DNA of 64,000 nt from Dyella sp. RRB7 (GTDB lineage: Bacteria; Pseudomonadota; Gammaproteobacteria; Xanthomonadales; Rhodanobacteraceae): contig NZ_JAKWJS010000006.1 of the NCBI RefSeq assembly GCF_022761115.1, positions 1 through 64,000 of the forward strand, written 5' to 3'. This document shows positions 1 through 64,000 of the stretch, piece by piece. A model generated the notes under the pieces. The model saw nothing but the letters and a program-made list of their open reading frames with translations. It ran no database searches and was not told the origin of the DNA. A program made the translations under genes and the position numbers. How positions within the stretch are numbered: position 1 is the first letter of the stretch; each line of letters starts with the position of its first letter.

Positions 1-26
1 ACCGACCTCCTCGACTGCCAGAAATT

Positions 27-2300
27 ATGGCTCGAAGATGTCTACGAAAGGCTGGCCGGTCCACTCGTCGGCGCTTTGAGAGCTACACCGGAGAGTTCCT
101 TCTAGGTCTTGAGCTCGAGATCTTCAGCAGCAGTCACGAGTATTGGGTGCAAGTAAGCCCGAAGAATGTCGAGCGCTATGGCAAGACATCGTCGATGACG
201 ATCGACTTTATGGTGTTTGATCAGGATCGCATTCGCTTGATTGAATGTAAGCCGCGCCGAAGCCTAGAAAGACTAGCGGAAAAACATCCAGACGAATGGA
301 TAGTCAAAGATGATCAATGGCTGAGGCCGCCAGTCATGGATTGGGCAAGAGACAAAGGGCTTAGCTACGAAATCTGGTCGCCGCCAGAACCGCATGGTGT
401 CTATCAGGCCAACTTACTGGCGCTCTACGGCGCACTTATGCCGAATCCCGCCGATGGAGTGGCTGACCGCTGCGTTAGGCGGTTACGGAGGATTTTAGAT
501 GGGGGTGTATTAACGCTGCGAGAGGCACTTGACCAGATCAAGGGGCTTACGGGAGGCCACGTCTTAGCAGCTATAGCAAAGGGCTATCTGTTCGGCCCAG
601 TCAAATCAGTTCCGATCGACGCCTCTGAACGCTTCACTCTGTATGCATCGAAAGATCGAGCACGTGAGTGCGACAGCCAGATTCTTTCAGACTTGCAGTT
701 GGCGTTGGCGCAACCGACTCTCTGTTCCGCAGTTCTCACGGCGCGCCCCGTGGACCACCAGCACGGTGTTCTGCGTTTGGAAAGAGTCCGTCGGATGCTG
801 GAGGGAAAGGAGAAGACAACTCGCCGTTATGCGCCACTAGTTAGAAAGGTTGTTGAAGCCCAGCGATTGGGAGAAAGCGCCTTGGCTGTTTGCTTGACCC
901 ACTATGAGAGGTCGGGGCGGAGAGTTTCACAGCTGACGGGTGATCAGGAAGAGATTCTCAGTTGGGCGGTGACGCGATTTCGCAGGGATGCGCTTCTGCG
1001 TACGAAAGTTCAGGCGCATGATGCTCTATGTGCGCGTTGCGAGAGTGCGGGCATCCGAGCACCGAGTCGGACTACATTTCATACCCGACTTAGACGGGAA
1101 AGCCACTTGGTGAGAGCGTATACGGAGGGAGGATACAGGGGGTATCACGCTGCCGAGCCGGCAATCGAACCTTCGCAGAGAACGCTTAGATGTTCGGTCC
1201 CTGGACTCATGGTGCATATCGACTCGACGAAGTTTGATGTCCGCTGTAGTCCAGACTTGCTCAGTCAATTGGGTTTCGACTGTCCGACCATCTACATCGC
1301 GATGGACTCGGCTACGGGGCGGCCGTTAGGGCGTTCTGTGATGTTCGGCAACGCATGCCGGAATGCTCTCGCCGTCCTAATTCGGGACGTTCTACACAGG
1401 CAGGGCTTTCTACCTCGCTTCTGGGTGGCAGATGGAGGATCCGAATATACTGGTGACTGGTTCGAGTGGTTCTGCTCACTCTACGGCGCGACTAGGATAC
1501 AGCCTCCGCCGGGAAACCCGAGGAAGAACTCTCTAGCCGAGAATGCGCTCGGTCGAATCAATGCCGAGCACGCTCATCGGTTCTTGGGTAGCACTGAGCC
1601 GGACCAGCGAGGACGCTCAGTAACCTCACGTCAGAAAAGTCGCGCTACGGCTTGCCATAACTACAAGACGATCGTTGATCTTCTTGATAAGTATGTATTC
1701 GAGGATATGCCGTCGATTCCTCATGGATCTGAACGCCTTAGTCCCGATGAAAAATGCGTAGAGCTTTCCGGACTTTTCGGAACAACCGGCCTCGTTAGAG
1801 TGAAAAGTCGCGATGACTTTCTCATTGCAACTTCAGTACCCCTGGAGCGCGATGTCAAAGTAGACAGAGGCCGGGGTATTAGGTACCTGCAGCGAACTTA
1901 CACCAGCGGTGAATTATTGCGCCGCATAAGTACCGGCCATGCGGTAGAGAAGCGGCTGGATTGTGTAGACAGTCGTCGGATGTATGTCAAGTTTGCCACG
2001 GGCTGGTTGATGGCCACTACGGCAGATAGCCTAAAGAGTGGGGCCTGCAGCGACCTGGATAAGCTCACGGAGGCGCTCTTCGATCGAGATATACGCACTG
2101 AAAATGCGCGGATCCGTAACGCCAAAAGAAGGGAGCGATCTATTCGAACAGCTGAGGCGAACGCCGTCGCCAAAAGCACTGAGCATCTGATCGTCGAATT
2201 GGAGGCGCGGGTCGTTCCAAGCGCTCCAAAGGGGCGGCCGCAGAAATGGTCCTCAGAAGGGCATTTGATCAAGCCGTTCTCGACGGAGGATTCAGAATGA
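27..2300 (+). CDS. tnsAB: Fused TnsA-TnsB transposase of a Tn7-like element
   Basis: Predicted to cut both strands at the transposon ends and join them to the target. The N-terminal part (about residues 1-130) shows a TnsA-like PD-(D/E)xK nuclease signature: Asp60 in TIDFMVF, then Glu73 and Lys75 in LIECKPR. The central part is a TnsB/Mu-type DDE core with Asp399 (HIDSTKF), Asp469 (WVADGGS) and Glu505 (NSLAENALG); the 35-residue gap between the last two is typical of the fold. A basic C-terminal tail follows, where TnsB normally contacts TnsC. In Tn7 itself TnsA and TnsB are separate proteins; fused forms are known in some Tn7-like lineages. The frame is open to the left edge of the window, so the true start could lie upstream of the ATG used. 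Its stop overlaps the tnsC start as ATGA. Confidence 0.85.
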   Translation: MARRCLRKAGRSTRRRFESYTGEFLLGLELEIFSSSHEYWVQVSPKNVERYGKTSSMTIDFMVFDQDRIRLIECKPRRSLERLAEKHPDEWIVKDDQWLRPPVMDWARDKGLSYEIWSPPEPHGVYQANLLALYGALMPNPADGVADRCVRRLRRILDGGVLTLREALDQIKGLTGGHVLAAIAKGYLFGPVKSVPIDASERFTLYASKDRARECDSQILSDLQLALAQPTLCSAVLTARPVDHQHGVLRLERVRRMLEGKEKTTRRYAPLVRKVVEAQRLGESALAVCLTHYERSGRRVSQLTGDQEEILSWAVTRFRRDALLRTKVQAHDALCARCESAGIRAPSRTTFHTRLRRESHLVRAYTEGGYRGYHAAEPAIEPSQRTLRCSVPGLMVHIDSTKFDVRCSPDLLSQLGFDCPTIYIAMDSATGRPLGRSVMFGNACRNALAVLIRDVLHRQGFLPRFWVADGGSEYTGDWFEWFCSLYGATRIQPPPGNPRKNSLAENALGRINAEHAHRFLGSTEPDQRGRSVTSRQKSRATACHNYKTIVDLLDKYVFEDMPSIPHGSERLSPDEKCVELSGLFGTTGLVRVKSRDDFLIATSVPLERDVKVDRGRGIRYLQRTYTSGELLRRISTGHAVEKRLDCVDSRRMYVKFATGWLMATTADSLKSGACSDLDKLTEALFDRDIRTENARIRNAKRRERSIRTAEANAVAKSTEHLIVELEARVVPSAPKGRPQKWSSEGHLIKPFSTEDSE

Positions 2301-3298
2301 GGACCATCATCAAGCACCCGGCATTTGAGAAGGGTCGGCAGGCCGTGCTGCGGGCGCTCGACACGCAAATGCGCGGCCAAATCATATTTGTAGTTGGAAT
2401 GTCAGGCGTGGGGAAGTCTGAGATCAGATATGACGTGATGCGATCGTACGCAGGTAGTCCTTCGGGTTGGGGTACTGGAAAGATTCCCGCCATTGCAGTC
2501 AGGGCTGCTCCGACCAGTGGCTCCTACTTCAACTCGAAGGAGTTCACTCTTCGCCTATATCTTGCGCTATTCGAGCCGGATATAGGATGGGTGGCCAATC
2601 GCAAAGAGGTCCAAAGTGCAGATTGCACCATTGAGCGAACGGACAAGATCTTGGGTACGTTGCAATGGCTGGACGTGAGATCTCTTCGGACGGAGCATTA
2701 CCTTAGAACTCACGTTGAACGAATGATCATTGCTCGAAGTGTTAGAGCCATATTCATTGACGAATCGGCGTCTATCACGTACGCAGTCATGCACAAAAAT
2801 CCGGTTGACCACATGGTCAATCTCATGTGCTTAGCGGAAGAGACAAATGCGTCGCTGGTGATGTTTGGAGTTCCACGCATGGCGAGTCTTTGGGAGGGCA
2901 ACGCTGAGATCATCAGGCGATCGAGGTTTGTATTCGTCGACAGATACAGGTATGAAAAAGCCGATGATCGAGCTGATTTCGAGAGGCTGGCCGTAACCGT
3001 TGCAAGGAACTATCGGTTTCATCGGACGGGGCTTGTTCATTCATCCTTGGATATGGCCTACGCATCCAGCGCAGGGGTTTTCGGGGAACTGGTTGCGTAC
3101 TATCAGAGAGCGGATGATTCGCGGCTCATGGATGGATGTCATTCTATACAGCGCCGTCATCTTGAGGCGGCGATTGCAAGTGAGTTCACACTAACGACAC
3201 TCCACGCAGACGCCCGTCAATACGATGCGCTTAGTTCACCGGCAAGCGCTCGATCTATCGAGAGGATATTGGCGGAGGCATCGGAGGGTCCTCCATGA
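2297..3298 (+). CDS. tnsC: TnsC/TniB-like AAA+ ATPase
   Basis: Target-selection ATPase that links the target-binding protein to the transposase. Walker A is GMSGVGKS at residues 34-41 and Walker B is AIFIDE at 151-156, in a protein of 333 residues, the usual size of TniB/TnsC proteins. I chose the ATG at 2297 because it overlaps the tnsAB stop (ATGA); an upstream in-frame ATG at 2246 would add 17 residues overlapping tnsAB. The 3' end overlaps tniQ in the same ATGA manner, so the three genes look translationally coupled. Family known: TnsC forms ATP-dependent filaments on DNA. That this one does so is inference. Confidence 0.85.
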   Translation: MRTIIKHPAFEKGRQAVLRALDTQMRGQIIFVVGMSGVGKSEIRYDVMRSYAGSPSGWGTGKIPAIAVRAAPTSGSYFNSKEFTLRLYLALFEPDIGWVANRKEVQSADCTIERTDKILGTLQWLDVRSLRTEHYLRTHVERMIIARSVRAIFIDESASITYAVMHKNPVDHMVNLMCLAEETNASLVMFGVPRMASLWEGNAEIIRRSRFVFVDRYRYEKADDRADFERLAVTVARNYRFHRTGLVHSSLDMAYASSAGVFGELVAYYQRADDSRLMDGCHSIQRRHLEAAIASEFTLTTLHADARQYDALSSPASARSIERILAEASEGPP

Positions 3299-4680
3299 AC
3301 CGGAGCGATCGAGTTCCTAACTGGACAGTGCTTCCTTCATTGAGTCTCCGCGGCATAGGGACGCCGCTCGTCGAACATCTCCAGTTCTATTTGGATCGAT
3401 TGGCCTGGGTTACGGGATTTTCCAGGGCGACGATGGCCCACCATCTTCTGGGTAGACGATGGGCAGATGCTGCTATTGAGGTTGATGGTGGTTTCACCGC
3501 CAAGGTAGGTGAAAGGGTGGCAAAGCTTGAGGTTCTAACCGGTCAGACGTCGCTGCGGTACGGAACTCTATGGGCGCTATCAAGAGTCTTGTCCATCAAT
3601 TCAAATCTATATGGGAAACGTCAAAGACGTTGGTGCCCTGTTTGCTATGACCGCTGGGGTGACGGTGACTATGAGCCGCTGATTTGGTCGATCGATCTCC
3701 TAACTTGCTGTCCAATACATGATTGCCGGATGGAGCACGCTTGCTATCGATGTGGATCGTTTCAAAGGAATTCGCATGATATGGATCGTCGGCGAGTATG
3801 TTCGACATGCAGGAGATCATTGGGTCACGCGGCTAATTCCTTTAGACCGAGTCCCTTTCTTATCTGGGTTGACAGGCAAATCGAGGCGCTGGTGGAGTAC
3901 TGTGCAACACCGCGTGGTGAGCCGCTCCCGTGGGAGGCTTACACAAAATTTGTGCAAGGTGTGCGGTTGGTCGCCGCCGGGCATGGTAAGCAATGTGGAC
4001 GCCTCAATGGTCAGATCATGCGTCTCGAGAAGCACGTTCGTAAGCGGCTTCTGCGGCCGACGTTGCGCTCATTGATTAACCTTTGTGCCGTCCAAGGGAT
4101 CTCTCTCGGTGACATGCTTAATGCCCCATGGGAGTCTTCTTGTCCAAGGCTTTTTGACGATTGGATCGGATTTCGCTACTGGCCGTTGCCATCAGTGATG
4201 AAGGCGAAGCACATATATGCGGCAACGCGTGTAGTACAGGAGTTTATGGAGATGGGGCCGCTGTATATCCCACCTGCGTCGTTACTTATTCGAAGTCTTG
4301 GCGTGCCGGCGGCCGCGGTGTTGGATGCCAACCCTGTGTCGGCCGAGCTCTATCAGAAGAAGTACTTCAAGCAAGGCAATAGGCACGAACTCAAGGTGCT
4401 TGGGATAGGCTACCGGACTGCATTGACTTACTTACACAGACCGAACATTGAAGATCAGTTCGTCATCGACATGATCTGTGATGCAACAAGGTTGAATCGT
4501 TCCTTCTCCATGCGTGTCGTTGATGGGGCACGTAAAGCAATGTCTGTACTTAGCGCTGAGCGTCTATCCTGCTACTTCGCTGGTCTCGGGGACAGAGATG
4601 CAGTGGAATGGGTCGTTGATAAGTGGTCCCAGCTGGCATACATCCCTAAGAGTGCCTTTACCTTTGAGGAAGAAACTTGA
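3295..4680 (+). CDS. tniQ: TniQ/TnsD-like target-selection protein
   Basis: Zinc-finger protein that in Tn7-like elements recognises a target (an attachment site or, in CRISPR-associated elements, a Cascade complex). Visible here is a TniQ-type zinc region: Cys114-x2-Cys117, Cys138/Cys139-x2-His142, Cys150-x2-Cys153 and Cys169-x2-Cys172. At 461 residues it is longer than the minimal TniQ of CRISPR-associated elements and closer to TnsD, leaving about 280 residues after the fingers that could bind DNA. No cas genes or CRISPR repeats are seen next to it, so site-specific targeting by this protein is the simplest reading. The attachment site is not identified. Confidence 0.75.
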   Translation: MNRSDRVPNWTVLPSLSLRGIGTPLVEHLQFYLDRLAWVTGFSRATMAHHLLGRRWADAAIEVDGGFTAKVGERVAKLEVLTGQTSLRYGTLWALSRVLSINSNLYGKRQRRWCPVCYDRWGDGDYEPLIWSIDLLTCCPIHDCRMEHACYRCGSFQRNSHDMDRRRVCSTCRRSLGHAANSFRPSPFLIWVDRQIEALVEYCATPRGEPLPWEAYTKFVQGVRLVAAGHGKQCGRLNGQIMRLEKHVRKRLLRPTLRSLINLCAVQGISLGDMLNAPWESSCPRLFDDWIGFRYWPLPSVMKAKHIYAATRVVQEFMEMGPLYIPPASLLIRSLGVPAAAVLDANPVSAELYQKKYFKQGNRHELKVLGIGYRTALTYLHRPNIEDQFVIDMICDATRLNRSFSMRVVDGARKAMSVLSAERLSCYFAGLGDRDAVEWVVDKWSQLAYIPKSAFTFEEET

Positions 4681-4690
4681 GGACGCTGCT

Positions 4691-4960
4691 ATGTGCAATA
4701 GAGTCTGCTGGGACCTTCCATTGGACCCCGACTTGCTGGAAGCCATGAAGAAGGCTCTCGGTGGGGGAAGTGAAGTATCTGATTTTGTGGAACGAACTTT
4801 GCGCCGTGAGCTTGCACGCCGCGAGGCTGTTGTGCGAGGAGTTGAGGCTGGAAAGCGCGCCCGTCTATCTGGAAGATACTTCTCGTCGGACGAAGTGCTT
4901 AAAGCATTGGAAGAGATTGTGTCGGACGCAGAGCAAAAAAAACCTGATTCGATGACATGA
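4691..4960 (+). CDS. Small ribbon-helix-helix-like protein, last gene of the transposition operon
   Basis: Predicted protein of 89 residues starting with an ATG 10 bp after the tniQ stop. The N-terminal half (a short strand DLPLDPDLLEAM, then helices around SEVSDFVERTLRRELARREA) resembles ribbon-helix-helix antitoxins and repressors of the CopG/ParD type. The C-terminal half (YFSSDEVLKALEEI) could be a partner-binding helix. No toxin gene follows. Position as the fourth gene of the module suggests a repressor of the transposition operon, or an orphan antitoxin; the sequence does not decide between these. Confidence 0.55.
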   Translation: MCNRVCWDLPLDPDLLEAMKKALGGGSEVSDFVERTLRRELARREAVVRGVEAGKRARLSGRYFSSDEVLKALEEIVSDAEQKKPDSMT

Positions 4961-5290
4961 GGCGGCTTATGCGGAGTGCCAACGGCTATACGCGGGTAGC
5001 GGTGCTAAATCGAAGCGTGGGTGTAAGCGTTGCATGAACGCTTTGGTGAGCGCATCGCCATCGCGCTTGAGTTAGCCGAGGTTCGACTCAGGTTTCCGGG
5101 TCCCACACTCGCCGATCGCCGTGTAGCAGGCGGTACTGCCCCGGTGTCTGGCATGCAGGCCAGCCAGGACGGAACAATGCTGAAGGCTAGACCCGTCGAC
5201 CTTGGCGCCAACGATTCATATGGGGTCTATCTTGGCTTGAAGGGTCTGAACGAGGATTTCTAGCGGACACTGCATCGCACAGGAGGGCAG
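4961..5290 (+). other. Stretch without a supported gene
   Basis: About 330 bp between the transposition operon and the Imm74-like gene. A short open frame at 5030-5263 has no recognisable domain and no good ribosome-binding site. The 3' part ends with a strong Shine-Dalgarno (AGGAGG, 5281-5286) that serves the GTG at 5291. If the next gene is an immunity gene, this stretch could hold the remains of a toxin gene, but I see no toxin motif. Confidence 0.4.
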
Positions 5291-5538
5291 GTGTTCACCT
5301 GGATCAACAAGCAAGGCGTCAGCAGCTCGAACGGCTTCGTTGTACAGAGCACGGGGCGCTTCACGTTGGAATATCGCGAGGACGGCCGCGTTCTGGCACT
5401 CGAAATTGAACAGGGCAATTACGGTGGCGGTCCAAGCATCTCGCTGACCAGGCCGAGCGACCTCGAACGCTGGGGAAAAAGCGGTCCTTCGATCAGCAAG
5501 TCTGACCAAGACCGCATCCGCCTAAATATCAAGGAGGG
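5291..5538 (+). pseudogene. Imm74-like immunity gene, cut at its 3' end by IS30-type sequence
   Basis: Begins with GTG preceded by AGGAGG. The roughly 80 residues have the look of Imm74-family immunity proteins: a beta-rich start (FTLEYREDGRVLALEIEQG), a serine/aspartate/tryptophan stretch (SDLERWGKSGPSIS) and a closing helix (KSDQDRIRLNIKEG). Immunity proteins of this kind usually end a few residues after that helix, but here the frame runs straight into an IS30 transposase. The gene is therefore almost complete, lacking only its last residues. The Imm74 assignment is from memory of the family pattern and is tentative. No cognate toxin is visible. Confidence 0.45.
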
Positions 5539-6646
5539 GGATCGCTGGCAACGGGGTGAGTCACTGCATCAGATAGCCCGGCTGTTCGATCGGCACCATT
5601 CGGCGGTACGCCGGATACTTTCGGCCACGGGAGGCATTCGCCCGGAGGCGCGAGGACGGGCTGATCGGACCTTGTCGCTGGCCGAGCGCGAGGAGATTTC
5701 CCGAGGGCTGGTGGCTGGCCAATCCATCCGCGCGGTCGCCACGCGGTTGCACCGGGCACCATCCACCATCTGCCGGGAAGTAGGCCGCAACGGCGGGAAG
5801 GATCGTTACCGGGCCAACCACGCCGACCAACGCGCCTGGGATTGCGCTCGCCGCCCCAAGACCTGCAAGTTAGCTCGTCACCGCGTCCTGGCGCGCCTGG
5901 TCGCCAGTAAGCTGCAACAGCAGTGGGCGCCGGAGCAGATAGCCGGCTGGCTAAAGCACCGCTATCCGGGCAATGAGGCGCGTCAGGTGTCGCATGAAAC
6001 GATCTACCGAAGTCTCTTCATCCAGGCGCGTGGCGCCCTGAAAAAAGAGCTTTTGGAGCATCTTCGGTGCACGCGGGCCATGCGCCGTTCACGACACCAC
6101 ACACAGAAGACGGAGGGTCACGCGCAGATCGTTGGCGCGATCTCCATCCGCGAACGCCCCGCGGAGGTCGAAGACCGGGCGGTGCCCGGTCATTGGGAAG
6201 GTGATCTGTTGTTTGGTGGCCGGCATAGCGCCATCGCTACCTTGGTCGAACGACGATCCCGCTTTGTCATGCTGATCAAGCTGGATGGCAAGGACAGCGA
6301 GACGGTCGTGGATGCGCTGATCAAGCATGCGCGCAAGCTGCCGCACGAGCTGTACCGATCACTTACCTGGGATCGCGGTTCGGAGCTAGCCCAGCATCAT
6401 CGCTTCACGCTGGCTACCGATATCAACGTGTATTTCTGCGACCCCTACAATCCGTGGCAGCGCGGATCGAACGAGAACACCAACAGACTGCTCCGCCAGT
6501 ATTTCCCCAAAGGCATGGATCTGTCCGAGATCACGCAGGCGCAACTCAATGCTGTCGCCAAGCGCTTGAACGGAAGGCCACGAAAGACCTTAAACTTTGA
6601 AACACCGGCGGAACGATTTCATCAAACCGTTGCAACGATCGGCTGA
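5291..6646 (+). CDS. IS30-family transposase fused in frame to an Imm74-like N-terminus
   Basis: Open frame of 451 residues. From about residue 84 (DRWQRGESLHQIARLF) it is a standard IS30-family transposase: helix-turn-helix regions (SIRAVATRLHRAPSTICREV), then the DDE catalytic core with Asp in GHWEGDLLFG, Asp in LTWDRGSELA and Glu in GSNENTNRLLRQYFPKG. The catalytic core is complete. IS30 transposases of this type normally have about 12-20 residues before the WQRGES helix; these are replaced by the Imm74-like sequence. I see no obvious left terminal inverted repeat, so this looks like a 5'-truncated copy joined by deletion or recombination. Activity is doubtful. Confidence 0.8.
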   Translation: MFTWINKQGVSSSNGFVVQSTGRFTLEYREDGRVLALEIEQGNYGGGPSISLTRPSDLERWGKSGPSISKSDQDRIRLNIKEGDRWQRGESLHQIARLFDRHHSAVRRILSATGGIRPEARGRADRTLSLAEREEISRGLVAGQSIRAVATRLHRAPSTICREVGRNGGKDRYRANHADQRAWDCARRPKTCKLARHRVLARLVASKLQQQWAPEQIAGWLKHRYPGNEARQVSHETIYRSLFIQARGALKKELLEHLRCTRAMRRSRHHTQKTEGHAQIVGAISIRERPAEVEDRAVPGHWEGDLLFGGRHSAIATLVERRSRFVMLIKLDGKDSETVVDALIKHARKLPHELYRSLTWDRGSELAQHHRFTLATDINVYFCDPYNPWQRGSNENTNRLLRQYFPKGMDLSEITQAQLNAVAKRLNGRPRKTLNFETPAERFHQTVATIG

Positions 6647-6700
6647 ATCCGCAACCCAGAGCGGACCTTACGTGGGCCGTCACAGCGCTTGGCTCGGTAT
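5539..6700 (+). mobile_element. IS30-family insertion sequence, 5'-truncated
   Basis: The body of an IS30-like element, starting at the codon where IS30 homology begins and running past the transposase stop at 6646. The right boundary is approximate, because no clear inverted repeat could be picked out. The element lies between the Tn7-like genes and the repeats at 6781-6847, so it may be cargo or a later insertion. Confidence 0.55.
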
Positions 6701-6780
6701 CAAGGCAGTCCTTTCTCCAAAAGATTCCGAAGCTTGCCCTGTAGCGCTCATCTAGCCGGGCCCCGGTCGACTGCGCCCGC

Positions 6781-6847
6781 TGACACCAATGTTTGTGCCG
6801 CCCCTCTGACACCAATGTTTGTACAACTGGTACACACATTGGTGTCA
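6781..6847. repeat. Three 16-bp repeats, candidate Tn7-like transposon end
   Basis: TGACACCAATGTTTGT occurs at 6781-6796 and again at 6807-6822, 26 bp apart. An inverted copy with one mismatch lies at 6832-6847. The inner two form 18-bp arms (6807-6824 and 6830-6847) around a 5-bp spacer. Repeated short transposase-binding sites near the ends are a hallmark of Tn7, Tn5053 and IS21-type elements, and this set marks the edge between the AT-richer island and GC-rich chromosomal genes. A regulatory palindrome is the alternative. The rest of 6647-6949 holds no gene that I can support. Confidence 0.5.
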
Positions 6848-6907
6848 TGCCCATCAGTTCTGTCCACCCGGCCATGACTTCAGGCCCATGTACTAGTGTT
6901 AACTAAA

Positions 6908-6929
6908 TACTATGGTGCACTCCATGGTA
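6908..6929. promoter_or_regulatory. Inverted repeat upstream of padR, probable PadR operator
   Basis: TACTATGG, six bases, CCATGGTA: 8-bp arms with one mismatch, ending about 20 bp before the padR start codon. PadR repressors commonly bind palindromes of this sort at their own promoter, so autoregulation is likely by inference. Confidence 0.5.
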
Positions 6930-6949
6930 AGTAGCAGTGCGGGTGGAAT

Positions 6950-7312
6950 GTGGAAGACAACGCCGGCCATCTGAAGAAATTCCAGAAGGAGCTATCCACG
7001 GGCACCGTGTCGTTGGTGCTGCTGGCTGTGCTTGGGCAGTCGCGACAGCCGATGTATGGCTATCAGATTGCCAAGCGCCTGGAGGAGGTGGGCGAGGGCG
7101 TGCTGTCGGGGAAGCAGAGTGCGCTGTATCCCGTGCTGCGCAACCTGGAGGCGGCGGGGTTGCTGGCCAGCGAGGTCGAGCCTTCGGTCAGCGGGCCGCC
7201 GCGTCGCTATTACCGCATTACCAGGCCGGGGCGTGACGTGCTGCGCGACTGGGTGGATGCCTGGAACGCCACGCGCGATTCCGTCGATGCCGTTTTGCAA
7301 GGAGGGGTGTAA
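6950..7312 (+). CDS. PadR-family transcriptional regulator
   Basis: Winged-helix repressor of 120 residues. The core (STGTVSLVLLAVLGQSRQPMYGYQI, GVLSGKQSALYPVLRNLEAAGLL, then PPRRYYRIT) is the PadR winged helix, followed by a C-terminal dimerisation helix. The start is GTG; the ATG two bases earlier is in another frame. Its TAA overlaps the ATG of the next gene (TAATG), so the two are co-translated. PadR genes are often paired with a membrane protein of unknown function in exactly this way. The inducing ligand is unknown. Confidence 0.85.
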   Translation: MEDNAGHLKKFQKELSTGTVSLVLLAVLGQSRQPMYGYQIAKRLEEVGEGVLSGKQSALYPVLRNLEAAGLLASEVEPSVSGPPRRYYRITRPGRDVLRDWVDAWNATRDSVDAVLQGGV

Positions 7313-8229
7313 TGAACGCACCACGCACGATTGCCGAATATCTCAAGCAACTGCGCGCCGCGTTGCGCGGTGCGGATCCGGCGCTGATACAGGACGCGCT
7401 CTACGACGCGGAGGAGCATCTGCGCTCCGAGCTGGCCGAAGACCCCACGCGCAGCGAGGCCGACATGCTGGCCCATGTGGTGGGTACCTACGGCGCGCCG
7501 GAGGAAGTGGCGGATATCTATCGCGACCAGGAAATCAAGATCCAGCGCGCGCTGCGCCCGCCGCCGGCACCCAGGCGCCGGTCCGCGCTCGGTCGCTTCT
7601 TTGGCGTGGCGGCCGATTCCCGCACCTGGGGCGCGTTGTTCTATATGGTGTTGGCGCTGGCCACCGGCATTTTCTACTTCACCTGGGCGGTCACCGGCAT
7701 TTCGTTGTCGCTGGGGTTGGCGGTGCTGATCATCGGCATTCCCTTTATGGTGTTGTTCCTGGGGACGGTGCGCGCGCTGTCGCTGCTTGAAGGGCGCATC
7801 GTGGAAACCATGCTGGGTGTGCGCATGCCAAGACGGCCGCCGCATCCGGGCCAGGCGGGCATGTCGATCATGCAGCGCGTGGGCGCCATTTTTACCGATG
7901 GCCATACGTGGACCACGCTGTTCTACATGATGTTGATGCTGCCGTTGGGCATCATCTATTTCGTCATCACGGTAACCTTGATCAGTCTCTCGCTCGGCTT
8001 CATGAGCATACCGGTGCTGAAGGGTTTGAATCAGGCCGACATCTTCATCTGGGACTGCGGCATCCCGTCATGGTTGTGCCACGAGGGCAACTGGGCATCG
8101 GCGATCGTGATGTGCGCGATAGGCGTGATCCTGCTGTTTGCCACCCTGCATCTGGTGCGCGGCCTGGGCGCATTGCACGGTGCGATTGCCAAGGGGCTGC
8201 TGGTGCCATCTGCCGGCCGGGAGGCCTAA
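7312..8229 (+). CDS. Membrane protein with HAAS-type N-terminus and repeated sensor-like domain
   Basis: 305 residues. The first 85 residues are a soluble helical segment (YLKQLRAALRGADPALIQDALYDAEEHL) typical of the HAAS/DUF1700 proteins coupled to PadR regulators. Two similar hydrophobic blocks follow (about 100-165 and 190-285). Each opens with a TWG/TWT-LFYM motif and has a pair of membrane helices, which indicates an internal duplication of the putative-sensor fold. It overlaps padR by one base. A role in envelope sensing or homeostasis is inferred from the pairing only. Confidence 0.7.
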   Translation: MNAPRTIAEYLKQLRAALRGADPALIQDALYDAEEHLRSELAEDPTRSEADMLAHVVGTYGAPEEVADIYRDQEIKIQRALRPPPAPRRRSALGRFFGVAADSRTWGALFYMVLALATGIFYFTWAVTGISLSLGLAVLIIGIPFMVLFLGTVRALSLLEGRIVETMLGVRMPRRPPHPGQAGMSIMQRVGAIFTDGHTWTTLFYMMLMLPLGIIYFVITVTLISLSLGFMSIPVLKGLNQADIFIWDCGIPSWLCHEGNWASAIVMCAIGVILLFATLHLVRGLGALHGAIAKGLLVPSAGREA

Positions 8230-8305
8230 GCCAGGTCGACGCAGGTGCTTACCGCAAGCTGCGTTGTTGCAGCACAGGCAGCGGCACCCATGGGCCATGG
8301 CGCGG

Positions 8306-9508
8306 TTAAACCAGCTGCAGATCCTGCGGCTTGGCGCCCGGGAACACCTGCTGCACCTGGCTGCCTGACAAGCCCCACATGCGGCCCAGCAGGCCGCCCA
8401 GCAGATCGCGGTAGTTGGTGAGTACGGGGTAGTCGCGATTCTGCAGCAGGCTCTGCGCATTCACGGCGACCTGCGGGCCGGCAATGCGGCCGCCATTGAC
8501 CTTGCCGCCCAGCACCCAGTGCACGGTGCCGTGGCCATGATCGGTCCCCTTGCTGCCGTTCTCGCGGAAGGTGCGGCCGAATTCGGATACCACCACCACG
8601 GTGGTGTTGTTCCATTCGTCGCCCAGCGCGTCCGCATATGCCGCCAGGCCCTTGCCGAGGTTGGCCAGATTGTTGGCGAGCTGGCCGGTGGTGCTGCCCT
8701 GGTTCACGTGCGTGTCCCAGCCGCCCACATCCACGAAGCCCAGCCGGTACTGGTCGCGCATCATGGTGGCGATGCGTTGCGTTTCGTCGGCGAAACTCTT
8801 CGCGTTCGGCGCGCCGCGATTGGCCTTCATCATCTCTTCCTGCAGTTCCTTGGAAACGGTCTGGCGCAGTTCCAGTCCGTCCGCCGCCGCGGAAGCGAGC
8901 GAGGTGTCGCGATACATGCCGGCCAGGATGGCGGCCTGACGGTCGTCGTATACCGGCTTGGTATTGCCGCGCAACGAGATGTTGGGGATGTCCTGCTTGC
9001 TGCCCTGGAAAGTCAGCGGCAACGCGTCCGTGAAGGCGATGGAGGGAGCATGGGTGAGCTGGCTCGACAGTCGCGCCATGAAACCGGAGCGATAGTCGCT
9101 GCGCGCGCCGCTGGGTTCGCCGGACTCGATGTTGTCCTGTGTCTCGAAGTGGCTGCGCGACATGTCGTCGGTGCCGGCAAAGGGCACGAAGGCGATCTGG
9201 CGTTTCTGCCACAGCGGGTAGATCGAGTCGCGCAACACCGGGTTGAGGCCCCAGTGATCATCCAGGCCAATGGCGCTGTTGGCGTTGTAGGGATCGGGCT
9301 TGGCAATCGCCAGCGTGGGACGCGACTCGTAGTAGAAATCGCTGCCGTAGGGAATCAGCAGGTTGTTGCAGTCGTAGCCGCCACGCAGAAACACCAGCAG
9401 GAAGCGGGGCGTGCTGGCAGGCGCGGCGAACAACCGGCCGGAGAAAGAGAGGGCGGGCGCGGCGACGGCGGCAGTGGCAGCGGCGAGCAGAAATTCGCGA
9501 CGGTTCAT
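8306..9508 (-). CDS. DUF1501 protein with Tat-like signal
   Basis: 400 residues, alkaline-phosphatase-like fold family of unknown substrate. The ATG at 9508 gives a twin-arginine start (MNRREFLLAAATAAVAAPAL), so export in folded form is likely. The usual DUF1501 segments are present: VFLRGGYDCNNLL near the N-terminus, DVGGWDTHVNQG in the middle, and VVSEFGRTFRENGSKGTDHGHG toward the end, with metal-type Asp/His residues. The frame is open further upstream, but that extension overlaps the preceding gene and lacks the signal at its start. It follows the DUF1800 gene by 10 bp; the two families occur together widely. Confidence 0.85.
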   Translation of the reverse strand: MNRREFLLAAATAAVAAPALSFSGRLFAAPASTPRFLLVFLRGGYDCNNLLIPYGSDFYYESRPTLAIAKPDPYNANSAIGLDDHWGLNPVLRDSIYPLWQKRQIAFVPFAGTDDMSRSHFETQDNIESGEPSGARSDYRSGFMARLSSQLTHAPSIAFTDALPLTFQGSKQDIPNISLRGNTKPVYDDRQAAILAGMYRDTSLASAAADGLELRQTVSKELQEEMMKANRGAPNAKSFADETQRIATMMRDQYRLGFVDVGGWDTHVNQGSTTGQLANNLANLGKGLAAYADALGDEWNNTTVVVVSEFGRTFRENGSKGTDHGHGTVHWVLGGKVNGGRIAGPQVAVNAQSLLQNRDYPVLTNYRDLLGGLLGRMWGLSGSQVQQVFPGAKPQDLQLV

Positions 9509-9518
9509 GCGGTCAGCC

Positions 9519-11075
9519 TCAGCGGTAATTGAAGTCGGGGGAGGACAGCAGGAAAGTGTTCCACTCCTGCTGCGAGGTTGCCTTGGCCAGCGCATCGCGG
9601 GTCGGCGAGCTCAGGCGCGGATCGAACGTGTCGTAATAGAGCTTGGTGGTGAGCATGGGAAAGTCGCCGCCGATCTTGGGCGCACCTTCCGGCGTCAGCA
9701 GCCGGTTGTTGCCCGTGCCGATGGCGCCGGCGATCTCGAAGCGCTTGGCCATTTGCCCGGAGCTGGACCAGCCCGCGCCATCCAGCGGCCAGCCGTCCGG
9801 CGTCAGGCGACCGAACACCGGCTCGCCGAGCTGGTTGAGCCAGTTGAGCAGCGGCTTGGCGTTGGCGATGGGCTTGCCGTCGTAGGCCATGCGCACCGAG
9901 GACACCACGAACTGCATCGGGTCCTTGAACTTCTTGCCGTAGCTGGCGGCCAGTTCCTTCGAATCGAGCATGGTGCGCAACACCTGGGCGATATCGCCAT
10001 CGGTGCGCTCGAAGGTCCTGGCCATCTTCGCCACCAGCGCGGGCGGCGGCGCATCGGCCACGAAGTATTCGGCGATCTGCTTTGAGATGAATTGCGCGCA
10101 GGCCGGCTGGCGGGTGATCAGCTCCACTGCCTGGGTCACTTCGTCAAAGCCGCTGCCCTTGATCTTCTGGCCGAACAGCACCTTGTCGCTGTAATCGTGG
10201 CGTGCCGGGTTGAACTCGAACATGCCGTTGCGTACGAACATGGCGGCATAGCGCGGATGCTGTTGCAGGCCGGGACGATCGCGCAGCGGCGCCACGCCCG
10301 AGCCGGTGAGGATCAGCGCCAGCTGCTGCACGTCCTGCTGGGTGTAGCCGGAGCCGACGCCCAGCGTGTGCAGCTCCATCAGCTCGCGCGCGTAGTTCTC
10401 GTTGACGTGATCCTTGGCGTTCTGCGCGTTGTCCAGAAACTCCATCATGGCCGGGCTTTCCAGCGTGGCCATCACCAGGTCGCGGAACTTGCCCAGCGCG
10501 TGCGGGCGGATGCTGTTCTGCACATAGTCGGCAGCCACCCAGCGCACGCGGCCCTTGGCGCCATAGATGCTGAAGTGGTTGAGCCAGAACCACACCATCT
10601 GTTCCTTGAGCTGGTTCTCGCCATAGATGGCATGCAGCATTTCGATCTGCTGCGCCTGTTGCAGCAAATCGTTGCCATGCTGCTGCTGGGCTTTCCTGGC
10701 GGCGTTCTTGTCGTCGCCATCGGGCATGTTCTTGATTTTTTCCTGGTCGTCACGCAGCTCGGTAAGCAATTGCTCCGTGGGCTTGGTGGATACCTCGTAG
10801 CTGGCGATCAGCGCGGCTATCGGCTGGGGCAGCTGGTCGTCGCCACGGTCGTCGAGTTGCTCATCGAGGAAGCGCGAGCGGCCCAGTTCGCGATATCGCG
10901 TCACCGTGGCGCTATCCAGTTCAAAGCCGTCGCGGCGCAGCCAGGCGACGTCGTCCTCGCTCAGCGCGCGCGGTTCGCGGGCAAGCAGCGCGGCCGGCCC
11001 CAGCACCAGCATGAATCCCAGTAAGACCAGCCATGGGCGAGCAAGATGGGGCGGGGCTTTCGAGGTCTGGTGCAT
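9519..11075 (-). CDS. DUF1800 family exported protein
   Basis: 518 residues with an N-terminal hydrophobic signal (WLVLLGFMLVLGPAALLA). The family motifs are visible: MVWFWLNHFSIYG, a conserved NYARELMELHTLGVG stretch, and HDYSDKVLFGQKIKG. Function is unknown; DUF1800/DUF1501 pairs have been suggested to act in polymer or calcium-related envelope processes, without firm proof. It is the first gene of a two-gene operon with the DUF1501 gene. Confidence 0.85.
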   Translation of the reverse strand: MHQTSKAPPHLARPWLVLLGFMLVLGPAALLAREPRALSEDDVAWLRRDGFELDSATVTRYRELGRSRFLDEQLDDRGDDQLPQPIAALIASYEVSTKPTEQLLTELRDDQEKIKNMPDGDDKNAARKAQQQHGNDLLQQAQQIEMLHAIYGENQLKEQMVWFWLNHFSIYGAKGRVRWVAADYVQNSIRPHALGKFRDLVMATLESPAMMEFLDNAQNAKDHVNENYARELMELHTLGVGSGYTQQDVQQLALILTGSGVAPLRDRPGLQQHPRYAAMFVRNGMFEFNPARHDYSDKVLFGQKIKGSGFDEVTQAVELITRQPACAQFISKQIAEYFVADAPPPALVAKMARTFERTDGDIAQVLRTMLDSKELAASYGKKFKDPMQFVVSSVRMAYDGKPIANAKPLLNWLNQLGEPVFGRLTPDGWPLDGAGWSSSGQMAKRFEIAGAIGTGNNRLLTPEGAPKIGGDFPMLTTKLYYDTFDPRLSSPTRDALAKATSQQEWNTFLLSSPDFNYR

Positions 11076-11217
11076 GCGTCGGGATTCCTGGTGGCGAGGT
11101 GGTGCTTCGACGGTTGCCAGGCAGTGTCAACGCGATAGTTGTCGTCCCGCTTACTGGAACACCGGCCGTAGCGCCATTTCGTTCGGCGCAGATTCATGCG
11201 GCGGGTCCGGCGCCGTC

Positions 11218-11505
11218 TCAGAACTCGTCCACAAATTCCACCACCACGCCCAGCAGCGAGGCTTCCACCTCGGTTACCGCGCGCACGGCATCGGCATGGC
11301 GGCTGTCGGCAGCCTGTACTTCGACCATGAACAGCTCGCTGCCGTTGTCGTCGACCAGGTCGCTGGAACTGGAGTCGTCGCGCAGATAGGGCGACGGATC
11401 GTCGATCTCCTCCACATGCTCGATCCCATCGATGCCGTGCAGGGTCGTGATCAGGGTATCCGCGTCGTCGCGGCTGCCGGTAATGCGAAGGCGGATCGTG
11501 GGCAT
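11218..11505 (-). CDS. Conserved hypothetical small acidic protein
   Basis: 95 residues starting MPTIRLRITGSRDDADTLI. The predicted beta-alpha-beta pattern, an acidic linker (DDSSSSDLVDD) and the closing VVVEFVDEF suggest a small ferredoxin-like/ACT-like fold, but no family is recognised. A longer open frame extends upstream; I chose this ATG because the extension is arginine/proline-rich in the manner of an out-of-frame shadow and overlaps the divergent methyltransferase gene. Confidence 0.55.
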   Translation of the reverse strand: MPTIRLRITGSRDDADTLITTLHGIDGIEHVEEIDDPSPYLRDDSSSSDLVDDNGSELFMVEVQAADSRHADAVRAVTEVEASLLGVVVEFVDEF

Positions 11506-11606
11506 GGTGCGTACTCCCAGGTTCCACTGGCTTGCACGCTGCGCCAGTGCATGTTCACGGCAGGTGATCGCAGGCTCTAACATGTCGCCCTTGCCGGAGA
11601 AGCCTA

Positions 11607-12236
11607 GTGCCCAAGACCTACGACCGCGCCTATTTCGACAAATGGTACCGCCACCCGGATCACGCCGTCGGCTCGCCCGCGGAGCTTCGCCGCAAGGTGA
11701 CCATGGCCGTGGCACAGGCGGAGTATTACCTGGGGCGCAGCATACGCAGCGTGCTGGACGTGGGCTGTGGCGAGGGCGTATGGCGTGCGCCGCTGCGCCG
11801 CTTGCGCCCGGGGCTCCATTACCAGGGGCTGGACGCCAGCGAATACGCGGTGGCGCGTTACGGCCGCAGCCGCAACATCGGCCTGGCCCGCTTTGGGCAA
11901 CTGGCATACCTGCGTTTCGATCACCGCTTCGACCTGATCGTGTGCACCGACGTGCTGCATTACCTCAAGCCGGCCGAGATTCGTGCCGGCCTTGGCGGCA
12001 TCAGCGACATGCTGGAGGGCGTCGCCTTCCTCGAAGTGTTCACCAGCAAGGACGGTGTGGACGGTGACCTGGAAGGCTTCCACTCGCGCGCGCCGTCCTG
12101 GTATCTGAAGGCCTTCGGCGAAGCGGGGCTGCTGCCCTGCGGTTCGCACTGTTATCTCGGCCCTCGGCTGGAGCGCCGTGTCGCGGCGCTGGAGCGGGCG
12201 CAGCTGGCAGTGAGTCAGGCGGGATCGGGCCGATAG
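11607..12236 (+). CDS. Class I SAM-dependent methyltransferase
   Basis: 209 residues with a GTG start. Motif I is VLDVGCGEGVW at about 49-59, the acidic end of strand two is GLDASEYAV, and the motif-II-like stretch is FDLIVCTDVLHYL. The substrate is not evident; small-molecule methylation is more likely than nucleic acid. The 3' end overlaps the convergent LytTR gene by 22 bp. Confidence 0.8.
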   Translation: MPKTYDRAYFDKWYRHPDHAVGSPAELRRKVTMAVAQAEYYLGRSIRSVLDVGCGEGVWRAPLRRLRPGLHYQGLDASEYAVARYGRSRNIGLARFGQLAYLRFDHRFDLIVCTDVLHYLKPAEIRAGLGGISDMLEGVAFLEVFTSKDGVDGDLEGFHSRAPSWYLKAFGEAGLLPCGSHCYLGPRLERRVAALERAQLAVSQAGSGR

Positions 12237-13147
12237 TCCGCGGTAGTTGGCTGTGACCGCCGGGTGGTTGCCCAACGTTCCGCGAGCACCTTGCGGTAGC
12301 TGCGGCTCACGCGCAGCTCATGCCCATGGACCAGGCGCAACAAGGCATCGCCATTGGTGAGCGGTTGCAACTGGCGCACGCGATCGATCGCCACGAGGGT
12401 GCGGCGGTGAATGCGCACGAAGCATTGCGGATCGAGCTTGGCCTCGAACGACACCGAAGTCTCGCGGATCATGTGGGCCGCCGCGCCCGCGTGCAGCACG
12501 AGGTAATTGCCCTGGGTTTCGATCCAGTCGACCTGGGCCAGTTCGACAAAACCCTGCCGTCCACGATGCTTGACCGGAATGCGCGTCAGGTACGGCGACT
12601 CTCGACCCGCCATGTTGTCCGGCGCGGCGTTGGCGCGCAGGCGGGAGGCGACGCTCGCCATGGCTACCAGTGCCAGCAAGGCAAAGGCGAGCAGCAGCCC
12701 ATTGCCGACCAGTTCGTCGCGGATGTAGGCGGGCGAGGGAAGCCAGGCGCCCTTGTAGCCCCAGGCGGCAAGGAAACACGAGACAACGATCAGGACGCAC
12801 GCCAGGCTGGTGATCCCGCTTAGCTGCACCAGGCCATGGCGCAGCCGCCGGGGACCATGCAACGGAAACCGCCGCGAGAACCCCAGCAACAAGGGCGTTA
12901 CCGCGCTGCCGAGCAGGGCGGCCACGACGATGCGCAATGCTTCCTGCCCGGCCGCCAGCGGATGCCCCGCTTGGTTGGCGCGCAGCACATTGTCCGGTTC
13001 CAGCACCACCAGAAACGCGAGCCAGTAAAGCAAGCCGCAGGCGCACTCCACCAGCCAGGTGGGCCATGCGGTGATGCGGAAAACGCGTGCGGGGACATCG
13101 AGCGCGGACATGCCGGGAGTCTGCCCCGATGGCGCCAGGGCGTCCAT
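12215..13147 (-). CDS. Membrane-bound LytTR transcriptional regulator
   Basis: 310 residues. Four hydrophobic segments occupy roughly residues 30-180 and a LytTR DNA-binding domain the last 100 (RIPVKHRGRQGFVELAQVDWIETQGNYLVLH, SFEAKLDPQCFVRIHRRTLV). There is no receiver domain, so this is the one-component, membrane-anchored type. The start ATG at 13147 follows a GGAGG-like purine stretch on the minus strand; an upstream in-frame ATG adds 30 unlikely residues. Targets are unknown. Confidence 0.8.
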   Translation of the reverse strand: MDALAPSGQTPGMSALDVPARVFRITAWPTWLVECACGLLYWLAFLVVLEPDNVLRANQAGHPLAAGQEALRIVVAALLGSAVTPLLLGFSRRFPLHGPRRLRHGLVQLSGITSLACVLIVVSCFLAAWGYKGAWLPSPAYIRDELVGNGLLLAFALLALVAMASVASRLRANAAPDNMAGRESPYLTRIPVKHRGRQGFVELAQVDWIETQGNYLVLHAGAAAHMIRETSVSFEAKLDPQCFVRIHRRTLVAIDRVRQLQPLTNGDALLRLVHGHELRVSRSYRKVLAERWATTRRSQPTTADYRPDPA

Positions 13148-13274
13148 AGCCGTGCCGCCAACCTCTTCATTTTGTGACGAAACGTGTCCAGAAGGGGGCG
13201 GGCCGGTCTGGCTGCGGCGGGGGCGGCATGGCCACACTGGGAGTCACCTTCACTGCCTGCAGGAACACTCCCCC

Positions 13275-14531
13275 ATGAGGTTGACGTTTGCCGGTCGCCG
13301 GCCTGGCCGATGGCTTGCGCCGATGCTATGGCTCGCACTTTGGGCGGCCGGCGCCGTGGCGGCGGAGGTGTCCGTTCCCATCGATTCGGCCAAAGCCATC
13401 GCGCTCGGCCACGAGATGAACCTGTATTGGGTCGTCGAAAAATCTCTCGCACTGCTGATACCCGCGGCCTTCCTGTTCTCGGGTATCGGTGCGCGCATCA
13501 GTCACGCTTGCGGGCACCTGGTCGGTGGGCGCCGTTATGCCACCGTGGCGTTGTTCGGTGGCGTCTACGCGCTGTTGAATGCGTTGTTGAGCTTGCCTTT
13601 CAACTACCTGCGCCATTACCGGCTGCCGTTCTCGCTTGGCCTTGTCCACGAAGGACCTGGCCAATGGCTGCTGGGTCAGGGCGTGACGGTGGTTGCCGTG
13701 ATGATCACGGCCGCGTTGTTCCTGTGGATACCGTATGCATTGATCCGACGCAGCCCACGCTGGTGGTGGGCATGGGCGGCAGCGGCGCTGGTGCCGGTCG
13801 TGCTGTTCATCCTGGTGATCAAGCCGCTGTGGGTCGATCCGTTGACCACGGTATACCGGCCTGCCAGCGGCGCGATGGCTCTGCAGGCCAAGGCACTGGC
13901 CGCACGCTGCGGTATCCCCAACGTGACCGTGCTGGTCGGCGGCGACGATTCGACGGTGGCGGGGCTGGGGCCGACCAATCGCGTCGTGCTGGATCAGGAC
14001 CTGGCCAAGCAGGAAAGCATGGCGCAGATTCGTTTCACCATCGGGCACGAACTCAAGCACTACGTGCTGGGTGACAACTGGAAGGCGCTGCTGATCATCA
14101 GCGTGCTGCTGGCGATCGGCTTCTGGTTGATGCAGCGACTGGGCCAGCTTGCCCTGGCGCGCTGGCATGCGCGCTTTGGCTTCGATCGTGTCGATGACCC
14201 GGCCTCGCTGCCGTTGCTGGTGCTGTGCATGACGGTGCTGTGGCTGGCGGTGACGCCGCTGTTTCTTGCCCTCGATCGCCATATCGAGCGGGAGGCCGAT
14301 CGTTTCGGGCTCGAACTGACCCATGAAAACACCGCGGCGGCGCAGCTGTTCGCCGGCTGGGTGGGCGACGCCGAGTTGGCCGAGCCGGGCCGGTTCGAAC
14401 GCATCTTTCGCGATACGCACCCGTCGCTGGGCGAGCGCATCCGCATGGCCAACAGCTACCACCCCTGGCTCACCGGCGAGCCATTGCGCTATGCCGATGC
14501 GTGCGCCATGCCTGGGGCGGACTCGCGCTGA
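13275..14531 (+). CDS. M48-family membrane zinc metallopeptidase
   Basis: 418 residues of the Ste24/CAAX-protease-like type. The zinc site is HELKH in TIGHELKHYVLG, with the third ligand probably in EREADRFGLEL. Several transmembrane helices precede the catalytic domain and a signal-like helix opens the protein (MLWLALWAAGAVAAE). Bacterial homologues sit in the inner membrane and degrade or process envelope proteins. The chosen ATG gives a normal N-terminal helix; the open frame upstream overlaps the LytTR promoter region. Confidence 0.85.
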   Translation: MRLTFAGRRPGRWLAPMLWLALWAAGAVAAEVSVPIDSAKAIALGHEMNLYWVVEKSLALLIPAAFLFSGIGARISHACGHLVGGRRYATVALFGGVYALLNALLSLPFNYLRHYRLPFSLGLVHEGPGQWLLGQGVTVVAVMITAALFLWIPYALIRRSPRWWWAWAAAALVPVVLFILVIKPLWVDPLTTVYRPASGAMALQAKALAARCGIPNVTVLVGGDDSTVAGLGPTNRVVLDQDLAKQESMAQIRFTIGHELKHYVLGDNWKALLIISVLLAIGFWLMQRLGQLALARWHARFGFDRVDDPASLPLLVLCMTVLWLAVTPLFLALDRHIEREADRFGLELTHENTAAAQLFAGWVGDAELAEPGRFERIFRDTHPSLGERIRMANSYHPWLTGEPLRYADACAMPGADSR

Positions 14532-14541
14532 AGCCTGGAAA

Positions 14542-14569
14542 AAGAAAGCCGCCCAAAGGCGGCTTTCTT
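14542..14569. terminator. Bidirectional terminator between the M48 and typA genes
   Basis: Perfect 12-bp stem (AAGAAAGCCGCC / GGCGGCTTTCTT) with a CAAA loop. It has A-rich and T-rich flanks on both sides, as expected for two convergent genes. Confidence 0.8.
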
Positions 14570-14590
14570 CCACAGAGCCGATCCGCTGGA

Positions 14591-16441
<1,851 letters not shown>

Positions 16442-16637
16442 GAGGTCGTCTCGGGCGGCGATCAGGCCGTCACGTGAGGTTTCAGAGGGGCTAATCGGAC
16501 GATTATACGGACTTATGTGACAGCTTGCCTGAAGGGCGCTGTACGGGGGCTGGGAAGAGGGGTGGGGCCGTCCTCCCCGGAGGGGGCGGATTCCTTGGCG
16601 AAGGCCGGGCTGGTGCGGATTGTGCCCGCTTTTGGCT

Positions 16638-16663
16638 CGTCATTCCTGCGGAAGCAGGGACCC
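16638..16663. repeat. REP-like hairpin, diverged GTCATTCCCGC type
   Basis: CGTCATTCCTGCGGAAGCAG, followed by a GGGACCC tail, is a diverged relative of the unit at 44830-44915. It lies in the 369-bp gap between typA and gntP, which has no supported gene. Confidence 0.6.
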
Positions 16664-16703
16664 AGTGCCTGTGCTCTGGTCTGTCGTTTCCGCGACCGGG
16701 CTT

Positions 16704-16755
16704 GCCTGCGGCGGGCTTCCGAGCCGCGGCAGGAGGGCGGAAGCCCGCCGCAGGC
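16704..16755. repeat. Long inverted repeat between typA and gntP
   Basis: An 18-bp perfect stem (16704-16721 with 16738-16755) around a 16-bp GC-rich loop. There is no T run, so it is more likely an interspersed palindromic repeat or transcript-stabilising hairpin than a terminator, although it lies just downstream of gntP. Confidence 0.6.
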
Positions 16756-16810
16756 GAGCAAGCTAGCGATAACGCGTCAACGCGATGGCGCAACAACCAG
16801 CACCAGGCGA

Positions 16811-18208
16811 TCAAACCAACCCCGTCCCCGCATACACCCCAATCACCACGAACACCGCCATTGTCTTGATCACCGTAATCGCAAAAATGTCCCGATAGGA
16901 CTGCCGGTGGGTCAGGCCCGTCACTGCCAGCAGGGTGATCACCGCGCCGTTGTGGGGCAGGGTGTCCATGCCGCCGGAGGCCATGGCGGCCACGCGGTGC
17001 AGTACCTGCATGGGGATGCCCGCCGCCTGGGCGTTATGGATGAAGGTGTCGGCCATGGCCGCCAGGGCGATGCTCATGCCGCCCGAAGCGGACCCGGTAA
17101 TGCCGGCCAGGGCGGTGACCGTCACCGCTTCGTTGATCAGCGGGTGGGGAATCGCATGCAGCGCGTTGGCGATCACCCGGAAGCCCGGCAGCGCGGCGAT
17201 CACCGCGCCGAAGCCGTACTCGGAGGCGGTGTTCATGGAGGCGAGCAGGGCGCCGCCCACCGCGGCCTTGCTGCCTTCGGCAAAGCGATGCGCCACCGGG
17301 CGCCAGGCGAACAGCAGCACGCAGGCGATGCCCAGCAGCAGGGCGCCTTCCACCGCCCAGATGGCGGCGATCTTGCCGATCTCCTGCACCACCGGCTTGG
17401 CCTCGCCGATCACGGCGGGCACGAAGGCATGGCTGGCGCCGTAGAGCCTGGGTATGGCGTCGCCCAGCAGCTTGTTCGCCACGCCCACCAGCACCAGCGG
17501 CAGCAGCGCGATCAGCGGATGGACCAGCTTGCCGCCCTCGAAAGGCGCGGGCTCGTTCACCAATCCGGTGCCGTAGCCTTCGCCGGCAGCGGCCGCCTTG
17601 CGCCGGCGCGATTCCAGGTAGAGCAGGCCCACGATAAGGATGAACACCGCGCCCAGCATGCCCAGCCACGGCGCCGCCCATGCCGTGGTGCCGAAGAACG
17701 CGGTGGGAATGATGTTCTGGATCTGCGGCGTGCCAGGCAGCGAATCCATGGTGAAGGTGAAGGCGCCCAGTGCGATGGTGCCGGGAATGAGCCGCTTGGG
17801 GATATCCGACTGGCGGAACAGTTCGGCTGCGAACGGGTATACCGCAAACACCACCACGAACAGCGACACGCCGCCGTAGGTAAGCAGCGCGCAGACCAGG
17901 GCGATGGAGAGCATCGCGCGGCTGCGTCCCACCAGGCCGATGGTGCCGGCCACGATGGCCTTGGAGAAACCCGACAGCTCGATCAGCTTGCCGAACAGCG
18001 CGCCGAGCATGAACACGGGGAAGTACAGCTTGAGAAAGCCGACCATCTTGTCCATGAACAGGCCGGTGAATATCGGCGCCACCAGCGAGGGTTCGGTCAG
18101 CAACACCGCGCCGAGCGCCGCGATGGGCGCGAACAGAATCACGCTGTAGCCGCGATAGGCCGCCAACATCAGGAAACACAGCGCGGCCAACACGATCAGA
18201 AATGCCAT
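16811..18208 (-). CDS. GntP-family gluconate/organic-acid permease
   Basis: 465 residues with about 12 hydrophobic segments. GntP-type signatures are visible: GYSVILFAPIAALGAVLLT, the LPGTPQIQNIIPTAFFGT region and MASGGMDTLPHNGAVITLL near the C-terminus. The family imports gluconate and related hydroxy-acids with protons; the substrate here is not determined. The ATG at 18208 is preceded by GGGGAA at good spacing; a TTG two codons earlier is less likely. The next gene to the right is a divergent TonB receptor of a PHA-type locus, so a hydroxy-acid such as 3-hydroxybutyrate is a reasonable candidate by inference. Confidence 0.85.
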   Translation of the reverse strand: MAFLIVLAALCFLMLAAYRGYSVILFAPIAALGAVLLTEPSLVAPIFTGLFMDKMVGFLKLYFPVFMLGALFGKLIELSGFSKAIVAGTIGLVGRSRAMLSIALVCALLTYGGVSLFVVVFAVYPFAAELFRQSDIPKRLIPGTIALGAFTFTMDSLPGTPQIQNIIPTAFFGTTAWAAPWLGMLGAVFILIVGLLYLESRRRKAAAAGEGYGTGLVNEPAPFEGGKLVHPLIALLPLVLVGVANKLLGDAIPRLYGASHAFVPAVIGEAKPVVQEIGKIAAIWAVEGALLLGIACVLLFAWRPVAHRFAEGSKAAVGGALLASMNTASEYGFGAVIAALPGFRVIANALHAIPHPLINEAVTVTALAGITGSASGGMSIALAAMADTFIHNAQAAGIPMQVLHRVAAMASGGMDTLPHNGAVITLLAVTGLTHRQSYRDIFAITVIKTMAVFVVIGVYAGTGLV

Positions 18209-18385
18209 CGTCAATTCCCCGGATGCCCCTCATGGGCATCGTTGGGCAGCGAGTATCCGGAGCGGTGCGGGCCGGCGGCACTGTACCAAGGTACAAGTGT
18301 GGGCATCGGTCGCGCTGCCTAAGCTCCACGGCATTCGGCATCCTGGGTCCCCAGGATGCGTCAAAGCGAGGGGAGCTGGGGAGCT

Positions 18386-20617
18386 ATGAAACGCACGCAT
18401 CTGAGTCTTGCGATCGGCCTGGTCGTGGGTCTGTCCTGTCTGGCATCCGCGTATGCCGACGATGCTCCGCAGAGCACCGACTCGACCACCACCACGGCCA
18501 AGCCGTCCGAAGCCAAGCAGCTGGAGGGCGTGAAAGTCACCGCGCGCAAGCGCGAGGAAACCCTGCAGGACGTGCCGATTGCGGTCAGCGCATTCACCGC
18601 GCAGTCGCTGTACAACCAGAACGTGCAGAACCTCGGCGACCTGCAGGGCAAGGTGCCGACCTTGCAGATCTACGCCGCGCGCGGCTCCAATACCACGCTT
18701 ACCGCCTATATCCGCGGCGTTGGCCAGGCCGATCCGACCTGGGGCTTCGACCCGGCCGTGGGCATCTATCTGGATGACGTGTACATGGCGCGCCCGCAGG
18801 GCACCATGCTGGACGTGTTCGACGTCAACCGCATCGAGGTGTTGCGCGGCCCGCAGGGCAGCCTGTACGGCAAGAACACCATTGGCGGCGCCATCAAGTA
18901 TGTGTCCAACCCATTGCCCACGCAGACCACCGGCTCGGTGGAAGCCACCGTGGGCACGCATGGCGAGAAGGACGTGAAGGGCAGCCTTGGCGGCGCCACT
19001 TCCGATGGCGTGTGGCGCGGCCGCATTGCCTATGCCAGCGAGCACAACGACGGCTTCGGCACCGACCTGCTCAACGGTAGCCGCAACGGCAACAAGAACA
19101 CCAATGCGGCGCGCGCCTCGCTGGGCTTTTTCCCCTCGTCCGACTTCAATGCGGAGCTCTCGGTGGACGGGTTGCGCGACAATTCCAATCCGCGCGGCGC
19201 GAAGATGCTCACGGTCAACGGGCTGGACCCGGCCTACCAGCCGCTGTCGAGCGACTACGACACGCGCAGCGGCATGCCGCAGTTGAACAACACCACGCTG
19301 TGGGGCACCGCGCTGACCTTGAACTGGATCGTCAGCCAGGAGTGGACGTTGAAATCCATCACTGCCTATCGCGGCTCGTCCACCAACAGCAATATCGACT
19401 TCGACACCTTGCCCGAGCAGATCGCCGACGTCTCGGCGATCTACAAGGACCATCAGTTCACCCAGGAATTCCAGGCCAACTACGACAACGGCGGCGCTGT
19501 GCACGGCGTGTTCGGCCTGTACTACTTCAACGGCACGGCGAAGGGCTCGATCGACAACATCTTCCTTGGCTCGCCGCCGTACAGCACGCTGGGCCTGTCG
19601 CAATACGGCAGCACCGGCGGCAGCATCGGCACCAAGAGCTATGCGGGCTATGGCGATTTCACCTGGGACATCAGCCCGGTGTGGAGCCTGGACGTGGGCC
19701 TGCGCTTCACCGACGAGAAGAAGTCGGCGGTGATCCAGAACTATGGCTACGCGGATGCCACGTTCACCAATCCCATCTCGGTGCTGGCCGATTTCAGCGG
19801 CGCGCACACCTCGCACAACACCTCGCCCAAGGTGTCGCTGGACTATAGCGCCACCGACCAGGTCAAGCTCTACGCCAGCTATAGCGAAGGCTTCCATTCG
19901 GGTGGCTACAACATCCGCGCCAACTGCTCGGCGATTCCCGAATCCTGCCGTCCGATCGCGGACGAAAAGGTGCAGTCGTTCGAACTGGGCAGCAAGATGT
20001 CCTTCTTCGACGACAGCCTGATGTTGAACACCGCGCTGTTCCACAACATCTATTCGAATATCCAGCTGTCGGTGTTCACTTCGTACACCTTGCCCAATGG
20101 CACGCAAGGTTTCTTCGGCGACTTCACCAATGCGGGCAAGGGCCATATCGATGGCCTGGAAGAAGAATTCGCCTGGAAGCCGGTGGAGAACTGGACCTTC
20201 AGCGGCAACTTCGCCTACCTGCATACCAAGTACACGCAATTCGAAAGCGGCGGCGTCAACATTGCCGACACCCAGCGCTTCACCAACGCACCGAAGTGGT
20301 CCGGCGGCCTGAACCTGGAGCACACCATTCCGCTGGCCGATGGCGGCAGCGTCAGCGGCCGCATCAACTACACCTATCAGACCAGCGTCTATCCCGAGAC
20401 CACGCTGTCGCCGCTGATCATGCAGCCGTCGTACGGGCTGTGGAATGCCGGGGTGATCTGGCATATCAACCAGCCGTGGAGCCTGAGCCTGCAGGGCACC
20501 AACCTGGCCAACAAGTCGTATCGCACCACCGGCTATAACATCGCGGCACTGGACATCGTCACCGGTTTCTATGGTCCGCCGCGCATGGTGACGTTGAGCG
20601 CGCGCTATTCGTTCTGA
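18386..20617 (+). CDS. TonB-dependent outer-membrane receptor
   Basis: 743 residues. Signal peptide 1-24 (LAIGLVVGLSCLASAYA) and a TonB-box/linker region (EGVKVTARKREETLQDVPIAVSAF), then the plug domain (GRGVGQ-type turn, VGIYLDDVYMARPQG, RIEVLRGPQGSLYGKNTIGGAIKY) and a 22-strand barrel ending in Phe (LSARYSF). It belongs to the broad receptor group common in Xanthomonadales that takes up carbon sources as well as iron. The following gene starts 23 bp downstream and encodes a PHB-depolymerase-like esterase, so uptake of polyester fragments is a plausible role. Confidence 0.9.
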   Translation: MKRTHLSLAIGLVVGLSCLASAYADDAPQSTDSTTTTAKPSEAKQLEGVKVTARKREETLQDVPIAVSAFTAQSLYNQNVQNLGDLQGKVPTLQIYAARGSNTTLTAYIRGVGQADPTWGFDPAVGIYLDDVYMARPQGTMLDVFDVNRIEVLRGPQGSLYGKNTIGGAIKYVSNPLPTQTTGSVEATVGTHGEKDVKGSLGGATSDGVWRGRIAYASEHNDGFGTDLLNGSRNGNKNTNAARASLGFFPSSDFNAELSVDGLRDNSNPRGAKMLTVNGLDPAYQPLSSDYDTRSGMPQLNNTTLWGTALTLNWIVSQEWTLKSITAYRGSSTNSNIDFDTLPEQIADVSAIYKDHQFTQEFQANYDNGGAVHGVFGLYYFNGTAKGSIDNIFLGSPPYSTLGLSQYGSTGGSIGTKSYAGYGDFTWDISPVWSLDVGLRFTDEKKSAVIQNYGYADATFTNPISVLADFSGAHTSHNTSPKVSLDYSATDQVKLYASYSEGFHSGGYNIRANCSAIPESCRPIADEKVQSFELGSKMSFFDDSLMLNTALFHNIYSNIQLSVFTSYTLPNGTQGFFGDFTNAGKGHIDGLEEEFAWKPVENWTFSGNFAYLHTKYTQFESGGVNIADTQRFTNAPKWSGGLNLEHTIPLADGGSVSGRINYTYQTSVYPETTLSPLIMQPSYGLWNAGVIWHINQPWSLSLQGTNLANKSYRTTGYNIAALDIVTGFYGPPRMVTLSARYSF

Positions 20618-20640
20618 TGCTGCTTACGAAGGAGAAGCCC

Positions 20641-21663
20641 ATGCGTCGTTTCGCCGGCCTGCTGTTCGGATTGATCCTGCTGGGAGGCGCCGCATGGGCG
20701 GATGAGGCCGCCGCGCCCTTGCCCAAGCTCAGGCTGGAGCCGGCGAGGGTGGCGGTGGCCGGTTTGTCTTCGGGGGCGTATATGGCCACCCAGGCGCAGA
20801 TGGCGTATCCCGAGCTGTTTTCCGGGGCGGCCATGGTGGCGGGTGGCCCTTACGGTTGCGCGGCGGGTCGGCTGGACCTGGCGCTGAGTACCTGCATGAA
20901 AGGCGTGCCGGCGCCCGACGCAGCCGCCCTGGTGGCACGCGCCCGGCAGCGCTCGGCAGCGGGCGAGATCGGTCCGTTGAAGGATCTGGCGCATGCCCGG
21001 GTCTACCTGCTGCATGGCAAGGACGATGCGCTGGTGGCGCCGGCCGTCGCCGAGGCGGGCGCACGGTTCTACCAGCTGTTGCGCGATGGCGAGCCCGGCC
21101 TGAAGACGATGCAGGTGCATGACGATGGCGACCGCGCGTTTGCGCACAATCTGCCGATCGCGGCCATCGGTGACGACTGCGACAAGTCGGTGTCGCCCTA
21201 TCTTGGCCACTGCGGTTTCGATGCGGCCGGTGAAATCTTCAGCCAGCTGTTCGGCAAGCCCGAGCACGCGGCCACCACGGCCAGGGGTGAATTGCGCCGC
21301 TTCGACCAGGACGCGTACCGTCCTGGCGGAACCGATGCGCTGCTGGCGAAGGAGGGCTACATCTACCTGCCGCCGGATTGCCTGGCCGGCAAGCCATGCG
21401 GCCTGCTGGTGGCATTCCACGGGTGCAAGCAGAATGCCGATGCGGTGGGCGAGGCCTTCGTGAAGGACGCGGGCTTCAACCGCTGGGCCGACGTGTACGA
21501 CGTGGCGGTCCTGTATCCTCAGACCCGCGCGAGCACGGCGCCTTTGAATCCGCAGGCATGCTGGGACTGGTGGGGCTATTCCGGAACCGATTACGACAGC
21601 CGCCAGGGCGTGCAGTTGCGCTGGCTGGTCGGCGCCGTCAAGGCGCTGGGGTTGCCTCATTGA
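20641..21663 (+). CDS. Exported PHB-depolymerase-family esterase
   Basis: 340 residues with a signal peptide (FAGLLFGLILLGGAAWA). The alpha/beta-hydrolase nucleophile motif is GLSSGAYMA (Ser at about 46), and the second half has the depolymerase-type segment YLPPDCLAGKPCGLLVAFHGCKQNADAVGEAF ending near CWDWWGY. Four or more cysteines suit a periplasmic or secreted protein. I start at the second ATG because AAGGAGAAG precedes it and the signal peptide then begins at residue 1. Family members hydrolyse poly(3-hydroxybutyrate) or small esters. Confidence 0.8.
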   Translation: MRRFAGLLFGLILLGGAAWADEAAAPLPKLRLEPARVAVAGLSSGAYMATQAQMAYPELFSGAAMVAGGPYGCAAGRLDLALSTCMKGVPAPDAAALVARARQRSAAGEIGPLKDLAHARVYLLHGKDDALVAPAVAEAGARFYQLLRDGEPGLKTMQVHDDGDRAFAHNLPIAAIGDDCDKSVSPYLGHCGFDAAGEIFSQLFGKPEHAATTARGELRRFDQDAYRPGGTDALLAKEGYIYLPPDCLAGKPCGLLVAFHGCKQNADAVGEAFVKDAGFNRWADVYDVAVLYPQTRASTAPLNPQACWDWWGYSGTDYDSRQGVQLRWLVGAVKALGLPH

Positions 21664-21703
21664 TTCCAACCTCCCCACGGGGGAGAGGGCGTAGCGCGAC
21701 GCC

Positions 21704-24700
21704 ATGTTGACCGCCGGCACGATTACCGCCGCCGCGCTTATCTGGCTGGGCCTGCTGTTTGGCGTCGCGCTCATCGGCGAACGGCGCCCGGCGTTGTTCG
21801 AACGGCGCTGGTCGATCGTCTACGCGCTGTCGCTGGCCATCCACTGCACGTCGTGGACGTTCTATGGCACCGTCACCCAGGCCAGCCGCTCGGGCTGGTG
21901 GCTGCCGCCGACTTTCGTCGGCGCGATCCTGATGTATCTGTTCGCGGTGACGGTGCTGCGCCGGCTGGTGCAGCTGGCGCGCGACTACAACGCCGGTTCG
22001 CTGGCCGACCTCATCGCGGTGCGCTTGGGGCGGCATACCGGTCTGGCTGCCCTGGTCACGGTGGTGGTGTTGATCGGCATCGTGCCGTACATCGCCTTGC
22101 AGCTCAAAGCAGTGGCGATGAGTTACGGCATGCTCAGCCGGGGGCAGCTGTCCGAAACCGATCCCTGGCAGGACAGTGCGCTCTACGTGGCCTTGCTGAT
22201 GGCGCTGTTCGCCATGCTGTTCGGCACGCGGCGCGCCTCCGTGATGGCACACAACCGCGGCCTGGTGCTGGCGATGGCGTTCGAGTCGCTGTTCAAGCTC
22301 GGCGCGATGCTGGCGTTGGGTACGTTGTTGCTCTCGCCGGCCAGTCGCCAGTTGATCGCCGCGGCGCCCACCCAGCACGACAGCAACGGATTTCCCGCGC
22401 TGATCCTGCTGGGCGCGCTGGCCATGTTCACGCTGCCGCACCAGTTCCATGCCGGCGTGGTGGAGTGTCGCGACAGTTCGCATCTGCGCACCGCGCGTTG
22501 GCTGTTTCCGCTGTACATGCTGCTGATCTCCTTGCCGATCCTGCCGCTGGCGCGATTGGGTGATGCATGGCTGGGGCCCGGTGGCGTGCCATCCGATCTC
22601 TACGTGCTGGCGCTGCCGCTGGCGCGCGGCCAGCACGGGCTGGCACTGCTGGCTTTTCTCGGCGGACTGAGCGCGGCCACCAGCATGGTGGTGGTGGCGA
22701 CGCTGGCGTTGAGCCTGATGATCGTCAACCATTTCATCGCGCCGCTGCGGGTGCGTGCCGGCTGGGGGCGTGACGAGCAGGGTGACTTGCGTGGCGAAGT
22801 GATCAACCAGCGTCGTGTCGCCATCCTGGCGGTGATCCTGCTGGCCTGGGCCTACAGTCGTGTGCTGGCACGCAACGACGCGCTGGCCGATATCGGTGCG
22901 GTGTCCTTTTCCGCGCTGGCCGGCCTGGCGCCTGCGTTGCTGGCGGCCGTGTATCGGCCGCAGCTGGGGCCGCGCGCGGTGGCGGCCGGCCTCGCGGTGG
23001 GCACGCTGGTGTGGCTCTATGTGTTGCTGCCGACCATGCAGCCGCATGGCGGCGCCTGGCTGCACGAGGGGCCGCTGGGAGTGGCGTGGCTGGGACCGGA
23101 CGGTTTGCTTGGACTGGATGACTGGAGTCGTCTGGGGCGTGCGGTGGTGCTTAGCCTGATCGCCAATGTGGCCACCATGGTCGCCGTGGCCGGCTCGCGT
23201 TTTGGCCGCTCACCGCGTGCGGTGAGCATGGGCGATATCGGGCTGATGGAATTGCGCGCGCTGGCCACCCGTTTTCTGCCGGCGGACCGCGTGGTTCATT
23301 TGTTCGATGACGCGGCGATGAGCGGTGCCGCCGGCAGCGCGCGCATTGCTGCGGTGGAGCATGAGCTGGCGGCGGTGATCGGCGCCTCTTCCGCGCGCCT
23401 GTTGCTGGAAGTGGTGCGCCAGCAGCGTCGCGACGAGCTGGATACGGTGGCGGCGATCGTGGGCGAAGCCGCGCAGGATCTGCGCTTCAACCAGCGCGTG
23501 CTGGAGGCGGCGCTGGAGAACATGAGCCAGGGCATTTGCGTGGTGGATGCGGAGCTGCGGCTGGTGGCGTGGAACAGCCGCTACGCCAGCCTGTTCGGTT
23601 ATCCGCGCGAGCTGTTGCAGGTGGGGCGTCCGGTGGCCGATCTCACCCGCTACAACATCGACCGGGGCATGATTGGTCCCGGTGAATCCGACGCGCGCGT
23701 GCAGCGACGCCTCACCCATATGCGCGCGGGTACGCAGCATCTTTCCGAGCGGCGTTTTCCCGACGGCACCATGGTGGAGATTCGCGGCAATCCCATGCCC
23801 GGGGGCGGCTTCGTCGCCACCTTCACCGACGTCACCGCGTTCCGCCAGGCCGAGGCGGCGCTCAAGCGCGCCAACGAGACGCTGGAACTGCGCGTGGAAG
23901 AGCGCACGCGCGCCCTGGCGGCGGCCACCGCCGAGGCGCAGCGCGCCAACGAAGCCAAGAGTCGCTTCCTGGCGGCGGTCAGTCACGACCTGATGCAGCC
24001 ACTGCACGCGGCCCAGCTGTTTGCGCACACGCTGGCCGAGCGCGGCAGCGATACCGCCACGACGCAGCATCTGCATGGTGCGTTGACCGCCACCGAGGGC
24101 TTGCTCGCCGGCCTGCTCGATATGGCGCGGCTGGAAGCCGGGCGCCTGCAACCGCAACCACGCGATTTCGCCCTGGCCGACGTGCTCGATCCGCTGGCGG
24201 CGGAGTTCCGCGCCCTGGCGGGTGATCGCGGCATCCGCTTCGACGTGGTGGGTACCCGGCAATGGGTGCATTCCGATCCGCAGCTGTTGCGCCGCGTGTT
24301 GCAGAACTTTCTTTCCAACGCGCTGCGCTATGCCGAGCGCGGGCGCGTACTGCTCGGCGTGCGGCGACACGGCGGGCGGGTGCAACTGCAGGTGTGGGAC
24401 AACGGGCCGGGCATACCGCTGGCCGAGCAGCGGGGGATCTTCGAGGAATTTCGCCGCGGCAGCGCGGCAGGTGGGCAGGGCCTGGGGCTGGGCCTGTCGA
24501 TCGCCCAGCGCATGGCGGCCTTGCTCGACCATCCGATCGGGCTGCGTTCGTGGAGCGGGCAGGGCAGTGTGTTCGAGCTGAGCGTGCCATGTGCGCAGCA
24601 TCGGTCGCCAACGGCGGCCGTGGCGTTGGAACCCCAGCCGCTGCCCGCCGGACGCGCGCTGGTGCTCGACAACGAGCCGGCCGCGCTGTCCGCATTGAGC

Positions 24701-25006
24701 GTCCTGCTGACCGGCTGGGGCTGGCAGGTGCATGCCGCGCGCACGCTGGAGCAGGCGCGGGCCGCGCCCTGGCGTCCGGACCTGCATATCTTCGATTACC
24801 ACCTGGATGCGGGGCGCACCGGGCTGGATGTGCTGCATGAACTGGGCGATGCCGCGCGCGATGTGCCGACTGTGATCCTCACCGCGGACCGCGATGGCGA
24901 ACTGCGCCAGCGCCTGCTCGATCGTGGCCTTGGCGTGTTGTACAAGCCGCTCAAGCCGCTGGCGTTGCGACAGGTGTTGCAGCGCGTGGCGGTGGCGCGT
25001 GGGTGA
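21704..25006 (+). CDS. Hybrid sensor kinase with sodium-solute-symporter-like sensor
   Basis: 1100 residues. About 1-490 form roughly 13 membrane helices of the SSF (PutP-like) transporter fold, then a PAS domain (around 600-710, MSQGICVVDAELRLVAWNSRYASLFGY), a coiled linker, a HisKA domain with phospho-acceptor His761 (AVSHDLMQPL), an ATPase domain (NFLSNALRYA, DNGPGIP, GLGLGLSIAQ) and a C-terminal receiver with Asp1031 (IFDYHLD) and a KPLKPL lysine. The same architecture is seen in CbrA/ErcS-type sensors of carbon sources. The LuxR regulator convergent with it is the probable partner. Confidence 0.9.
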   Translation: MLTAGTITAAALIWLGLLFGVALIGERRPALFERRWSIVYALSLAIHCTSWTFYGTVTQASRSGWWLPPTFVGAILMYLFAVTVLRRLVQLARDYNAGSLADLIAVRLGRHTGLAALVTVVVLIGIVPYIALQLKAVAMSYGMLSRGQLSETDPWQDSALYVALLMALFAMLFGTRRASVMAHNRGLVLAMAFESLFKLGAMLALGTLLLSPASRQLIAAAPTQHDSNGFPALILLGALAMFTLPHQFHAGVVECRDSSHLRTARWLFPLYMLLISLPILPLARLGDAWLGPGGVPSDLYVLALPLARGQHGLALLAFLGGLSAATSMVVVATLALSLMIVNHFIAPLRVRAGWGRDEQGDLRGEVINQRRVAILAVILLAWAYSRVLARNDALADIGAVSFSALAGLAPALLAAVYRPQLGPRAVAAGLAVGTLVWLYVLLPTMQPHGGAWLHEGPLGVAWLGPDGLLGLDDWSRLGRAVVLSLIANVATMVAVAGSRFGRSPRAVSMGDIGLMELRALATRFLPADRVVHLFDDAAMSGAAGSARIAAVEHELAAVIGASSARLLLEVVRQQRRDELDTVAAIVGEAAQDLRFNQRVLEAALENMSQGICVVDAELRLVAWNSRYASLFGYPRELLQVGRPVADLTRYNIDRGMIGPGESDARVQRRLTHMRAGTQHLSERRFPDGTMVEIRGNPMPGGGFVATFTDVTAFRQAEAALKRANETLELRVEERTRALAAATAEAQRANEAKSRFLAAVSHDLMQPLHAAQLFAHTLAERGSDTATTQHLHGALTATEGLLAGLLDMARLEAGRLQPQPRDFALADVLDPLAAEFRALAGDRGIRFDVVGTRQWVHSDPQLLRRVLQNFLSNALRYAERGRVLLGVRRHGGRVQLQVWDNGPGIPLAEQRGIFEEFRRGSAAGGQGLGLGLSIAQRMAALLDHPIGLRSWSGQGSVFELSVPCAQHRSPTAAVALEPQPLPAGRALVLDNEPAALSALSVLLTGWGWQVHAARTLEQARAAPWRPDLHIFDYHLDAGRTGLDVLHELGDAARDVPTVILTADRDGELRQRLLDRGLGVLYKPLKPLALRQVLQRVAVARG

Positions 25007-25015
25007 GGTCTTGGC

Positions 25016-25672
25016 CTAGAGCCGCGTCGACTCGCTCAAATCCAGCGAGCGCAACATCACGCCCGCCTGCGTGCGGTTGCGCACGCCGAGCTTTTCGAAG
25101 ATGGCGGTGACGTGCGCCTTCACCGTCCGTTCCTGGATGGCGAGGCGATCGGCGATCTGCTTGTTGAGCAGGCCTTCGCCCAGCAGGGCGAGCACGCGGT
25201 ATTGCTGTTCGGTGAGGCGCGCCAGGCGCGTCGCCAGGTCAATATCCACGGGGTCGGCCGGCATGCTTGCCACGGCCTGCGCCAATGCGGGCGGCAGCCA
25301 GCTGCCGCAGTCGAGCACGTTGCGAATGGCGTCGGCGATTTCGACTGGGCTGGCGCTCTTGGGAATGAAGCCGGCGGCACCGTGGTCGAGCGCGCGGCGC
25401 ACGGTGCGTGGTTCGTCATGCGCCGACACCACCAGCACCGCGACGCCCGGATGTTGTCCACGCAGCGTGGCCAATCCCGACAGCCCCTGGCTGCCGGGCA
25501 TGTGCAGGTCCAGCAGCACCAGGTCGATGTCGGGGTCGGCGGCGAGTGTCTGCAGTGCTCCGGCAAGGTCCGCGGCCTCCATCACCGTGCAATCGGCCAC
25601 GCTTTCCTGGGCGGCCTGGCGCAGCGCTGCGCGGAACAGGGGATGGTCGTCGGCGATCAGCAGGCGTGTCAT
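25016..25672 (-). CDS. NarL/LuxR-family response regulator
   Basis: 218 residues. A receiver domain with phosphorylation site Asp55 (LVLLDLHMPG), the Thr/Ser and Lys switch residues (VVSAHDE, IPKSAS), and a C-terminal LuxR helix-turn-helix (LTEQQYRVLALLGEGLLNKQIADRLAIQERTVKAHVTAIFEKLGV). Resembles AgmR/ErbR-type regulators that act with SSF-type hybrid kinases. It ends 10 bp from the kinase stop (convergent), and its start is 131 bp from the divergent oligomer hydrolase gene, so it may control that promoter. Confidence 0.9.
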   Translation of the reverse strand: MTRLLIADDHPLFRAALRQAAQESVADCTVMEAADLAGALQTLAADPDIDLVLLDLHMPGSQGLSGLATLRGQHPGVAVLVVSAHDEPRTVRRALDHGAAGFIPKSASPVEIADAIRNVLDCGSWLPPALAQAVASMPADPVDIDLATRLARLTEQQYRVLALLGEGLLNKQIADRLAIQERTVKAHVTAIFEKLGVRNRTQAGVMLRSLDLSESTRL

Positions 25673-25803
25673 GGCCGCCGACGTTAGCGGGGGGAACTGC
25701 CTACGTCGAGATCAGGAAGTCATGCCGTCACCCGGTGGCGACCCCCGGTGTGCTGGACTTTCGTACGATGGTGAGCGCGCTCCCACTTGTTAAGGTGGAC
25801 GGC

Positions 25804-27669
25804 ATGACCAATCCACTCTCTCGATGGATCCTGCTGCTCGCGCCGGTGCTGGCGTCGTGCGCGGCCACGCCCGCGACCAAGGAGTCCGGCATGCAAGTCC
25901 CTGATTTCGTGCATGGCGAGGTGCGCGTGACCGAACACCGCGCCGGCGACGATCTGCTCAGCGCGGGGCTGGGCCTGTCTGGCCTGGCGGCAGCGCCGGC
26001 GCCGTTTGCGCAGCCGTCCAAGCCCACGGCCGAGGAGCTGCGGCGACGGGCGATCCAGACCAGCTGGAAAGGCATTGCCGATCTCGGGCCGCTGGGCGGC
26101 TACGGCAGCGTGTATGGCGCCGTGCCCGATGTGCCGGGGCGCGAATACCAGGCGTTCGCCTGGATTCCCGGCGCCCGTTCGCCGCATCGCGTGCTGCTGC
26201 AGGTACCCGACCGCTTCGATCGTTCGCACCGTTGCCTGGTGGTGACGGCGTCGTCCGGCTCGCGCGGCATCTATGGCGCCATTGCGCTGGCTGGCGCGTG
26301 GGGCCTGCCGCGTGGTTGCGCCGTGGCCTATACGGACAAGGGCACCGGCGCGGGCTATTTCGATCTTGCCGACGACAGTGGCGTAGCATTGGACGGCACC
26401 CGGGCCAGGCGCGGCACCGCCACGCTGGAATTCGAGCCGGCGGCGGGCGCCCAGCACACCGGCGTTGCGGTCAAGCACGCGCATTCTGGCGACAACCCCG
26501 AAGCCGACTGGGGACGCCACGTGTTGCAGGCCGCCCGCTTCGGGTTGGCCATGCTCGATCGCGCCTTTCCCGACCAGGCGCCGTTCACGGCGCAGAACAC
26601 GCGCATCATCGCCACCGGCCTTTCCAACGGTGGCGGCGCCGTGCTGCAGGCGGCGGGGCTCGATGACGACCATCTGCTGGCTGGCGTGGTATCGCTGGAG
26701 CCCAACGTGAACGTGCCGGGGCAGGGGCGCGCGCTGTACGACTACGCCACCGAAGCCTCGCTGTATCTGCCCTGCGCGCTGCTCGACAGCCGTTTCGACG
26801 CCACGCCGCTGGCCCGCACCCCCAAGGGCGAGCAGCCCGCCGCCTGGGCGCAGCGCTGCCATCAGTTGCATGAGCGGGGCCTGCTTGGTGGCGACCGCAT
26901 CAGCGCGCAGGCCGCCGACGCCTACCAACGCCTGCATGCGCACGGCTGGAGCGACGAGGCGATGGCGACCGCCGCATCCACCACGTCGTTCGATGTGTGG
27001 CGCGCGGTGACCGCCGCTTACGCCTCGGCCTATATGCGGCGTGGACCGGACGATATGCCCTGCGGCTTCCACTACGCCGCGATGGCGGCGGATGGTGCGC
27101 CGGGTCCTGCCGTGCCGGCGGTGCGCGCCGCCTGGTGGGCCGACGCATCGGGTATTCCACCGGGCAATGGCGTGGGCCTGTATGGCGGCACCGACCACTC
27201 GCCCGATCCGGGCTTGCCGGGCGCCCTGTGCCTGCGCGCGCTGTGGGACGACACCGACGCCAGCACCCAGCCACTGCGCGACGGCGTGGCCGCCACCACG
27301 GTGAAGCCGCCGCGGGCCAGCCTGCCGCTATGGGTGGTGCATGGCGCCGCCGATGGGCTGCTGCCCACCGCCTTCACCTCCGAAGCCTACATGGCCTGGT
27401 TGCGTGCCAAGGGCGGGCATCCGCTGTATTGGAAGGTGCCCTACGCGCAGCATTTCGACGCCTTCCTCGCCCTGCCGGGTTTTGGCGACAAGCACGTGCC
27501 GCTGCTGCCTTATGGCTATGCCGCGCTGGACCGGATGTGGGCACATCTTTATGAGGGTGCCCCATGGCCGGCCCTGGTGCCGACGCCGGCGGCGCAGCCG
27601 CGCGGCACCGGTGCGCTGACGCCCGCCGCGCTGGACCTGCCCGCGCCCTGGACGGCAGGGCCCGGATGA
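25804..27669 (+). CDS. D-(-)-3-hydroxybutyrate oligomer hydrolase, lipoprotein
   Basis: 621 residues. Hydrolyses short 3-hydroxybutyrate oligomers to monomers after depolymerase action. The ATG at 25804 gives a lipoprotein signal with lipobox LAS-C (Cys at residue 19). The family pattern is clear: [35 protein letters not shown], and a nucleophile motif [12 protein letters not shown] (Ser at about 278). Later segments [30 protein letters not shown] and [14 protein letters not shown] carry the probable Asp and His. Lipid anchoring suggests periplasmic or outer-membrane location. Confidence 0.9.
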
Positions 27670-27787
27670 GGCGGATTTTTGCGGCGAAGCAAGTCGCCGG
27701 GGGCCTGCAGCGGGCACCAGCTGGGGTATCCTTGCCGCCCCGCAGGGCGCCTGTGGCCGCGCGCTGCCTTTGCAAACAGGATTTCCG

Positions 27788-28297
27788 ATGACCATCAACG
27801 TCACCTTCAACACCAACCGCGGTCCGATCCACCTGCGCCTGCATGAGGACAAGACCCCGGTGACCGTGGCCAGCTTCGTCAACCTGGCCCGTCGCGGCTA
27901 CTACGATGGCCTGTCGTTCCATCGCGTGATCGCCGATTTCATGATCCAGGGCGGTTGCCCGGAAGGCAGCGGCCGTGGCGGTCCGGGCTACCGCTTCGAG
28001 GACGAGTTCGATCCCTCGCTGCGCCATGACAAGCCGGGCGTGCTGTCGATGGCCAATGCCGGTCCGCGCACCAACGGCAGCCAGTTCTTCATCACCCATG
28101 GCGCCACGCCGTGGCTGGACGGCAAGCACAGCGTGTTCGGCGAAGTGGTCGGTCCCGAGGACCAGGCCGTGGTCGACGCCATCCGCCAGGGCGACATCAT
28201 CGAGAAGGTCACCCTGGAAGGCGACGTCGACGCGCTGCTGGCCGCCCAGGCCGATCGCGTGAAGGAATGGAACGCGGTGCTCGACGAGCGCGGCTAA
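27788..28297 (+). CDS. Cyclophilin-type peptidyl-prolyl isomerase
   Basis: 169 residues without a signal peptide, hence cytoplasmic (PpiB-like). The cyclophilin core is intact: [13 protein letters not shown] with the catalytic Arg, [30 protein letters not shown]. The start is the ATG after GGATTTCC. Ends just before a strong terminator. Catalyses cis-trans isomerisation of prolyl bonds. Confidence 0.93.
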
Positions 28298-28319
28298 GTT
28301 CATTCGTTGTATTGATGTG

Positions 28320-28352
28320 AAAAAGCCGCCATTCGCCGAATGGCGGCTTTTT
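28320..28352 (+). terminator. Intrinsic terminator after the cyclophilin gene
   Basis: A near-perfect hairpin (AAAAAGCCGCCATTCG with its complement) ending in a run of T. Probably bidirectional in form. Confidence 0.85.
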
Positions 28353-28454
28353 CATGGGCAGATTGTCATGGCAGCGTACGGAGCCGGGGCCTAGAATCGA
28401 ACAGCGCCACATGCCGCATGCTGTGTGTCATCCCATCCTCAAGGAGATGTAGCC

Positions 28455-28889
28455 ATGTCATTTCTCAACGATTTGCTCGGTGGTGGTCAGGGCAATGCCG
28501 CCGGCGGTTCCTCGCTCATTGCGGTGGCGGGCCAGCTGATTGAAAAAGCAGGGGGCGTACAAGGCCTGGTGGCCGTGCTGCAGCAGCACGGGCTGGGCGA
28601 GGCGGCCCAGTCCTGGGTGGGCAGCGGTGCCAATCAGGCGGTGTCGAGCGACCAGCTGGGCCAGGCCCTGCAAAATGGCGGGCTGGGGCCGCTGGTGCAG
28701 GAGGCGGCCGGCAAGCTCGGCGTCGATCCCGGCCAGTTGCTTGGCCAGCTGTCGCAGGTGCTGCCCCATGCCGTGGACCACCTCACGCCGGATGGCCAGG
28801 TGCCCACGCAGGCCACGGGTGGCCTCGACCTGGGTTCGCTGGCCTCGCTGGCCGGCAAGCTGTTCGGCGGCGGCAACCAGACGGCCTGA
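28455..28889 (+). CDS. YidB-family (DUF937) protein
   Basis: 144 residues. The opening SFLNDLLGGGQ and the repeated short helices ending in glycine (AVAGQLIEKAGGVQGLVAVLQQHGLGE, QAVSSDQLGQALQ) are characteristic of the YidB family, whose function is unknown. A strong AAGGAGATGT Shine-Dalgarno sits before the chosen ATG. No signal peptide. Confidence 0.85.
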   Translation: MSFLNDLLGGGQGNAAGGSSLIAVAGQLIEKAGGVQGLVAVLQQHGLGEAAQSWVGSGANQAVSSDQLGQALQNGGLGPLVQEAAGKLGVDPGQLLGQLSQVLPHAVDHLTPDGQVPTQATGGLDLGSLASLAGKLFGGGNQTA

Positions 28890-28949
28890 GCCCGGCCTGG
28901 CCAAGCGGACATCGGCGACGCGCAACGCGTCGCCGATGTTTCAACACGA

Positions 28950-29207
28950 TCAGGCGGTGACGTTGCGCCTGAACAGCAGGTGATAAATCACCAGCAGGAT
29001 CACCGCTCCGGCGATCGATCCCAGGAAATGCACGAACCCGGCATCGCCCCACCATCCCAGTTTTTCGCCGATATAGGTGGAAATGAACGAACCGGCGATA
29101 CCCAGGATGGCGGTGATGATCCAGCCCATCGCTTCTTTGCCAGGCGTCAGTGCCTTGGCGATCACACCCACTACCAGACCGACAATGAATACCCAGAGCC
29201 AATGCAT
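28950..29207 (-). CDS. GlsB/YeaQ/YmgE-family stress membrane protein
   Basis: 85 residues with three hydrophobic segments (WLWVFIVGLVVGVIAKAL, IITAILGIAGSFISTYIGE, LGSIAGAVILLVIYHLLF), the standard size and Gly-rich pattern of this family. Inner-membrane protein linked to general stress in other bacteria; molecular role unknown. The 256 bp between its start and the aminotransferase holds no supported gene. Confidence 0.88.
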   Translation of the reverse strand: MHWLWVFIVGLVVGVIAKALTPGKEAMGWIITAILGIAGSFISTYIGEKLGWWGDAGFVHFLGSIAGAVILLVIYHLLFRRNVTA

Positions 29208-29463
29208 ATTCGCGAGTCCTTGATCAGCGTTTGAAAGGCATCCTTGAATGGTCGTGCCGAGCCGCCTCCGCGTGCTCGCTACCTCCTATTACCCCCTCCC
29301 AGGCCAGGCGACAGGCGGCTTGTGCATCATGCACTTGTCCGCGATGACACGCACGTAGCCCAGCCGACAGGGCGCTTTTGCATCCCGGGCGGGCGGATGA
29401 CGCGCCGCCACATGCTAAAATCGCCGGGTTTGCTGCCTTCGTTCCCCCGTATACGAGGAAGTC

Positions 29464-30663
29464 ATGCCTCAGCTCGCCCAGCGCGTCGGCCGTGCCAAGC
29501 CCAGCGCCATCATGGTCATCGCCGAGAAGGCCAAGCAGCTCAAGGCTGCCGGTCGCGACATCATCAGCTTCTCCATCGGCGTCCCCAATTTTCTTCCTGG
29601 CGAGCATGTGTACGCCGCCGCGCGCGACTCGTTGAAGGGTGACAGCGGCCAGTACGGCAGCAACCGTGGCGCCGATGCGCTGCTCGATGCGTTCCTGGCG
29701 CATATCGAAAAACTCGGCTTCAACGGTTATGGCCGCGCCAATCTCTCCATTGGCATCGGCGCCAAGCAGGTGCTGTACAACCTGGCCGAGGCGCTGCTGG
29801 ACGAGGGCGACGAAATCGCCTTTGCCGCGCCGTACTGGACCACTTACCGCGACATCGCGGACATCGTCGGCGCCAAGGCCAACGTGCTGCATTGCGGCCC
29901 GGACCAGAACTACAAGCTCACGCCGGCGCAGCTCGATGCCGCACTGGCGCGCAAGCCGAAGGTGTTTCTGTTCAACAATCCGTCCAACCCCACCGGCATG
30001 GTCTATACGCGCGATGAAATCGCCGCGCTGGCCGAGGTGCTGGTGAAGTATCCGGACACCTGGATCATCACCGACGACATCTACAACTCGATGGTGTTCG
30101 ACGGCATCGGCTATCACAATTTCGTGCATGTGAAGCCGGAACTGAAGGACCGTTTGATCTTTGTCGATTCGGTGTCCAAGACGTATGGCATGCCGGGCTG
30201 GCGCGTAGGTTTGCTGGCCGGCCCCGAGGCGGTGGCCAAGGCCATCACCACGCTCAACTCCAACCACATCACCAGCCTGCCCGAAGTGATCACCGCAGCC
30301 GCGGTGGCCGCGTTCGCCGGCCCGCAGGATATTCCGCAGGCCAAGTGCGAGGAATTCGCCGGCAAGCGCGACATCGTGGTGAAGGCGCTGGGCGCGATTG
30401 CCGGCGTGGTGTGCCCGCGCCCGCAGGGCGCGTTCTATGCCTTCCCGGATATTTCCGTGGCCTTCGGCAAGAGCCATCACGGCGTGCGTATCGACAGCGA
30501 CGTCGATTTCTGCGCCGCGCTGCTCGACGCCAAGGGCGTGGCCTGCGTGCCGGGCTCGGCCTTCGGCGAACCGCGTGCCATGCGCATTTCCTACACCTGT
30601 CCCACGGCACAATTGCAGCCTGGGCTGGAACGCATCCAGGCGTTCTTCGCTGAACTGACCTGA
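29464..30663 (+). CDS. Class I/II pyridoxal-phosphate aminotransferase, aspartate type
   Basis: 399 residues. The PLP-binding lysine lies in [15 protein letters not shown] and the cofactor contacts in [13 protein letters not shown] and [11 protein letters not shown]; the substrate arginine is probably in RISYTCP near the C-terminus. Pattern and length fit the AspB-type aspartate aminotransferases. It precedes malate dehydrogenase by 76 bp, which fits an oxaloacetate-handling pair, although separate promoters are possible. Confidence 0.85.
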
Positions 30664-30739
30664 TGGTCTTGGGGCCCGTGCCACCTCCGGCATGGGCCTT
30701 GTCTTATGTACGTTAGCCCAAGTTGAAGGAGTTACCCCG

Positions 30740-31726
30740 ATGAAAGCCCCCGTTCGTGTTGCCGTTACCGGCGCTGCCGGCCAGATCGGTTACGCCCTGC
30801 TGTTCCGCATTGCCGCTGGCGACATGCTGGGCCCGGACCAGCCGGTGATCCTGCACCTGCTGGAAATCACCCCGGCGCTGCCCGCCCTGCAGGGTGTGGT
30901 GATGGAGCTCAACGACTGCGCGTTCCCGACGCTGGCCGGCGTGGTCGCCACCGATGACCTCAACGTCGCCTTCAAGGACGTCGACTATGCCCTGCTGGTG
31001 GGTGCGCGTCCGCGCGGCCCGGGCATGGAGCGCAAGGATCTGCTCGAAGCCAATGGCGCCATCTTCGGCCCGCAGGGCAAGGCGCTGAACGACCACGCCA
31101 AGCGCGACGTGCGCGTGCTGGTGGTGGGCAACCCGGCCAACACCAATGCGCTGATCGCCCAGCAGAACGCACCGGACCTCGATCCGAAGTGCTTCACCGC
31201 GATGGTCCGCCTGGACCACAACCGCGCGCTGTCGCAGCTGGCCGAGAAGACCGGCAAGCACAGCACCGACATCAAGAAGATGACCATCTGGGGCAACCAC
31301 AGCTCCACCCAGTACCCGGACCTGCACCACACCACCGTGGACGGCAAGCCGGCGCTGTCGCTGGTCGACCAGGCCTGGTACGAGAGCGATTTCATCCCGA
31401 CCGTGCAGCAGCGCGGCGCGGCCATCATCAAGGCGCGCGGCGCCTCCTCGGCCGCCTCGGCCGCGTCGGCCGCCATCGACCACATGCGTACGTGGGCGCT
31501 GGGCACGGCGGAAGGCGACTGGGTCTCGATGGGCATCCCGTCCGATGGTTCCTACGGCATCGCCCCGGGCGTGATCTACGGCTACCCGGTGACGGTGAAG
31601 AACGGCAAGTACGAGATCGTGCAGGGCCTGGAAGTGAACAGTTTCTCGCGCGCCCGCATGGATGCCACCGACAAGGAACTGTGCGAAGAGCGCGCCGGCG
31701 TCGAGCATCTGTTCGCCAAGAAGTAA
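30740..31726 (+). CDS. mdh: Malate dehydrogenase
   Basis: 328 residues. Interconverts malate and oxaloacetate with NAD. The N-terminal nucleotide loop is [14 protein letters not shown], the mobile loop region [15 protein letters not shown], and the catalytic His/Asp region [16 protein letters not shown] with LDHNRA ahead of it. This is the approximately 330-residue form typical of beta- and gammaproteobacteria related to Xanthomonas. The start ATG is preceded by AAGGAGTT. Confidence 0.96.
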
Positions 31727-31745
31727 GCGGTCCCAGTAGTTTGGC

Positions 31746-31776
31746 AAGAAGGGCGGCCTTGGCCGCCCTTCTTTTT
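31746..31776 (+). terminator. Intrinsic terminator after mdh
   Basis: 13-bp GC-rich stem (AAGAAGGGCGGCC and complement), TT loop and a run of five T. Confidence 0.88.
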
Positions 31777-31880
31777 GGATGCCCCCGCAGCGCGTCGCTG
31801 CTTTGCGCGGTAAGGGTCAAGCCTCTCCGCATGGCAGCGCTTCATGGTTAAATCTGTTGATCCTCGACCGGAACCTGGAC

Positions 31881-32222
31881 ATGAAGCAACTTATTGCGAT
31901 CGCCACCTGCTGCGCACTACTGACCGCCTGCGGCGGTACCCACGGCCTGCGTGACAGCACGCCCAAGCTGAGCAGCAAAACCAACAAGGACATTCCGACC
32001 TACCTCGAATGCGTGCGCGCGAAGTGGGCCGAGACGGCTGAAGTGAGCATGTCGCACAAGGACCAGGCCGGCACGCTGTCGGGCAACGACAAGGCTGGCG
32101 CGCATGAGCTGCTCAACGTGACGGCCGACGGGACCGGCGCGCAGGTGATGATGTACGAGCGACAGGACGTCAAGAAGGACTACAACTCCGCCTATCGCGA
32201 CGCGGCCGTTTCCTGCCTCTGA
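31881..32222 (+). CDS. Small hypothetical lipoprotein
   Basis: 113 residues with a lipoprotein signal (LIAIATCCALLTAC, lipobox LTA-C). The mature part has a conserved-looking TYLECVRAKWAETAE and two further cysteines, one at the C-terminus (AVSCL). No family recognised. Monocistronic: a terminator lies upstream and prpE starts 126 bp downstream with its own Shine-Dalgarno. Confidence 0.7.
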   Translation: MKQLIAIATCCALLTACGGTHGLRDSTPKLSSKTNKDIPTYLECVRAKWAETAEVSMSHKDQAGTLSGNDKAGAHELLNVTADGTGAQVMMYERQDVKKDYNSAYRDAAVSCL

Positions 32223-32348
32223 TGCGGGCGGCGCGTGATGGCCGCACCACGGTCATCCGCCCTTTTCGACTCGACCAAGGTCGCAAGGCCCGTTTCGTGC
32301 CGCTGATCTAGGCTAGCCTGGATCAGCAGCCGAAAGAGGACGGGAGCG

Positions 32349-34238
32349 ATGCGCTACGAGGAGTTCTACCAGCGTTCGGTGGAGCAGCCGGAAGCTTTCT
32401 GGGCCGAACAGGCGCAGCGTATCCATTGGCACACGCCACCGCGCCAGATCCTCGACAACAGCCATCCGCCGTTTCGCCGCTGGTTCGTCGGTGGCACCAC
32501 CAATCTCTGCTACAACGCCATCGATCGGCATCTGGACGAGCGCGGCGGCCAGCTCGCGCTGGTGGCCATTTCCAGCGAGACCGGCGTCACCCGCGAGCTC
32601 ACCTATCGCGACCTGTATCGCGAAGTGAATACCTTTGCGGCCGTGCTTGCCTCGCTGGGCGTGGGCAAGGGCGATCGCGTGGTCATCTACATGCCCAACA
32701 TCGCCGAGGCGGTGTTTGCCATGCTTGCCTGCGCGCGCATCGGTGCGATCCATTCCGTGGTGTTCGGCGGTTTTGCCGCGCACAACCTGGCGCTGCGCAT
32801 CGAGGATGCGCAGCCGACGCTGCTGATTGCCGCCGACGCCGGCATGCGCGGTGGCAAGGTGATTCCCTACAAGCCGTTGATCGACGCTGCGCTGGAGGAG
32901 GCGAGCCAGCGGCCGTCGCACGTGTTGATCGTCGACCGTGGGCTCGATCCGCAGATGACGCGCGTGGCCGGTCGCGACCTCGACTACGCCAGCCTGCGAG
33001 CTTCCTACGAAGGGGCGCAGGTGCCGGTGACCTGGCTGGAGTCGAACGAGCCCAGTTACCTGCTGTATACCTCGGGCACCACCGGCAAGCCCAAGGGCAT
33101 CCAGCGTGATGTGGGGGGCTATGCGGTGGCGATGGCGCTGTCCATCACCACGGTGTTCGATATCGCGCCGGGCCAGGTGATGTTCTCCACCTCCGACGTG
33201 GGCTGGGCAGTGGGCCACTCCTACAATGTCTACGGGCCGCTGATCGGCGGCGCGACGTCGCTGCTGTACGAAGGCCTGCCCACGCATCCCGATCCTGGCA
33301 TCTGGTGGCGACTGTGCGAGCGCTACGGCGTGCGCACCATGTTTTCCTCGCCCACCGGCATCCGCGTGCTGAAGAAGCAGGATGCCAGCTGGCTGAAGAA
33401 GTACGACCTGTCCAGGCTCAAATGGTTGTTCCTTGCCGGCGAACCGTTGGACGAGCCGACGGCGGAGTGGATCACGCAAGGCCTGGGCGTGCCGGTGATC
33501 GACAACTATTGGCAGACCGAAACCGGCTGGCCGGCCATCACGCTGATGCCGGGCCTTGACTTGAAGCCGGTGAAGTTCGGGTCGCCGGGCCTGCCCAGTC
33601 CGGGCTATCGCATGAAGGTGATCGACGAGGCTACCGGCGAGGAACTGCCGCCGCATCAAAAGGGCGTGCTGGTGTTCGAGCCACCGTTGCCGCCGGGTTG
33701 CCTCACCACGGTGTGGCGCGACGACGAGCGTTACATCAGCAGCTACTTCAGCCATTTCCATGAACTGCTCTACAGCTCGCTGGATTGGGCTATCCGCGAC
33801 GAGAATGGCTACACCACCATCCTGGGTCGCACCGACGACGTCATCAACGTGGCGGGGCATCGCCTGGGCACGCGCGAGATCGAGGAGTCGGTGTCCACCC
33901 ATCCGGCCTGCGCGGAAGCCGCCGTGGTGGGCGTACATGACGAGCTGAAAGGGCAGGTGCCGGTGGTGTTCGCCACGCTTCGGCAGGGCGTCCATGAAAC
34001 CCACGGCGACGTTGCGCGCGCCATGCAGCAGCGCGTGGTCGATCAGCTCGGTGGCGTGGCGCGGCCCGCCCGCATCTACGTGGTCAACGCCTTGCCCAAG
34101 ACGCGCTCCGGCAAGCTGTTGCGTCGCTCGCTGCAGGCGCTGGTGCAGCACACCGACCCAGGCGATCTGTCGACGCTGGATGATCCGAACGCGCTGGAAG
34201 AGGTGCGGCGTGCGCTGGAGCGCGAGCCGGACAGCTGA
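32349..34238 (+). CDS. prpE: Propionate-CoA ligase
   Basis: 629 residues. Activates propionate to propionyl-CoA, the entry step of the methylcitrate cycle. The acyl-CoA synthetase motifs are YTSGTTGKPKGIQRD (ATP loop), DNYWQTETGWP and GRTDDVINVAGHRLG; the catalytic lysine regulated by acetylation in this family is in KTRSGKLLRRS near the C-terminus. The N-terminus YEEFYQRSVEQPEAFWAEQA is typical of PrpE/Acs. Convergent with the helix-turn-helix/citrate-synthase gene, 13 bp apart. Confidence 0.93.
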   Translation: MRYEEFYQRSVEQPEAFWAEQAQRIHWHTPPRQILDNSHPPFRRWFVGGTTNLCYNAIDRHLDERGGQLALVAISSETGVTRELTYRDLYREVNTFAAVLASLGVGKGDRVVIYMPNIAEAVFAMLACARIGAIHSVVFGGFAAHNLALRIEDAQPTLLIAADAGMRGGKVIPYKPLIDAALEEASQRPSHVLIVDRGLDPQMTRVAGRDLDYASLRASYEGAQVPVTWLESNEPSYLLYTSGTTGKPKGIQRDVGGYAVAMALSITTVFDIAPGQVMFSTSDVGWAVGHSYNVYGPLIGGATSLLYEGLPTHPDPGIWWRLCERYGVRTMFSSPTGIRVLKKQDASWLKKYDLSRLKWLFLAGEPLDEPTAEWITQGLGVPVIDNYWQTETGWPAITLMPGLDLKPVKFGSPGLPSPGYRMKVIDEATGEELPPHQKGVLVFEPPLPPGCLTTVWRDDERYISSYFSHFHELLYSSLDWAIRDENGYTTILGRTDDVINVAGHRLGTREIEESVSTHPACAEAAVVGVHDELKGQVPVVFATLRQGVHETHGDVARAMQQRVVDQLGGVARPARIYVVNALPKTRSGKLLRRSLQALVQHTDPGDLSTLDDPNALEEVRRALEREPDS

Positions 34239-34251
34239 TCGGCTCGCGCGT

Positions 34252-35466
34252 TCAATCCTTGCGTCGCGGCAGGTTGCCGGCGTAGTTGGCGCGCGGGCGA
34301 ATGAGTCCGCCGTAGTCCTGTTGTTCCAGTGCGTGGGCGAGCCAGCCAGCCATGCGTCCCGCGGCGAACAGCGACAAGGCGGCATCGGTGCCCAGTTCGT
34401 ACAGCGAGGCGATCGCGGCGAGGGCAAAGTCGAGGCTGGGTTCGCGGCCGCTGCATTCCTTCACGGCGTCGATCAGCTGGCGGATGCGCGCCAGACCGGG
34501 GCGTCGCGGACGTATCTCATCGAGCATCGCCAACAGCAGCGCCGCGCGCGGATCGCCCTCCGGATACAGCGGATGGCCGAAGGCGGGCAGTTCGTCGCCA
34601 CGACGCAGGCGATCCCGTACGTGGTCGGCGAGGCGGCGCTCGCGCAACGCCTGCTGGATGAACGCATGTGCGCGTGCGGCCGCCCCGCCATGTTGTGGCC
34701 CTGACAGCGCCGCCAATCCCGCGCCCACCGCCGCGTGCAGGCCAGCGCCGGTGGAGGCCGCCACGCGCGTGGCGAAGGCCGAGGCATTGAGTTCGTGATC
34801 CGCGCACAGCACCAGCGTGCTTCGCACCAGCGCGGCGAACGCCGCATCGCCACGATGCCAGCCATCGGCCATCAGGCGATGGACCGGGCGCCGGTCAGGG
34901 CGTGTGGCGCACAGCAGGGCGGCCGTTTGCCGCAGCAGCTGGGCCGCGCATTCGCGGCGCTGGACGGCGTCCATGCCGTGGATGAAGGGGCTGGACAGCC
35001 CCAGTAGCGGCAACGCCGCCATCGTGCGTTCCAGTGGTGGCAGGCCGCGTTGTCGCAACAGAAGCGCGACCGGGGCTGGCCATTGGCTGGGCGGCGCGTT
35101 GGCGAACGGGTCGACATTGCCGTCCCATAGCAGCCGGGCCACGTCTTCCAGGCTGGCGCCGTCGCGCGCGAGTGCGATGGCGGATTCGCCACGGTAGTAG
35201 TGTCCTTGCGGGCGGATCAGCGAGATGCGCGTCTCCAGCACCGGCAGGCCCCAGGTGAGGCTGTGCGCGGCGCCCTGGGCCGCGCCTCGCCCGGCCTGTC
35301 GCCGTTCGATCAGGCGCTCGATGTCGTCAGCCCGGTACTCGCGGCTGCGTCCGTCGGCGCCGGGACGCGAGTCGAGCTTTCCCCGGCTGACGTAGGCGTA
35401 CAGCGTGGCAGCACTTACCCCGAGGCGGGTGGCGGCTTCGCGGGCGGATAAATAGTCGACGCGCAT
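34252..35466 (-). CDS. Citrate-synthase-like protein with N-terminal DNA-binding domain
   Basis: 404 residues. Residues 1-60 form a MerR/excisionase-type helix-turn-helix (LSAREAATRLGVSAATLYAYVSRGKL, REYRADDIERLIERR). About 75-400 is a citrate-synthase fold. The residues matching the catalytic set are all kept: His224 (CADHELNAS), His259 (GPQHGGA), His298 (AFGHPLYPEGDPRA) and Asp346 (SLDFALA). Encoded divergently from prpB with palindromes in between. Inference: a propionyl-CoA/methylcitrate-responsive regulator or a regulated second methylcitrate synthase. Such fusions are known from databases, but their role is little described. Confidence 0.8.
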   Translation of the reverse strand: MRVDYLSAREAATRLGVSAATLYAYVSRGKLDSRPGADGRSREYRADDIERLIERRQAGRGAAQGAAHSLTWGLPVLETRISLIRPQGHYYRGESAIALARDGASLEDVARLLWDGNVDPFANAPPSQWPAPVALLLRQRGLPPLERTMAALPLLGLSSPFIHGMDAVQRRECAAQLLRQTAALLCATRPDRRPVHRLMADGWHRGDAAFAALVRSTLVLCADHELNASAFATRVAASTGAGLHAAVGAGLAALSGPQHGGAAARAHAFIQQALRERRLADHVRDRLRRGDELPAFGHPLYPEGDPRAALLLAMLDEIRPRRPGLARIRQLIDAVKECSGREPSLDFALAAIASLYELGTDAALSLFAAGRMAGWLAHALEQQDYGGLIRPRANYAGNLPRRKD

Positions 35467-35475
35467 GACGACATA

Positions 35476-35503
35476 TTGATCCTATCGATCAAGATTGATC
35501 AAT
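35476..35503. promoter_or_regulatory. Paired TTGATC palindromes upstream of the HTH-citrate synthase gene and prpB
   Basis: TTGATCCTATCGATCAA at 35476-35492 (arms TTGAT/ATCAA) followed at once by the perfect palindrome ATTGATCAAT at 35494-35503. They lie 10 bp upstream of the HTH-citrate-synthase start codon and about 105 bp upstream of prpB. A good candidate operator for that protein, controlling itself and prpBC. Confidence 0.6.
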
Positions 35504-35607
35504 ACATCGGACGGTGACACAGTGATCGGCATCGCCGTAGCGCTTACTGCGCCGCGACATGGCGTTGCCAGTGCATCGCCTACAATACGAGATTTCGGAG
35601 AATCATC

Positions 35608-36495
35608 ATGTCCCTACCCGAATCTGCCGGCACGCGCTTCCGCGCCGCCGTCGCCGCCGAAAAGCCCCTCCAGGTGATGGGCGCCATCACCGCCTACGCC
35701 GGCCTGATGGCCAAGCGCGTGGGCTACAAGGCCCTGTATCTCTCCGGCGGCGGCGTCGCCGCCAACTCGCTGGGCATGCCGGACCTCGGCATCTCCACCA
35801 TGGAAGACGTGCTCACCGATGCGCGTCGCATCGTGGACGCCACCCAGATGCCGTTGCTGGTGGATATCGATACCGGTTGGGGCGGCGCCTTCAACATTGG
35901 TCGCACCATCCGTTCGTTCATCAACGTGGGCGTGGCCGCGGTGCACATCGAGGATCAGGTCGGCCAGAAGCGTTGCGGCCACCGTCCGGGCAAGGAAGTG
36001 GTGGCCAAGGACGAGATGGTCGACCGCGTGAAGGCCGCCGTCGATGCCCGCACCGATCCCGGTTTCGTCATCATGGCGCGTACCGACGCCGCCGCGGTGG
36101 AAGGCATCGACGCGGCCATCGACCGTGCCTGCGCCTATGTCGAGGCGGGCGCCGACATGATCTTCCCCGAGGCGATGAAGACGCTGGACGACTACCGTCG
36201 TTTCAAGGCGGCGGTGAAAGTGCCGATCCTGGCCAACCTCACCGAGTTCGGTTCCACGCCGTTCTTCACCACCGACGAGCTGCGCGACGCCAACGTGGAC
36301 ATTGCGCTGTATTGCTGCGGCGCCTATCGCGCCATGAACAAGGCAGCGCTGAACTTCTACGAGACGGTGCGTCGCGAGGGCACGCAGAAGAACATCATCG
36401 ATACGCTGCAGACGCGCGAACAGCTCTACGACTTCCTCGGCTATCACGCCTACGAGGACAAGCTCGACAGTCTGTTCGCCAACAAGAAAGCCTGA
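35608..36495 (+). CDS. prpB: 2-methylisocitrate lyase
   Basis: 295 residues. Cleaves 2-methylisocitrate to pyruvate and succinate. The isocitrate-lyase superfamily signature KRCGHRPGK is present, with metal-binding [11 protein letters not shown] and the Glu in [13 protein letters not shown]. The alternative assignment as carboxyphosphonoenolpyruvate mutase is unlikely given prpC 79 bp downstream. Shine-Dalgarno GGAG precedes the ATG. Confidence 0.95.
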
Positions 36496-36574
36496 GCACC
36501 CCACACCCATGGGCCGGTCCGAGGCATCGTCGCCGCGGGCGGCCACAGTCGCATGCATTGAGGAGACCTATCCG

Positions 36575-37720
36575 ATGAGCGAGCAAACCCTTCCCAAGCC
36601 CAAGAAATCCGTCGCCCTGTCCGGCGTGGCCGCGGGCAACACCGCGCTGTGCACGGTGGGGCGCAGCGGCAACGACCTGCATTACCGCGGTTACGACATC
36701 CACGACCTGGCGGCCAAGGGTTGCTTCGAGGAAGTGGCCTACCTGCTGGTCCACGGGGTACTGCCCAACTGGGCCGAGCTCAACGCCTACCGCGCCAGGC
36801 TCAAGCGTCTGCGTGGCCTGCCGGCGCCGGTAAAGAGCGCACTGGAGCTGCTGCCGGCCGCCACGCATCCGATGGACGTGTTGCGCACGGGCTGCTCGGT
36901 GCTCGGCACCGTGCTGCCGGAGAAGGACGACCACAACGTCACCGGCGCACGCGACATCGCCGATCGCCTGATGGCCAGCTTCGGCTCCATGCTGCTGTAC
37001 TGGTTTCACTTCAGCCACAACGGCAAGCGCATCGAGACCGAGACCGACGACGAGTCGATCGCCGGCCATTTCCTGAACCTGCTGCATGGCAAGAAGCCGA
37101 GCGAGCTGCACGCGCACTCGCTGGACAAGTCGCTGATCCTGTACGCCGAGCACGAGTTCAACGCGTCCACCTTTACCGCCCGCGTCATCGCCGGTACCGG
37201 TTCGGACATCTACTCGGCCATCACCGGCGCCATCGGTGCGTTGCGTGGCCCCAAGCACGGCGGCGCCAACGAAGTGGCGATGGAGATCATCGCACGCTAT
37301 CGCAACGCGGCGGAGGCAGAGGCGGATATCCGCGCCCGCGTGGAGCGCAAGGAGATCATCATCGGCTTCGGCCACCCGGTCTACACCGTGTCCGATCCGC
37401 GCAACGAGATCATCAAGGAAGTGTCGCGCAAGCTGTGCACCGAAGGCGGCAACCCGACGCTGTTCGACGTGTCGGAGAAGATCGAGAAGCTGATGTGGGA
37501 ACAGAAGAAAATGTTCCCCAACCTCGACTGGTTCTCGGCCAGCGCGTATCACATGATGGGCGTGCCGACGGCCATGTTCACCCCGTTGTTCGTGATCGCC
37601 CGCACTTCCGGCTGGAGCGCGCACGTGATCGAGCAGCGCGAGGACGGCAAGATCATCCGTCCCAGCGCCAACTACACCGGTCCCGAAGACCAGGCCTACG
37701 TGCCGATCGAAAAGCGCTGA
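36575..37720 (+). CDS. prpC: 2-methylcitrate synthase
   Basis: 381 residues. Condenses propionyl-CoA with oxaloacetate. The catalytic residues lie in [31 protein letters not shown] and [11 protein letters not shown]. The last motif (Trp/Phe-Ser-Ala) and the short N-terminus distinguish it from hexameric citrate synthase GltA. Operon with prpB; a terminator follows. Confidence 0.95.
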
Positions 37721-37743
37721 AAGCATCAGCGCGACGTATGAAG

Positions 37744-37772
37744 AGAGGGAGCCATCGGCTCCCTCTTTTTTT
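37744..37772 (+). terminator. Intrinsic terminator after prpC
   Basis: 9-10-bp stem (GAGGGAGCC / GGCTCCCTC), ATC loop and seven T. Confidence 0.85.
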
Positions 37773-38167
37773 GCTTCTTTCGTTACGGTTCAGGACCCTG
37801 TACGACATTGCTATCGTTTTGTGTGCAGGGGTGTAACGCCGGTGATACACACGATCCGCTGCGAGAGGTGGCATGCGGAATATGCCGCAACCCGCTGATT
37901 GAGTGACTCATGGCTTTTCGTTTATGGATCCCTACGCCGCCGCATGTTCAGCCGTGGGTGTAACAGCCATGAATCACCTGGGGATTGGGCAAGCCTGGCC
38001 AAAGCCAGACTCACTGTGCATGAGTCCATTCAAACGGCTGATTTCATGGACATCACGGGTGAGCACATAGTTACCGGCGAGGTGGCACGCATGTTGCGAT
38101 CACCACGTGCTGGGTCGGCAACACCAGTACCACAGGGGGTCACCGCGTCGTTCCAGGAGTAATGACT
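37773..38167 (+). other. Long leader region before the secretion cluster
   Basis: About 395 bp with no supported gene. An open frame at 37899-38162 has no signal peptide, domain or ribosome-binding site and I treat it as chance. The length suggests a complex promoter for the Gly-rich subunit; I could not pick out a convincing sigma-70 or sigma-54 site by eye. Confidence 0.5.
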
Positions 38168-39154
38168 ATGCGTAAGACTCTAATAGCTACCGCGATCGTG
38201 CTGGGGCTGGGTTTGACTCTCCCCGCATTTGCGGACGACAACACTTCTCATGGCACCAGCAATCTCACTGATTCAAGAACCAACACCAATACCAACTCCA
38301 GTACGCATACCAATACCAACTCGAGTACGCATACCAAGACCTTGACGGATGCGCTGAACTCGGGTGAATCCGATGCAACCGGGCAGGGCAGCGCGGCCGC
38401 CAACAACGGCGGTTCGGCCAGCGCCAATGTATCCGACGCGTTCAACAAGGACATCGCGATCGCCAATAGCGATCTCTCCGGCTATGTAACCAACGTGACC
38501 GTGTCCGGTATCGGCAACGCGGCAACCAATAACGGCGCAGCCAGTGGCGGTCGCGGCGCCGGCGGCGGCAAGGGCATTGGCGGCACGGCCATCGGCGGCT
38601 TTGGCGGCAGTGGCGGCGATGGCGGCGACGCTTTTTCGCATAGTGGCAAGGCCGGCGGATCGGGCGCGGCCTCGGGTGACGCGGGTGCTCTCAGTGCGTC
38701 GCTGGGCGGCTTCTCCAATGGCGGCGACTCCGGTGACGCCAGCAGCCACGCGCACAATCACGGCACAGGTACGGCTAGTGGTGGCACCAACAGTTCGGGC
38801 GCCGGCGGCGAATCGACCGGCGGATCGGGTGGTGCCGGCACCTCGACGGGCACCAGCGGCTATGCAAGCGCGACTGGCGGAACCAGTGGCGAGTCCACGG
38901 CTGATGCCGGTGGTGGCGGCGCTGGTGGCTCAGGCACCGGCGGTACCGGCGGCGAAGGTTCGGGCGGCGCGGGTGGCGCAGGCGGCGCGGGCGGCACGGC
39001 TTATGCCAACGCTGGCAACTTCGATATGTCCAACCAGATGAACGGTTCCGCTGCGGCAGCGGCGGGTGTCTCGATCCTTGCCCAGAACAGCGGTGCGGCA
39101 TCGCTGGTACAGCAGAGTGTGAACGTTCAGGCCAACCTGAACTTCTCGCATTAA
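38168..39154 (+). CDS. Exported Gly/Ser/Ala-rich repeat protein, candidate amyloid or adhesin subunit
   Basis: 328 residues. Sec signal 1-22 (LIATAIVLGLGLTLPAFA). Then a Thr/Asn/Ser stretch with a perfect tandem octapeptide TNTNSSTH (40-47, 48-55), a region ANVSDAFNKDIAIANSDLSGYVTNVTVSG (about 87-114), some 160 residues of Gly-Ala-Ser-rich repeats without cysteine, and a C-terminal segment SILAQNSGAASLVQQSVNVQANL. Composition, export signal and the following C39-peptidase and barrel genes point to a surface polymer subunit like FapC. I start at the second ATG because AGGAG is 8 bp before it; the first ATG would be 2 bp away. Not recognisably homologous to FapC along its length. Confidence 0.65.
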   Translation: MRKTLIATAIVLGLGLTLPAFADDNTSHGTSNLTDSRTNTNTNSSTHTNTNSSTHTKTLTDALNSGESDATGQGSAAANNGGSASANVSDAFNKDIAIANSDLSGYVTNVTVSGIGNAATNNGAASGGRGAGGGKGIGGTAIGGFGGSGGDGGDAFSHSGKAGGSGAASGDAGALSASLGGFSNGGDSGDASSHAHNHGTGTASGGTNSSGAGGESTGGSGGAGTSTGTSGYASATGGTSGESTADAGGGGAGGSGTGGTGGEGSGGAGGAGGAGGTAYANAGNFDMSNQMNGSAAAAAGVSILAQNSGAASLVQQSVNVQANLNFSH

Positions 39155-39168
39155 GTGATGGTAGCGAG

Positions 39169-39198
39169 GCACGACGGAGCGCTCGCGCTCCGTCGTGC
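39169..39198 (+). terminator. Strong intercistronic hairpin after the Gly-rich gene
   Basis: 13-bp perfect stem (GCACGACGGAGCG and complement) with a 4-base loop, no T run. More likely a partial terminator or 3'-end stabiliser than a full stop, since the downstream gene begins 50 bp later on the same strand. Confidence 0.6.
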
Positions 39199-39248
39199 TC
39201 CGTCACACCCGGACACACTCGTACCGTGAGTAATGCTTCCTGGGAGAC

Positions 39249-39677
39249 ATGGCCGTGCGAACCCTTCGTTTGGTGCTTGGCTGGTCCGCGTTGTGCGTGG
39301 CGGCGATACCTGCATGCCTGCATGCAGAAGATGCAGGTATTCCACCCTCTTATATGGTCACGGGTGCCGACTCGCCGATCGCGGTTTATGTGGCGGCGGT
39401 GCGGAACGATGGCGTGAGCGAGAGCGGCGATCTCGGCCAGCGCGTCGATAGCGCTGCCTTGGCCGACATGAGCGGCGGCAGTGAACTGGTGGTGCAGAAC
39501 ACGTCGCTCAGCGGCACCGTCGGCAACGACAGTGCAAGCCACGTCTATTCCGGCGACAACCTGATCACGGGTGGCTCCTTTGCCGGCGAGGCCGGTATTC
39601 CAACGGTGATCCAGAACTCCGGCAGCAACGTGTTGATCCAGAGCGCCACCGTACTGAACGTCCAGCTCAAGCCATGA
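39249..39677 (+). CDS. Exported small protein with double-glycine motif, Fap-cluster companion
   Basis: 142 residues. Signal peptide about 1-26 (LVLGWSALCVAAIPACLHA). A C39-type processing motif VDSAALADMSGG at 66-77 (hydrophobic at -12, -7 and -4, Gly-Gly at -2/-1), then VYSGDNLITGGSF and the closing IPTVIQNSGSNVLIQSATVLNVQ. Both features recur in the protein at 40373. Overlaps the C39 peptidase gene by four bases (ATGA). Position suggests a FapB- or FapA-like role, but no direct homology was recognised. Confidence 0.65.
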   Translation: MAVRTLRLVLGWSALCVAAIPACLHAEDAGIPPSYMVTGADSPIAVYVAAVRNDGVSESGDLGQRVDSAALADMSGGSELVVQNTSLSGTVGNDSASHVYSGDNLITGGSFAGEAGIPTVIQNSGSNVLIQSATVLNVQLKP

Positions 39678-40360
39678 AAAAGTTCGCAGCGCTGCTGATC
39701 ATGATCGCGGCGCTGCCGCAAGGGGGATATGCCTCCACGCCGGTGAGCGTGGTCGGCAATGGGACCGGCTATTACACGGTGCATCTGACCAGCCTCAAGG
39801 AGGCTCGCTACAAGAGCACCATTCACCAGCGATACGACTTCAGCTGCGGCTCGGCGGCGGTCGCCACGTTGCTGACCTACCAGTACGGCTATCCGGTGAA
39901 CGAACAGGTCGCATTCGAGCAGATGTACACGCATGGCGACCGGGCCAAGATCAACAAGGAAGGTTTTTCCCTGCTCGATATCAAGCGTTTTTTGGATGCC
40001 AACGGCTTTATTGCTGATGGTTTCAAGGTGCCCATCGACAAGCTGGAGCAGGAGAACCTGCCGGCCATCGTGCTGATCGACGAGCGTGGCTACCACCACT
40101 TCGTGGTGGTCAAAGGACTGCGCAATGACCGCGTGCTGGTCGGTGACCCGGCGCGCGGCACGCGCGTGATGTCGCGCGACAAATTCATGTCGGTGTGGAC
40201 CAACGGGCTCGTGTTCGTGATCCACAACCGGCGCAACCTGGCGGTTTTCAATAGCCCCAATGACTGGAAAGTGGCGCCTTCGGCGCCGATCAGTACCGGT
40301 GTCGATCGCGGCAATCTCTTCAACACCGTAATGCCCAAGAAGGGGCCGGATGACTTGTGA
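39674..40360 (+). CDS. Exported C39-family cysteine peptidase, FapD-like
   Basis: 228 residues with a signal peptide (FAALLIMIAALPQGGYA), so it acts in the periplasm instead of as part of an ABC transporter. The full C39 catalytic set is visible: Gln52 and Cys58 in HQRYDFSCGSAAVATLL, His142 in GYHHFVVVKGL and Asp158 in LVGDPARGT. Stand-alone C39 proteins with this layout are FapD of functional-amyloid operons, which is needed for amyloid export in Pseudomonas. Neighbouring proteins with Gly-Gly motifs are its likely substrates. Confidence 0.85.
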   Translation: MKKFAALLIMIAALPQGGYASTPVSVVGNGTGYYTVHLTSLKEARYKSTIHQRYDFSCGSAAVATLLTYQYGYPVNEQVAFEQMYTHGDRAKINKEGFSLLDIKRFLDANGFIADGFKVPIDKLEQENLPAIVLIDERGYHHFVVVKGLRNDRVLVGDPARGTRVMSRDKFMSVWTNGLVFVIHNRRNLAVFNSPNDWKVAPSAPISTGVDRGNLFNTVMPKKGPDDL

Positions 40361-40372
40361 GGGCATGGCGTG

Positions 40373-40957
40373 ATGAAACCGATCACACGAATCGTTTGCC
40401 TTGGTGTCGCGCTTCTTGCGAGTGGCCCGGGCGCTTATACGGCGGTTGCGCAGGACGGTACGCCGCCAGCAGCGCCGGCTGCTGCGATACAGGCGCCCGC
40501 TGTTGCCGCTGCCACGGTCGTCGGCAACGGCAACGACATCGCCGACTGGACGCCGGTCAGTCAGGAAACACTGGATCGGACACGCGGCGGGTTCGACATG
40601 GGTAACGGGCTCGTAGCCTCGTTTGGCATCGACCGCGCCGTCTACGTGAATGGCAACCTGGTGACGTCGACCAGTTTCAACGTTCCCGACATCGCACATA
40701 TGACGTCGGCACAGGCATCGGCCATGTCCACCGCGCTCAACTCGGTGTCACTTACGCAGATCGGGCCCAACAATACGTTTGATCCATCGGCACTAGGCCA
40801 AACGACGACTGGCACGGTGATACAGAACACGTTAAACAACCAGGACATCAAGAGCATCACCACGCTGAATGCGACGGTCAACACGCTCAACGCGTTCCGT
40901 CAGGTGAACTTCCAGGACGCCTTGCAACAGACACAACTGCAGTCCCTGGGGCACTAG
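40373..40957 (+). CDS. Exported protein with double-glycine motif, FapE-position
   Basis: 194 residues. Signal peptide about 1-27 (IVCLGVALLASGPGAYTAVAQ), Ala/Pro linker, then VSQETLDRTRGG at 62-73, a close match to the C39 leader pattern, followed by FDMGNGLVASFGIDRAVYVNGNLVTSTSF and a C-terminal TVIQNTLNNQDIKSITTLNATVN. The VY-x-x-x-NL-V/I-T motif and the QN motif match the protein at 39249, so the two look like distant paralogues. A GTG one codon upstream is an alternative start. Sits between the C39 and barrel genes as fapE does. Confidence 0.65.
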   Translation: MKPITRIVCLGVALLASGPGAYTAVAQDGTPPAAPAAAIQAPAVAAATVVGNGNDIADWTPVSQETLDRTRGGFDMGNGLVASFGIDRAVYVNGNLVTSTSFNVPDIAHMTSAQASAMSTALNSVSLTQIGPNNTFDPSALGQTTTGTVIQNTLNNQDIKSITTLNATVNTLNAFRQVNFQDALQQTQLQSLGH

Positions 40958-41063
40958 CTGCCATGGGGGTATCACCAGGGGCGGTGGCATGTCACCGACG
41001 CGCCGTGGTCGATCACTACGGCGCGTTCGTATCTGCGAATCGCACAAAAAGTCATGGGGAAGC

Positions 41064-42518
41064 ATGATGCGACACTTGGCATGGCGATATCTCTGTTCGG
41101 CAGGATGCGCAGGGCTGGTGATGCTTGGCCTTCCTGTCGCTGCCCAGCAAACCACGACGCCGCAGAGTGGCGGAACAACCGTACCGCCCACCGCGGCGTC
41201 GACCTCCGGCGCGCCCGCGGATGCTTCGCCGGACGACGTGCGAAAGCGAGTGGCGGAGCAGGGTGAACGCATCGAGGCGATGCGCAGCCAGATCAGCGCG
41301 CAGATCGAGCAGCTCGATGCCATGAAGCGTGCCCTGGCCGAGCAGGAGGCTGACTACCAGTCGCTGCGGCATGCCGTGGGCATGGACGTGCTGGACAAGC
41401 AGCGCGCCGGCAATATCGCGGCAGGCGGTCCTGGTGCATCGGCGCTGCCCATGCCGGCGTCCCAGGCGGTGGCGTCGAACGCACCTACCGATCAGTCCAC
41501 GCAACAACCCGTGGGTGAGGCGCCCAAGCAGGACACGCGGCCTCCCGAAGTGGCGCCCATCTTCCAGCAGCCCGGTGTGCTCACGCCCAAGGGCAAGCTG
41601 ATCATCGAGCCGGCCTATCAATTCGGCTACTCCTCGGTCGACCGCGTGGCGCTGGTCGGCTATACGGTGATCCCCGCCATCCTGATCGGCCTGATTGACG
41701 CGCGGCAGGTGAAGGACACCACCCAGATCGGCTGGCTGACCGGACGTTACGGCATTACCAACCGGCTGGAGGTGGAAGTGCGCATTCCGTATGTCTATGC
41801 GCACCAGGACACCATCAGCCGCGAGATCTTCACGGGCACGGCCACCGACAACGCCTTTGGCTCCAGCGGCCACGGCCTGGGTGATATCGAGGCGACCGCT
41901 CGCTACCAGCTCAATGTAGGCGGCCCCGACAAGGCGTTTTATGTCGGCTGGCTGCGCGTGAAGTCGCGCACGGGCACCGATCCGTTCCAGGTCACCACCG
42001 ATTGCGTCCAGCGCTGCGTGGAGAACGTGATCGATGAAGTCGATCTCTCGGCCACCGGCACCGGCCTGCCATTGCAGCAGCCGACCGGCTCGGGCTTCTG
42101 GTCGATCCAGCCGGGCCTGACCTGGCTGTATCCGTCCGACCCGGTGGTCTTCTTCGGCAACGTCAGCTATCTGTACAACGTGGCGCGCGACAACGTGAGC
42201 CGCAAGATTCTCCTGGGGGGAACGGAGTTCCTGGGCAAGGTCAAGGAAGGTGACGTCGCTGATGTCAGCGTGGGCATTGGCCTGTCGCTCAACGAGAAGG
42301 CCTCGATCAGTATCGGTTACGACCAGAGCTTCGTCGGCATCACCAAGCAGAACAATCAAACCGTGCCGGGCTCGGTCAAGACCGTGCTCGGCACCTTGCT
42401 GATTGGCGGCTCATGGCGCCTCAGCGACAAGCGCACGCTCAACTTCACCTTGGGCGTCGGCGTGACCCGCGATACGCCTGACGCCACGGTGACGATACGT
42501 GTGCCGATGATGTTCTAG
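41064..42518 (+). CDS. Outer-membrane barrel with coiled-coil N-terminus, FapF-like exporter
   Basis: 484 residues. Signal peptide 1-28, then a helical coiled-coil segment (about 57-108, DDVRKRVAEQGERIEAMRSQISAQIEQLDAMKRALAEQEA is its core, key heptads RV/I/I/L), a Pro/Gln-rich linker to about 170, and a beta-barrel with alternating strands ending in Phe (VTIRVPMMF). This is the layout of FapF, the trimeric amyloid-export pore whose N-terminal coiled coil and plug gate the channel. The barrel resembles the transporter family often annotated beside C39 peptidases. It overlaps the convergent TerC gene by four bases. Confidence 0.7.
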   Translation: MMRHLAWRYLCSAGCAGLVMLGLPVAAQQTTTPQSGGTTVPPTAASTSGAPADASPDDVRKRVAEQGERIEAMRSQISAQIEQLDAMKRALAEQEADYQSLRHAVGMDVLDKQRAGNIAAGGPGASALPMPASQAVASNAPTDQSTQQPVGEAPKQDTRPPEVAPIFQQPGVLTPKGKLIIEPAYQFGYSSVDRVALVGYTVIPAILIGLIDARQVKDTTQIGWLTGRYGITNRLEVEVRIPYVYAHQDTISREIFTGTATDNAFGSSGHGLGDIEATARYQLNVGGPDKAFYVGWLRVKSRTGTDPFQVTTDCVQRCVENVIDEVDLSATGTGLPLQQPTGSGFWSIQPGLTWLYPSDPVVFFGNVSYLYNVARDNVSRKILLGGTEFLGKVKEGDVADVSVGIGLSLNEKASISIGYDQSFVGITKQNNQTVPGSVKTVLGTLLIGGSWRLSDKRTLNFTLGVGVTRDTPDATVTIRVPMMF

Positions 42519-43210
42519 GGATGCTCCCGCGCTTCCTGCCGTTTGGCGCGCCGGCGCTTCATCAGCCAGCCGCCCAGGCAGACGCCGACGACCAGCAGCG
42601 CGTCGAGCGTATAGGTGGCCCAGTCGTTGGCATCGAACCAGGGCGATAGCCAGTGATCGTGCGTGATCATCCGGGCCGAGGTCCATGCGATGGCGGCCGC
42701 GCCGATATAAACGATGATCGGGAAACGCTCGATCATCCGCAGGATCAGCGACGAGCCCCACACCACCAGCGGCACGCTGATCGCCAGGCCAATGATCACC
42801 AGCAGCATATGGCCCTTGGCCGCGCCCGCGATGGCGAGCACGTTGTCCAGGCCCATCAGGGCATCGGCGACGACAATGGTGCGCATGGCCGCCCAGAAGT
42901 CGCCGGCGGCATCGACCTCGTGCGAAGGCTGCGATTCCGACTGCAACAGTTTCCAGGCGATGGGCAACAGCAACAGGCCGCCCACCAGCATCAGGCCGGG
43001 CAGCTCAAGCAGGTACACCACCACACCCGTCAGCAGCAGGCGTACGGCGACGGCGCCCACGGTGCCCCACAGCACGGCCTTCTTCTGGATGCGGCGAGGG
43101 AGGTTGCGTGCGGCGAGCGCGATCACGATGGCGTTATCGCCTGCAAGCACGAGATCGAGCAGGACGATGGCCAGCAGGCTGGAGAGAAAGTCGGTACCAG
43201 TGAGTTCCAT
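42515..43210 (-). CDS. TerC/YjbE-family integral membrane protein
   Basis: 231 residues with about seven membrane helices. Family motifs are LVLAGDNAIVIALAAR in the first helix pair and VADALMGLDNVLAIAGAA in the middle, both with conserved acidic residues. Relatives handle manganese or metal homeostasis or follow tellurite genes; YjbE-type proteins are often under a manganese riboswitch, but I see no yybP-ykoY structure upstream. The 322 bp to the right, up to prpF, holds no supported gene. Confidence 0.88.
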   Translation of the reverse strand: MELTGTDFLSSLLAIVLLDLVLAGDNAIVIALAARNLPRRIQKKAVLWGTVGAVAVRLLLTGVVVYLLELPGLMLVGGLLLLPIAWKLLQSESQPSHEVDAAGDFWAAMRTIVVADALMGLDNVLAIAGAAKGHMLLVIIGLAISVPLVVWGSSLILRMIERFPIIVYIGAAAIAWTSARMITHDHWLSPWFDANDWATYTLDALLVVGVCLGGWLMKRRRAKRQEAREHP

Positions 43211-43532
43211 GGGGCGTGTCCCTGCGCGTCAAGACGAATGCGGCAACGCCAGGCACGCGCGGCCCGTCGTTACTGCAAAAGTCTCGTTCGCGGCATGACC
43301 GCTGCGGTGACCGGAGCGTGGTTTACGCTCGTGGTGACGACCACCGCAAGAACACCCGTAAGGCGGTGTCCGGAACTACTCCCTTTTGGGATCAGTATTT
43401 GGCTATCTTCGATGTCATGGTGCGCTTGCGTCAAGCGGCTGGCTTTGGAGAAACGCCAGAACGGGCGTTTCCCCTGATGCAGACCCTGTTGAGATTGCCT
43501 GGCCGAGCCGTTGTGGCATGAGGATTGCGGGG
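43211..43532. other. Gap between the TerC gene and prpF
   Basis: 322 bp. It must hold the promoter of the TerC gene and the 3' end of the prpF transcript. I see no gene, strong hairpin or repeat. Confidence 0.5.
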
Positions 43533-44717
43533 TCAGCCCGCAGGTACACGCACCCAGCCTTCCATCAGCACGCGCGCGCTTCGGCTCATGACTGCCTTGG
43601 TGACGGTCCACGTACCGTCTACCAGCGCCGCCGCAGCGCCCACCCGCAGCGTGCCCGACGGATGGCCAAAGCGCACCGCCTGACGCTCGCCGCCGCCGGC
43701 CGCAAGATTCACCAGGGTGCCCGGAATCGCCGCCGCGGTACCGATGGCCACCGCCGCCGTCCCCATCATGGCGTGGTGCAGCTTGCCCATCGACATCGCG
43801 CGCACGAGCAGGTCGACATCGCCGGCCGCCACCGGCTTGCCGCTCGACGCGACATAGCCGGCCGGCTTGGCGACGAAGGCCACCTTGGGCGTGTGCTGGC
43901 GGGTGGCGATCCCATCGAGCGACTTGATCAAACCCATGCGCAACGCGCCGTGTGCACGGATGGTCTCGAACATCGCCAGCGCCTTGGCATCGCCATTGAT
44001 CGCGTCCTGCAGTTCGGTGCCGGTGTAACCGATCGCCGAGGCCTCGACGAAGATCGTGGGGATGCCGGCGTTGATCATGGTCGCCTTGAGCGTGCCGACG
44101 CCCGGCACTTCCAGGTCGTCGACGAGATGACCGGTCGGGAACATCGCGCCGCCGGCGCCTTCCTCTTCGGCCGCCGGGTCCATGAACTCCAGCTGCACTT
44201 CGGCCGCCGGAAAGGTCACGCCGTCCAGCTCGAAATCGCCGGTTTCCTGCACGGCGCCGTTGGTCATCGGCACGTGCGCAATGATGGTCTTGCCGATGTT
44301 GGCCTGCCAGATGCGCACGGTGGCGATACCGTCATGCGGCACGCGCGCCGGGTCGACCAGGCCGCCAGCGATGGCGAACGGACCGACCGCCGCCGAGAGG
44401 TTGCCGCAGTTGCCGCTCCAGTCGACGAAGGCCTTGTCGATCGCTACCTGGCCGAACAGGTAATCCACGTCGTGGTCTGGCCGGCTGCTCTTGGACACGA
44501 TCACCGTCTTGCTGGTGCTGGAGGTGGCGCCGCCCATGCCGTCGATCTGCTTGCCATAGGGGTCGGGGCTGCCGATCACCCGCTGCAGCAGGGCATCGCG
44601 TGCGGGGCCCGGTACCTGGACCGCCTCGGGCAGGTCCTGCAGGCGGAAGAACACGCCCTTGCTGGTGCCGCCGCGAAGGTAGGTCGCGGGAATGCGGATC
44701 TGGGGAAGCTGTGCCAT
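43533..44717 (-). CDS. prpF: PrpF-family isomerase (2-methylaconitate cis-trans isomerase)
   Basis: 394 residues. Works with AcnD: converts the trans-2-methylaconitate made by AcnD to the cis form. Typical start of the family, QIRIPATYLRGGTSKGVFF, with the active-site lysine region SKGVF and a cysteine/serine-type NCGNLSAAVGPFAI site. The ATG at 44717 is chosen; the open frame extends a further 15 codons. Downstream of acnD on the same strand, separated by 228 bp with a REP-like hairpin. Confidence 0.92.
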   Translation of the reverse strand: MAQLPQIRIPATYLRGGTSKGVFFRLQDLPEAVQVPGPARDALLQRVIGSPDPYGKQIDGMGGATSSTSKTVIVSKSSRPDHDVDYLFGQVAIDKAFVDWSGNCGNLSAAVGPFAIAGGLVDPARVPHDGIATVRIWQANIGKTIIAHVPMTNGAVQETGDFELDGVTFPAAEVQLEFMDPAAEEEGAGGAMFPTGHLVDDLEVPGVGTLKATMINAGIPTIFVEASAIGYTGTELQDAINGDAKALAMFETIRAHGALRMGLIKSLDGIATRQHTPKVAFVAKPAGYVASSGKPVAAGDVDLLVRAMSMGKLHHAMMGTAAVAIGTAAAIPGTLVNLAAGGGERQAVRFGHPSGTLRVGAAAALVDGTWTVTKAVMSRSARVLMEGWVRVPAG

Positions 44718-44829
44718 GTGTGTTGCCCTGTGTGACTGGACCGCGCCCACGCCATTGCGCATGTGGGATCACGAACGCAAGGTGGTGCTACTTGGATATT
44801 CGAATGACCCGTCATCCCTGCAAGGAAAC

Positions 44830-44915
44830 CGTCATTCCCGCGAAAGCGGGAATCCAGGACTTTCACGCCGACCAAAAGCGATAGGTACCGGATTGCTGCT
44901 TTCGCGGGAGTGACG
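44830..44915. repeat. REP-like doublet between acnD and prpF
   Basis: CGTCATTCCCGCGAAAGC at 44830-44847 and its inverted partner GCTTTCGCGGGAGTGACG at 44898-44915, 86 bp in all. The left unit is itself a hairpin (ATTCCCGC-GAAA-GCGGGAAT, 44834-44853). A paired arrangement like that of REP doublets or REPIN-type elements. It is inside an apparent operon. Confidence 0.75.
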
Positions 44916-44945
44916 AGCAGGTTTGCGAAGTCCCACGAGCTGCCA

Positions 44946-47555
44946 TCACGCCGCTTGCGAGGCCTCGAGGAAGTCCTGCGCGAAGCGCTGCAGCACACCG
45001 CCCGCCGCGTAGATCGACACTTCCTCGGCGGTATCCAGGCGGCAGGTTACCGGCACCTCGACGCGTTCGCCGTTCTTGCGATGGATGACCAGCGTGAGGT
45101 CCGCGCGCGGCGTGCGCGTGCCGACCACGTCGAAGGTCTCGGTGCCGTCGATGCCCAGCGTCTTGCGGTCGGTGCCGGGCTTGAACTCCAGTGGCAGCAC
45201 GCCCATGCCGATCAGGTTGGTGCGGTGGATGCGCTCGAAGCCTTCGGCCACGATCGCTTCCACGCCCGCCAGGCGCACGCCCTTCGCCGCCCAGTCGCGC
45301 GAGGAGCCCTGGCCATAGTCGGCGCCGGCGATCACGATCAACGGCTGCTTGTGGTCCATGTAGGTCTCGATCGCTTCCCACATGCGCATGACCTTGCCTT
45401 CCGGCTCCACGCGGGCCAGCGAGCCCTTCTTCACCTCGCCGTCGACCACCGCCATCTCGTTGAGCAGGGTGGGGTTGGCGAAGGTGGCCCGCTGCGCGGT
45501 GAGGTGGTCGCCGCGATGGGTCGCGTACGAATTGAAGTCCTCTTCCGGCAGGCCCATCTTGGCGAGGTACTCGCCTGCCGCGCTGTCGGGCAGGATGGCG
45601 TTCGACGGCGACAGGTGGTCGGTGGTGATGTTGTCGCCAAGCACTGCCAGCGGACGCATGCCCTTGAGCGTGCGTTCGCCCGCGAGGGCGCCTTCCCAGT
45701 AGGGCGGACGGCGGATGTAGGTGCTCTGCGCACGCCAGTCGTACAGCGGCGCGGCGCTGGTGCCGATGCTGCCCGTGCGAGCGAACATCGGGTCGTAGAC
45801 CTTGCGGAACTGCTCGGGCTTCACGCTGGAGGACACGATGGCGTCGATCTCCTCATCGGTGGGCCAGATATCCTTGAGCGTCACCGGCTGGCCATCGGCG
45901 TCGAGGCCAAGCACGTCCTTCTCGATGTCGAAGCGGATGGTGCCGGCGATGGCGTAAGCCACCACCAGCGGCGGCGAGGCCAGGAAGGCCTGCTTGGCAT
46001 ACGGATGGATGCGGCCGTCGAAGTTGCGGTTGCCGGACAGCACGGCGGTGGCGTACAGGTCGCGATCGATGATTTCCTGCTGGATCGCCGGATCGAGCGC
46101 GCCGGACATGCCGTTGCAGGTGGTGCACGCGAACGCGACGATGCCGAAGCCGAGCTGCTCCAGCTCCGGCAGCAGGTTCGCCTCCTTCAGGTACAGCTCC
46201 ACCGCCTTGGACCCGGGGGCGAGCGAACTCTTCACCCACGGCTTGCGGGTGAGGCCGCGCGCGTTCGCATTGCGCGCGAGCAGGGCCGCCGCGATCACGT
46301 TGCGCGGATTGCTGGTATTGGTGCAACTGGTGATGGCGGCGATGATCACCGCGCCATCGGGCATCTGGCCGGGTTGTTCCTCCCACTGGCCGGCGATGCC
46401 GCGCGCGGCGAGATCGGCGGTAGGCAGGCGCTTGTGCGGGTTGGACGGGCCAGCCATGTTGCGCACGACCGAGGACAGGTCGAACGTCAGCGTGCGCTCG
46501 TACTGCGCAGCGGCAAGCGTGTCGGCCCACAGGCCGGCGGCCTTGGCGTAGGTTTCCACCAGCTTGACCTGCTCGTCGCTGCGGCCGGTGAGGCGCAGGT
46601 AGTCGATGGTCTGGTCGTCGATGAAGAACATCGCGGCGGTGGCGCCGTATTCGGGCGCCATGTTGGAGATGGTCGCGCGATCGCCCAGCGTCAGGCTGGC
46701 CGCGCCTTCGCCGCGGAATTCCAGGTACGCGCCGACCACTTTCTCCTTGCGCAGGAACTCGGTCAGCGCCAACACGATGTCGGTGGCGGTGATGCCGGGC
46801 CGGCGCTTGCCGGTGAGCTCGACGCCCACGATGTCGGGCAGGCGCATCCACGAGGCACGGCCAAGCATCACGTTCTCCGCTTCCAGGCCACCGACGCCGA
46901 TGGCGATCACGCCGAGCGCGTCCACGTGCGGCGTATGGCTGTCGGTGCCCACGCAGGTATCCGGATAGGCCACGCCCCTGCCTTGATCGTCGTGTTGCAC
47001 CTGAATCACCGGCGACATCTTCTCCAGATTGATCTGATGCATGATGCCGTTGCCCGGCGGGATCACGTCGACGTTCTCGAACGCCTTCTTGGTCCAGTTG
47101 ATGAAGTGGAAGCGATCCTCGTTGCGGCGATCCTCGATCGCGCGATTCTTCGCGAACGCATTCGGGTCGAAACCGCCGCACTCCACCGCCAGCGAGTGGT
47201 CGACGATCAGCTGCACCGGCACTACCGGGTTCACCTTGGCCGGGTCACCGCCGCGCTCGGCAATCGCGTCGCGCAGGCCAGCCAGGTCTACCAGCGCCGT
47301 CTGGCCGAGGATGTCATGGCAGACCACCCGCGCCGGGAACCAGGGGAAGTCGCGCTCGCGCTTGCGCTCGATGATCTGCTTGAGCGATTCGGTGAGGATC
47401 GCCGGATCACAACGGCGCACCAGGTTCTCGGCGAGCACGCGCGAAGTATAGGGCAGTGCGTCATAGGCGCCCGGCTGGATCGCCTCCACGGCTGCACGCG
47501 CATCGAAATAATCCAGCGACGTGCCGGGGAGGGATTGGCGGTAGACGGTATTCAT
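44946..47555 (-). CDS. acnD: 2-methylcitrate dehydratase, aconitase-like, Fe-S
   Basis: 869 residues. Iron-sulfur dehydratase that turns 2-methylcitrate into 2-methylaconitate (the trans form handled by PrpF). Aconitase signatures: cluster cysteines in VGTDSHTPHVDALGVI-adjacent and ITSCTNTSNPRN, FACTTCNGMSG segments, and the swivel domain AGADYGQGSSRDWAAKG. The ATG at 47555 is chosen because MNTVYRQSLPGTSLDYFDARAAV is the usual AcnD opening; the open frame continues 137 codons upstream with Arg/Pro-rich shadow-like sequence. Confidence 0.94.
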   Translation of the reverse strand: MNTVYRQSLPGTSLDYFDARAAVEAIQPGAYDALPYTSRVLAENLVRRCDPAILTESLKQIIERKRERDFPWFPARVVCHDILGQTALVDLAGLRDAIAERGGDPAKVNPVVPVQLIVDHSLAVECGGFDPNAFAKNRAIEDRRNEDRFHFINWTKKAFENVDVIPPGNGIMHQINLEKMSPVIQVQHDDQGRGVAYPDTCVGTDSHTPHVDALGVIAIGVGGLEAENVMLGRASWMRLPDIVGVELTGKRRPGITATDIVLALTEFLRKEKVVGAYLEFRGEGAASLTLGDRATISNMAPEYGATAAMFFIDDQTIDYLRLTGRSDEQVKLVETYAKAAGLWADTLAAAQYERTLTFDLSSVVRNMAGPSNPHKRLPTADLAARGIAGQWEEQPGQMPDGAVIIAAITSCTNTSNPRNVIAAALLARNANARGLTRKPWVKSSLAPGSKAVELYLKEANLLPELEQLGFGIVAFACTTCNGMSGALDPAIQQEIIDRDLYATAVLSGNRNFDGRIHPYAKQAFLASPPLVVAYAIAGTIRFDIEKDVLGLDADGQPVTLKDIWPTDEEIDAIVSSSVKPEQFRKVYDPMFARTGSIGTSAAPLYDWRAQSTYIRRPPYWEGALAGERTLKGMRPLAVLGDNITTDHLSPSNAILPDSAAGEYLAKMGLPEEDFNSYATHRGDHLTAQRATFANPTLLNEMAVVDGEVKKGSLARVEPEGKVMRMWEAIETYMDHKQPLIVIAGADYGQGSSRDWAAKGVRLAGVEAIVAEGFERIHRTNLIGMGVLPLEFKPGTDRKTLGIDGTETFDVVGTRTPRADLTLVIHRKNGERVEVPVTCRLDTAEEVSIYAAGGVLQRFAQDFLEASQAA

Positions 47556-48045
47556 AGATATGCAGGAACCCTGGAGATAGACGCCCGGCTGACCGCAGGC
47601 CGACACTCGGCGTGCGTCCGCCGCTGTTCGATCGGCACCTGCAGCCAGTCTCGTGGGCCATGGCCGCGCACGCCGGGGCGGATGCAAGTGGCACCCCGCG
47701 CGTGTCCCAATAGCTGAACTCCCGGTGCCGGCGACCAAGTCGAAAATTTCACCTGTGACAAGGCACGATCGGGAAATCGCACTATCAATCCTTTCATTGT
47801 AACGCAGCCACCTTGGCGCAACCCGACCGGGGCCTGCATTCGCTTTTTCGCGATTCCATCGGGCGCCAACCTCGAGGCGCGGCAAAGCGTCGCATGGCGC
47901 GTTGAATATCGACTTTGGTCCAGTGCCATCGCAGCGGAGCGACTCGACCGTGTCGCGGAGCTGCAAAATGGCGCAAACGCTGTCGCGGTCGGGGCATCCG
48001 TCCGACGATCAAGGCAGCACCCTTCCGTAGCCGCGAGATCTCTCC
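47556..48045. promoter_or_regulatory. Divergent promoter region acnD / prpD
   Basis: 490 bp between divergent acnD and prpD, no supported gene. It contains CAAT-CCTTTC-ATTG (47786-47799), a short inverted repeat loosely like the TTGATC palindromes near prpB. The match is weak and I only note it. Confidence 0.4.
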
Positions 48046-49497
48046 ATGAGTGTGCATGACATCCGCTCCGCCAAGCGTCCCGATCCCGACCAGCCGATGG
48101 TCGACATCGCCAACTACGTCGTCGACTACAAGATCGACTCCACCGAGGCGTATGACACCGCGCGCTACATGCTGCTGGACTCGCTGGGCACGGCGATGCT
48201 TGCCATGAAGTTCCCGGAGTGCGTCAAGCACCTCGGCCCGGTCGTGCCGGGTGCCACGCTGCCGGGCGGCGCCCGCGTGCCAGGCACCAGCCATGAACTG
48301 GACCCGGTACAGGCTGCTTTCGCCATCGGCACCCAGATCCGCTGGCTGGACTTCAACGACACCTGGCTGGCCGCCGAGTGGGGCCACCCCTCGGACAACC
48401 TCGGCAGCATCCTGGCCGTGGCCGACTACCTCAGCCGCCAGGCCGAGCGCGAAGGCGGCCAGCCGCTGACCGTGCGCGACGTGCTCGGCTACGCCATCAA
48501 GGCCCATGAGATCCAGGGCTGCTATGCGCTGAAAAACAGCTTCAACCGTGTCGGCCAGGACCACGTGATCCTGGTGCGCCTGGCCTCCACGGCGGTCGTC
48601 ACCGCCATGCTGGGTGGCAACAAGGAGCAGATCATCACGGCCGTCTCGCACAGCTGGATCGACAACGGCGCCCTGCGCACCTACCGCCATGCCCCCAATA
48701 CCGGCCCGCGCAAGAGCTGGGCGGCCGGCGACGCCTGCCGCCGTGCGGTCACCCACGCCATCAATGCGGTCTATCGCGGGGTGGTGGGCTACCCGTCGGC
48801 GCTCAGCGCCAAGACCTGGGGCTATTACGACGTGGCCTTCAAGGGCAACGCGTTCGAGTTCGAACGCCCGTTTGGCAGCTACGTGATGGAAAACGTGCTG
48901 TTCAAGATCAGTTTCCCGGCCGAATTCCACGCCCAGACCGCGGTGGAGTGCGCCATGCGGCTGCATGGTCAGGTCGCCGGCAAGATCGACCAGATCGAGA
49001 AGGTGGTGATCGAGACCCAGGAGGCGGGCGCCCGCATCATCGACAAGACCGGTCCGCTGGCCAACTACGCCGACCGCGACCATTGCATCCAGTACATGGT
49101 GGCGGTGCCCCTGATCTTCGGCCGCCTGACCGCCGACGACTACAACGACGATGTGGCCGCCGATCCGCGCATCGATGCCCTGCGCGACAAGATGGTGGTC
49201 AGCGAGAACCCGCAGTTCACCAAGGACTATTTCGACCCCGGGAAGCGCTATATCGGCAATGCGGTCCAGGTCTTCTTCAAGGACGGCACCAGCACGGAAA
49301 AGGTGTCCGTGGACTACCCGATCGGCCACCGCAAGCGCCGTGCCGAGGGCATCCCGGTGCTCCTGAAGAAGTTCGAGGGGGCCCTGCGCGGCCACTTGCC
49401 AGCCCATCGGGTCAAGGCCATTCTGGAAGCCACGGCGGACCCGGCCAAGCTGGACGCCATGCCCGTTCAGGAATTCCTGGGTTTCTTCACGCTGTAA
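48046..49497 (+). CDS. prpD: 2-methylcitrate dehydratase, PrpD/MmgE type
   Basis: 483 residues. Cluster-free dehydratase of the MmgE/PrpD family doing the same overall step as AcnD plus PrpF. Family stretches: YDTARYMLLDSLGTAMLAM, LDFNDTWLAAEWGHPSDNLG and HSWIDNGALRTYRHAPNTGPRKSWAAGDA. Complete, with the usual length. It is divergent from acnD, so the two dehydratase routes are transcribed separately. Confidence 0.94.
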   Translation: MSVHDIRSAKRPDPDQPMVDIANYVVDYKIDSTEAYDTARYMLLDSLGTAMLAMKFPECVKHLGPVVPGATLPGGARVPGTSHELDPVQAAFAIGTQIRWLDFNDTWLAAEWGHPSDNLGSILAVADYLSRQAEREGGQPLTVRDVLGYAIKAHEIQGCYALKNSFNRVGQDHVILVRLASTAVVTAMLGGNKEQIITAVSHSWIDNGALRTYRHAPNTGPRKSWAAGDACRRAVTHAINAVYRGVVGYPSALSAKTWGYYDVAFKGNAFEFERPFGSYVMENVLFKISFPAEFHAQTAVECAMRLHGQVAGKIDQIEKVVIETQEAGARIIDKTGPLANYADRDHCIQYMVAVPLIFGRLTADDYNDDVAADPRIDALRDKMVVSENPQFTKDYFDPGKRYIGNAVQVFFKDGTSTEKVSVDYPIGHRKRRAEGIPVLLKKFEGALRGHLPAHRVKAILEATADPAKLDAMPVQEFLGFFTL

Positions 49498-49538
49498 AGA
49501 CGGCGTGACGTGAAAATGAACGGGCGTTTGGGGTCGAT

Positions 49539-49565
49539 TTGCATTTGTTTAACTTTTGCTAAGCT
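49539..49565 (+). promoter_or_regulatory. Probable promoter of the first OmpA gene
   Basis: TTGCAT at 49539-49544 and an extended -10 TGCTAAGCT at 49557-49565. The stretch TTAAC-TTTTGCTA recurs before the second copy (TTAACGGTTTTGCTACACT). It leaves a leader of about 140 bases. Confidence 0.5.
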
Positions 49566-49708
49566 ACTCCGCGCCCGTTTCGGGTAAATAAGCACCACGA
49601 TTCAAAAAAGTCATGTCCGAGGGTTCGAGAGGAAGTTTGAGTCCACGGCTGATGCAATTCCCGTCTGGGGTGAACGGACGCGTACACCAATAAACGAGGA
49701 GACACCTA

Positions 49709-50821
49709 ATGAAACGTAAGGGCTTGTACATCCTGATTGCCCTCGCCCTGGGCGGCGCCGGCGCCGTTCACGCGCAGGACAATACTTCTACTGCAACGCC
49801 GACCAGCACAACGCCGAGCTATGACGGTCGTTGGTACATCGCCCCGACCGTGGGTGGGTATTACAACGACTCCGACCGCCACACCAACAGCACGCAGTTC
49901 TATTACGGGCTGGGTTTTGGCCGCTTCTTCTCGCCGAACTTCTCGCTGGACTTCTTCGCGGATCGCACGAAGCGCACCGTGGATACGTCAGCAGGTGGCG
50001 GCCGCTGGTCGAACAACAACTACGGCGTGGCAGCCCGCTATTACTTCCTCGACTGGACGGCATGGCGCCCGTACCTGTTGGGCGCGGTGATGGGCAGCCA
50101 GCACCACAACAGTTTTGACAACGGTTGGGATCCGGCCGCCGAAGTGGGCGTCGGTCTTTCCAAGACCATCACCGACAGTTCCGACTTCCGCGTGGAAGGT
50201 GGCTATCGCTACGACTGGGACGACAAGACCCAGCCCAACAAGAACGGTTACGGCGACTGGTTCCTGGGTGTCAGCATCGTGTCTCGCTTCGGCGAGCCCG
50301 CCGCTGCGCCGGTGGTAGCACCGCCGCCGCCGCCGCCGCCGGATTGCTCCAAGCAGTTCCGCAACGGCGTGAACCTGTGCGACAACAAGTGCCCGGATCT
50401 GCCGGAAGGCACGATCGTTGGCCCGGATGGTTGCCCGCAGAAGGTCGTGATCGACCTGCGTGGTGTCAACTTCAAGTTCGACCGTCCGAAGAAGGGCGAG
50501 AAGGACATCGCCAAGTCGCTGGCCGAGCCGAGCAAGGATTCGCTGGCCATCCTCGACCAGGCTGTCGACACCCTGCAGCGTTATCCGCAGGTGCATGTCA
50601 CCGTGGCGGGTTACACCGACGGTGTCGGTACCGCGGAATACAACCAGGGTCTGTCGGAGCGTCGTGCGAAGATCGTGTACGACTACCTGACCGCTCACGG
50701 TATCGATGCCAGCCGCCTGGAAGGTCCGATCGGTCATGGCAAGAACGACCCGATCGATACCAACGACACGGAAGCCGGTCGCGCACGCAACCGTCGTACG
50801 GAGCTGCAGGTTCAGCAGTAA
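49709..50821 (+). CDS. OmpA-family outer-membrane protein, copy 1
   Basis: 370 residues. Signal peptide 1-23 (LYILIALALGGAGAVHA). An eight-stranded-barrel-like N-terminal half with YDGRWYIAPTVGGYYND and EVGVGLSKTI, a Pro-rich hinge (eight prolines near residue 212), a cysteine-containing insert CSKQFRNGVNLCDNKCPDLPEGTIVGPDGC, and a C-terminal OmpA peptidoglycan-binding domain (TVAGYTDGVGTAEYNQGLSERRAKIV, RRTEL). Anchors the outer membrane to the cell wall. About 80 percent alike by eye to the copy at 51178; flanked by its own promoter and terminator. Confidence 0.92.
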   Translation: MKRKGLYILIALALGGAGAVHAQDNTSTATPTSTTPSYDGRWYIAPTVGGYYNDSDRHTNSTQFYYGLGFGRFFSPNFSLDFFADRTKRTVDTSAGGGRWSNNNYGVAARYYFLDWTAWRPYLLGAVMGSQHHNSFDNGWDPAAEVGVGLSKTITDSSDFRVEGGYRYDWDDKTQPNKNGYGDWFLGVSIVSRFGEPAAAPVVAPPPPPPPDCSKQFRNGVNLCDNKCPDLPEGTIVGPDGCPQKVVIDLRGVNFKFDRPKKGEKDIAKSLAEPSKDSLAILDQAVDTLQRYPQVHVTVAGYTDGVGTAEYNQGLSERRAKIVYDYLTAHGIDASRLEGPIGHGKNDPIDTNDTEAGRARNRRTELQVQQ

Positions 50822-50842
50822 CCGAACCCACAGCGAAGAACA

Positions 50843-50876
50843 GAAAAGCCCGGCCTTTGCCGGGCTTTTCTTTTTT
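50843..50876 (+). terminator. Intrinsic terminator after OmpA copy 1
   Basis: 12-bp stem GAAAAGCCCGGC with its complement, CTTT loop and six T. Confidence 0.9.
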
Positions 50877-51009
50877 GGCTCTGCATTTCGTGCAGATAGC
50901 AAGCGATGATGCGTGGACAGATTGTCGCAGTTGTTTGCTTGATGTTGGCTCTTGCACTGCTTGCCTGAACCACAGTTCACCAGAGCCGTCTCTCAAAGCG
51001 TGCGATGCG

Positions 51010-51029
51010 CTTAACGGTTTTGCTACACT
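51010..51029 (+). promoter_or_regulatory. Probable promoter of the second OmpA gene
   Basis: Extended -10 TGCTACACT at 51021-51029 within the conserved TTAAC...TTTTGCTA stretch seen before copy 1. No clear -35 hexamer. Confidence 0.45.
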
Positions 51030-51177
51030 TCGCCGCGCTTGCGGTCTTGTGACATTTTCGTGATGGGACGCAAAGCTAAGGGATGGCTTAAATCCCTGGA
51101 TGTAGAAGTCAGTTTTGACGCGCGATTTCCGTCTGGGGTGGAACGGACGCGAATACCAATAACTAAGGAGACACCTG

Positions 51178-52284
51178 ATGAATCGTAAGGGCTTGTACTT
51201 CCTGATTGCCCTGGCCCTGGGCGGCGTAGGTGCCGTTCACGCGCAAGACAACACTGCCGGTGCGACGACCACGCCGAGCTACGACGGCCGCTGGTACATC
51301 GCTCCGACCGTGGGCGGCTACTACAACGATACCGATCGCAACACCAACAGCCGCCAGTTCTACTATGGCCTCGGCTTTGGCAAGTTCATCAATTCGTATA
51401 CCTCCATCGACCTGTTCGTCGACCGCACCAAGCGTGACGTCGACAACTCGCTGGGCGGTGGTCGTTGGGCGAACAACAACTACGGCGTTGCTGCTCGCTT
51501 CTACTACGGTGAGTGGACCGCATGGCGTCCGTACGCCCTCGTCGGCGTGATCGGCAGCTACCATCAGAACGCCAGCGATCGCGGCTGGTCGCCGGCGGCT
51601 GAGCTGGGCGCGGGCATCTCCAAGACCGTCACCGACAGCACCGACGTGCGCGTCGAGGCCGGCTACCGTTACGACTGGGACGACAAGACCCAGCCGAGCA
51701 AGAACGGTTACGGCGACTGGTTCCTGGGCTTCAGCATCGTGTCGCGCTTCGGCGAGCCGGCTGCTGCTCCGGCTCCGGTGGCTGCGCCGGTCGCGGCTGC
51801 TCCGGACTGCTCCAAGCAGTTCCGCAACGGCGTGAACCTGTGTGACAACAAGTGCCCGGATCTGCCGGAAGGCACGATCGTTGGTCCGGACGGCTGCCCG
51901 CAGAAGGTCGTGATCGACCTGCGCGGCGTCAACTTCAAGTTCGACCGCCCGAAGAAGGGCGAGACGGACATCAAGAAGGCGCTGGCTGAGCCGACCGCTG
52001 ACTCGGTCGCCATCCTGGATCAGGCTGTCGACACCCTGCAGCGTTACCCGCAGGTCCATGTCACCGTCGCTGGCTACACCGACTCGGTGGGCAAGGACGC
52101 GTACAACCAGGATCTGTCGGAGCGTCGCGCGAAGATCGTGTACAACTACCTGACCGCTCACGGCATCGCCGCCAGCCGTCTGGAAGGTCCGATCGGTCAC
52201 GGCAAGAACGACCCGATCGACAGCAACGACACGGATGCTGGCCGCGCCCGCAACCGTCGCACGGAGCTGCAGGTCCAGCAGTAA
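51178..52284 (+). CDS. OmpA-family outer-membrane protein, copy 2
   Basis: 368 residues, same architecture as copy 1: signal peptide (LYFLIALALGGVGAVHA), barrel half, Ala/Pro hinge (PAPVAAPVAAAP instead of the proline run), the same four-cysteine insert, and the OmpA domain (TVAGYTDSVGKDAYNQDLSERRAKIV). The barrel and hinge differ more than the C-terminal domain, which suggests either stronger constraint or gene conversion there. Start ATG after AAGGAGACACCTG. Confidence 0.92.
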   Translation: MNRKGLYFLIALALGGVGAVHAQDNTAGATTTPSYDGRWYIAPTVGGYYNDTDRNTNSRQFYYGLGFGKFINSYTSIDLFVDRTKRDVDNSLGGGRWANNNYGVAARFYYGEWTAWRPYALVGVIGSYHQNASDRGWSPAAELGAGISKTVTDSTDVRVEAGYRYDWDDKTQPSKNGYGDWFLGFSIVSRFGEPAAAPAPVAAPVAAAPDCSKQFRNGVNLCDNKCPDLPEGTIVGPDGCPQKVVIDLRGVNFKFDRPKKGETDIKKALAEPTADSVAILDQAVDTLQRYPQVHVTVAGYTDSVGKDAYNQDLSERRAKIVYNYLTAHGIAASRLEGPIGHGKNDPIDSNDTDAGRARNRRTELQVQQ

Positions 52285-52305
52285 TCGGATCTGTCACGCA
52301 GTACT

Positions 52306-52337
52306 GAAAAGCCCGGCTTAAGCCGGGCTTTTCTTTT
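52306..52337 (+). terminator. Intrinsic terminator after OmpA copy 2
   Basis: Perfect 14-bp palindrome GAAAAGCCCGGCTT / AAGCCGGGCTTTTC then TTTT; same stem as after copy 1. Confidence 0.9.
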
Positions 52338-52399
52338 GGCGCATGGAGTGGCCGATCGCCTACCATGACGCCGTTGATACTTTCTCCGCCCGGTCGTTC

Positions 52400-53152
52400 A
52401 TGCGCTCAACCCGTCCCAACCCGTCAAACCGAGCCGCCGCTGCACCGCGCCACGGGTTGGCGCGCGTGCTCAGCAAGCTCGGCGTGTGTTCGCGCAGCCA
52501 AGCGGAAAAGGCCGTGCGCGAGGGCAGGGTAAGCGTCGATGGAAAAGTGGTGCTCGACCCGGAGCGCCCGACGGATGCGCAGCGACAACGCATTCTGCTC
52601 GACAACGAGCCTGTCGTGGTGGCGACACGTGTCTATATCGCGCTCAACAAGCCCAGGGGCATCGTCACCAGTGCCGCCGACGAGCGCGGTCGCGACACGG
52701 TCTATGATCTGTTGAAAGAGGCGGGGCTGCCCTGGCTTGGACCGGTCGGTCGGCTGGACAAGGCCAGCGAGGGCTTGCTGCTGTTGAGCAACGACAGCGT
52801 GTGGGCGGCGCGACTCACCGAGCCGAAGCACCATGTGGACAAGACCTATCACGTACAGGTCGATCGCATTCCCGATCAGGCGTTGCTGGATGCACTGGTG
52901 AATGGCGTGATGGAGCAGGGCGAGCGCCTGGCCGCGCGACGCGCCGTGCTGCTGCGCAGCGGCGAGAAGAACGCATGGTTGGAAATCGTGCTGGACGAAG
53001 GCCGCAACCGGCATATTCGCCGGCTGCTGGCGGCGCATGATGTCGCGGTGCTGCGCTTGATCCGCGTGGCGATCGGGCCGCTGGCGCTGGGTGAGCTGGC
53101 CAAGGGGCAGTGGCGGCATCTGAGCGCCGAGGAAGTGCGGGCGTTGGCCTAG
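52400..53152 (+). CDS. RsuA/RluB-family rRNA pseudouridine synthase
   Basis: 250 residues. An S4 RNA-binding domain at the start (RVLSKLGVCSRSQAEKAVREGRVSVDGK), then the catalytic domain with the Asp in VGRLDKASEGLLLLSND and the closing EGRNRHIRRLLA. Modifies a uridine in rRNA; which site cannot be told (RluB, RluE, RluF and RsuA share this layout). ATG at 52400 chosen to begin at the basic tail before the S4 domain. Confidence 0.88.
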   Translation: MRSTRPNPSNRAAAAPRHGLARVLSKLGVCSRSQAEKAVREGRVSVDGKVVLDPERPTDAQRQRILLDNEPVVVATRVYIALNKPRGIVTSAADERGRDTVYDLLKEAGLPWLGPVGRLDKASEGLLLLSNDSVWAARLTEPKHHVDKTYHVQVDRIPDQALLDALVNGVMEQGERLAARRAVLLRSGEKNAWLEIVLDEGRNRHIRRLLAAHDVAVLRLIRVAIGPLALGELAKGQWRHLSAEEVRALA

Positions 53153-53156
53153 CCCC

Positions 53157-53185
53157 GATCCCTCTCCCCGCAGGGGAGAGGGATC
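53157..53185. repeat. Intergenic hairpin CCTCTCCCC / GGGGAGAGG
   Basis: 13-bp perfect arms GATCCCTCTCCCC and complement with a GCA loop, between convergent genes. A partial relative (CCTCCCCACGGGGGAGAGG) lies at about 21669-21688. No T run; likely a dispersed repeat that may also act as transcript end. Confidence 0.6.
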
Positions 53186-53192
53186 ACCGCGA

Positions 53193-54386
53193 TCAGATCA
53201 CGCCGAGCTTCTTGCCGACCTTGGTGAACGCCGCAATCGCCTGGTCCAGTTGCTCGCGGGTGTGTGCCGCGCTCATCTGCGTGCGGATGCGTGCCTGGCC
53301 TTGCGGCACCACCGGGTAGAAGAAGCCGGTGACGTAGATGCCTTCGTCCAGCAATTGGGAGGCCATCGCCTGGGCTTTCTTGGCGTCGTAGATCATCACC
53401 GGCACGATAGGATGCACGCCGGGCTTGATGTCGAAGCCGGCTTTGCTCATCTGCTCGCGGAAGTAACGCGTGTTTTCCTTCACCTGGTCACGCAGGTCGC
53501 CGGCGGCGGCCAACATGTCGAACACCTTGATGCCGGCGGCTACCACGTGCGGCGGCAGCGAGTTGGAGAACAGATAGGGGCGCGAGCGCTGGCGCAGCAT
53601 CTCGATCACTTCGCGGTGACCGGTGGTGAAGCCGCCCAGCGCGCCACCGAGCGCCTTGCCCAGCGTGCCGGTGATGATGTCGATCTTGTCCAGTACGCCG
53701 CTGACTTCGGCCGAGCCGCGACCGGTGTCGCCGAGGAAGCCGGTGCAATGGCATTCGTCGATATGCACCAGGGCGTTGTACTTCCGCGCCAGCGCGGTGA
53801 TCTGGTCGAGCGGGGCGATGAAGCCGTCCATCGAGAACGCACCGTCGGTGGTGATCAGCTTGGTGCGCGCACCGGCCGCATCGGCCGCCTGCAATTGTTT
53901 TTCCAGATCGGCCATGTCGCAGTTGCCATAGCGGAAGCGCTTGGCCTTGCACAGGCGGATGCCGTCGATGATCGAGGCGTGGTTGAGCGCGTCGGAGATG
54001 ATCGCGTCCTCCTCGCCCAGCAGCGGCTCGAACAGGCCGCCGTTGGCATCGAAGCAGGCGGCGTAGAGGATGGTGTCCTCGGTGCCGAAGAATTCGGCGA
54101 TCTTCTTTTCCAGCTGCTTGTGCAGGTCCTGGGTGCCGCAGATGAAGCGCACCGAGGCCATGCCGAAGCCGTGGCTGTCCAGCGCGTCCTTGGCGGCCTG
54201 GATCACCTCGGGGTGGTCGGCCAGCCCCAGGTAGTTGTTGGCGCAGAAGTTGAGCACTTCCTTGCCGCTGTCCAGGCGGATCTTCGCCGACTGCGGCGAG
54301 ACAATGATGCGCTCGGCCTTGAACAGGCCTTGCTCACGGATCGATTCGAGTTCGTTGGCGTAGCGCGACTGGCCGGGGTAGCTCAT
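53193..54386 (-). CDS. kbl: Glycine C-acetyltransferase (2-amino-3-ketobutyrate CoA ligase)
   Basis: 397 residues. Splits 2-amino-3-ketobutyrate with CoA into glycine and acetyl-CoA, the second step of threonine degradation. PLP-binding lysine in [15 protein letters not shown]; other alpha-oxoamine-synthase features are [31 protein letters not shown] and SNSLPP. ATG at 54386 chosen (MSYPGQ); an upstream ATG adds seven residues. On the same strand as tdh, with the DUF748 gene between. Confidence 0.95.
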
Positions 54387-54455
54387 GGGGACATCCAAGC
54401 GGGGCAAAGAAGCTATTTTGATCCCTTGCGGCCATGCTGTGAAGGAAGCGCGGCC

Positions 54456-57400
54456 CTAGCCCTGGTGCAGGCCAAACTCTACCCGCGTGGTCGCGCCCTT
54501 GTCGTCGATGCCATCGGCGTTGAGCTTGGGGTCCTTCAGCGAGACGCGCTTGTCGTCCAGCTTGCCCTTGAACCAGGCCTGCACCGCCGCGGCCCGGCGT
54601 TCGGCCAGCTCATGCATGGCCTTGTCGTCCACCGCGACGTTGGTTTCCATCAGGCTGCGCATTTCGTCGGGTTCCAGCGATTTCTTCAGGCCGATGATGT
54701 TTTTCGGCTTGTTCTTGAAATCGTCGTCCTTGTACGCGCGCTTGAGGTAGGTCTCGTACTCGTCGGGCGTCACGTTTACCGCGGCCAGCGCCGCGTCGGA
54801 CGTGTCGGTGTTCTTGCCGGACTGATCCAGCGCCTTCTGGCGGCGGACCATGGTATCGACCGTGAACTTGCGCAGCCCATCCTCGTCCTTGGACGGGTCC
54901 ACGCGCCCGATGATGTCCAGGTTCAGCGTCGTCTTCTGGTTGAGCATGGCCACGATCTTGCCGAGCCGTTCCTGTGCCTGGGCATTGAGCACGTCCGAGC
55001 CCGGGTCGAACTCCACGTAGCCCAGGTCTTCGTGGTTGCCGCCGCCGAATGCCGCGCCAAGCAGCCGGAATGGCGCGGTGGCGGCCTTGGCGATCAGGTT
55101 GCCGATGGCGCGCCAGATCAGCCCGCCCATGCTGAATTGCGGATCGTCCAGCGAGCCGGAAACCGGCACGTCGACGTCGATGTTGCCCTGCGTGTCCTTC
55201 AGCAATGCCACCGCCAGCTTCACCGGCAGGTGCTTGATGCCCGGGCTCTCGTCGCGATCGCCGAAGGTCAACTGGGTGATGAAGATATGGTTGTCCGCGT
55301 TGAGCTTGCGCTGGTCCAGCATGTAATGGACATCCACGGTCAGCTTGCCGGCGGTGATCGGATAGCCGGTATAGCGGGTGGAGTAGGCGGTAAGGCGGGT
55401 CAGCTCCACCTCGTTCGCCTTGCCCTTGATGTCCAGGAAGGCCACCGGCTGCAGCGGGTTGATGGTGCCGTCGATGTCCACCGGCGAGTTGTCGTCCAGC
55501 GCCGCCTGCACCGAGAGGTCGGCGGGCGGATCGCCGGGCGTGGTGCCAAAGGCGCCGATCTTGCCGGTGAGCTTGGTGAGATTGGCGGTGTAGTTGGGCT
55601 TGATGAAATTGTCGGTGTAGTTGAGCTGGCCATTGACCAGGGTGATGCCGCCCAGGTGGATATCGGCGGCCGGTGCGCTCGGCGCCGCAGGAACGGAGGC
55701 GGTGGTGGTCGTGCCGGAAGTCTGCGGCTTGGGTGCTGCGGTCGCCGCCGGCGAGGTGGTATCGGCGCGCGTCACCGAGACGGGGGCCTCTTCCGGTTTG
55801 GCGACCACGTCGGAGAGGTTCAGCTTGCCGTCCGCGTTGACGATCATGCGCGCGTAGAACGAGCTGAGCACCAGGCCGCCGATGCGCACGCGGGGCGTGC
55901 CGGTGCCGTAGTCGACGTTGACGTTGGAGCCACTGAGCGTGCGCCAGCGCAGGAAGTCGTCGCCGGTGAGCTTGTCCTGCACCCGCACCTGCTCGAGTGC
56001 CACATTGCCCCGATAGTTCAACTTGGGCTCCGCGCCGCGGCCGTCGTAATGCAGCTTGCCGTTGCTGCTGATGCGCGCGCTGGAAAGCGTGACGTTCAGC
56101 GGGACGCTGATGTACGACTCGAACGGCGAGATATCCAACTGCTTGGTGGCCAGCTGGATATCGGCCACGGCCGGCACGGGTTGCAGCTTGCCCGAGGCGC
56201 TGAAGCTGCCCTTGCCGGCGCTGCCTTCGAGTTCCAGTGCGCGCGGTTCGTTGAGTTTGTCGCTCAGGTTGTCCATGCCGCCCTTGAGCGACTGCACGCG
56301 GATCTTTACCGGCTTGCCACCTGCGGCCTGGTCGGTGAAATCGATCGCGCCGTTGTCGAAGCCGATATGGTCCACGCTCCAATGCCACGGCGGACCCGTA
56401 TCGGCCACCGCCGCCTTGTGGGCAGGGTGCTTGGCGGCAAACAGCTCCAGCAGGGTGATGCGCTTGCGGGGATCGCGAAGCACGTCGAGGGCCAGGCCAT
56501 CGGCCATGACGGTGCCGAGCGCGGCCTGGCGACTGGCCAGGTCGATCAGCTTGATCTCGATGTCCAGCTTGTTCCAGGCCACCGGTGCGTTGTGACCCTT
56601 GGACTGGGGCTCGAGCGCGAAGTCGGTGATGGTGTTGTGCGCATCGGCGAGGTGGACGTTCACCGCCTTGCCCCAGTCAAGTTCCAGCTGGCCATCGGCA
56701 TCGAGCTTGCCCTTGCTGATGCGCGCTGCCAGGCCCTGATAGGCGATGGCCTGCAGCGGCTGCATGTCCACCTGCTTGAGGCCCAGCGATGCGATCAGTT
56801 TCGATGCGGCCAGGTCCAGCGTTCCCTTGGCCGAGATGTCGCCGCCAAACAGCTGTCCCGCCAGGTCCAGCTTGGCGGGCGGTGCCGCCAGCATGCTCAG
56901 GCCCTGCAGGCTGCCGTGCAGGCTGGTAAGGTCGAGCTTGTCCTGGGTGGGGTTGGTGTAATGCACCGCATTGCCGTCGAGCAGCAGCGCGGCGATGCGC
57001 AGGTCCATCGGTGGCGCTTTCTTGTCGGCATCCGCAGGCGTGGGCGAGGATGTCAGCGTGTCGAAGTTGCTGTGCCCCTGTGCGTCCAGCGTGTAGAAAA
57101 GCTCCATCCGTTCGAGCTTGACCGTTCCCAGCTGATAGCGGGAGACCAGCGGCTGCACGTCGATCAGCTGCGCCTGGGCACGTCCCAGCGAAAGTATGGG
57201 CTGGTCGTGGCTGCTGTTGAGCACGAAGTCATCCAGTTGCAGGTTGCCGGTGAGTTGCAGCTGCGGCGTCGGCTTGACTTGTACGAAATGCAGGTCCAGG
57301 GTGCCGCTGAGCAGGCCCTTGGGAATGGCGACGGGCAAGGTGGTCGGGGCGTAACCCATGTAGCGCGACAGGTCCATATGGTCGAGCGTGAAGCTGACGG

Positions 57401-58112
57401 TGGATTCGCGGGTGTCGGCAAACGGTTTGGTGTGACCCTCGATGCGCAGCGGGCTGCCGTCCACCCGCATGGCCAGCAGCGGCTGAACGAATACATCGGT
57501 GTCGCTGGGCAGGTTGGCGATGAAGGGAATGCCGAGCTCCAGTTGCTCGACATGATGGCTGGCCTTCATGGCCTGATCGTCGAACTGGATGTCGCCGTTG
57601 TGCACGCTGATGTTGGACAGCGCGAAACGTGTCGGCGGTGCGTTTGGGTCCGACGGCTTGGCATTGAAGCGGTCGATGATGTCGCTGAAGTTGAAGCGCT
57701 GGTCCGCTGTGCGCACGATGCGGACCTGCGGATGTTGCAGGCTGAGCTCGTCCAGCACCGGCGCCAGGCGGAACACCGAGCCCCACGAGGCGTTGACCAC
57801 CGCCTGGTCGACATCCACGAAGGCCGATTTGCCGTCACGGTCGGCGATGTGCAGCCGATCCAGTTCCAGCCTCAGCGTATACGGGTTGAGATGCACCGCG
57901 CCCAGCGTCACCGGGCGTTGCAGCGCCGCGCTGGCGCGGCTTTCGATCTGGCTGCGGATGATGGATGGCGCGGCGAAGAAGCCGAGCAGCCCGAAGATCA
58001 CCAGCACGATGGCCAGGATCAGCAGCGTCTTGCGGACGCGATGGGAGCGATAAAGGGTGAGGGCGCGGTCGCGTCCCGCGGCCAAATGGGGATTGCCGAA
58101 GAGATCAGCCAT
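54456..58112 (-). CDS. Giant DUF748 (AsmA-like) envelope protein with OmpA-like C-terminus
   Basis: 1218 residues. One N-terminal membrane anchor (LLILAIVLVIFGLLGFFAAPSII, about 30-52) followed by a very long beta-rich periplasmic region in repeated AsmA/DUF748 style (HLNPYTLRLELDRLHIAD, LTGNLQLDDFVLNSS). The last 170 residues contain AFGGGNHEDLGYVEFDPGSDVLNAQAQERLGKIVAML, an OmpA-like domain fragment. AsmA-like proteins are thought to bridge the periplasm in lipid transport; that role here is inference. Between tdh and kbl, 69 bp upstream of kbl. Confidence 0.85.
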   Translation of the reverse strand: MADLFGNPHLAAGRDRALTLYRSHRVRKTLLILAIVLVIFGLLGFFAAPSIIRSQIESRASAALQRPVTLGAVHLNPYTLRLELDRLHIADRDGKSAFVDVDQAVVNASWGSVFRLAPVLDELSLQHPQVRIVRTADQRFNFSDIIDRFNAKPSDPNAPPTRFALSNISVHNGDIQFDDQAMKASHHVEQLELGIPFIANLPSDTDVFVQPLLAMRVDGSPLRIEGHTKPFADTRESTVSFTLDHMDLSRYMGYAPTTLPVAIPKGLLSGTLDLHFVQVKPTPQLQLTGNLQLDDFVLNSSHDQPILSLGRAQAQLIDVQPLVSRYQLGTVKLERMELFYTLDAQGHSNFDTLTSSPTPADADKKAPPMDLRIAALLLDGNAVHYTNPTQDKLDLTSLHGSLQGLSMLAAPPAKLDLAGQLFGGDISAKGTLDLAASKLIASLGLKQVDMQPLQAIAYQGLAARISKGKLDADGQLELDWGKAVNVHLADAHNTITDFALEPQSKGHNAPVAWNKLDIEIKLIDLASRQAALGTVMADGLALDVLRDPRKRITLLELFAAKHPAHKAAVADTGPPWHWSVDHIGFDNGAIDFTDQAAGGKPVKIRVQSLKGGMDNLSDKLNEPRALELEGSAGKGSFSASGKLQPVPAVADIQLATKQLDISPFESYISVPLNVTLSSARISSNGKLHYDGRGAEPKLNYRGNVALEQVRVQDKLTGDDFLRWRTLSGSNVNVDYGTGTPRVRIGGLVLSSFYARMIVNADGKLNLSDVVAKPEEAPVSVTRADTTSPAATAAPKPQTSGTTTTASVPAAPSAPAADIHLGGITLVNGQLNYTDNFIKPNYTANLTKLTGKIGAFGTTPGDPPADLSVQAALDDNSPVDIDGTINPLQPVAFLDIKGKANEVELTRLTAYSTRYTGYPITAGKLTVDVHYMLDQRKLNADNHIFITQLTFGDRDESPGIKHLPVKLAVALLKDTQGNIDVDVPVSGSLDDPQFSMGGLIWRAIGNLIAKAATAPFRLLGAAFGGGNHEDLGYVEFDPGSDVLNAQAQERLGKIVAMLNQKTTLNLDIIGRVDPSKDEDGLRKFTVDTMVRRQKALDQSGKNTDTSDAALAAVNVTPDEYETYLKRAYKDDDFKNKPKNIIGLKKSLEPDEMRSLMETNVAVDDKAMHELAERRAAAVQAWFKGKLDDKRVSLKDPKLNADGIDDKGATTRVEFGLHQG

Positions 58113-58299
58113 GCCGACGACGCTCCAGTGACATCGCGTGCCGACCGTGCGAGGCCCTCACGGCCCGGCACCTTCACAATCCCGGCGATTCTGTCGGCCG
58201 CCCTGGTCGCAGTGTACTAGGGCGGCCTTGTCCACAGAACGGCCCGATACGCCGACGAAGCCGGCGCAAAGCTCGATTATGTGATGGTTTCGTGCAGGC

Positions 58300-59334
58300 T
58301 CAGGACCAGGAGCAGACCACCTTGCCGCACTTGCCGGCGTCCATCAGGTCGAAGCCCTTCTGGAAGTCGTCGATGTGGATCTGGTGGGTGAGCACCTTCT
58401 GCAGCGGGAAACCGGTGAGCACCATCTGGGTCATCTTGTACCAGGTCTCGTACATGCGGCGGCCGTAGATGCCCTGCAGGGTGAGGCCCTTGAAGATCAC
58501 CTTGTCCCAGTCGATGCCGGCGCCGCGGGGCATGATGCCGAGCATGGCGACCTTGCCGCCGTGGTACATGCATTCGAGCATGTCGTTGAAGGCGCGCGGG
58601 TTGCCGCTCATTTCCAGGCCCACGTCGAAGCCCTCCATGTGCAGGTCCTTCATCACGTCCTTCAGCGACTGGTTGGCCACGTTCACCACGCGGGTGGCGC
58701 CCATGTCGGCGGCCAGCTTGAGGCGGTAGTCGTTGATGTCGGTGACCACCACGTTGCGCGCGCCCACGTGCTTGGCGATGCCGGCGGCGATGATGCCGAT
58801 GGGGCCGGCGCCGGTGATCAGCACGTCTTCGCCGATCAGGTCGAACTCCAGCGCGCAGTGCGCGGCGTTGCCGTAGGGGTCGAAGAAGGCGGCCAGCTCG
58901 GACGGAATCTGGTCCGGGATCGGCCACAGGTTCGAGGCCGGCATGGTCATGTACTCGGCGAATGCGCCATTGCGGTTCACGCCGATGCCGATGGTGTTCG
59001 GGCACAGGTGCTGGCGGCCGGCGCGGCAGTTGCGGCAGTGGCCGCACACGATGTGGCCCTCGGCCGAGACGCGGTCGCCGATCTTGTAGCCGGTCACGCC
59101 CGGGCCGATCTCCACGATGCGGCCGACGAATTCATGGCCGATGGTCAGGCCGGGCTTGATGGTGCGCTGCGACCAGTCGTCCCACTTGTAGATGTGCAGG
59201 TCGGTGCCGCAGATCGCGGTCTTTTCCATCTTGATCAGCACTTCGTTGGCGCCGACCTCGGGGACGGGCACTTCTTCCATCCAGATGCCCTGCTCGGGCT
59301 TGCGCTTGACCAGGGCTTTCATCGTCTGAGGCAT
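58300..59334 (-). CDS. tdh: L-threonine 3-dehydrogenase
   Basis: 344 residues, zinc medium-chain dehydrogenase. Oxidises threonine to 2-amino-3-ketobutyrate. Catalytic zinc residues in [13 protein letters not shown] and [12 protein letters not shown], structural zinc cysteines in [15 protein letters not shown], and the NAD-binding [15 protein letters not shown]. First of the tdh - DUF748 - kbl run on the minus strand; the 187 bp after it may hold a separate promoter. Confidence 0.95.
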
Positions 59335-59475
59335 GGGGTTTCCGTGGGGAAGGGCGGGGAAACGGTCATTATAGAAGGCGGGGCGCCGCACCGGCTTCGT
59401 GCACTGCAGCGTTGCCGACGGGCCTGCCACGGATTATGGTCGCAAGTTTATGCGATCGCCCGCAGGGAACGAACG

Positions 59476-61644
59476 ATGCGACCGAACAACGCGCTGCTCG
59501 CCGCAGCGATGGGACTGGCCATGGCTACTACCGCTCAAGCCGATGAAGGGATGTGGATGCCCTCGCAACTGCCGTCCATCGGCAAACAGCTGCGCGCCGC
59601 CGGCTACCAGGGCAACCCGGCCGACCTGGCCGATCTCACCAAGGCGCCGCTCAGTGCGGTGGTGAAGGTGGGCGGCGCGACCGGCGCGTTCGTCAGCGGC
59701 GATGGCCTGGTGCTTACCAATCACCACGTGGCTTTCGGCGTCATCCAGTACAACAGCAATGCGCAGCGCGACCTGATCCAGGACGGTTTCGTGTCGCATG
59801 ACCGGGCGGAAGAGCTGCCGGCCAATCCGGATTTCCGCCTGCGCGTCACCACCGGTTTCGACAAGGTGACCGAGCAGGTGCTGGCGGCGGCCAGGGGCAA
59901 GACCGGGCGCGCCTATTTCGATGCCGTGGACGCCAGCAGCAAGGCGCTGGTGGCCGAGTGCGAACGCGAGCCGGGCATGCGCTGCAGCGTGGTGAACATG
60001 TTCTATGGCAGCGACTTCTACCTGGTGAAGCAACTGGAACTGCGTGACGTGCGCCTGGTGTATGCGCCGCCGCGCGCCATCGGCAATTACGGCGACGACG
60101 TGGACAACTTCGTATGGCCCCGCCACGCCGGCGATTTCACCGTGCTGCGCGCCTACGTGGGGCCGGATGGCAAGCCCGCGGATTACGCCAAGGACAACGT
60201 GCCGTATCACCCGCCTGCTCATCTGCAGGTTGCCAGGCAGGGCGTGCATGCGGGCGATTTCGTGATGCTGGCGGGTTATCCGGGCATCACCTATCGCCAT
60301 CGCACCGCGGCCGAGTTCGCCGATCAGGTGCTGTGGCGGCTGCCCACCTCGGTGCAGGTGATGCAGCAGCTGCAGGAGGTGATTGAGGATGCCGGCCGCG
60401 AGGACCGCCAGGCAGCCATCCGCTACGCCTCGCAACTGCAATCGCTGAAGAACGGCATCAAGCGCTTCATTGGCGAGCTGGACGGTTTGCGTCGCAGCGA
60501 CGCGGCCGCCATCCGGCGCAAGGACGAGGACGCCATGCTGGCGTGGCTGGCGACGCAGCCGACGGCGGCCACCTTGCGCCCGCAGATCGATCAGGTGAAT
60601 CAGCTCATTGCCGCCGGCAACGCCACGCGTGAACGCGATCTGCTATTGGGCCTGGTGCAATCGCAGACGCAGCTGCTGCGTTCGGCGCTGATCCTGCAGC
60701 GTCTCGCGCACGAGCGCGGCAAGCCGGATGCGCAACGCGAAGCCGGCTACCAGCAGCGCGACGAGGATTTCGCCGCCGGCACGTTGCGGCAGGTGCAACG
60801 CCGCTTCGACCCGGCGGTGGAAAAGCAGCTCTTGGGCGCGCTGTTGACGCGTTACCAGAAATTGCCCGATGCCCAGCGCCTGCCAGAGTTCGACGCCGCC
60901 TTTGGTCGCACACCGGCCGAGCTGAAGACCAGGCTCGATCGTGTCTATGCCACGACCCGGCTGGGCGACGAGGCACAGCGCTTGCAGTGGTTGCAGGCCG
61001 AGCCCGCCGCCGTGGCCAGGTCGGACGATGCGCTGCTGGCCCTGGCCGCCCAGCTGCAGCCCGCGCTGCTGCGTATCGAGGATGAGCGCAAGGCGCGCGA
61101 AGGCGATCTGCTGCGCCTGCGCCCCGCCTATATGGCGGCGCTTATGGCCTATCGCGAGCAGCAGGGGCGCGCGGTCTATCCGGATGCCAACGCCACCCTT
61201 CGCGTCAGCTACGGCAAGGTGACCCCGCTGGCGCCGCGTGATGCGGTGACCTACGAGCCACTCACCACCACCGCCGGCATCGTCGAGAAGAACACCGGCG
61301 TGCAGCCATTCGATGCACCCAGGCCGCTGCTCGACGCCATCGCGAAAGGCGACTACCAGGGCTATGCCGATGCGAGGACCGGCGCGATGCCGGTGGATTT
61401 CCTCAGCAACCTGGACACCACCGGTGGCAACTCCGGTTCGCCGGTGCTCAATGCGAAGGGCGAACTGGTCGGGCTCAACTTCGATAGCAACTGGGAAGCG
61501 GTAAGCGCCAGCTGGATGTTCGACCCGCGCTACAAGCGCGCCATCCACGTGGACATGCGCTACATGCGCTGGTTGATGGACAAGGTCTATCCGGCGCCAC
61601 AGCTGCTGAAGGAGCTGGGCGTGCCGGCCCACGAATCGCGCTGA
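59476..61644 (+). CDS. S46-family dipeptidyl-peptidase
   Basis: 722 residues with a signal peptide (LLAAAMGLAMATTAQA). Periplasmic serine exopeptidase removing N-terminal dipeptides. Chymotrypsin-like catalytic set: His83/84 in LVLTNHHVAFG, Asp in NFVWPRHAGDF region, Ser653 in TTGGNSGSPVLN; N-terminus-binding FDSNWE near 670. The family is common in non-fermenting Xanthomonadales and Bacteroidetes and feeds growth on peptides. Side-chain preference (DPP7-like or DPP11-like) cannot be settled by eye. The open frame runs much farther upstream, antisense to tdh, and is discarded. Confidence 0.92.
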   Translation: MRPNNALLAAAMGLAMATTAQADEGMWMPSQLPSIGKQLRAAGYQGNPADLADLTKAPLSAVVKVGGATGAFVSGDGLVLTNHHVAFGVIQYNSNAQRDLIQDGFVSHDRAEELPANPDFRLRVTTGFDKVTEQVLAAARGKTGRAYFDAVDASSKALVAECEREPGMRCSVVNMFYGSDFYLVKQLELRDVRLVYAPPRAIGNYGDDVDNFVWPRHAGDFTVLRAYVGPDGKPADYAKDNVPYHPPAHLQVARQGVHAGDFVMLAGYPGITYRHRTAAEFADQVLWRLPTSVQVMQQLQEVIEDAGREDRQAAIRYASQLQSLKNGIKRFIGELDGLRRSDAAAIRRKDEDAMLAWLATQPTAATLRPQIDQVNQLIAAGNATRERDLLLGLVQSQTQLLRSALILQRLAHERGKPDAQREAGYQQRDEDFAAGTLRQVQRRFDPAVEKQLLGALLTRYQKLPDAQRLPEFDAAFGRTPAELKTRLDRVYATTRLGDEAQRLQWLQAEPAAVARSDDALLALAAQLQPALLRIEDERKAREGDLLRLRPAYMAALMAYREQQGRAVYPDANATLRVSYGKVTPLAPRDAVTYEPLTTTAGIVEKNTGVQPFDAPRPLLDAIAKGDYQGYADARTGAMPVDFLSNLDTTGGNSGSPVLNAKGELVGLNFDSNWEAVSASWMFDPRYKRAIHVDMRYMRWLMDKVYPAPQLLKELGVPAHESR

Positions 61645-61761
61645 ATCACGCCATGCCGCCTGTCCACCGCGCGGTCGCGAAGCCTGTGGTTTTCACATGG
61701 GTTTCATCGTCGTAGGCATGCAGTAATGCCCCATCGCTTTTGAGTTCACCCATGGGAGCGG

Positions 61762-62526
61762 ATGTCCATGCATAGCCATGAAGATAGCTGCGGCACGCCG
61801 GTTGTCGCGGACGGTGGCCGCCGTACGATCCTCAAGTCCGCGTTGGGCCTGGCGGCCGTGACGGCCGTGGGTGCGCTGCCCTGGGCGTTGCCCGGCCTGG
61901 TCGAGGCCGCGGCGCTTACCAAGGCGCAGCGCGACAAGATGACCCCGGACCAGATCATCGACGTGGCCAAGGCGGGTAACGAGCGTTTCCGCGCCGGCAA
62001 AACGGACACGCACGATTACCTCGCGCAGAAGCGGGCCAGCGCCAGCGGCCAGTATCCGGCCGCGGTGATCCTCAGTTGCATCGACTCGCGCGCACCGGCC
62101 GAGATCATTCTCGATACCGGCATTGGCGACACCTTCAACGCACGCGTGGCTGGCAATATCGCCAGCGACGACGTACTCGGCAGCCTGGAGTTCGCCTGTG
62201 CGCTGGCCGGCTCCAAGGTGGTGCTGGTGATGGGGCATACCGCCTGCGGCGCCATCAAGGGCGCCATCGACAATGCCAAGCTCGGCAACCTCACCGGATT
62301 GCTCGACAAGATCAAGCCTGCGGTCGCGGCCACCCAGTACAGCGGTGAGCGCACCAGCAAGAACAATGCGTTCGTCGACGCCGTCGCCACCACCAACGTG
62401 CGCCTGACCATGGATGAGATCCGCAGGCGCAGCGAAGTGCTGGCCGGCTTGGAGAAGGACGGCAAGATCAAGATCGTGGGTGCGATGTACCACCTGGTGG
62501 GCGGCGAGGTGGTGTTCCTGGATTGA
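61762..62526 (+). CDS. Beta-class carbonic anhydrase with Tat-like signal
   Basis: 254 residues. The zinc ligands are Cys in LSCIDSRAP and His-x2-Cys in MGHTACGA; the Asp-Arg dyad is in the same CIDSR motif. The start carries GRRTILKSALGLAAVTAVGALPWAL, a twin-arginine export signal, so the enzyme is probably periplasmic, unlike the usual cytoplasmic Can-type. Hydrates CO2 to bicarbonate. Confidence 0.9.
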   Translation: MSMHSHEDSCGTPVVADGGRRTILKSALGLAAVTAVGALPWALPGLVEAAALTKAQRDKMTPDQIIDVAKAGNERFRAGKTDTHDYLAQKRASASGQYPAAVILSCIDSRAPAEIILDTGIGDTFNARVAGNIASDDVLGSLEFACALAGSKVVLVMGHTACGAIKGAIDNAKLGNLTGLLDKIKPAVAATQYSGERTSKNNAFVDAVATTNVRLTMDEIRRRSEVLAGLEKDGKIKIVGAMYHLVGGEVVFLD

Positions 62527-62596
62527 GGCGACGCGCTTGCGGCAATGGATGGCGCGGAGGCAGGCACGATGCCGGCTTCACCACTAGAATTCGCGG

Positions 62597-63568
62597 ATGC
62601 CGATCGACCAGCGCCCGCTTGCCGTATTCCTGATGGGCCCGACGGCGTCGGGCAAGACGGCGCTTGCCTGCGCGCTCAGCGATCGCTTTGCGGTGGATCT
62701 GGTCAGTGTCGATTCGGCACTGGTCTATCGCGGCATGGATATCGGCACGGCCAAGCCCGACGCGGCCATGCTCGCGCGCTATCCGCATCGGTTGATCGAC
62801 ATCCGCGATCCGGCGGCGCCGTATTCGGCGGCTGATTTTCGCCACGATGCCATGGCCGCCATGCACGACATCACGTCGCAGGGCAGGGTGCCGTTGCTGG
62901 TCGGCGGTACCGGCCTGTACTTCCGCGCGCTGCAGCAGGGGTTGTCGCAGTTGCCCGAGGCCGATCCCGTCATCCGCGAGCGTCTTGCCGCGGAAGCCGC
63001 GACGGTCGGCTGGCCGGCCCTGCATGCACGCCTGCGGCAGCTGGACGCGGCAGCGGCCGGTCGCATCGGTCCCAACGATGCGCAGCGCATCCAGCGTGCG
63101 CTTGAAGTGATCGGGCTGACCGGGCGCCCGCTGTCCGAACAGCAGCAGGGTGGCAGTGGACAGCGTTTTCCGTGGCGCGTGCTCAAGCTGGCGCTGCTGC
63201 CGTCGGACCGGACGCCGCTGCACCAGCGCATCGCGCAACGTTTCGATGCCATGCTCGCGGCCGGATTCCTGGACGAGGTACGTGCGTTGCGTGCGCGGGG
63301 CGACCTGCACGCGGATCTTCCGGCGATCCGGGCGGTCGGCTATCGGCAGGCGTGGGAGCATCTGGATGGCCAGACGAGTGCCGCCGAGTTTCGCGATCGC
63401 GGCATCTTCGCCACACGCCAGCTGGCCAAGCGGCAGATCACCTGGCTGCGCGGTGAGCTCGATGCGCGTGTGCTCGACCCTGACCGAGCGGGTTGGCAGG
63501 GGCTTGCCGAGGATGCCTTGCAACTGTTTCTGGAAGGGGGCGAAGAGGCGCGGGAGCGGGTCGTCTAA
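62597..63568 (+). CDS. miaA: tRNA dimethylallyltransferase
   Basis: 323 residues. Adds the isoprenoid group to A37 of tRNAs reading UNN codons. P-loop [27 protein letters not shown], and [11 protein letters not shown] are diagnostic. Followed by hfq, an order conserved in gammaproteobacteria. Confidence 0.97.
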
Positions 63569-63630
63569 ACGTCTTTTTCACACCTGGCGGAAGCGTGCAT
63601 TTTCTCTTTCATCAACGATTTAAAAGTGGT

Positions 63631-63636
63631 TAATAT
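63631..63636 (+). promoter_or_regulatory. AT-rich promoter candidate upstream of hfq
   Basis: TAATAT inside the AT-rich stretch 63617-63642, about 75 bp before the hfq start. It suggests that hfq has its own promoter besides read-through from miaA. No clear -35. Confidence 0.35.
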
Positions 63637-63708
63637 TCATTCGCCTTGGGCCGGGGCGCCGTGCGCGTCTTTTCTCCGGCCCGTCCGTTCGCGAGGGGAG
63701 AACAACAA

Positions 63709-63978
63709 ATGTCCAAAGGGCAGTCATTGCAAGATCCATTTTTGAACGCACTGCGTCGGGAACGTGTCCCGGTCGCCATTTACCTGGTCAACGGCATCAA
63801 GCTTCAGGGCACGATCGAGTCCTTCGATCAGTTCGTGGTGCTGCTGCGCAACCAGGTCAGCCAGATGGTCTACAAGCATGCCATCTCCACCGTAGTGCCC
63901 AGCCGCAACGTGCGCATGGGCAATGGCCACGACGGTCACCCCGACGCATCGGTCGCTGCGTCCGACACCGAAGGTTGA
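63709..63978 (+). CDS. hfq: RNA chaperone Hfq
   Basis: 89 residues. Sm-like ring that pairs small RNAs with mRNAs. Sm1 is [25 protein letters not shown] and the Sm2 hallmark is [12 protein letters not shown]; the opening [17 protein letters not shown] is canonical. A short acidic-histidine tail ([19 protein letters not shown]) follows. ATG preceded by GAGGGGAGAA; an upstream in-frame ATG is rejected. Confidence 0.97.
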
Positions 63979-64000
63979 TTCTGCGGGCGTGACGACCCAT

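Follow-up and report, generated by a model that had tools for sequence, protein, structure and literature searches.

The window analysed is a 64,000-nucleotide stretch of contig NZ_JAKWJS010000006.1 from Dyella sp. RRB7. Five same-strand open reading frames (P1–P5) were confirmed at 38168–42518, where a preliminary description had placed them, and the following features were assigned:

38162..39154 (alternative start 38168), + strand: P1, exported Gly-rich protein, 330 aa, from the open reading frame
39169..39198, + strand: stem-loop directly 3' of P1, 13 bp with a 4-nt loop and without a T-run behind it
39249..39677, + strand: P2, small exported protein with a double-glycine leader, P4 paralogue by profile comparison
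39444..39479, + strand: leader of P2 from -12 to -1, VDSAALADMSGG, with the C39 cut predicted behind Gly77
39674..40360, + strand: P3, exported C39 cysteine peptidase, FapD homologue
40370 (GTG) or 40373 (ATG)..40957, + strand: P4, exported FapE homologue with a double-glycine leader
40556..40591, + strand: leader of P4 from -12 to -1, VSQETLDRTRGG, with the C39 cut predicted behind the second Gly
41064 (probable start)..42518, + strand: P5, outer-membrane barrel with an N-terminal coiled coil, FapF homologue
41376..41411, + strand: P5 leader-like motif at the coiled-coil end, VGMDVLDKQRAG; RGG in other relatives

The P2 and P3 frames share an ATGA overlap. For P5, the longest reading frame runs from 40989; its likely start is the ATGATG at 41064/41067, which is preceded by GGGGA. 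Judged by eye from their sequences, all five proteins appear to be exported via Sec signal peptides.

P3 matched the Pfam C39 family (E 2.7e-22) and the NCBIfam FapD model (E 1.2e-41, 142 bits against a curated equivalog cut-off of 330). P5 matched the NCBIfam FapF model (E 1.3e-41, 143 bits against a cut-off of 700), and its residues 179–509 matched FapF crystal structures (E 4.6e-25). Profile comparison with hhalign gave E 7e-54 for P3 and FapD, and E 2.6e-56 for P5 and FapF; these and the hhalign E-values below are for single pairs, among 42 pairs in the whole-protein round and 15 in the round of halves and modules. The catalytic residues previously picked out in P3 (Gln52, Cys58, His142 and Asp158) were invariant in 21/21 aligned orthologues. 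P3 thus combines the C39 peptidase family, catalytic residues and by-eye signal peptide of FapD with a score below the equivalog cut-off, and P5 has the structure, model and profile matches of a FapF-type outer-membrane barrel. By these comparisons P3 is homologous to FapD and P5 to FapF, the result that the preliminary description had anticipated for both proteins. FapF comprises 12 strands, a helical plug and a trimeric periplasmic coiled coil. The P5 N-terminus is coiled-coil-like in sequence, with weak Pfam coiled-coil matches below the cut-offs, and the coiled coil is absent from some wider barrel relatives. Many C39 columns separate this branch from the classical one, for example 54 (Tyr/Thr) and 115 (Asp/Arg). 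They were not adopted as specificity residues, since no separating column could be tied to leader position -1.

P1, P2 and P4 had no NCBIfam match, P4 against the NCBIfam FapE model included. Profile comparison of P4 with FapE gave E 5.5e-8 over the whole proteins and E 2.9e-7 for the N-terminal halves, with no match between the C-terminal halves (E 0.19). On this measure P4 is a FapE homologue in its N-terminal half, lying in the FapE position between the FapD and FapF types. P2 is likewise a paralogue of P4 by profile (E 7.7e-11), its own similarity to FapE being weak (E 0.00035 whole, 0.0032 N-terminal). With P4 a FapE homologue and P2 its paralogue, the D-E-F order is homologous and not merely analogous. 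The match to Fap in gene order and domain logic claimed earlier holds by homology, whereas the companion P4 is not, as had been thought, unlike FapE. The AlphaFold2 model of P4 was moderate (pLDDT 68.6) and placed a helix (64–70) immediately before the GG. Foldseek of this model against the PDB returned nothing at E 0.001 or better, and FapE had no match among PDB sequences. None of the five proteins matched FapA in NCBIfam; the best hhalign pair, P2 with FapA (E 0.0061 in one comparison), was not accepted. Some fap operons also lack fapA (PMC3792158, in the part available).

C39 leaders are described, in the part of the literature available, as hydrophobic at -4, -7 and -12 and ending in GG, GA or GS. 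By sequence, leaders of this double-glycine type are present in P2 and P4. Orthologue alignments showed GG and Leu-7 in 21/21 for both proteins, V/I/L at -12 in 18/21 for P2 and Val-12 in 20/21 for P4, with -4 mixed in each. The C39 groove of LahT150 seats Val-4, Leu-7 and Leu-12 of its leader; changing Leu-7 to Lys or Asp was harmful, and V-4T was fully processed (PMC6363468, in the part available), which fits the Thr at -4 in P4 of Dyella sp. RRB7.

An equivalent motif, with G[R/K] for GG, is found by alignment at the homologous place in classical FapE. In 20/20 fap operons, FapE is hydrophobic at -12, with Leu or Met at -7, Met or Leu at -4, Gly at -2 and Arg at -1; some FapE proteins have Gln at -4. 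G[RK] was also present in 11/11 class-wide classical loci holding a FapE frame (the retrieved stretches of two further classical barrels, L085 and L102, had no such frame) and in 21 of the 22 FapE places sampled phylum-wide; the remaining one is a fragment that lacks the N-terminus. The phylum-wide set has 7 members over the NCBIfam FapE cut-off and repeats 3 genomes from other sets, and the three FapE sets (20/20, 11/11, 21/21) partly overlap. Owing to Arg/Lys at -1, classical FapE fails the strict GG/GA/GS ending despite its -12, -7 and Gly-2 residues. A regular-expression control for the leader matched FapE in 20/20, P4 in 20/21, P2 in 18/21, P5 in 11/21 and FapB in 8/20 at one column. The P5 motif ends in RAG in Dyella sp. 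RRB7, and P5 has Gly-2 in only 12/21 orthologues and Ala-2 in 7/21. Among wider relatives, L088, L092 and L216 have P2-like frames without a leader motif. A FapA segment (ELSDxExAxL) is similar but has no conserved GG; a leader there is no more than an idea.

In the sections of PMC5557850 available, the FapD target is called unclear, Fap proteins are said to be without canonical C39 sequences, and FapE is suggested as the likeliest substrate. The catalytic Cys of FapD is needed there for FapC secretion, which a C38A mutant abolishes, and the FapE N-terminus is absent from the mass-spectrometry peptides (PMC5557850, same sections). A 2025 review, in its available part, has FapD thought to process FapE and FapF (PMC12822426). 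The clear GG leaders at the FapE-homologous place indicate one residue position as a candidate for the FapD cut. Comparison of the two branches thereby suggests where a shared protease may cut its partners, a site that PMC5557850 leaves open in those sections. No earlier account of the branch or of a FapE leader motif was found among the papers that searches of the open-licence PMC literature listed.

P1 had no Pfam or NCBIfam match and a single match within its own genome. Profile comparison gave it no significant similarity to FapA, FapB or FapC and no Fap repeats, and neither P2 nor P4 had a significant hhalign match to FapB or FapC. Assignment of P1 as FapB or FapC was ruled out for want of profile support, in keeping with the earlier impression that the subunit is unlike the classical ones. 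AlphaFold2 left P1 unfolded (pLDDT 43.6), and its Gly-rich middle is highly variable among orthologues. Lacking both Fap repeats and a predicted fold, P1 did not bear out the suggestion of amyloid or adhesive-fibre export. The C-terminal module of P1 is conserved and matches that of P2 (E 1.3e-6). On alignment the FapC repeat also falls in register with the P2 C-terminus, at an E-value (0.0074 among 15 comparisons) that is not significant.

A stem of at least 12 pairs follows P1 in 21/21 orthologues, with compensatory changes that mark it as a covarying stem-loop. The search tolerated G-T pairs and one mismatch, and in a handful of loci the stem scored as longest belongs to a second hairpin further downstream. 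A wider set had at least 12 pairs behind 88/100 P1 genes and at least 10 behind 96/100, a count that is not independent because the two locus sets come partly from the same genomes. Of the stretches used for comparison, those behind P2, P3 and P4 consist largely of coding sequence, unlike those behind P5 and FapF; FapF gave 6/20. No intrinsic terminator was called at the hairpin, a promoter scan was empty, and the stem-loop had no Rfam match. A REP-like repeat was ruled out by its single genomic place at up to 3 mismatches. We propose that the stem-loop is an mRNA element favouring P1 over the downstream genes. Neither this element nor the double-glycine leaders had been reported in the preliminary description.

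The five genes occur in one order in 20/20 fetched orthologous loci and in 73/80 named-genome loci from Dyella to Burkholderia and Cupriavidus (the 80 being drawn from 361 relatives), a wide co-occurrence. The branch had been assigned to Xanthomonadales; this is too narrow, as Burkholderiales also carry it, with more divergent relatives in Vibrionales and Sphingomonadales.

Taken jointly, these data make it probable that periplasmic trimming of P2 and P4 by the C39 peptidase licenses export of P1-based surface material through the FapF-type barrel, in a sister branch of Fap. P1–P5 would reach the periplasm by their Sec signal peptides. There P3 would recognise, on P2 and P4, a short leader helix that ends in GG and has Leu at -7 and a hydrophobic residue at -12, and perhaps also the P5 coiled-coil motif, and would cut after GG. 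The processed proteins may then license or open the pore, and may stay as minor, cell-anchoring or nucleating parts. P1 would be the bulk subunit, rich in Gly and favoured by the stem-loop that follows its gene; it would exit through P5 into an extracellular matrix or fibre, conceivably amyloid, via the C-terminal module that it has in common with P2. Several observations sit less well with this export scheme. P1 has neither detectable Fap repeats nor an AlphaFold2 fold; the P4 model is moderate, its Foldseek search empty and its C-terminal half unmatched in FapE. The Arg/Lys at -1 of FapE lies outside the endings described for C39, and the P5 motif ends in RAG, with the control expression also matching FapB and about half of the P5 proteins. 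A figure legend of a 2023 docking paper, in its available part, has FapD modifying FapC (PMC10638192).

In place of a fibre subunit, P1 might be a Gly-rich matrix protein or adhesin, either soluble or coating the surface, in a system that makes no amyloid. Its lack of FapB/C similarity, variable middle and predicted disorder are consistent with this, and we regard it as a serious possibility, although on the doubtful side: the conserved C-terminal module in common with P2 speaks against it, and the P2 alignment with the FapC repeat, not significant in itself, leans the same way. Less likely still is a docking or targeting function of the leaders, in which P3 would act as a chaperone uniting P2, P4 and the P5 coiled coil without cutting. 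The leader-like motif in P5 with its frequent Ala-2, the Arg/Lys at -1 in FapE, and the non-cutting C39-like chaperone domains mentioned in the available parts of PMC5557850 and PMC6173800 would suit such a function. It is opposed by the invariant P3 Gln, Cys, His and Asp, by the invariant GG of P2 and P4 and by the loss of FapC secretion in FapD C38A. That P2 and P4 are freed by their leaders to act as bioactive peptides or proteins and not as fibre parts, in the way suggested for the Neisseria nap island, which encodes a C39 peptidase, a homologue of FapF and small peptides with GG (PMC11798529, in the part available), appears quite improbable: P4 is homologous by profile to FapE, a minor part of Fap fibres (PMC5557850, in the sections available), the P2 C-terminus is common with P1, and the post-GG parts are about 65 aa (P2) and 121 aa (P4).

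A decayed classical fap operon, for which the identical D-E-F order and the presence of fap operons in the same family might speak, was ruled out as having next to no probability, given barrels that form two separate clades and co-occur in 12/197 family genomes (hand count), and genes conserved across families. The tree was a quick one, midpoint-rooted for drawing, with long branches at L083, L084, L095, L096, L097, L099, L101 and L213. In 7/7 fetched cases among those 12 two-barrel genomes the second locus was a fapABCDEF operon. With true fapABCDEF in the same family, and sometimes the same genome, the export machinery of the cluster is a sister branch to that of Fap.

The cluster and Fap have the D-E-F order in common, with proteins of the FapD, FapE and FapF types, and the leader position is homologous in FapE and P4. 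The cluster differs in having no FapA, FapB or FapC among its five proteins and Gly-rich P1 instead, in an additional FapE-like paralogue, P2, encoded ahead of the C39 gene, in GG for the G[R/K] of Fap, and in C39 and barrel scores far under the NCBIfam equivalog cut-offs. Scanning the five proteins with Pfam and NCBIfam models turned up no Csg (curli) family. P3 matched FilB, the C39 peptidase of the putative Acinetobacter Fil pilus, at 119 bits and P5 matched FilC at 40 bits, lower scores than those against FapD and FapF, in a comparison covering the FilB and FilC models only. ComA, PCAT1 and LahT, peptide-cleaving ABC transporters, have the same peptidase family and leader logic, whereas P3 stands alone without ABC transporter parts. 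The nap island resembles the cluster, by description, in its C39 peptidase NapP, FapF homologue NapF and GG leaders, and is set apart by its cargo NapA-C, small cationic bacteriocin-like peptides (PMC11798529, in the part available).

FapD–FapF export may exemplify a broad class of secretion across the outer membrane that works by leader processing, a view to which we give slightly less than an even chance. In such a class a periplasmic C39 peptidase would cut FapE-family adaptors at a genuine double-glycine-type leader (GG here, G[R/K] in classical Fap) and, in part of the class, also the coiled-coil/plug junction of the pore, the bulk cargo (FapC, P1 and others) being interchangeable. If true, one protease would both arm the adaptor and unlock the channel. 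The present branch suggests that a Fap-type export machine may serve a different, Gly-rich cargo in many bacteria. Public annotation of its members, where visible, reads ‘hypothetical protein’, ‘C39 family peptidase’ or ‘transporter’.

The cluster comprises five genes, P1–P5, encoding a glycine-rich exported protein (P1), two small exported proteins (P2 and P4), a C39 peptidase (P3) and an outer-membrane barrel with a coiled coil (P5).

38162-42518, one strand: five-gene cluster P1-P5, all five genes

P3 was assigned to the C39 peptidases by Pfam (PF03412, E 2.7e-22), with FapD as its top NCBIfam model (E 1.2e-41, 142 bits vs a cut-off of 330). Its residues Gln52, Cys58, His142 and Asp158, picked out in the preliminary description, were invariant in 21/21 orthologues. 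P5 matched NCBIfam FapF (E 1.3e-41, 143 bits vs a cut-off of 700) and, over residues 179–509, the sequences of FapF crystal structures (best E 4.6e-25). For P1, P2 and P4, neither Pfam nor NCBIfam gave a match at E ≤1. Profile-profile comparison linked P3 to FapD (E 7e-54), P5 to FapF (2.6e-56) and P4 to FapE (5.5e-8), bearing out the D-E-F likeness to Fap originally read from sequence, including its proposed barrel and C39 checks. P2 resembled P4 (7.7e-11) and, weakly, FapE (0.00035). The P4-FapE match was carried by the N-terminal parts (2.9e-7), the C-terminal parts of P4 and FapE giving no match (0.19). N-terminal parts also related P2 to P4 (1.6e-5), and C-terminal modules P1 to P2 (1.3e-6) and P2 to P4 (9.1e-5). 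No match was found between P1 and the FapA, FapB or FapC profiles, and that of P2 to the FapC repeat was not significant (0.0074).

A barrel tree of 73 rows, built by a quick method with long branches flagged, separated the classical FapF clade (23 rows, SH-aLRT 95) from a clade of the P1–P5 branch and its more divergent, wider relatives (45 rows, SH-aLRT 98). By these profile matches and the tree, the D-E-F machine is homologous to that of Fap, and the bulk cargo not detectably so. On the features that define Fap the cluster falls outside that system, but its mode of working is very probably similar. It is a real, widespread sister branch of Fap-type export, undescribed as far as we searched; any fibre or amyloid that it makes is putative. 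Three wider relatives from other lineages (L214, L217 and L223) apparently lack the N-terminal coiled coil of the barrel.

A barrel match was present in 108 of the 197 family genomes; by hand count, 80 held an orthologue (57–100% identity), 40 a distant barrel (24–34%) and 12 both kinds. Twenty loci of each kind were fetched. The order P1-P2-P3-P4-P5 was kept in 20/20 orthologous loci, as the proposal of a five-gene unit had anticipated. In the 20 distant-barrel loci, only P3 and P5 were recovered when phmmer was run with the five proteins of the window. These loci are the classical system, 20/20 having homologues of all six proteins from FapA to FapF (seeded from one locus, whose six proteins all match the NCBIfam FapA–FapF models, each below the curated cut-off); seven of the 12 genomes with both barrel kinds are represented among them. 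One genome (G107, locus L063) carries two adjacent classical-type C39/barrel sets.

Named genomes with relatives (80 loci kept of 361 relatives) included Dyella, Rhodanobacter, Fulvimonas, Frateuria, Luteibacter, Pinirhizobacter, Mizugakiibacter, Lysobacter, Luteimonas, Pseudoxanthomonas, Pandoraea, Cupriavidus, Burkholderia and Paraburkholderia. P1–P5 lay in order on one strand in 73/80. In the exceptions, P1–P4 (L165, L172, L181) or P2–P4 (L175, L176; P1 absent from the stretch examined) converge on the barrel from the opposite strand, L167 starts close to a contig edge, and L112 has P1 and P2 fused across an N stretch. A P4 profile matched 55/299 order-level and 14/398 phylum-level genomes, the window's own counted in each. 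Related C39 genes are plasmid-borne in Cupriavidus, Croceicoccus, Polymorphobacter, Vibrio and Photobacterium, among others, and the fetched loci of such relatives also carry a barrel of the wider clade.

A prpC relative was found close to the cluster in 18/20 fetched family loci, which suggests vertical inheritance within the family. We take the surroundings (35608-37720 and 43533-47966) to be a methylcitrate locus enclosing the cluster, presumably with prpB/prpC-like genes upstream and, on the other strand, prpF-like and aconitase-like genes downstream. The convergent gene directly after P5 (42515-43210, minus strand) presumably encodes a TerC-like membrane protein, a relative of which was present in 15/20 family loci. 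Beside prpB/prpC, what we take to be a citrate-synthase-like protein (34252-35466, minus strand) has a helix-turn-helix-like segment at its N-terminus, as read from sequence.

P2 and P4 carry predicted C39 leaders, numbered back from the predicted cut after Gly-Gly. Both Gly-Gly and Leu at -7 were invariant in each (21/21), and -12 was mostly hydrophobic (V/I/L in 18/21 for P2, Val in 20/21 for P4). An AF2 model of P4 (pLDDT 68.6) placed a helix at 64–70, immediately N-terminal to the Gly-Gly. P4-like proteins of wider relatives had RGG at the leader end in 19/20 genomes, the window's included, the single miss being a short fragment. In two wider lineages a P2-like leader with GR accompanies a P4 leader with GG, so the two endings can share an operon; three P2-like frames had no leader motif. 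Passages of PMC6363468 give the ComA consensus as L(-12)-x3-E(-8)-L(-7) and describe a LahT150 groove accommodating -4, -7 and -12, in which V-4T is still processed, Glu-8 is changeable, and Leu-7 to Lys or Asp is strongly harmful.

At the homologous place, classical FapE has hydrophobic residues at -15 and -12, Leu/Met at -7, Met/Leu at -4, and Arg-Gly-Arg at -3 to -1 (all 20/20), with Glu at -8 in 17/20. Among 13 class-wide classical barrels, the 11 with a FapE frame all had the same motif, ending in RGR or RGK. Phylum-wide, 21/22 FapE places showed it ending in [RHT]G[RK], several with Gln at -4; seven of the 21 exceed the NCBIfam FapE cut-off, three repeat genomes of other sets, and the 22nd is a fragment short of the N-terminus. 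In a regular-expression control, a single column held the motif in FapE (20/20), P4 (20/21) and P2 (18/21), but also in P5 (11/21) and FapB (8/20), with at most four in remaining families (FapC, of 20). Classical FapA (L054–L073) has a conserved C39-leader-like segment, ELSDxExAxL, without Gly-Gly.

The P5 matches sit at the coiled-coil end, with Leu-7 in 19/21, Arg-3 in 20/21 and Gly-1 in 19/21; -2 is Gly in only 12/21 and Ala in 7/21, including the window's P5. A double-glycine motif in FapF is noted in PMC5135000, and FapE and FapF as FapD substrates is an earlier suggestion, not new; a figure legend in PMC10638192 states to the contrary that FapD modifies FapC. Passages elsewhere describe fapD and fapF homologues co-localised in five further phyla (PMC6173800), FapD and FapF models matching two larger families (PMC3792158), and a nap island with a C39 protein, a FapF homologue and GG peptides (PMC11798529). 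Neither the FapE leader motif nor its site was found in the open-licence PMC literature searched. The strongest gain is a specific, testable predicted cleavage site for the FapD/FapE pair.

The 90 nt behind P1 held a longest stem of 12–17 pairs in 21/21 orthologues (mean 14.0 vs 8.3 when shuffled). Stems of at least 12 pairs followed P2 in 6/21, P3 and P4 in 2/21 each, and P5 in 1/21; in classical operons they followed FapC in 5/20, FapF in 6/20 and other genes in 0 or 1. Six Dyella copies, picked for equal loop length and register, showed 100% pairing and both-sided changes in 4/12 pairs; their covariation score was reached by 0/500 shuffles and the count of such pairs by 9/500. The stem-loop occurs once in the genome, with no T-run and no Rfam match, and we infer that it favours P1. 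In Paraburkholderia sp. C35 (L165, 9815-12291), P1 is a tandem pair, and the long stem lies only behind the copy adjoining P2.
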